From Ptychodera flava (lineage: Eukaryota > Hemichordata > Enteropneusta > Ptychoderidae): 64,000 nucleotides of DNA. Shown here piece by piece: positions 1 to 64,000 of this stretch. The stretch's first letter is position 1, and each line of letters starts with the position of its first letter. Made by a program: the position numbers and the translations under genes. The notes under the pieces were generated by a model. It searched no databases, was not told where the DNA came from, and saw only the letters and a list, made by a program, of their open reading frames with translations. The stretch spans positions 28,154,933-28,218,932 of the forward strand of contig NC_091933.1 of the NCBI RefSeq assembly GCF_041260155.1. The letters run 5' to 3'.

Positions 1-1675
1 AAATTGAAACACAAGTTTTCCCTTGGTGTTTGATTCTCCCCGTTATTATAAATCATGGAAGACCATAAGAGGAAAAGAATAGAAGTTCAAAATGTATATT
101 ATAAGGTTTTTAACTGAATTACAGAATTTTGAATTTGTAGGAACATTTGGATGATGCCAGACAATGGGGCGTGAGGTCATAGAAATCACCCGGAAATTTT
201 ACTTGCTGTGAACTTGAAACCAAGCAGTGTCATCAGTGTCAGGATCACTGTGCTTCGTATAATTGGTGCAATTGGATCTCAGAGTGTGTCAAACTTTTCA
301 CAAATCATTAAACAGTGCTCGTGCGTACCTTTATTACAGTACATGACATGTACTATATTATGCATATTTGAATGCCCTGTAATTTCAGTGCAAAAGGAAA
401 AAAATAACAAGATTTCATGGTGGTCGCACAATCACAAAATAACGGAAACGCTGACGACTGTGCTTATCTTTATTATAATAATTTCCATTTCCCCCTCAGG
501 CCCTAAGTCAGTTTGACTTGGAGCTTGTTTAATGTGATAACATGGTTGACGATCAGTACATTGAGAAATCGTTTTTGCGTGACTTGTTTGCAACTACTTG
601 CTCATTTTGGCATTTATTTGAAAAGCAATTAAATTAATGGCATATTGTTGCTTCCAGCATAATGAATTAAATTTTGTTTCGTTTTCACTTTTTATGTGTA
701 ACAGTTGTTGAGTGTCCCTTTGCCGACGGTGAGTGTAATTATGACAGAATCGGAGGCATCATTTAACATGTTTAGTAGGCTAGAGTTTACCAAACCATCG
801 ACTTTATTATTAACTTAGAATGACTTATTGCGTGGTAACGTTCATTTATGTTTCATATTCCTTCTTTCGTTGGTATATTTTAGAATTAAAACACGGTCAT
901 CACGCGGAAGTTTATTTCATATCTCCTTTTTTGAATTTAAATCGGGAAAAAGCCTCATTTAGTCTATGGTACGTTTTATTAGAAGATGACAACATGTTTA
1001 AGGTATATTTTAAAAGGAAAAAACACATTCAGACACAAAAATCAATAAATAGATAATGACGCCGATAGCAGTAGTAGCCTAGTCCTATGTCAACACATTT
1101 GTTTTTGTTTTGTTTTGTTTTGTTTTCTTTTTCAGTGAGGTCGAGTCGTTGTTGCATTATCCATATGAGAGCTGCAGGAGGAGGGTACGTGTGTGAACGA
1201 AACACGACTATGCGAGGCCAAAAACCACGACCGCTCATCGTTGGGTTGGGTGGTTGAACTTCCTCAAAATGACAGTATGAGATAGGCCTACACGCTAGTC
1301 AACGACAGAAACGGAAGGAATGTGTATGTATAAGAACAGAATTTCCATAATTATTATTTTTCGCATAACTTTCTCAAAATACACAGTTACAGGTTCTAAG
1401 GAGGTAGTATCCCAGGTTCTCTGTTTTTCCCGGTTGCAAGTCTCTGTCAGAGTGACCGGACGCTCAGGTCAAGACTTGACCTCGGCTCCGAGTCCCTGCA
1501 TAGACCCACAGTTGCACGTGACGTCTGTGCGTTTAGCGGACCATTTCTGTCAGTCATTTAATAATATATTGACGCAGCATGCCAGCCATCAGTTCAACAA
1601 CATACTTACACGATCTCTTCTTGCCTTTTACGTCCTCTCACGAACAAGTCTATTTTTAGTTATGACATGAGTCAA
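1..1675. other. Upstream region of USP without a recognised gene
   Basis: The open frames here are short and look like no protein family. The only structure seen is a short (GTTTT)n tract near 1099-1125. Confidence 0.5.
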
Positions 1676-1683
1676 CCAATCAG
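1676..1683 (+). promoter_or_regulatory. CCAAT box (CCAATCAG) upstream of USP
   Basis: A canonical NF-Y-type CCAATCAG lies 118 bp upstream of the USP start codon and about 65 bp upstream of the CRE. The match is exact; use is inferred from position. Confidence 0.5.
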
Positions 1684-1746
1684 CATGTTGGAGGTTTCCG
1701 ATCAGCATGCAAGATGCATGAAATGCAATGAACAATCCAGAAATGT

Positions 1747-1754
1747 TGACGTCA
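1747..1754. promoter_or_regulatory. Perfect CRE palindrome TGACGTCA upstream of USP
   Basis: A full CREB/ATF palindrome 47 bp upstream of ATG 1801. An identical site precedes the death-domain gene at 51898-51905. Confidence 0.6.
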
Positions 1755-1800
1755 TATTACCCAGAATTCTCTCGCTTAGTTTAACATCGAACTTTCCAAG

Positions 1801-20540
<18,740 letters not shown>

Positions 20541-21750
20541 GCTGCTGTTATAGACGTGACCCTTTGCCACCCGCTGTGTTACCTCACCAGTTGACCCTCT
20601 CAACCAACGGTCAGGACTCTGCAGTGTGTACATACTGTAACAAACAACACGCTGAGCAACTGGCAGAGAGTGTGGTGACATTTAGCCTCGCCAAACCTCG
20701 CAATTATCCTACATTATGAAATTCAATTACACTCTTGTGTGTCCGGTAGTAGATGTAATATGATGACCGTGTCATCACCCCATGAGTGCATTTGTTATGT
20801 CTGACACCATGGCGACATGAAGCAGCACCATAGCAACATAAACACCATGGCAACATAATAAGTAACACCATGACTTTGAAATACTCTCTGACGCACAACA
20901 GCATTGGTTCCACCGTGTCCTTGTCCTCTGTACGTTGTGTTGCTGTGAATGTCAGCCTGCAATGTTCCATAATACTCAGAGAAAGACATTTTCCTGAAAT
21001 TTTTTCCATGTGTAGTGGTGATCATAATTACAGACCGAACGATTTTAAAGAGACTCTCATTTCTGAGAAAGTGCACACGTCAGACAGTCACAAATACAAT
21101 GAAGTGTTGCCTACACTCTGCTACGGCTGTCAACTGATATTCTCAATAATATGCACAGATTTTAATATGTCGGTCTGCAGATCTATTCGAATAACCAGCC
21201 ATTTACGTTTTCCATTCATCCTCAGATTCCCCCTCCCTTCACCACTCTTTGGTTCGATCTGCTATTCTCATTAGCATAATTGGACTTCACACCGGTTTTG
21301 CTTGGCATGAGAATGATAGGAGGGTAATCTAGTCTGATGGCAGACAACCCCCATACCATGAAATATTGAATTATATGATGAAAGTATGTGTATTTCAACG
21401 TTCTATAATACTACCACTATTTCTTTTGTAATGTTATTACACACATTTTACATTAAAGAAAATCATAAAGAGTCTTTTTTTCCTCCTAATTTATTGGATG
21501 TGATGGGAAATGAGTGAGGGATATGAAATATTGCAGATACTAGGAAACCTTCAAACCCAAAGTGAACAATTTAATTGTGAACCTCTATAATGGTATTAAT
21601 TTCTGTAGGTTTAAAAAAATGAATATATGGAGATAAAATAAGACAAGTGATACCTATTGAATGTTCTAATGTTAATTATTGTAGATTTTTTTAAAAATTA
21701 CAGAGTATGTGAGTGTACAGTTTGGAAAGTTTTCTTTATCGAAAATAAAA
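20541..21750 (+). other. USP4: Probable 3' UTR of USP
   Basis: Sequence after the TAG stop, with no protein family recognised. At 20803-20873 a degenerate CACCATGGCAACATAA-like unit repeats about four times. An AATAAA at 21744-21749 and an ATTAAA near 21452 are possible poly(A) signals; neither is proven. Confidence 0.45.
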
Positions 21751-24629
21751 GTGAAAGTGTCAATGATATCCTTGCATGTAGTGGTTTTTGATAAAATATT
21801 GACCATGGTTCGAAATCTCACACATTTCATGCTTGCGTTGTACTACATTATCACATTGGAGTCTTTCCATGTGGTTTGCCAAAAACTTGTGTTTCTGATA
21901 CCCTGTTGAGAAATTTGGATTTATTTTTCAAAATTGCTTACAACACACACTGTTCAGCCACAATTGGCCACAGTAAGATGACAGAATAATGACTGGGCTG
22001 GGTTTGCTGTTACATTTGAATTCTGCATCATTTGAAATGTGGCGGCCATGGGTGAAATCTGGAATTCAAATCGACAACAATAATAATATGGTTAGTTATC
22101 CATAGAACACTGCAGTAGCCAGAGTATGACTTTTTATTTCTGAGCACAGGCAAATTCAAAAACTGCAAAAACAGACTTCCGCAGAAACAAGATGTGAACA
22201 TGAGAACATTGTCCTGGATCTAGGCTTTAAAATACAGAAGAGCAATATAGATTTCTCCATACAAATACAGTTAACCGAGTGTCATGTATCTCAGTTTGAA
22301 TGTTAGCTGCTATGGAGTTGATCTGAAGTTTGCTTATATGGAATGCTTACTTTATAATCTACATGATGCACTTTGATGAGAAAGTTCAGTTTTAAGCTTC
22401 TAGTGATAAAAAGATTGGCATTTCAGTTTCATTTCATTTCATTTTAATAATCTAGTGCCTGCCTTACCCCTGAGCTTTTCACTGCAAATGAGTGACTCCA
22501 CTCTGGGTCGGCCAACAACTACACATGGCTACACTTTGGGCGTTGCACAACAAGGACATATCGATGCATCCTAGGGGCAACTGACATATTGAGACAAAGT
22601 CATGGAATATATAGCTCAAGGTTATGTAGAATTGGCTTTCAAAGTCAATTCTCATAATTAGGGGGAACTTACAACTCTAGGATCAGTTTTTCTGACAGGT
22701 GGGATACAACTGAATCGAGACATAAAAAGTCATAGTTCACACTCATTACTATGGAGGGACTTTGGCAGCCACTTCTACATAACCTTGAAGATATATTTTC
22801 TGAAGCTTTTCTCAAAACACAATAATTGCATCATGGATCAGTTGCTCCCAGGATGCACCACTCTTGTCTGTATGGTGCCATCTTGCCCAGATATTTTTAA
22901 ATGGGATTTCCCAAGACTGTGGGGGTGGCCAGATTAGAGCCCTACAGTGCAGTCTTGGTAACTGAGACTAAATTGGAGTTGGAGAACGACACTTGAAAGT
23001 GCATTTTGTCCATTTTCTGAGAAAATCTGCCTCTCTGCTGTAAGAGTTTGATTGTATTAAATTTTAGCAATAGGACAAAAATTCCTATTAGGTTTTGACT
23101 TATTGGTACAATGGATGGTAGCCTCTGGTTGAAATTATAATTGTTTGTAAACATGGAAATTAGATTACTTGAACGAGTGGTGACCTGTGCCCTCTAACCA
23201 GTGAAGACTTCAAATGTTTGTCCCTCTGGTACTGATTGCTTCCAAATGAAGATGCCCTCCCCTCATGTATTCTCCAGGCTGTAACTTACACAAGTGAACA
23301 TTTTCAGATGGTCACACTTGTGTACCAGTCTGTTTTTGTCAGCAACAAAACAGTGGATATTTGTATGCTTTTCATAAGCTATCATGGTGACCTACTTTCT
23401 GCTTTTTTACTCATTTATTTTTGATCAACTTTCGGATGCTCTAATGAGTTCATGATCAGAAAAAAGCTTTGTTCAATGATAAACTGCTTCCCTAAAACAC
23501 TATTGTTTTTATAAATTGATAATATGCTGACACTGACAGTGAACTGATACTTGGATTGAATTTTCATGAAATAAATCATACATTCTGACAACTAGCAAGG
23601 ATAACTGACAATGAAAGCTAACTTGCAACATGCTTTTCTCGACAAGATAGTGATTGTTAACACCCTGACTTTTATGTGGCTGCCCAAGGTCAATGTTAAT
23701 CTTCAATTTATCTGCAAAGAAAGTAGGGGAAGAATGTTTGAAACTAGTTGCAAAATGCCAACAACCTCAACTAGTTAGGCGCAACTTTGTAAAATTTGGT
23801 CAAGTAAATCGGTGGCAACTTTGAGCCCTGAATTCCATACATCCCTGGTACATATTACCTATGCATAGCTTCTCAATTCTTGACCCAAAGTGAACTGGTT
23901 TTGAAAAATTAAGACTACACATATTCAATATTTCCCATTTCTTTTCTTTATTTCATCAATCTATAGCCAAAGCCAGCATTGCTGCATCAACTTATATTCA
24001 ATGAGAAAGAAAATACAGTTTCAAAAAAAGAACAGGGGTGGGTAACAAAGAATTTCTACAGGATATGGGGAACTGTATACACACAATTCTATCCTGCAAA
24101 AAACAGCTGCCAGAGTAAGATCTTTTAATAATCTTCATAAAGCTAACACTACTGATGGGTTCTTGGAAATACAGTACTGTGCCTCGGTACGTCTCTTCTT
24201 CTGTAAGTGTTCTGATAACATCAATCTGTAAGACTCAAAATTGTCTATACTTAGAAAGTCTGTGGGAACATCAAAGGGTCACAAAACTTTCAATCCTTTT
24301 TGTAGCACCGTACACTGAAATAGTCTGGAACCCTTTTATCAACAAAATCTTAAATTAAAATCCACTGTTTTGTAATAGCATTTGACCATTATTGCTATAC
24401 ATTGTACTTATGAATACTGAAGGAAAGACTGACAAAAATCACTCCTTGTTCTGAGCAAAAACACACATTTACACTTCATCCAAATCCATGATTGCATTTC
24501 ACATAATTTAGCAAGTTCCCTGGTTTTGATGCTCTAACACAGCATTCTATCAGACTGTACACCCCTCTCTTTGAGGAAAGACAAAGCCAGGATAAATGAC
24601 CCCTTTCAGAAAGGTTTCACTCTCTATTA
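21751..24629. other. Intergenic region without recognised gene
   Basis: AT-rich DNA between the convergent USP and dehydrogenase genes. Open frames are all under 75 codons and show no motif. Confidence 0.5.
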
Positions 24630-24993
24630 GGCCAAAAAAACATAAATTGTGCTGTTCCGATAACATGGTTTCAAAAACAGGATAGGTAGGTCAGAAGGAA
24701 TTTTTTTTTCCAAAATATTTTTATTTTTAAATATGCTTTTCAGGGGTTCGGGGCGATCAAACACTGGCCACAACATTTCCAGAAAAATGTATCATACATA
24801 TGAAAGGAAAAAAACATAAAAGACATCCTCGTTCAAGCAAAAATCAAATGCAAAGTAACGAATGCGTGATTTTACGGTTTTCTTCTTTCATTTTTTTTAC
24901 TTCTGGGTTTATGTAGCTCTAAAAAGTTTAGGGTCGGCAGGTAAAAAATAGGGTGGTCGGGTTATTGGAACAGCACGATTTTTGTTGTTGGCC
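24630..24993. mobile_element. MITE, family D, intact copy
   Basis: 364 bp, ends GGCCAAAAAAA and GTTGTTGGCC, with internal inverted GTGCTGTTCCGATAAC and GTTATTGGAACAGCAC. A second copy at 48659-49312 carries another element inside it; this copy shows the empty site (TTAA at 24727-24730). Confidence 0.75.
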
Positions 24994-25768
24994 TTATACA
25001 AATCATTACCATCTCCTGAAAGAAGTCAAATTTATACTCAAATTTGAGTAAAATAGAAGTTACATTAAATGCTGTGCATTTCCACTGAAAAGACACATAC
25101 CTTGATATTAGTTTTTTCTTCACTACTGGAAGTAAAAACGTGTTGTGAATAATGCAAAAGCTTCGCCCAAATAAACAGCTGACAAGCCATGGAATGGTTA
25201 AATTTTCACACAATGCTGGAAAAATATGTGTTGGAATCATCAAGTTGATTTTACACAAGATTGAAGACAGACTTTAATTGCAAGTCTGCGTAGCCATTAT
25301 TGAACTTGTAAATGGGAAAGATATGAAACCAACAGTCCTCCTTTGGAAATAAAAAATGACAAAAAATTAGGAATTAACAGATTGCTTTATACAGTCCCAG
25401 CACCAAGCAATTTCTGTCATTCGTCAAACATGAAAAAATCACTAAACTTTTAGCCTTCCATAAAATGACAGTTTCAAAACCTGTTTGATATACTCCTCTA
25501 TTCTACAAATATTTCTCTTTGAACAATATTACTATGTTAGGCACATTAAAGCAGTTTACAAACTCTGATTGCTTTTAATATCGGTGTTCCTTTTAAATAA
25601 TGTACAACTTGAAAACATCTCTATGTACACATTCTTATCATTTGCAATGATGGAAACTATCTCCTGGACAGAAGACAGAGAGGATCAACAAACAAACATA
25701 TCTTAGGTGTAATACCTAGCTGATATCAAGGTAGGTTCATTTTATTTGTTAATTGGACTTCAATGATA

Positions 25769-26050
25769 CTTTAAACTTTGTATATGGTTACTATCACAAG
25801 TACAGGGTGGAATAACTTGTGATTTGTATGTAATTCCTGAAGTCTAATGGTTTACCGTACTTCACCATATGGTCTACAGAAGTTCTTGTTTGGTTTTCAA
25901 ATTGATACTTCAAACTTTTTACATGTATACTACCACAAGTATGGGGTAGAATAACTGTGATTTAGATGTAATTCCCAAAGTCTAATGGTTTACTGTACTT
26001 CTCCGAATCATATGATATGGTCTATGAGGGCGCTTTGTTGGCTTACAAAT
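25769..26050. repeat. Two tandem copies of an approximately 140-bp unit
   Basis: The segment starting ctttaaactttgtatatggt is repeated from about 25907 as cttcaaactttttacatgta. The two share tcacaagta, ggaataact, gatgtaattcc and agtctaatggttta. Confidence 0.65.
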
Positions 26051-27240
26051 TGTTGAGCAAAGCGCTATAATACGTATTTGCGCTGCTGAAGAGTAGACTT
26101 TGATTCATACTGTTACCCTAATCTGGGCAAGTCCTAAAATGTCAACACAAGTAACTGTAAAATTGGATGTCAATGAATGTCACATGATATAAAATGCATG
26201 GTATTGTGTTCCTTCAGTGATTGAGATAAGTTCTATTCACAATGATGTTAATGTAACAACCAAAATAATCCCTACCAGCTGAAAAGATGACTGCTTCTAC
26301 TTCCAGACACTACTCTATGCTAAATTTCACTAGCACTACAAAACAATAAATTTCAACAAAGATTAATTAAATTTGTTCTCCATTTCAATTACAAAGTTTT
26401 GCATTTCTGTTGTTGTTCTGCTTTTGGTAATTTATCTTGCATTGTTCCAAGGTGGCTGCATTGTTAGACTTTGGACATGATATTTTTCAAATAAATGCTA
26501 TCTGAGCAGACTATATTAATTTGACATGTCTACTTTTTAAAGAGGAAACTTAATGTCAAAAAAACCCAAAATGGCTACTTTCACAAACCCTATGTCACCT
26601 TAAACACCGAGGTTTTTGATCATATACTTTTGTAAAAATCCAACATGCTGCTACAAGACATATGCAAACTTCTTCCTGGAAATAAGTTACAGACTGAGGT
26701 GATACTGTGTATATCAGTGGATGTGGTGTGATGTGATGCGTGTTTTCAGCATTCAAGCAAATTGGCGGATAAATACGAATAAAAGTAGCACATTGCAGTG
26801 AAGTCACAAAGGGTGGCCACGTAGCTGAAAGACAGAGGTACAGAAAACACCAGACAGCCTGTTCACTGAACTCAGTTACAAATACAATAAATACAATTCA
26901 TTACTACTTAAGCTTTAATAGTTTCCCAAACATTGTGGTTCTGCAGGACCACAATTTGAATGCGTCCCAGTTGTAAAAGTTGGGAAGTGTATGTACAACC
27001 TCTTCATTTGCATTGCATAGTTGAAGCTTCTTGGTAAATCTAAGGTCAAGTACATTCATGTCGCCCAAGTACGTTGAAACTAATGTGGTGTGTGACAATT
27101 ATGAAACTGAACTATGTCCATTCAAAAATTTGGCAGATTTACATCCAAACTGAATTGAAATTTACACTCAACAGCTTGGCAAAATTAGTGTCCAAACTGA
27201 ATATGGTGTTAAATCAGTCTAACCTAAGTTCACCCAGATT

Positions 27241-27344
27241 CCCTGTTAATAAACCGCTCCACAATCAATATTGATAACAAGGGATTTGGGCCAAACCACT
27301 GTGGTGAAAGGGATTTGGGCCATACCACTGTGGTGAAAGGGTTG
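27241..27344. mobile_element. Degenerate MITE, family B
   Basis: Contains GGGATTTGGGCCAAACCACT and GTGGTGAAAGGGTT. The last 32-bp end is duplicated, and the left end is hard to place. Confidence 0.4.
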
Positions 27345-28338
27345 ATAATTGGCTCTTCTTTGACATGATTCTGAGACATGGCTGAGAATACTGGGTCCAT
27401 ATTGAGCCACAGTACAATTTAATGCTACGGTACGTGTGCATTTATACACAAAGGCACCCTCAAGATGAGCATTGATTGATGCCTTATGGAAGACAGGCCA
27501 AGTGCTCTTTCAAGTGACCCCAGTGTACAGAGAAAGCTGTCCTAAGAAAACTCTACTTCTGTCATCAATCTGGCTACTACCCATCTCAACTTTTCAATGT
27601 CCTCTACACTACATAGATAAAGAAGAATCCCATACTGGCTGGACATCCATGATGGATTTGTCACGATTCAATGTGAGTTCATTCTGGACAGATTCACACT
27701 GCATTTTGGAGGAAAAGGTTCTTCTGAATATTTCAAGTATAAAGCAGGGTCAGGGGTCACCCTTTTTCTCACATCATCGATATAAATCTTACTTATTCTC
27801 AGTGCTGATACCTGAAGACAAGGTGTTTAAGTAGTTTGGAGTCTGCATTTACTGAATGAACTGGGTATGTCCTTGAAGAAAATTTGCAGACACATACTTA
27901 TATCATCAGAATTACCACTGCAACACCATTTAAAATCAAAAGTGGGCGGAATTCATGGAACTGTGTCCAACTCTACACCTAACTTCTCCCAGACATTTTC
28001 TGTATCATTTCTACTCAAAATATTTGCCATCACTGAAATTCACACAAATACCAACTGAGTTGGTCTCATGTAAATTTTACACTTGTACTCTCCTTATCAC
28101 ATATTTTTTTATGCAAAATACACCATCAATACAGAGGCATTTGAAAGTTGCAATGTAACTGGCACATGCCATCATTCTAAAATTTAAAAATTCCTTACAT
28201 TATACCATGAAAAGCTGATAATCTGCAGATGTGCAGCCCATAGTATGTACAGTCACCATTGCTTTGTAGGTTACGCTAAGAAATGTAAAATAATCCATGT
28301 CCCTATAGCACCTCTCTCCATCACAAACATCTCAAATC

Positions 28339-28400
28339 GATGGCCCAGTGCAAGAGGGGTGTATCTCCTATGCTGTACGCCCCTCTTCCACTGGACCATC
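28339..28400 (-). other. 62-nt imperfect hairpin just past the dehydrogenase stop codon
   Basis: Arms 28339-28363 and 28376-28400 pair over 25 positions with a 12-nt loop. As minus-strand RNA this gives 22 Watson-Crick pairs, one G-U and two mismatches. It lies 90-151 nt beyond the stop, so probably in the dehydrogenase 3' UTR. Confidence 0.6.
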
Positions 28401-28489
28401 AAAATATTCTTCAATATTTTTAAGTTACAAATCTTAATGCTTACGGTATATCACATATTAACATTTGTACAAATATTTGAGGTTTTTTT

Positions 28490-28672
28490 TCAGTAAATTG
28501 GTTGTTTATGCCACTCTGACTCAACAAGCGCGTCGATGATCTGCTGTGATCTCCCTGGCCACACCGGATGCCACTCTCGGCTCAGTTTATCAGCGATGGC
28601 GTTGGCAGCTTGAACAGGCGTGATGTCGTCTTCCCTGGCCTTTTCCAGAATCTTCTTTGTCATCACATAAAT
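28490..28672 (-). CDS. Dehydrogenase exon 10: C-terminus and stop
   Basis: Encodes IYVMTKKILEKAREDDITPV, AANAIADKLS and a tail ending HKQPIY with TGA at 28492-28490. Acceptor tttacag. This is the C-terminal helical part of the ELFV fold. Confidence 0.94.
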   Translation of the reverse strand: MYVMTKKILEKAREDDITPVQAANAIADKLSREWHPVWPGRSQQIIDALVESEWHKQPIY

Positions 28673-31600
28673 CTGTAAAAATTCAGAAAAAATTCCATGA
28701 ACATGGGAAAATCCCTCCAAATTCCTCAATTTCTACTCTTTACAAAACAAAATCATTATTAAAGCTGTATTACCCAGTCTGCTATTTTAGTCAGAATTCC
28801 TAGGGCAACCCAATGTGCCAGGGAAAGACACTTATTTTTTATCCACTTGCCCTTCGGGCAAGTGGGGGGTTCAGTTCACTTGCCCGAATTGGAAAACCAC
28901 TTGCCCAGTATAATTTACGTGTTTGAAAAAAGCTAAAACATTGGTTTTTTATTTCACTCACTTTATTTTGAAAATTATGTTATCATGAGAAAATGTCAGA
29001 CATTCTCATAGGGTTCTCTTCACACTTCTAAGAGTGCTGGATGGCTCATTTATATTCCATTAATTACTAAAGCCCCATTACCTGTATCTTTTAGCATTCT
29101 TTATGTGATTTTACTTCTGAACTAAAACAAGTTTTTGGGAATTTGCTCTTTCAGGGGTTGGAATACAAGTATTGTTAACTGCCCAGTGAGACTGCATGTG
29201 CAATTTGAACAAGAAAAATAATAAATATGTGCCCAAATGTAAAATGGCACCCCATGCAAATATAGCAAAACCAGTGTGCACCGTGCATATATGCATTTGA
29301 ATATTCACGGAAACAACAGAGTAGTCCAATGTAATGCATAGTGTTGAATGTTTTCAACTGGGACATGCTTTGTTTTCTTTTTAGTATGGTGGGAAATCAT
29401 AATAACGGTTAAAATGTAAATTTACTTGTCCAATTTTTCACTAAAGAATGTTTTGTAAAGCAGTAAAAGACTATAAGCTTATCCTGTAAATGGGTAGAAT
29501 TTAAAGAAAACCAGAGAAAATAGGAAGCCTTTTTAGGTCAACAAATTTCAAGATTTACAGCTAGTGGGGGCTTTCATATTCATAGAAAAAATTCTAACAG
29601 TTCATATGTTTGTATGTTTACTTTCTTGGGGCTTAATGTACAAATAATAACAGCCATTTCAATTGTACCTTCAAGGTCTTTTTGCTTTTAAAAGTTTTAA
29701 CTTATCTATACAGAAAGAAAAAATCTGTAGCTATAAAGGAATGTTTTGAAGCTTCTGAAAAATAATGTACTTCTTTGTCATGTTTTTACTGCGCTTATAT
29801 CATACACCAGCCCTATAAAGTTTGAATTGCCATTGCACTATACCAGTATCCTATGTTTTTCTAATAACCTAGGTGGTCTTATTATTGCTCATGCGCAGAC
29901 TAAATAGAATTAAAACCAACAACCTAAGGCGTCGGGTGTTTTTCAATGTGTGTAGAAGCTGAATTTCTCGATGTCAAACTCGCTCCAATTGCTTCTTGAC
30001 AGTCATTTTAGAATGGGAAAATTCACAAACAGAGAGGTTGGTCGCCACGGACAAGTAACTTTGGCTTATTGACCTGAAAATTAAGTCAGTGTTTGTGAAA
30101 ATTCAAAGACTGACCCGTTGACACCAAATATTGCTCATGACTTCATTGCATGCGGTCTTGCCACTCACTGTCCCTCAACAAGTTAACATTGAAGAGTACG
30201 TTTTAGTAAAAGTCCAATTTTATGTGGTGATTTTTAACCACTGGACTTTATTTTTACATTATTATAAAAGTTCATACAAAGCACTAAAACCGCTGTGTGT
30301 TTTCTTTTTTTACCGTATCGACATATTGTGAGACACCGTAACTTCACAGTCAATGCAATGAACTTTGGTGAACGTACGTTCCACCAGCTGAACAGCTTTT
30401 TCATATGCAAAATCAGCGTACGGTAATTTACGGGTACCGGTGTATTGTTTGAACTGGATTTTATTGACAGCGATTATTATATATTGATTCTTTTCGTCAA
30501 CTCTTCATGCAATTTTATGAAAAATCTTATGGAAATGTTCACAATGACATAATATGATTATTTTTGTTGTTTAAGTCCGTGTTCCCTCACCAGAAAATCG
30601 CTCTCGTGAATTAGATTTCTAGGTAATTATTTTTTTCACTTGTCCCGTCGGGCAAGTGGCATCGGAGGTTCACTTGCCCGAACGCGACTTTCACTTGCCC
30701 CGGGCAATCGGACAACCCTTAGTGTCTTTCCCTGTGTGCTTTTCATAAATTAGTTATACATTTTTTACACGAACCAGACAATTTTGTCAGCAGCTTTCGT
30801 GTGGTGCATTGGTCAGGGCAGCTTTGGTGCATACTTACTGAGGCCAGGGCAGCTTTAATGCATACTTATTGAGGCCAGGACAGCTTTAATGCATACTTAT
30901 TGAGGCCAGGACAGCTTTAATGCATACTTATTGAGGCTGGGGCAGCATTGGTGCATACTTATTGAGGCCAAGCCAGTTTGGATGCATACTTACTGACTTT
31001 TCCCATTCTCTACTGAAATGTCTCTCTATTGCCGGGTCATTTGTCAATCTACCATAGGCTTCATTGGCACAGTTGACGATACCCTGAAATAAAAACATTG
31101 ATATCAATTCTATTTAGTGATATACACATTACACAATCAAACTTTGAATGTGGTGGGTAGTATATGATAGACATCTCATCATGGTGTTAGTACAGTTTAT
31201 TTAATTGATGATATGTCCGAGATGCTGGTGAACCTTTGGATGAGCCACTCATAATCATTACAGACGTTACAGGTAGTACTTTTACTCTAACTTGTTTTTT
31301 GTTAAACACTTGACTATGAATGAAAAAACTTACTTTATACATGATGCATAAACGTTTGGAACCCTCCTTATCCAGAAAATAGTTGAGTATGACAACAGAA
31401 AACATAAATACTAACACAGACCAAATGACTCTAATTGTGATGACTTTAACCCTTTGAGCACTGCAATTTTTCCCACCAAAATTATAGTGTGCAACATTTT
31501 ACCAATTTTGCGAATTTTTCTGTTTTGGACCAAATGAACATCACATTTTATTGGCTTCAGATTTTTATCAAAATTTTAGCAAATATCAGAAAAAAATTGA

Positions 31601-34600
31601 CTGGTGTATATTATGATATAGGCAACAAAAATTGACTTTGGCACTCAAAGGGTTAATGCTGAGCGCACATGGAACCTGTAAACATCTTTTTTTTAAAAGC
31701 TGTAAGTCATGAAATAATGCAAAATGTCTTTGATGTTTAACAGCTCCATAATATGTGACTTTCATTTTTGTTGTCTTTGTAAATAATAGTTTGTTGTTCT
31801 GATCTCAGAATCATGTCAGAAGGCCCAGTGTTAAACTTGTCAACACAGATTGTAAGGGTGTAATATCCAGTTTAATTGCTTGGCCATTCAATTTTTAGTT
31901 TTTCAATAAAAAAAACTTCCCACCGGATGTTGCAATGTGTTGTGCTTGCAAGATTCATATTTGTGATTTCACTCTTTTGTGAGAAGAGAACGAAAACTGA
32001 CACATTTTCCTGAACAAAATTAATAAACAATTTTATCAAAAGCTTCCACTTTTGCCCCTTTAAAACATCTCAAAGTAAAATTCATACAGAAATCTGGAGG
32101 TTACTATTTGAATATAAAGACGCTGACTTACCATTCTGTTTGCCAGATAATCTACAACATAGGTAATACCCCTCTCTTTCAACAATTCATTGTCTTCAGG
32201 ACTTCCAAGCTGGTTATTAGCAGCACCACACACAATCTCTGCTTTAATGGTGGGAATTGTCTCCTTGTTTAAGACCTGGATCAAAGGGTTTTGTTTATTT
32301 GTTAGAAACAGTCCACAAACACATGATTGTTTGGAACATTGACATTGACTCTTTCAAAAATTACACAAAAACATGAAAACTTCTTAAAGGGCCACTAGCT
32401 GTGACTTTTGGTGATTTTTTCACTATTTCAGTTTTGAATGTTAACCACAGTTGATAACAATTTTATCAACTGCACTGATTAATTTTTAATATTATTGGAC
32501 ATTTTATGAGATTTTTTGTTTAAATCTTGTTTTGTATTTTTATTAAATGCAATACTTTTTATTGTTTTACTTGATGTAAAGCGCTTTTGAATATTTTATT
32601 GTAGAAAAAGCGCTACAGAAATATATTAAACATTAAACATTAAACATTAAACATTACAGTCTTCTTGTCAAAGTGCCTCAAGCATGTTGAGATACAGTAT
32701 TCAGCTTGTCAACTCTGCCTGCACATGTGTAGACTGTATTGTTATTGCTGACAGGTGAATTCTGGTCTGGACTAGAATTCAAATGTAGACACTATCAGGC
32801 CATTCCATACTTGTAGACACTTTGTTGATAAGTAAAGTGTTTCAACATGCTTCAGGGAGTTGAACAAGAACTTGCAACTGACACATTAACAAAAATAGTC
32901 AAACAATCATCAAAAGTTATGGCTACTGGCCCTATATATACCATCCATTCTAAAGGTCACACCAATATACCAGGCAGCTGAAGCTGATGTCATATACTGA
33001 ACTGTAGATCACGTTGTTATCTTGTTGAATTTTAAGTAAATAAATCAGCTTCAAAACACACCCTGATTTCAGAGTTTATTTTCGTTCCAGTTTCCTGTTC
33101 AATGTGACAACTTCCTGCTATAGTTTAGAAATTTATCTGCCATCTTCCTCGCTTGCGATTGTTTGCAGCATTTCCCCCAGAAACTCCCATAAAAATTTCA
33201 AGTTTATGCCACGTTAACGAAAAAATGTAGAGCCTTTCAAGGTATTTCCATGAAATATCACCGTATCACCTGAGCTGACAATTAGGGGAGGATAAAATAT
33301 ATATTTTCTAAGTGTAAAATTTCAACAAAGAATAGCTAAAGCTTGAACCACTCTTTTGTTAAAGACAAAATTTTCATATGTACAATATTTTTCACCTCTC
33401 AAATATGGTGAATTTGAGGGAAAACATTCACAATGACAGTATTGTACTTACATTTCCCAGTGCACAGGGTGACAGAATGTCACACGGACGAGACATGACC
33501 GTCATGTCATCTATATCAACCTTTTCTATGTGTAATCGGCCATCATGCTGAAATGTGAAAAGCAATACAGAATCAAGTCAAGTGTTGTCTGCCTTGCAAA
33601 ACTGTCATCATCATTTATCTTAGAATAAACAAACAGAGCCAAAGGTCTCACTATGATATTTTCTCAATATTACAATTCCTGAGGTTAGTCTTTTTTCATT
33701 TTTTTATGAGATGCCTGACTTGATGTGTAACTCTCCACCTAGAATCTTTTGTTTCCCTTTTTTTTGTAACATCTCCAAGTGTCAGTGAAGAAGGCCCGCC
33801 CTCTATGGTCTGATTTTGAATGATCATGTGATGGCAATGATCATGACATTGAAATCACAGCTGGTTATCCATGGTTAAGATGGGTTAAACTCTAATGGAC
33901 CACACAAGCTCACATGTCAAATATGTCTGTGAATTTTACTCAAACAACAAGGCTACATTTTATCACAAAATGAAGCTTTTTACAGAGAATCTGCTTTTCC
34001 CTTAATAACATTCTCCGAATTACAAATAATAAATAGAAACAGATTTTGCAGGGTACCATTTATCAGCACGTCACTGAAAGGTCATATTGACACTATATGA
34101 CCTAAAAGACAATGGAAATTTACAAGGGAGAGGATTGAAAGTTACACCATGATGTTCATTTCCCATAGTCCACACTGTAACATTTAAATTCTACATATTT
34201 TAACTTCATTGAACTAAATTCAATGATATAAGAAATACATTTGTTAATATAGACATGAAATTTGCATATGAGAAGACACATAGCCCAGTAAAGAACAGCT
34301 GCTCTATGCAAAACAGGTTATGCATTCACACACTGATATTTAGGTCTAATAATAACCTCAATACAATTGTGCAATAAAAACTGGTTGAACGTAGAATACC
34401 TTGTGATGGAACAAATGCTTCATATCATCCACTCTGTTCTGATGACAGTCTGTTACGTGAATTGAAGGAACATCTTTCTTGAGTAGTTCTTCCACGATCA
34501 CCGTGGCTTAGAGAAACAAAAGCAGAGACAACCTGTCAGTGAAACCACCCTCTTTCTCTCATTTGATTACAGTTCACAACTGCTGCACTGAATCGGTTGA

Positions 34601-37600
34601 AAGTGAGCCAAATATTAAAAGAGCCTGTATGATTTCAAAAAACCTTCCCCAACTCCACAATGGTTTGATATACCATCCATTCAACATTAGTCTGCAGTCT
34701 GAATATGGACGTTCATTTTTGAAATACAAAACTAACACATAAAACTTTCTGGTTGTCTTTGAACTTAAATTTCTAGTAATTTTTCAAGTCTCTAGGACAG
34801 AAAAACAGATGTTCAAACAATATTAAATAGGTCAGTTGAAAATTGTCACTATTTTTGAACATTCGGGGTACAAAGTTCATTCTAGCCAGTGGACAGGAAA
34901 AACCGATACCTTCATTATGACTACATTTCTGGATATAAATAATTTATTTCATACATCGAACGCAATGTGTTTTGTTCCTAAATTTGAAAGAATAATAAAA
35001 TTCCATAATTTTGGTTGAAAAGATGAAAGCTTCCAATCATGTGGATGCTCACGCTACACATTCATGGATTTTTATTACCTTTAATACTCATACCTCCACA
35101 AAAATACTGACCAGAATTTTCAACCGAATGTTTGAATTTGCATGTTAATAGAAATTGGTGATAATATTCACATACATATATGGTTTAAAAGCGGTCAGGG
35201 TTCTGCCCATAGTCCCAAGAGTGCTGGACGGCTCATTAATATTCATGAGCATTAATATTCATGAAAAACTGTAACATTTATATGCTTGTATTTTTACATT
35301 CTTAGGGCTTGATATACAAATAATAGCCAATTCCACTGTACCTTCAAAGTATTTTTTCAGTTTTAACTGAACAAAACAGAAAGAAAACAATCTTTAGTTG
35401 TAAAGGAATCTTTTGAAGCTTCTGAAAAATAATGTACCACTTTTTTGTCATCATTTTCCTGTGCTTATATCATCCCTCACCACTATGAAGTTTGGATTAC
35501 CATTGCACTGTACCAGCATCCAGTGTTTTTTCAAATGACCTGGGTGGTCTTGTTACTGCTCATGCGCAGACTCTATAGAGTTTAAACCAAGAACTTAGGG
35601 GTTGACTAATCGGCCATAGTTTTGAAAGTTGAATTTCTCGATGTCAAATTCACTTCAATTGCTTCTTGATAGTCATTGTAGAATGGGAAAATTCACAAAC
35701 AGAGAGGCTTGTTGCCACGGACAAGTAACTTTTGGCTTATTGACCTGAAAAATAAGTGAGTGTTCATTGATAATTCAAAGACTGGATTCGTTGACACCAA
35801 ACTTGCTCGTGACTTTCATTGCATGCAGTCTTTCCACAATGCCACTCATTGAGTTTTAACTGAACATTGAAGAGTACGTTTTAGTTAGAAGTCCGCTTCC
35901 GTACTTCATTTTTGTGGTGTTATAAACCTTGATACAAAGCAAAAAAACTTCAGTTTTTCTCCTTCTTTCGATCGTACTACAGAGATACTGTGTGACAGGA
36001 AAACCGTGTCTAGTTCATTAGGGCGATGATCTTGTGAACGTACATTCAACAGCTGAACAGCTTTTCATATGCAAAATCAGCGTACGGTAATCAACCAGTG
36101 GTATTGTTTAAATAGCATTTTATTGAAAGGCATTCTATAGTACAATTGTTTTCATCAACTCTTCATGCAATTTTATGAACTGCTTGACCTCAAAAGTGTC
36201 ACTCATAGACATTCATGTTGATTGTTCAAAGCATTGAACTGCAAGTGCCGGTCGGTCACTTGTCAATGCTGGTCGGAAATTCTGAGTGCCGGACGGGCCC
36301 GTCCAGCGCCGTCCGGCGTGGGCAGAACCCTGAGCGGTAGTTTTGAAACCACATGTTTGGCAACTTGCCAGCTTTGAAGGTAATCACAGGAATGAAACCG
36401 CTTGCATTGATAGCACCCTCAGTTCCATAAAGAATGTCTATGTTGTGTGTACAGACCTGCTGTTGTGTATGTCACCACAAATTCCAAGATTTTACATAGG
36501 AGCATGCACACAGAGTCAAGTAGAGATCCGGCATCAGAAACTGCAAATACTCACCAACATTGCCAGCACCTTGTATGACTACTGACTTGGTTGATAATGT
36601 GCCAATACCAAGGAAGTCTAAGGCTGCCTCCATGGCACAGACAACACCTGAAAACATCACAACATTAAAGATGTATTATTACTCTTTGATGGATGGCATT
36701 TTTGTAGAAAAGTTGCAGATCAGTGTTGCATAAATTTTACATTTTGAGAAAAAAGTGAACTTATTTTGGAGGATGCTGATTGACTCATGTAATACTTCAC
36801 ATGTTTTGTCACATTTTCCCCAAAAATACACAACATGCATGCATCCTTGCCTATGGTTCTGGTATTGCAAAAATTATACAGATATGAATTGTCAAGTACC
36901 GTACGTTTTAAACACATGATGTATCAACACAATTTATCACTTATTTACACATTTTAAAGGCATGTAAGTGTACCACACAATACTCCTGCGAGTGTTCAAT
37001 GATTTACGTATAAGATATAAAAAATTGAAATCAAAATGTGTTCTACACACGGAGATCATCAATATATCATTTATTAATGCCAACACTATGAAACGACATA
37101 TGAGAAAGAAAGCAGGCACACATTGAATTAAATACACTTCACAGAATATTGGCAATATGGTACATTCAAAAAATTTCATGGACAGTGCAGATACATGTCT
37201 ATATGGCACATTGCATATACACTGCCACATTGAGCAGATTTCTGCTTAAAAAGACAATGAAACGTGCTACCTCAATTTTTATACACACTGGAATAACTTT
37301 GTGGGATGTATTCAAAATGGTGCTTTGACCCGACTGAAAAGTTCAAACGACCGACAAAGTCTGCCATTTATATAATGGCACTTCTGATCACACCATATTT
37401 GCTGCCGGGCAAGACAAGGCTAGCGTGGACCAACGTAATGATAGCAGGCCATAATCAAATACAGCCTGGTGTTCTGTACAAAAAGAGACATGGTCTCAAT
37501 GAGGGGAGGTGTGAAATTCTTTATTCATATATACTGAAAAATCAGGCAATCTTAGGAATGGCAAAAAAAGTTTACCAGTCAACTTTAGGAAATGCCAATT

Positions 37601-40600
37601 TCACAGTTCATTTGTTTATTATCTAGCAAATATATACAATAAATGACCATGGAAATGAACACATTGCATCCAGTAGTCGAAGAGTGATCTTCATGTTTGT
37701 GTGTAAGACAATGAATTTCATAGGCCTTTAAACACCTGGACTTTTTTCAAATTATGGAAGACCTGATGGTTCCATCAATTATGGAACAGCTGTTATATTT
37801 GAACACTTAATGACAGCAAGTCATGAGAAGGCCTAGATTAAATGCAAAGGTATGGTAATGCTTTATAATGTGAAAATACACTAATCAATGAGGCTAAAGA
37901 TTGTTATTATTCATTTTTTTAGCTCCCATAGCCATATGTATATATGGCAATGGAAGCTATTCTTATAGGCTAGGAAAATGTCTGTATGTATGTATGTCTG
38001 TATGTCTGTATGTCTGTATGTCTGTGTGTCTGTATGTCTGTATGTCTGTATGTCTGTCCGTCAACATCAAAAACTCCAAAACCGCTGCACATTTCATCTT
38101 GATATTTGATGTGTACATGGATGATGGGCTGTAGATGAGATTTTGTTCAAATGAAGTTGTCATTGCCAAAAATATGCAAATTAGTGCCTAAAAAAGCGTT
38201 TTTGGTAAAAAATCTTCTTCTTCATAACCGCTGGTCAGACAGCTTTGATATTTGGTATACAGGTCCCTAGGGATAACCCAACTTGGATGTGTTCAAATTG
38301 TGATGAAATATGCAAATCTGTATTTTTAAGGAATTTTTTTGTCATTTTTGGTCAAAAATTTATCTCATCAAAACCGCTTGTCTGACAGCTTTGATATTTG
38401 GTATACAGGTCCCTAGGGATAACCCAACTTGGATTTGTTTAAATTGTGATGAAATAAGCAAATCTGTATTTTTAAGGAAATTTTTTGTCATTTTTGGTCA
38501 AAAATTTATTTCATCAAAACCGCTCGTCTGACAGCTTTGATATTTGGTATACAGGTTCCTACAGATAAACTAAATATGATATACAGAATATATGATGAAA
38601 TCTGCAATTTTGTATTTTTGGTGCAATTTTTGCCATTTTTGGTTAAAAAATGTGTTTCTCAAAAACTACTTATCTGATGCCTTTGATATTTGGTATACAG
38701 GTTCCTGGGGGTTCTCTTAGTGTGATATAGTGAATTTTGATGAAATCTTTTTTTTTTGTATTTTTGGGTCAGTTTTTGCCGTTTTTGGTCAAAATATTTG
38801 TTTCTCAAAAGTTACTCATGTGATAGCTTTGATATTTGGTATACATTTTTATACATAATTATGATGAAGTCATCAATTTTGTATTTTTGCAGCTAATTTT
38901 GCCATTTTAGGTCAGGCCATCCTGAAATGAGCTATCAAAGATCTCAACCTTCTTCATCAATACATATGTCACAAAACGTTGCTCTCTACATAACACAGCA
39001 GAGCTCTGTCGACCATTGGGTCGCTTGTTAGCTCCCATAGCCATATGTATATATGTTTACAAGTTTACATTTTATTGAAAATCTCAATAGCCACAGAGCA
39101 GATTAGATGAAAAATTAGCATGTAAGTACTTTGGGCTGACCTGAAATGATTGTGCACATCTTGGGTCAGTATCTTGGACTTGCTATTTTTCATGAATTTT
39201 TTTGTAATTTTCTCCCATTTTTGGTCAAAAAATCTTCTTCTCTGAAACCACAAGTCTGATTGATTTGAAACTTGGTATGGAAGTGCATAGGAGTGACCTT
39301 TCCCAAATCTGGGCAAATCGTGGTGAAATTTGCATATTTGCATTTTTTGGCTATTTTTTTTCATTTTTGATCAAAATTTTTTTTTAACTCCGAAACCACA
39401 CGTCCGATTGAGTTGAAACTTAGTGTAGAGGTTTTTACGGGTGACGTCAGTAAGATTTGATCAAATTCTGGTGAAATTTGCATAATTTTATTTTACTGGG
39501 GGAATTGTTTCTATTTGTGATAAAAAAATCTTTTAGCTTGATTTTAGCTTGTTTTGATAACTATATGGGAGCGACCAGTGACATTGTCACTATTTTTATA
39601 CATTAAATTGAACACTGGGAGTGACATACACTCTTATGCTTCAAGTTTCAATGTTCATTTTCAAATGAAAACTGAAACAGTGGACAAGAACCAGGATTTT
39701 ATCAAACTTTTCCATATACCTTTTCCAGTGGCAACAGAAGGATTTCCAGATCCACCCTTTTCTTCCGGGATGCACGTCGCATATCTGGTACGATGGTGAA
39801 CATGATCTAAATCATTGACATTCACCCCGACATCTTCTGCTGTGACTGGAAAATTGAACAGGTTTGAGCAGTTACAGATAAAAGTCTGTGTGTCTGACCT
39901 GAACAGCAATCCACTGCCAAATGTCACAAATCACTCTAAATTCAAGGAAGAAACAAAACTATTTTGGGATTCTGCGGGTGTATACACAAACCACAACATC
40001 ACAACATGACAAAGGCTTCTGATGAGGATGCTGATTGTAATGTTAAAAGCATAATCTGGAAAGAAAACCTTTTGCAGAGAATCACAAACGATGACTAGAG
40101 TCTGTGTGTGTCAAACAAAAACAAAACTGTAAATTCTTTTATGATGAGACTAACTGGATAGAGGACTCTTCGGCATTTTGAGAGTAAAATTTTGATGTGA
40201 TGTTAATAAATTTTACATATTAGCTGAGAGAAATCTAGATCAAGAGATGAACTTTCCCAAGTACTTTCACTTTTAGTAAACAGTACAGCTACTCTAACAC
40301 AGAGGTACTTTAATACTTGTGAGATCTATTTTTCAACCATGTAGATTGCCAGCTAAACTAAAAGTAAGTGTCGATGGAAGGTAGTGGGTTATTGATGCCT
40401 GAGCAAAAATCTGATCTTTTTTGTTATTCTCCTACACACATGTTTAATTTGTTCATTTTAGCATCATAATCTGCACTTAAAAGAAATAAATGTATTCAAT
40501 AAGTGGCTAATGTTATGAACAGACTTGATGTATTTAAGAATTAATCAACATTAACAGTTGGCAGATTTTATAGAACTTAAATTTTTAAAAAGTCTTTAGA

Positions 40601-43600
40601 CTTTTGTTAGTGTAAAACTTCTTGTAAGATTACTAAACTACACTACAATATAGAGATGATTGTTAATAGCCATTTCAGGTAGACAGTCAGGTGCATTAAC
40701 CCCTTCACCACCCATAAACTTGGAACCACCCTATTGTTTGCACATTGGAGTGGTTGAACCTATTCACTGGAAAATGGGGGCGAAAGGGTTCTTTTTGCAA
40801 GAAAACAAACTACCAAAGAGAAGGAAGTGAATTTACAAGCTCAAAAATGGTGATGAAATTAAAATGAAATGATACAGGCGATAAATGAAGATGACGCCAC
40901 ACAAACAAAACAAACAAAATAAAAAGTCACATGCTCGGTATATGTTAGCAGCCAAACAGTCAAACAAATGAAAAAGTGAAGCAAAACTACGTGGTTTTTT
41001 TTGTTATTTTTTTTTTAATGATTTATCAACTGCCATGTTGTGGATGATTTTGTTTTTGTTATCCTACCATAGCAACCGTTGAGCGATGTCAGGAAATCGC
41101 CGTAGTCATAAAACAATGAGGCTCTGAAGTCTGGTAGAATGTGTTTCTTTGCAGTGGGTTCGGCAACTAAGCCAGTTCCTCCACCAACCCTCAAAATTGA
41201 GATGAAACAAAGGCAGAGATCTGATGTCAGTATGGGTGCTCTTGTTATTACTTTGGGGGGTGTGTCTGCTTCATCTACCGGCAAGTCATAACTTTTCAAT
41301 AGTGTACCCCATCTTTCAAGGAAGGGAGGGTCGCGATATTAAAAACTGAGGGGAGGTTGGGTGTTGACAGGTTAGAGACGCTGAAAAGAAAAAGGGTGGA
41401 GAGATGTAGGGGAGCGGGAAAGACACAAATGCGAAAGGTAACAAATGATAGAAAATGTCAAAACAACTGAGAACACAGATCTTCCTCCCTGGAGAAAACA
41501 AAAAAAAAGGAGACAGTGAAACAAAAACAGACATGTAGTAAACAAAACAGCTAGTCAGAAAGTTATCACTGCCAGTTGATAGTTTGTTTTCAAAAAATTA
41601 TTTGTCAAGACATTTTGCCTGTGTAAATGCATACAACGCTACCATGGTTTACGCATTCCTGTGCACCTGATATTTTGAAAGAAAATTTTACTTCAACAGG
41701 CCGTGACAGTGTGAGAAAGGTTAATTGCAGGGTCATTCATTGGCAGATGAAAACACTAGAGATTGGAGAAAGGCACAATGACAACGAAGCACCAGGTCAT
41801 AATCACAACAAAGAAACACTGAAAATAACAGGCAGCCATGCAGTGACCGAAAGACGACGTACACTTTTGACCAGTCCCGACTCGTAAGACTACTGAAGGT
41901 GTGACATTGTAGTGTTCAAAAAAATAAAAAATAAAAATGTCAGTTACCATAGCAACCATTCAAAGAGGACAAGAAATCGCCATAATCATAGAAGATCTGA
42001 GCGCGGTAATCTTGGTGAATGTGTTTGTCGGCAGAAGGAACTTGGATAACGCCCTTGCCGCCACCAGCCCTACATGACAGATAAGCAAAATGACAGGGAG
42101 AAAACAATGTCTCACCAATGACGGTGTAAAACATGGAAATATATATATATATGACATGGCTGCTATGACAAAATCAACTCATTCACGAATACTCTCCTAT
42201 AGAAACTGTCTGTAGAACTTCGCTAGAGGAAAGACAAAGAGTTGTCATGCAACACTTGCCAACATAACCACCAGATTCCCTATGAATTTGGCATTTTGAA
42301 TTTTGTTATAACATCAACGATTTTGGTTTACACAGAATAGAAGCATTGCACATTACAAAAAGCAACAAACGACCACTATGAAAGGGAAGTTAACCGTTTT
42401 TGATTATAAGATCAACTTTAAAGAGGACTACTTTCAATATCTGTAAATCAATTTGTGATCAAAGAGAAAACGCTGTTGGATATTTTGGCAGAGTGTAACC
42501 GACATTCATATACAGCTGAATTATCTTCAGACATAGAAAACAGTGTGTCTACTCTTCACTACACACCAACTCAAATATTTCAAAGGCTGTTTTTTTGTCA
42601 TATATGACTGTTTCAAATATATTACATTGATAAGATACACTTGAGGTGACAGATTTGTCTGGAAAAAGTTACAGTAATGATCATATTACAAAGGCTGCTT
42701 TTGTTAGATATGACTGTTTCAAATATTTTATGTTGACTGGTCACAGTTTAAGGTGATAGATTTGTCTAGAAAGAAGAGTTTGGTGTTGTCAAGTTGTGCA
42801 ATACTAGAAGTCCAGTACAATCATATACACCAGTACATGTCAATGGATTTTGAACTATCTCTGTAACTATCACTGCAGAGTAATGACTGACACTTTTGGA
42901 CTTTAGGGAAGGAAACCAAAACATTGCATTTTTTGCAGATGCTATGAGTGTAATGGTAAATGTTGAAGTCATTTCCCAGTGTGATAAAAGAGAAACTATG
43001 ATATCACAATAAATGCAATTTGTGTAATTTCCTCTATATTTATCTGTTTATTAATAACAGAAAGTGACTCAGTGCATTATTTATGAATGCTGTGATAATG
43101 CTGTGATCAAATTTTGTTAAAAATGCCTCTAATATTATCTTCCGTTGTAATATTTTAATTTGAAGTCTTGAAAAAAGTGGGCACACATTGTAGGTCACAG
43201 CCCTTGGTAAATTTTATTCATAAATCTGTCAGGCAAACTATTTACAAATACATACATTGTATGTTTGTGACTTGTATTCTTTGGCATTTCTTCATATCAG
43301 AGAAATTAGAGTTTTGTAGTCAAATGTTAAGTTCACTTACGAATATGACCAAATTTATGCTCACGAGAGGAAAAACACATTTTAGACAGGAATATCTCAT
43401 GTAAAATGTACTGAGTTGGTGAGAGTGTTGGTCATGCATCACAAAATACATGTATTTTATCAGAATTATTTACAGACGTATCCTCACACATTAAAGACAA
43501 ACTCAGAGTGTCATAAAAGATCAACCAGCAAAATTTCGTCATTCAGGTGAGAAGAGATGATGCATTTGTTCACCTTGGCAGATGTCAATTTGTTTCTGTG

Positions 43601-46600
43601 ACTAAAATCTGATCACTAGGTAAGCACTTTGGTAACAATCTCATTACTCCCCCCCCACCCCCCCCCACCCCCCCCCCCATGTTTCAAGGGCAATATCAAC
43701 ACTCCTACCAGTAACTTCTACATTTGGAGAGGGATTTTTAAGCAAGTTTTTTCTGTTGAAGTGAGCTTGTGTGACAATCTGAGTCAATCCATCATTTATC
43801 AACAAGCACGGCCCATTAGTTGTCCAAATTCATTGCTTCAAAAAATAAAAGTCAACCCACAATGAAAGTACAAAAAGGGGCTGCTATGTTAACCCTTTTG
43901 CTGCCAAGTTCATATTTCACCATCAGGTCAAGTTGGTTAAAACTATGGTGCATTTTAACAAAGACTTGAAGATTTGAAGGTCGCTGAAGACAGAGATACT
44001 GTAAACATGATTTTTACAGACTAAAGCTGCTATAATATACCAAGCCAAGTGGGTGAAAATACATTTGATTCTCGCTCAATACCACTTTTACTGACTTGGC
44101 AGATGGGAGAGTGATACTGTCTGGCAGGTAAAGGGTTAATGTAAAGGGTTGAGTGAAGATTAAAAACTGCAACAATAAAATTATCAATAAAATAGAAAGT
44201 ACATTCATCAATTGCTAATGCATCGATGACAAAATTTTCAAAAGTACTGCACTGAAATGATAAGACAGTCAAACCTACCATAGACCTGCTAATGCAGACT
44301 TGACACCCATCCCTTGGCCTAGACGCAAACCATCTCGCATGTACAGTTCTAAAGTTGGATAGTCCCATAGTCGAACACCACCACACTGATAACAGAATTT
44401 TTTCAAAATGTCAAAGATACATGTAACTACACATGCATAGGCAGTGTTCTCCACAAATAAAAAAATTAAGTGGGTGGCTAATTTGCATAATCATTTGCAT
44501 AATATTAACATAATCATTTGCATAATATTTACATATAGTTTGTGTTCCTTAAAAATTGACAAAACAGTGTACTCATGGAGCAGAGCCCCTCCACTGATTT
44601 TTTCAAAATTCAGTACATCCTCACTAAGTTGCATAAGCTCCTACCCTTGTTTACTCAAATAAAGAAAGGTTAGGAGAGTAAAACATACCGTTAAAGTTGG
44701 TAAAACTGCTCAGATCAAAGAAACTATTAAAAGATGTAAAACAATGAGATATCGAAGTTCCCGTGACAGCATCGCTAGGAAAATACTACGTTTTTCAGTA
44801 CGTTTATCAGGGTTCTCTGACAATGCGCACCCCCGGTACCAAAATAGAAGAGTCCCACTCTGATGTCATATCCGCCATTGTTTACGGCATATTTTCATTC
44901 ACGCACGCGATCTGGGATTTTATTCTCTTCACATGCATTTTCATTTGTTTAAAGCAAGTAACGCTCCATCTGTTAAGAGTTTTTACCGCTGACTATAACA
45001 ATTTTCATTGCTATGTTGCTGTTTTCACAAGATACTGACCGTTCGATCTTGGAAAGTTGAGTTGCTTTTACGTTCAGCCAACGCATGCCGGTGCACAGTG
45101 ACAGACAGTTCCGTAAGCTATGCTACGCTGTTGATCGGCAGCATGCATGTCTTCGTTCCACGTTTACTTTTTATTTCAAGATGTGAGTCAAACAGAAATT
45201 TCACCAAATTGCCACTTCTGTATCTAGGGAATGTGTAATCAGTTTGATTTCAAATTTTTCGTCAAGTAAGAGCAGAAATCGTCGCTGACTTTTGCTGTCT
45301 TTTGACTATGGTTTTATATCAATTTTTCTGTCCTTTACAATTTCTTTGGATGGGTCGGTGGAGTCAAGGGTTGAACAATAGCGTCGCGGGCCGCGACGCT
45401 GTTTTGGGCTGGGAGAACCCTGATGATGGTGTTAAAAGAATGTGTACTTTCTTGGGGGGAAATTCGGCAGAATCAATCGAGACAACACTTAGATCTTGAT
45501 GCGACCGCACAGTTTATTGTGTCACCGTCCGGGTGGCGGACGGTGATTGTGTGAATGGGTTGACAAGTCGGTCGAGCTTCTCTCGCGGTCTTTCTTCCGC
45601 TATGGTCGTCATGACATATCTTGACGAGGTATTAAAATGACAAATTCACACATACAACAACAGCAAAATGTGCCTTGTTGATTTAAATTAACACCTTATT
45701 GAAATTAAATACAGAAACAAACAAAAGCACGGCATAAAAACATTGCCGTGAACCAAACCCGCCGACCCAGAACAAAGGCTGACGGTGGGTTTCAAGAGCA
45801 TGGGCGGCCGAAAATTAAACTGGGCGGCGTAGATTTATCTGGGCGGCCGTGAAATTAAAGTGGGCGCACCGCCCACTTAAAAGGCGTCGTGGAGAACACT
45901 GATAGGGCTAAGCTGACAACTTGAACACTGTGCATTTCAATATGTTTTTGGTAGTGGAATTGAGGCTGCCATGACCATGCGCTCAATCTGCCTCTGTCGT
46001 GTGATAAAAGAACCTTGTCCGGCAGTTATACGGTAGAAAAACAGTTTCTAGGTTGTCATGTTGAGAAAAGTTATGAAACAATGGTACATGTATTTAGGTC
46101 AATCTTGTATGGATTCTTGGTCATGGTTAGTCTTAACCATTTGAGTGCTGTAATTTTTCCAACCAAAATTTTAGTACAACATTTTACCAATTTTCAAGAA
46201 TTTTTTGTAATTCTTTTGAAAATTTTGGCGCAAAGGGATTGCACTTTACATAGATTCCTGACTTTTCGGTCAAAATTTTGGGAAATATCTGAAAGAATGT
46301 TTGAACCTTAAAAAAATTGTCTGGGTTATATTTTATAGAGTTGGCAAAAGTTGACTTTGGCACTCAAGGGTTAAAGCACGGTCCCTCCCTTTGTGGAGGG
46401 ACCGTGGTTAAGGTGAAGTACTACGAATTACGTCAAAATTAAGTTGTGGTGTCATTTTCTTGAAACTTTGCACAAATATTCTTGGAAGTTGTGCAAGTGC
46501 AAAAATGAAATAAAAAATGGGGGTCACCACGCTCGTTTCCATGGAAACGAACGTTAAAATGGCGTCGTTAGAAATAAATGAAAATGATATTATTCACTTA

Positions 46601-49600
46601 AACTAAAGAAAGCAATTATAAAACGCTTAGCAAATGAGTTAATTTTAATAAATACCAAGAATTAAGATCCGTATCTATTGAATGTATAGTTTTCATGATG
46701 TTTGTAAAGAAATTTTAACATAAGGATCGATTACAAAATGACAATATCGAAATTATATCACTACATAATTTTCGAACTTTCTTCCTGTCGTTTTGGATGG
46801 TGTCATTTTGACCAAACTTGGCGGATAAAATCCTGACATAATACCATTTAGTTTACACTTTTAATAAAAGGGTGTCACCACGCTACTTTTTACAATATCT
46901 CCAGGTGAATGGGTAATATGCAACATGTAAATGGGAGAGAAATGTTAATTTTGCGCTCATATTGAATAAAAACCAGCTTCCTAGGGGGTCAAAATATGAC
47001 AAGGTTAAAGGTCACATGTATTTCTAAGAGACTGGGTCAAAAAATTAGGTAAAAGCGCAATTTCAACAATGATAGGTGATGTTAAATACATGAGCTACGA
47101 AATAACCCATTTGCGGCAGGCTGGAGTTAAATCTGCGCAGAAGTGTTCTTAAGCGTGTGCGCGTCCGAATTCGTCGCCCTTTACCTTAACACTTTCACCG
47201 CGGGAGGGCGCATTCTGCGCCAACGGCCAGACTGCGGGAGGCGCGTAAACGCGCCAAGAACGTACGCGTTTATATGCGTTCGATATACGTTGGCTTTGTT
47301 TGATCTACATCATGTTTGTTGACTATTTCCTCAAGCCTAGCGTAGTATACGAGATAGAGGTCAAACCTAAATGAGCATGCGCGCCAAATTTGTAAACAAA
47401 TGCCGCCATATTAGGTCATTTCTCGGCCGTGATTTGTAAGGATCGTGTGATAGGTTGTTGTTTTTCTCTCAGAGGGTATTTAAAAATGGCGATGCGGGCA
47501 CAGTTTAACACCGACAAAGCCCTTGAGCATGTTTTTCTAGACACTAATAGTGGAATTGTCACTGATCTTGAAACTGAACTCGACGAGATGGCGGAAGTCA
47601 AATTTCAAATTACAACTCTGATACAGAACTTGAATATATTCCCAAACCAGTTGAGCAAACACAGAGATCGCAAGCAAGACACTGACAGGAAGGTAGGCAA
47701 TCTGAGCATGCGACAAAGTGCGACAAAGGACCAGTGACTGACATCACAAACGTTGATGGGGTATCCTGTGGATGTTGTACGACATCAATTTATCAATGAC
47801 AATTACACATCGGACGCAACCAGTATATAAGCTTACATATAGAGCATAGCTCTCTTTTGAATGTCAGATGATACCTGTTGTTCGAAGATGAACTTGTAAT
47901 AAATATGAATATTAATCTCATTTATGTGGAATATGTTGTAGCGTATGTGTTCCTCCTACTGAATTTGAGTTGATAAAACGTAAGTGGTAATTTTTAAAGT
48001 GTTACGCTGAGAAAAATACATTTATATTTGAAATAACAAAAAAATGCAACATTTTTTTTGTAAAATCCAATATGGCCGCCATGATCACGTGATCTTCAAG
48101 GCGTGTCACATGACCTTTTGTGCATTTTTATGATGCTCTGTCATATTGCAATACTCACTGAAAAAATTGTCCCGAATACTCAAATAATTACAAAGATATA
48201 GCTAATGCATGTAAATCAATATTTATAAGGCCATATACCCATAGAAAACTACGCACAGGAATGCACGTATAAAAATTAATTACGCAGTGAAAGTGTTAAA
48301 GGTACAAATATACAGTCACCTGTAATCTAAATATGCACATATATGGTCAAAGGGGCGTTCCTTGGTATTCAAAATGACCATGTGAGGGCGCTGTTTTAAA
48401 AAGCGGCCATCCGCTTAAAATCTGTGATTGGTTAGATTTTCTTTCCATGGTAACTGTGGCAAAATTGGAACAGGTGACAGTATACCTCTAAAAACAAGGC
48501 TATTGATAACGGTTTGCAGACTGCAAATTGGATGCAAATTGGTTGAAAAACTATGCATCCTTGCAACTTGCTTGCTTGTCTACAGAATATATCATGGTTG
48601 TGGAAAGCAGAGCAAAAAGTTATTGCAAATCAGCATGTGAAAGACAGAAAACCTGGTAGGCCAAAAAAAGAAAAATTGTGCTGCTCCGATGACACGGTTT
48701 TCAAAAATAGGGTAGGTAGGTCAGCAGGAACTTTTTTTATCAAAATATTTTTTTTTTTAACCCTTTTCCTGCCAGACAGTAATGGCTGTACCACTTCCCC
48801 ATCAGCCAAGTCAGTAAAAAGTGGTATTGAGCTAAAACATGACGTATTTTCACCCACTTGGCTTGGTATGTTATAGCATCTTTTGTCCAAAAAATATCAA
48901 CTTTACAGTATTATGTTTTCAACAGCCTTCAAATGTATAGTATTATGTTAAAATACATCATATGGAATACGTTGTGTTTCATTAATTTTAACCATCTTGA
49001 CCTGGTGGTGAAATATGGACTTGGCAGGAAAAGGGTTAATACACTGTATGCATTTTTCAGGAGTTAAGGGCAGTCAAACACTGGCCACAACATTTTCAAA
49101 AAAATGTATTATAAATAAAAGAAAAAAAATTAAAAGACATCCTTGTTTGTTCAAACAAAAATCAAATGCCAAGTAGCAAACGCATGATTTTATGAGTTTT
49201 TTCCTTACTTTTTTTTACTTAAGTGTCTATGTAGCTCTAAAAAGTTAAGGGTCAGCAGGTAAAAAATAGGGTAGGCTGGGTTATCGGAACAGCACCATTT
49301 TTTTGTTCGGCCTTAGAAAACCATCAGCACAGTTTGACATCTTTATTTTAACTACAAGTTTCAGGAAGCCGATTGTAGGCTGCAGCATGGATTGGAGACT
49401 GGTTCACATTCATAGTGTGCATTAGCTGCCACCATGAACCAAAACCAGTAAATTGATTTTCTGGTCGAGATCTGCAGAACTAAGTGGATTTACTTTCACA
49501 TTGTGCCCACAGGACAAGGACAATTGATTTGCTCACCCAAACCATGGGGGTACAAAGCAGTCTCAACCCTTACAGCTCTTCATGCCCCATCTGTACATCC

Positions 49601-50592
49601 TACAGGTCACATGCCTGTTGGGAGTACCCAGGGTCAGGCCTCAAAGAACGCATAACATTGGTCAGTAATTTAATGGGTGTGGACAGAATTGGAATGCTGA
49701 TTGGCTACTGCAGTTGTTCAGCCCGCCATAAACATAGTCGCAGTCCCGTGACATAGTTGCATGGCTGACCCAATAATATATAAATCGCAAATACAAATTT
49801 GGAAAAGTTTAGTTGACAAAATAAAAGTATACCCTGGAGCAGGCTGTTTCCAGTAAAAGCAATACTTTAATTTGTAATTTTTGGCAATATGATATGTGCT
49901 GGTTTGCATCAGCGCCGCTTGAAAGTCGAAATGTAAATAACGATGACTGTCCCCGGCCCGGGCTGCAACGTGGAAATGCGAATGGTAATAAATAACGTGA
50001 ATAGTGTACCAGATGTAACCGCACTCACTCAATACAATTCCACGTGTTTTAGCGTCCGAGTCTTGAAAATGGGCGAACCAACACCACTTACCGCTTGACC
50101 CCTGTTTGTACGCCAGATAAAAGCGCCCAGTAAGCATCCAGTTCGCCTTCCAATTTGTAAGAACATGCCTTCGTGCTCATCGAAGTCGATCTTGTCATTT
50201 TCGAAAAATGTGCCGATTGGTTCGAGCTCTTCGTGCGACATCCGAACCTTCTTGTTTTCCCGGTCCCAAACCATGTAACATCTCTGTATATCCTTTTCTT
50301 TCAAGAAATCAGCAAATGTATGTGGGTTCCATTTGAGCATATCTTTCTTCGAGCTGTAGTGAGCTCGTTGCAAATTACTACACGTACGTGGTTCAAATAA
50401 CGAAGAATGGCCTCGCTTGTCATCTGCCGAGACTGTCCCGCCATTTACCGCCTTGTGCCGTACGCTTGTAATTGCGGAAATACATCTTACTGTAGGGTGA
50501 ATCCTTAATTTTCTAGTCCGTACAGAGCAACTATGTCTTGCTAAACCGCTGATGACGACTTTTGCTGAATATTTTGCACAAATAAAGGCCAT
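28490..50592 (-). CDS. Glu/Leu/Phe/Val-type dehydrogenase, leucine dehydrogenase-like, with two alternative third exons (complete)
   Basis: Predicted NAD-dependent oxidative deamination of a branched-chain or aromatic amino acid. Exons in transcript order: 50592-50092, 44385-44279, then 42069-41948 (3a) or 41189-41068 (3b), 39845-39720, 36647-36555, 34506-34400, 33547-33452, 32275-32132, 31083-30994, 28672-28490. With either exon 3 the CDS is 1569 nt, 522 residues. Visible family motifs: GGVRLW (169-174); K196 in MGVKSA (substrate Lys); GGGKG with catalytic K208 in exon 3a; TAEDVG with D248; SGNPS; Rossmann GAGNVA (312-317) with D336 after the second strand; CDILSPCALG; CGAANNQL. About 85 Arg/Ser-rich residues precede the fold, ending RAHYSS, which suggests mitochondrial import. 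Bacterial leucine dehydrogenases are about 365-430 residues. The motifs are nearer to leucine and phenylalanine dehydrogenases than to animal glutamate dehydrogenase. Substrate is not determinable here. Confidence 0.93.
28819..30734. mobile_element. hAT-like element, 1.9 kb, dehydrogenase intron 9
   Basis: Perfect 14-bp terminal inverted repeat CAGGGAAAGACACT / AGTGTCTTTCCCTG, flanked by the 5-bp duplication TGTGC. Subterminal inverted cacttgccc/gggcaagtg clusters lie at both ends. No transposase frame, so non-autonomous. The interior is homologous to the element at 35196-36332. Confidence 0.85.
30811..30996. repeat. 31-bp minisatellite, six units, spanning the exon 9 splice donor
   Basis: Units begin at 30811, 30842, 30873, 30904, 30935 and 30966, each of the form ggccaggacagctttaatg followed by catacttattga. 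The unit nearest exon 9 contains the real donor; the farthest unit also keeps a GT donor, while the four between have AT. Confidence 0.93.
30994..31083 (-). CDS. Dehydrogenase exon 9
   Basis: Encodes GIVNCANEAYGRLTNDPAIE and RHFSREWEKS. Its last three bases and its donor GTAAGT are the first unit of a 31-bp minisatellite (30811-30996). Confidence 0.92.
31446..31656. mobile_element. TTAA-flanked MITE, family A, copy 2
   Basis: TTAACCCTTTGAGCACTGCA at the left, GGCACTCAAAGGGTTAA at the right, 211 bp, in intron 8 of the dehydrogenase. Confidence 0.8.
32132..32275 (-). CDS. Dehydrogenase exon 8
   Basis: Encodes VLNKETIPTIKAEIVCGAAN, NQLGSPEDNELLKERGITYV and VDYLANRM, matching the IPQLKAKVIAGSADNQL region. 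Acceptor atccag, donor ATG|gtaagt. Confidence 0.95.
32575..32655. repeat. SINE/LINE 3' tail fragment
   Basis: tgtaaagcgcttttgaatat, then aaaaagcgctacagaaatat and a short (ATTAAAC)n tail. Resembles the 3' end of the SINE at 53368-53733. Confidence 0.5.
33452..33547 (-). CDS. Dehydrogenase exon 7
   Basis: Encodes a charged stretch and then CDILSPCALGN, matching CDIFAPCALGG of leucine dehydrogenases. Acceptor tttcag, donor AAT|gtaagt. Confidence 0.93.
34400..34506 (-). CDS. Dehydrogenase exon 6: second NAD-binding strand
   Basis: Encodes TVIVEELLKKDVPSIHVTDC; D336 in VTD is placed to bind the adenosine ribose, implying NAD rather than NADP preference. Acceptor tctaag, donor AAG|gtattc. Confidence 0.91.
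35196..36332. mobile_element. hAT-like element, 1.1 kb, dehydrogenase intron 5
   Basis: Terminal inverted repeat CAGGGTTCTGCCCA / TGGGCAGAACCCTG with flanking AGCGGT on both sides. The interior (about 35270-36190) is homologous to about 29585-30500, although the outer ends differ. No coding capacity. Confidence 0.85.
36555..36647 (-). CDS. Dehydrogenase exon 5: Rossmann fold
   Basis: Encodes VVCAMEAALDFLGIGTLSTK and SVVIQGAGNV, the first strand and glycine loop of the NAD-binding domain. Acceptor tttcag, donor GTTG|gtgagt. Confidence 0.94.
37919..39028. repeat. Dispersed repeat with five internal units of about 146 bp
   Basis: Starts tagctcccatagccatatg. The anchor gctttgatatttggtatac recurs at 38242, 38388, 38534, 38679 and 38826. 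The 3' part (atcctgaaatgagctatcaa) and the sub-repeat recur at 58779-60183. Confidence 0.75.
37979..38056. repeat. (TGTCTGTA)n microsatellite
   Basis: An 8-bp unit repeated about ten times near the start of the 37919-39028 repeat element. Confidence 0.9.
39029..39575. repeat. Second, adjacent copy of the tagctcccatagcc repeat
   Basis: Begins tagctcccatagccatatg immediately after the first copy and ends near aactatatgggagc, an inverted match to its start. Confidence 0.5.
39720..39845 (-). CDS. Dehydrogenase exon 4: TAEDVG
   Basis: Encodes VTAEDVGVNVNDLDHVHHRT and GGSGNPSVATGK. D248 matches the catalytic aspartate of the family. Acceptor ttccag, donor AAAAG|gtatat, phase 1 on both sides. Confidence 0.93.
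40696..40792. mobile_element. TTAA-flanked MITE, family B
   Basis: TTAACCCCTTCACCACCC at the left and GGGGGCGAAAGGGTT at the right, with the right TTAA decayed to TTCT. In intron 3 of the dehydrogenase, downstream of exon 3b. Confidence 0.65.
41068..41189 (-). CDS. Dehydrogenase exon 3b (alternative): lysine-to-threonine version GGGTG
   Basis: 122 nt, acceptor ttttgag, donor CTATG|gtagga. Encodes VGGGTGLVAEPTAKKHILPD and then FRASLFYDYGDFLTSLNGCY. It is 26/40 identical to exon 3a by my alignment, with Thr where the catalytic Lys should be. The frame is open throughout and both splice sites are present, so it does not look like a dead relic. The gag acceptor is weaker than usual. Confidence 0.85.
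41948..42069 (-). CDS. Dehydrogenase exon 3a (alternative): catalytic-lysine version GGGKG
   Basis: 122 nt, acceptor catgtag, donor CTATG|gtaact. Encodes AGGGKGVIQVPSADKHIHQD and then YRAQIFYDYGDFLSSLNGCY. GGGK is the active-site signature of this family; K208 is the catalytic lysine. Exon 3b, 758 bp downstream in the transcript direction, has the same length and phases. Confidence 0.93.
43649..43678 (-). repeat. G-tract (C8-A-C9-A-C11 on plus strand), dehydrogenase intron 2
   Basis: On the transcribed (minus) strand this reads G11-T-G9-T-G8, with strong G-quadruplex potential, 1.6 kb upstream of exon 3a. Confidence 0.9.
43889..44139. mobile_element. TTAA-flanked MITE, family C, copy 1
   Basis: TTAACCCTTTTGCTGCCAAG at the left, CAGGTAAAGGGTTAA at the right, 251 bp. 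It ends 140 bp from exon 2. Homologous to 48757-49039 in inverted orientation. Confidence 0.75.
44279..44385 (-). CDS. Dehydrogenase exon 2: GGVRLW and substrate lysine
   Basis: Encodes CGGVRLWDYPTLELYMRDGL and GMGVKSALAGL, aligning with GGTRMW and MTYKNAAAGL of leucine dehydrogenases. K196 corresponds to the substrate-carboxylate lysine. Ends in phase 2 (Trp split TG|G) at gtaggt. Confidence 0.94.
44442..45901. mobile_element. hAT-like element, 1.46 kb, containing a nested element
   Basis: Perfect terminal inverted repeat CAGTGTTCTCCAC / GTGGAGAACACTG, flanked by ATAGG on both sides. A second inverted-repeat element (44808-45422) sits inside. Confidence 0.85.
44808..45422. mobile_element. 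Nested hAT-like element, 0.6 kb
   Basis: Ends CAGGGTTCTC / GAGAACCCTG, sharing the terminal CAGGGTTCT with the 35196-36332 element. No clear target duplication is visible, so the boundary is less certain. Confidence 0.6.
46133..46374. mobile_element. TTAA-flanked MITE, family A, copy 3
   Basis: TTAACCATTTGAGTGCTG at the left, GGCACTCAAGGGTTAA at the right, 242 bp, same orientation as the 31446-31656 copy. Confidence 0.8.
46377..46406. repeat. Perfect 30-bp palindrome between TTAA elements
   Basis: CACGGTCCCTCC and GGAGGGACCGTG flank a 6-bp loop. The arms resemble the CACAGTCCCTC end of the element at 61851-63158. Confidence 0.85.
46408..47189. mobile_element. TTAA-flanked element, 0.8 kb
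   Basis: Left end TTAAGGTGAAGTAC.ACGAATT and right end, inverted, TTAAGGTAAAGG.CGACGAATT. The right TTAA is shared with the next element. Confidence 0.55.
47186..48299. mobile_element. piggyBac-like element with internal deletion
   Basis: Terminal inverted repeats TTAACACTTTCACCGCG and CGCAGTGAAAGTGTTAA. A frame at 47486-47737 (plus) starts MAMRAQFNTDKALEHVF and continues as an acidic segment, resembling the N-terminal acidic region of piggyBac transposases. The catalytic core is absent. Confidence 0.6.
48296..48491. mobile_element. TTAA-flanked MITE, family F, copy 2
   Basis: Inverted relative of 17213-17404. The left TTAA is shared with the piggyBac-like element; the right end is decayed to CTAA. 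Confidence 0.75.
48659..49312. mobile_element. MITE, family D, copy interrupted by a family C element
   Basis: Ends GGCCAAAAAAAG and TTGTTCGGCC, homologous to 24630-24993 but 290 bp longer because of an insertion at 48757-49039. Confidence 0.8.
48757..49039. mobile_element. TTAA-flanked MITE, family C, copy 2 (nested)
   Basis: TTAACCCTTTTCCTGCCAGA and TTGGCAGGAAAAGGGTTAA, inserted in a family D element. The uninterrupted family D copy has a single TTAA at this point. Confidence 0.85.
50092..50592 (-). CDS. Dehydrogenase exon 1: presequence and N-terminal domain
   Basis: ATG at 50592-50590. Residues 1 to about 83 are rich in Arg, Ser and Lys with almost no acidic residues in the first 50, typical of a mitochondrial presequence. 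RAHYSSKK is a plausible processing site. MLKWNPHTFADFLKEK begins the enzyme proper. Ends RGQA|gtaagt in phase 0. Confidence 0.9.
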
Positions 50593-50943
50593 GATATCGT
50601 ACAGACACAGGCAGACGTGATATCAGATACACACACGTACGTACGTGCACAATCGCCGATCGACGAGACTGAGCTCAGCCTTTTCACTGACTCCATTTAC
50701 ATATCCATGCTCATCAGAAACAAATAACAAATGGGAAACATAATTGTCAGCGGTACTACCTGTACAACTGGGGTGACTAAGTACTTGGAGAGGCTTTAAT
50801 TTCTGATAATTTGTATGAATATAGGCTGGTTCGGATAAATAAGCTTCTAAGAGACGGTTGGAAGATATCGGCGCATTGATATATTTCGAAAGTCGCAGAA
50901 GAGACATGTATAATGTACTGCCTGCCTGACTTATGAACCAAAA

Positions 50944-51659
50944 TACAGCAAAAAACAGGATGGTTGGACAGTCTCATATACATTACGTTTACTTTTTTGT
51001 ATGTGTCACACAAGTTTTGTAGATAACATTGTAGATAAAAAGAACCGACTCATTTGTGTGTCTGGATAGAGCACACAAGGGAATTGCTAAATTACTAAGC
51101 TACTGCAGTGAACTGCAATAAAACTGCTCACACTAATTAGTTTCAGCTGTACCTAGCTTGCAAAGTCGACAACATTGTATGTCCCATGCAGACAGTTTGT
51201 CTGGAGAAGTTGAAATAAACAAGATTGTACATGGACCAGTGCACGGTAAAATGTTACATTGTATCTTAATCTTGAACACAGGGTGCCAATCGTAAACTTC
51301 TATATACAACCCCAGACAGAGCTAGTTTTGCCTTTGGACGAGCAGAATTTTTTTGTCTGTATCAAGTAACCTTGGTCAACACTAAAGTGGCCACGGTTGA
51401 AACAGAAACTGCCCAGTTATAACACACTACACGCCAATCTGCCAGCTGGCTACAGCTGAAACTAATTAGTGTAAGCAGTTTTATTGCAGTTCACTGCAGT
51501 AGCTTTACTAATTTAGCAATTCCCTTGTGTATTCTATCCAGACACTTAAATGAGTCGGTTCTTTTTATCTACAATGTTATCTACAAAACTTGTGTGCCAC
51601 GTACAAAAAAGTAAACGTAATGTATATGAGACTGTTCAACCATCCTGTTTTTTGCTGTA
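50944..51659. mobile_element. Foldback element with arms of about 215 bp
   Basis: 50944-51160 and 51445-51659 are inverted copies (start tacagcaaaaaacaggatgg, end actaattagtttcagctgta), with a loop of about 285 bp. No coding capacity and no clear target duplication. Confidence 0.85.
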
Positions 51660-51897
51660 ATATGCGTTCTTGCGAGTCTAAGTTAGGGCGTCATATCGAG
51701 CCGTGCCAAAACGAAACAGTCAGAGCCGCCGGGCCTGTACACTGCTATCAAAATTGGATGTTGGCCTCTGTATGAAGTTTATGTGATTGTGCCTCAGCGA
51801 AGTCATGCCACGGTCCCTCATGCTGACTCCATTCGTTGAAAGATTGATTTTGGAATAGCATCACATGCAGATAAGGGAGTACGAAAGGACTTCTTCG

Positions 51898-51905
51898 TGA
51901 CGTCA
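51898..51905. promoter_or_regulatory. Perfect CRE palindrome TGACGTCA
   Basis: 103 bp upstream of the death-domain gene start codon and 10 bp from the kappaB site. Confidence 0.6.
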
Positions 51906-51915
51906 TATCTAAAAG

Positions 51916-51925
51916 GGGATTTCCC
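51916..51925. promoter_or_regulatory. kappaB site GGGATTTCCC
   Basis: A perfect match to the Rel/NF-kappaB consensus GGGRNWYYCC, 82 bp upstream of the start codon of an IRAK/Pelle-like gene. Confidence 0.6.
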
Positions 51926-52007
51926 TCGGTGTTCCCACACAGCTCAGCACAACTCGCCAGCCTAAGTTCATTGTACGTATACACGTAGGAAGTCGAGGCC
52001 AGTCATC

Positions 52008-61076
<9,069 letters not shown>

Positions 61077-61850
61077 GTAAGTGACTTTCTGTCAAGTACA
61101 GCTAAGGTTTACATCATTGTGAGAGTGAATAAGAACACGCAGCCCAGAGTCAGATTTACCCTTTTATTGCAGTGGTTTGACCCAATCATTTTATTCCAAT
61201 TTGTTCTTTATGGAAAGTTGCAATGGATCTCTACAAGGAGAATCGGATGACAATTCAAGTGATTATCCATGTGTTTCAATCTGTGATATGCAAACATTAT
61301 GAAAAGCATCTGACAAGTAGACTGTAACCATACAGGAAAATTTTGCACATTCTTCGTAGGATGTTCAAGGACTTGGCAAGCACTATTCAAAACGTTTGTG
61401 TAAACGACTATAATGCCAACCTTTCGGAACAAATGTTGTATCCATTCCAACCACTTGCATCGCAGGTTATCTGAATGGCTGACAAAACAGTGCCCTCAAT
61501 TGTCTAGCTCGTATTTCTGATCCAAAGTTTTTGTAGTGTTTACTCATGAAATGCAGAAAAGTGTGCTATTACACAGAAGTTCAATGTCAATGTGGCTTGA
61601 TGTAATTTAATGAGAAATCAATAGCAAGAAGGTTCAGCTACTCTGGTAAATTTGTAGAACCTTTCACAATGTAGTGTTTGATTTTTTACTTCACCATTGT
61701 AAAGAATTTGTACAATATGGTATTTGAAACAACAAGATTATTCATGTATGGTGCATTTCTGATCAGTATCAGTTTCTGCTATGCTTAAAACTTACTGAAC
61801 ATCATATAGTTATTCATCTAGACAGATAGACTCTCACTCCAGGGTTCAAA

Positions 61851-63158
61851 CACAGTCCCTCTATCCACCGGTCTGGAAACGTGGCTGGTTTCTTTGTGAC
61901 ACTCTGTGATATTAACAAACACACGATTCACACCTTAAACAAAGGACACTGACAATGTTCAACTGGCTTTTATATCGATGTCGCTACCCCACGATCCTAT
62001 GACAGCCGCAATGTGATCGTTCAAAAACATGACGTTTGTGGGTTGTTATTTTCAGAATATCACAAAACATTACAACTTGTTCCCTTTAGAAACATTAAAC
62101 AATTTATTTTTTCATTAAATGGGTAACGTTGCCCCTCTAGATAAAAGCTTGAAAGGGACCACACATTATGGTTGCATTATGATCACGATCGAAAAACAAA
62201 ATGGCCACGCACTGTTCGCAAGTGTCATGGACTATTGCCCGAAATCAAGAAGACAGGCAAAATCAGCTGAATATTAACATCGACAGCTGAGTAGTTCATT
62301 ACCAAACTTGTTATTGTGTTGACATGATAGCATTTTGTAAAAGGTGCCTGAGCGCGAGCGTACGTATCGAGAGTTCGCCATATTGACGCTACATGGGAAA
62401 ATATGCGAATAAAATCTATGTGCATTTCTGCAGTTATCGTTCCTATTCTGCTCAGTTAACAGACATAATTTCACAGAATATTACACAGAAAACATATTTA
62501 GATCATATTTGGAGGCACTGACTACTAGCATTGCAAGAGAAAGGGACGGCAAATTTTCCGGTGTGTTTCCAGCTGTGCCTGAGCGTACGTATCGAGAGTT
62601 CGCCATATTGACGCTGCATGGGAAAATGTGCGACCGACCACACAACTAAAATCTACATGCATTTCTGCAGTTGTCTTTCCTATTCTGTTCAGTTAACAGA
62701 CGGGATTTCACAGAATATTACACAGAAAACATATTTAGATTACATTTGGAGACACTGACTACTAGCATTGCAAGAGAAAGGGACCACAAATTTTCCGGTG
62801 TGATTCCAGCCGTTGCTTGTGCTACGTACGTCAACACACTCGCAGCGGTCAACCCCAGAAATTATCGCATACTATCATCATTTACGATGGGATAAGGATC
62901 ACGAAAAACACACACCGGTTTCAGGATATGATAATTTCTGTCTTTGTGTCGTAGATAGACGCAGAGAACACTTAATAGAGCCAAAAACAGCAAAAATTCG
63001 AGAAAAGCGTACACACAATCGGGGACTGTGGCATGCAGGACAAACCCAAGCTACACATTATCACGTGACTGGCCCTCGTATCGCGGTTCGGCTGTGCGGT
63101 CTAGGTGATTGACACCTTTTACAATAGGCGTTTCCAGACCGGGGATAGAGGGACTGTG
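61851..63158. mobile_element. Inverted-repeat element, 1.3 kb, with internal tandem duplication
   Basis: Ends CACAGTCCCTCTATCC.CCGGTCTGGAAACG and its inverse, flanked by GTTCAAA on both sides. Two tandem copies of a unit of about 231 bp lie at 62344-62574 and 62575 to about 62812. Confidence 0.8.
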
Positions 63159-64000
63159 GTTCAAACTATGAGTATGGATCCAGGAAACTGAGAGTAACTT
63201 ACAGTACCTGCTGGGTGCCTGTTCAATCTCACGTGTAATTTGATATTTATGCTAGTGTCAGCTGGTATTTAAATTTGGCAGAACAACAGAATATTTGAAA
63301 TTTGAGAAGAGCTATCAGCTGAGTGAGTGGATTTACAGTATTTGAACTGTCAGCCGGGCTTGTTACCCATTGATGGCTTTCAAATTGGGGAAAATGGTGC
63401 TCTACCATTAGTATAGATGTAACATTCACAAAAAGTCACAGCTTTAGTTTTGCCACATGATGTCATGCCTCCAGCTGTTGCCATGGGGAGGCCAGTGGTT
63501 CACAATGATGAGATGGGACTATTAAAATTGTAGATCAATTTTCACTATTAAGTGACCCTTGTTGAGCAGTGAACGACTGCTATTTACATCGGTGATGATG
63601 TAGGAATCATGTGAATCCTGAGGTAGACTCTCTCACAGCCCCTCGCTGGCTCCACCTCAGACCATAATACTGCCCTCAGCAGTTGAGCTGAGCAAAGTCC
63701 TGCTATATTATTATAGCACAGTTGCTAGGCTTGCTAGAATGCAACCGGAACTTAAGCTCATGAATAATTCAGCATAGAGGATATCCTGCTCATCTCTCCC
63801 GGGCTGTGCTCATGTAAGTAGAGATGTTTATTTATGGATCTAGGACAAGAAACAAGTCCAATTTGGGTCAATTTTGTAAAATTCCCTGAAATGATTCCTT
63901 GAACAGAGTTCCCTCTGTGTATATACCTAACCAGGAATTCAAAAGTGTTCATGGAATTTATGAAAATTGAGCTTTGCTGACATTCAAGAAAGTAAACATT
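63159..64000. other. Intron 2 of the death-domain gene, no feature recognised
   Basis: No exon with a phase-1 acceptor and a kinase-like product is seen before the window ends. Confidence 0.5.

Follow-up and report, generated by a model that had tools for sequence, protein, structure and literature searches.

In the acorn worm Ptychodera flava, a gene resembling those for leucine dehydrogenase has two neighbouring versions of its third exon, 3a and 3b, which, as judged from their sequence, most likely represent a tandem-duplicated pair spliced in a mutually exclusive manner. The exchange of 3a for 3b would replace the catalytic lysine of the enzyme by threonine. Moreover, there is very good reason to believe that a conserved lysine-less alternative exon exists, as records from echinoderms contain exons of the same type.

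The gene lies on the minus strand, between positions 50592 and 28490 of the window (the whole stretch of 64,000 nucleotides of P. flava DNA that was analysed), and comprises ten exons (Table 1), with all introns being of the GT-AG type. Splicing through 3a generates a product of 522 residues (isoform A), matching letter for letter the NCBI record "leucine dehydrogenase-like isoform X1 [Ptychodera flava]" (P0001). Splicing through 3b would generate isoform B, likewise stop-free and of 522 residues, which differs from isoform A at 14 residues, all of them within 204 to 237. Both the dimerisation domain (PF02812) and PF00208 exceed the Pfam cut-off in the two isoforms, the former scoring 42.8 bits with 3a versus 33.1 bits with 3b. 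None of the seven NCBIfam matches of isoform A reaches its own cut-off, and the name leucine dehydrogenase is based on similarity, the substrate being a prediction. The gene is probably mitochondrial. Elsewhere in the window, parts of a ubiquitin-specific protease gene are found on the plus strand (8911-19512), where the three open reading frames tested match the UCH domain PF00443. Similar translations suggest two dispersed repeats, one at 38910-39056 and 59992-60132 (minus strand) and the other at 17057-17356 (plus) and 48350-48487 (minus), with one copy sitting in intron 4. No Rfam family matches the window at the gathering cut-off.

Table 1. Features of the leucine-dehydrogenase-like gene of P. 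flava, in positions of the window.
Feature	Position	Strand	Remarks
Exon 1	50092..50592	-	Start codon; mitochondrial-presequence-like N terminus; dimerisation domain begins
Exon 2	44279..44385	-	Lys196 (aligned to leucine dehydrogenase Lys68), same in both isoforms
Exon 3a	41948..42069	-	122 nt; GGGKG; Lys208 (aligned to catalytic Lys80)
Exon 3b	41068..41189	-	122 nt; GGGTG; Thr replaces the catalytic Lys
3a-3b intron	41190..41947	-	758 nt; 29 AG dinucleotides counting the acceptor
Exon 4	39720..39845	-	Asp248 (aligned to Asp115), same in both isoforms
Exon 5	36555..36647	-	Inside the NAD-binding-side domain PF00208
Exon 6	34400..34506	-	Exon model of the gene
Exon 7	33452..33547	-	Exon model of the gene
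Exon 8	32132..32275	-	Exon model of the gene
Exon 9	30994..31083	-	Exon model of the gene
Exon 10	28490..28672	-	Ends with the stop codon TGA

The positions and length assigned to the two exons in a preliminary description of this DNA proved exact, and so did its account of their phase, both exons being entered with two codon bases pending and left with one. Both lie on the minus strand and are bounded by AG acceptors and GT donors. The change of the signature motif from GGGKG to GGGTG was likewise borne out, as was the ungapped alignment of the encoded segments, in which 26 of 40 residues are identical (80 of 122 nucleotides). Inclusion of both exons leads, as described, to a stop at the eighth codon past 3a, and omission of both to a stop in exon 4. 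The claim that only one or the other exon yields protein holds for the annotated acceptors, but it fails if AG dinucleotides further upstream are used: within the last 120 nt before 3b, five of them (85, 79, 76, 61 and 49 nt away) allow double inclusion without a stop, and the CAG located 31 nt before 3b does so too, with a product of 573 aa. Exclusive splicing would fit both the frame and the splice sites.

The two exons differ at 11, 8 and 23 first, second and third codon positions, respectively, and the Nei-Gojobori estimates over their 40 codons are 0.29 for dN and 2.18 for dS, the latter near saturation (dN/dS of about 0.13). The low dN compared with a nearly saturated dS indicates that the pair has been kept at the protein level since its separation. 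When the 42 nucleotide differences were placed at random in 20000 trials, at most 23 of the 40 residues were identical, and the exon remained stop-free in 24% of the trials; the 26 identities of the real pair therefore exclude chance similarity. When both peptides were searched by tblastn against the whole 64 kb, no third copy rose above the noise.

Upstream of 3b, a pyrimidine-rich tract and a CTGAC branch-point-like motif (with its A at 37 nt) precede the GAG acceptor that adjoins the exon. Among the ten acceptors of the gene this is the sole one with G before the AG, the other nine having C, T or A, and the acceptor of 3b is thus regarded as weak. The CAG 31 nt before 3b is probably bypassed, since it lies only about 6 nt behind the branch-point-like motif. 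Regarding how the choice is made, incompatibility with the U12 spliceosome was ruled out by the donors of 3a and 3b, which are the ordinary GTAACT and GTAGGA. A steric, short-intron or distant-branch-point exclusion such as that of OGDH was judged unlikely, given the 758-nt intron with its 29 AGs and the proximity of CTGAC to 3b. The mechanism left over is regulated site choice together with decay of the wrong products. Two inverted repeats with one arm in common (41005-41035 with 41570-41600, and 40801-40816 with 41576-41591) would loop out 3b and could act as a selector structure; the 4.7 kb examined gave 20 such pairs, and these two, lacking a chance control, are not separable from the noise level. 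In a duplex test between introns, the score of introns 2 and 3 was reached by 14 of 35 shuffles, that of introns 1 and 3 by 8 of 12 and that of introns 1 and 2 by 0 of 19, in a method that is ill suited here because it returned very long duplexes, the one between introns 1 and 2 containing a G-run. A G-run interrupted by two Ts lies on the sense strand of intron 2, before 3a (window 43649-43678), and could fold into a quadruplex in the pre-mRNA.

The identification of the exon 3 lysine as the catalytic base, proposed from the sequence beforehand, agrees with the phmmer alignment to the leucine dehydrogenase of Geobacillus stearothermophilus (6acf_A), in which, as counted from the printed alignment, Lys208 corresponds to residue 80, Lys196 to residue 68 and Asp248 to residue 115. 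Isoform A consequently bears the Lys80 equivalent and isoform B a Thr at that place. In a review, lysine 80 of leucine dehydrogenase is cited as the general base, and a Lys80 mutant is reported to display about 1.5% of wild-type deamination, raised to 20% by ammonia (PMC12018205). Lysine occupies this position in 136 of 142 homologues, in a sample close to the query (the best 120 of 4943 and of 4878 matches), and the six exceptions have Val (Asterias and Acanthaster), Ile (Amphiura), Met (Anneissia), Ser (Priapulus) or Gln (P0040, whose motif reads GGGQG). The equivalent of Lys196 is present in 141 of the 142, Priapulus being the lone exception. In this Priapulus caudatus protein, isoform X2 (P0121), the Lys80 equivalent is Ser and the Lys68 equivalent is Thr, and it is likely a pseudoenzyme outside the deuterostomes, to judge from these residues. 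The spider relatives P0041, P0044, P0049 and P0113 retain the lysine and have GMDTG or GMDSG replacing AEDVG, and NAL replacing NNQ. A search for 3b-like proteins limited to this region gave three matches among seven candidates, namely P0015 and P0016, both with Lys, and Priapulus.

The preliminary description had proposed to check related species for conservation of both exons and of the threonine; a lysine-less exon does occur in four echinoderms, at the protein level, but the threonine varies (Thr/Val/Val/Ile/Met). This variety of replacements suggests that the general base has been lost, and not that a new specific catalyst has arisen in its place. The four echinoderm records (Asterias, Acanthaster, Amphiura and Anneissia) are all named isoform X2, and the lysine-bearing records of Patiria and Ptychodera are isoform X1, names that hint only indirectly at alternative transcripts. 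Among the matches listed, the 11 named ambulacrarian records comprise these four and seven Lys forms (Ptychodera, Glandiceps, Saccoglossus, Antedon, Patiria, Holothuria and Apostichopus), so that both types are found in ambulacrarians at the protein level, in records of different species; no sea urchin is present among those matches (best 120 of 4943 and of 4878). The records are representatives of 90% clusters, with one form visible per echinoderm species. Cluster sizes of two (Ptychodera, Acanthaster, Amphiura, Anneissia and Patiria) and five (Asterias) fit with the existence of two or more isoforms, and Glandiceps, Saccoglossus, Antedon, Holothuria and Apostichopus form clusters of one.

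An exon-by-exon comparison of 15 pairs, using the exon borders of the window gene and residues from 140 onwards, located where the two types differ. Acanthaster X2 and Patiria X1 have 22 of 40 residues identical in exon 3 and 86-98% in the other exons; the figures are 21 of 40 and 79-97% for Asterias X2 against Patiria X1, and 25 of 40 and 87-100% for Anneissia X2 against Antedon. Amphiura X2 is less clean, with 23 of 40 identities in exon 3 against Patiria and 22 of 40 against Antedon, together with 22-23 of 35 (63-66%) in exon 6. Hence, three of the four echinoderm X2 records depart from their closest lysine form mainly in exon 3. The two lysine-less exons of Asterias and Acanthaster share 33 of 40 residues. 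Patiria and Antedon, lysine forms from different classes, agree at 28 of 40, showing that exon 3 evolves at a fair pace anyway. Across all 12 ambulacrarian exons, five of them lysine-less, 13 of 40 residues are identical. On these sequence comparisons the lysine-less exon appears as a conserved ambulacrarian feature and not as a decaying copy.

Because echinoderms carry lysine-less counterparts of exon 3, the 3a/3b pair looks old. At columns 212, 217 and 221, the residues of the seven lysine and the five lysine-less ambulacrarian exons are disjoint. The lysine-less exons have in common Val211, Glu213 and a basic residue at 217, and the seven lysine exons Gln212; Glu213, and sometimes the basic 217, also appear in outgroup lysine exons, and may therefore be ancestral states that have persisted, not innovations. 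Acorn worms, echinoderms and amphioxus have Gln212 in their lysine exons. In a tree of 30 of the 142 proteins plus 3b, hand-picked for range and with little resolution from its 41 columns, these exons group with that of Lineus (87/82, not starred), leaving 3b and the four echinoderm lysine-less exons outside. Both Gln212 and this grouping apart from the lysine-less exons are expected if the duplication predates the hemichordate/echinoderm split. The free tree splits the five lysine-less ambulacrarian exons. In six topology tests, uncorrected, their union as one clade was not rejected (p-AU 0.204), nor was the grouping of 3b with the Lys exons of the three acorn worms (0.144), pairing of 3b with P. 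flava 3a was disfavoured (0.0225), and the values were 0.145 for the sea-star exons together, 0.0467 for the two crinoid exons together and 0.0889 for all 12 ambulacrarian exons together. The data lean towards an old duplication, lineage-specific origins being rejected in part only. An old duplication would be the simplest reading, if an unproven one, and we infer a single origin of the lysine-less exons.

AlphaFold models are available for isoform A (P0001, mean pLDDT 86.1) and for the lysine-less Amphiura form (P0005, mean pLDDT 85.3), with residues 1-73 and 1-89, respectively, at low confidence, those of isoform A being predicted as disordered. Such an N terminus would suit a mitochondrial presequence. 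Both models are confident across the enzyme part, exon 3 included, whose blocks reach mean pLDDT values of 95-98 in Amphiura. By this model the lysine-less form is expected to fold, bearing in mind that the predictor was fed mainly with lysine-bearing relatives and carries little information on single residues. The closest solved folds are in both cases phenylalanine and leucine dehydrogenases, and the first glutamate dehydrogenase in both fold lists, at rank 25, is the hetero-hexameric enzyme of Thermus (3aoe).

The nearest known system is leucine dehydrogenase itself, of the Glu/Leu/Phe/Val dehydrogenase family, whose two domains (PF02812 and PF00208) are shared by isoforms A and B, and whose fold and Lys68, Lys80 and Asp115 equivalents are found in isoform A. 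Unlike it, the P. flava gene is an animal gene with a putative mitochondrial-type N terminus, and isoform B lacks the Lys80 equivalent. The glutamate dehydrogenase of Thermus thermophilus (3aoe), from the same superfamily, is a mixed oligomer whose structure was determined in complex with leucine; it differs in being bacterial, a glutamate dehydrogenase and encoded by separate genes. Its GdhA is a non-catalytic regulatory subunit. Ketohexokinase is another metabolic enzyme with mutually exclusive tandem-duplicated exons. OGDH 4a/4b (PMC7969005) and PKM (PMC7954323) resemble 3a/3b in having adjacent homologous exons whose frame bars both or neither, and the OGDH pair is ancient too, as 3a/3b appears to be; the OGDH exons alter the calcium response and those of PKM allostery, whereas 3a/3b swap the general-base residue itself. 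Mutually exclusive homologous exons are thus a known kind and catalytic-residue swaps a rare one, as a survey of such exons counts nine events affecting catalytic residues in its data set, e.g., fly CG42249 (PMC7954323). In trypanosomatid deoxyhypusine synthase, a dead paralogue assembles with the active subunit and activates it 3000-fold (PMC3663545); there two genes are involved, here two exons of one gene, and assembly is proposed here by analogy. Following deoxyhypusine synthase and the Thermus enzyme, isoform B may be a near-dead subunit kept for regulation. Among the matches listed from the open PMC literature, a weak test of absence, titles and abstract beginnings contained no mention of this exon pair.

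Leucine dehydrogenases and their kin are oligomers, and for this reason a regulatory role in mixed oligomers is the likeliest. We consider it slightly better than an even chance that the 3b product is a folded, catalytically crippled subunit that regulates or dampens such oligomers, or serves as a sensor. Splicing through 3a would give the normal enzyme. Splicing through 3b would swap the strand-helix segment bearing the general-base lysine while retaining the glycine loop. Exon 2 with the other substrate lysine, exon 4 with the catalytic aspartate, and the coenzyme domain are constant in both isoforms. The 3b product would then be a folded protein that binds the coenzyme, and probably the substrate too, but whose turnover is no more than a few percent. 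In mixed 3a/3b oligomers it would act as a regulatory or dampening subunit, or as a sensor, and the cell would set activity through the 3a:3b ratio.

It is unlikely that 3b is instead an off switch, either by loss of activity or by nonsense-mediated decay of transcripts with both or neither exon, its own protein being jobless: the frame shifts on double inclusion and double skipping and the weak GAG acceptor favour such a switch, yet it needs no conserved protein, and 3b is under amino-acid constraint, with residues invariant across all 12 ambulacrarian exons. Somewhat less probable still is that both isoforms are enzymes and 3b alters the substrate or reaction (a different amino or keto acid, for instance, or a step for which the lysine is dispensable). 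In its favour, the two classes of exon also differ consistently at positions other than the lysine (columns 212, 217 and 221, with 217 basic in all five lysine-less exons), but the varying residue in place of Lys is unlike a new catalyst, and a Lys80 mutant lost about 98% of its deamination activity (PMC12018205). Finally, it is highly improbable that 3b is a leftover without use from an exon duplicated only recently, its weak acceptor being outweighed by the open frame, intact splice sites, low dN/dS, the four echinoderm records and the disfavoured pairing with 3a of the same gene (one of the six uncorrected tests).

Under the preferred reading of a subunit that tunes oligomers, a single gene would encode an enzyme as well as a copy of it without the lysine, splicing making the choice between them. 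Sea stars, a brittle star and a crinoid have counterparts of the lysine-less form. To our knowledge, pseudoenzymes are mostly known as separate genes. It is conceivable, at somewhat less than an even chance, that since before the hemichordate/echinoderm split, or since early deuterostomes, a single amino-acid dehydrogenase gene has retained, as a splicing option, a pseudoenzyme subunit that co-assembles with the active one, the dose of dead subunit setting mitochondrial amino-acid oxidation. A gene carrying both forms would make it possible to test directly how metabolic oligomers are tuned by dead subunits.
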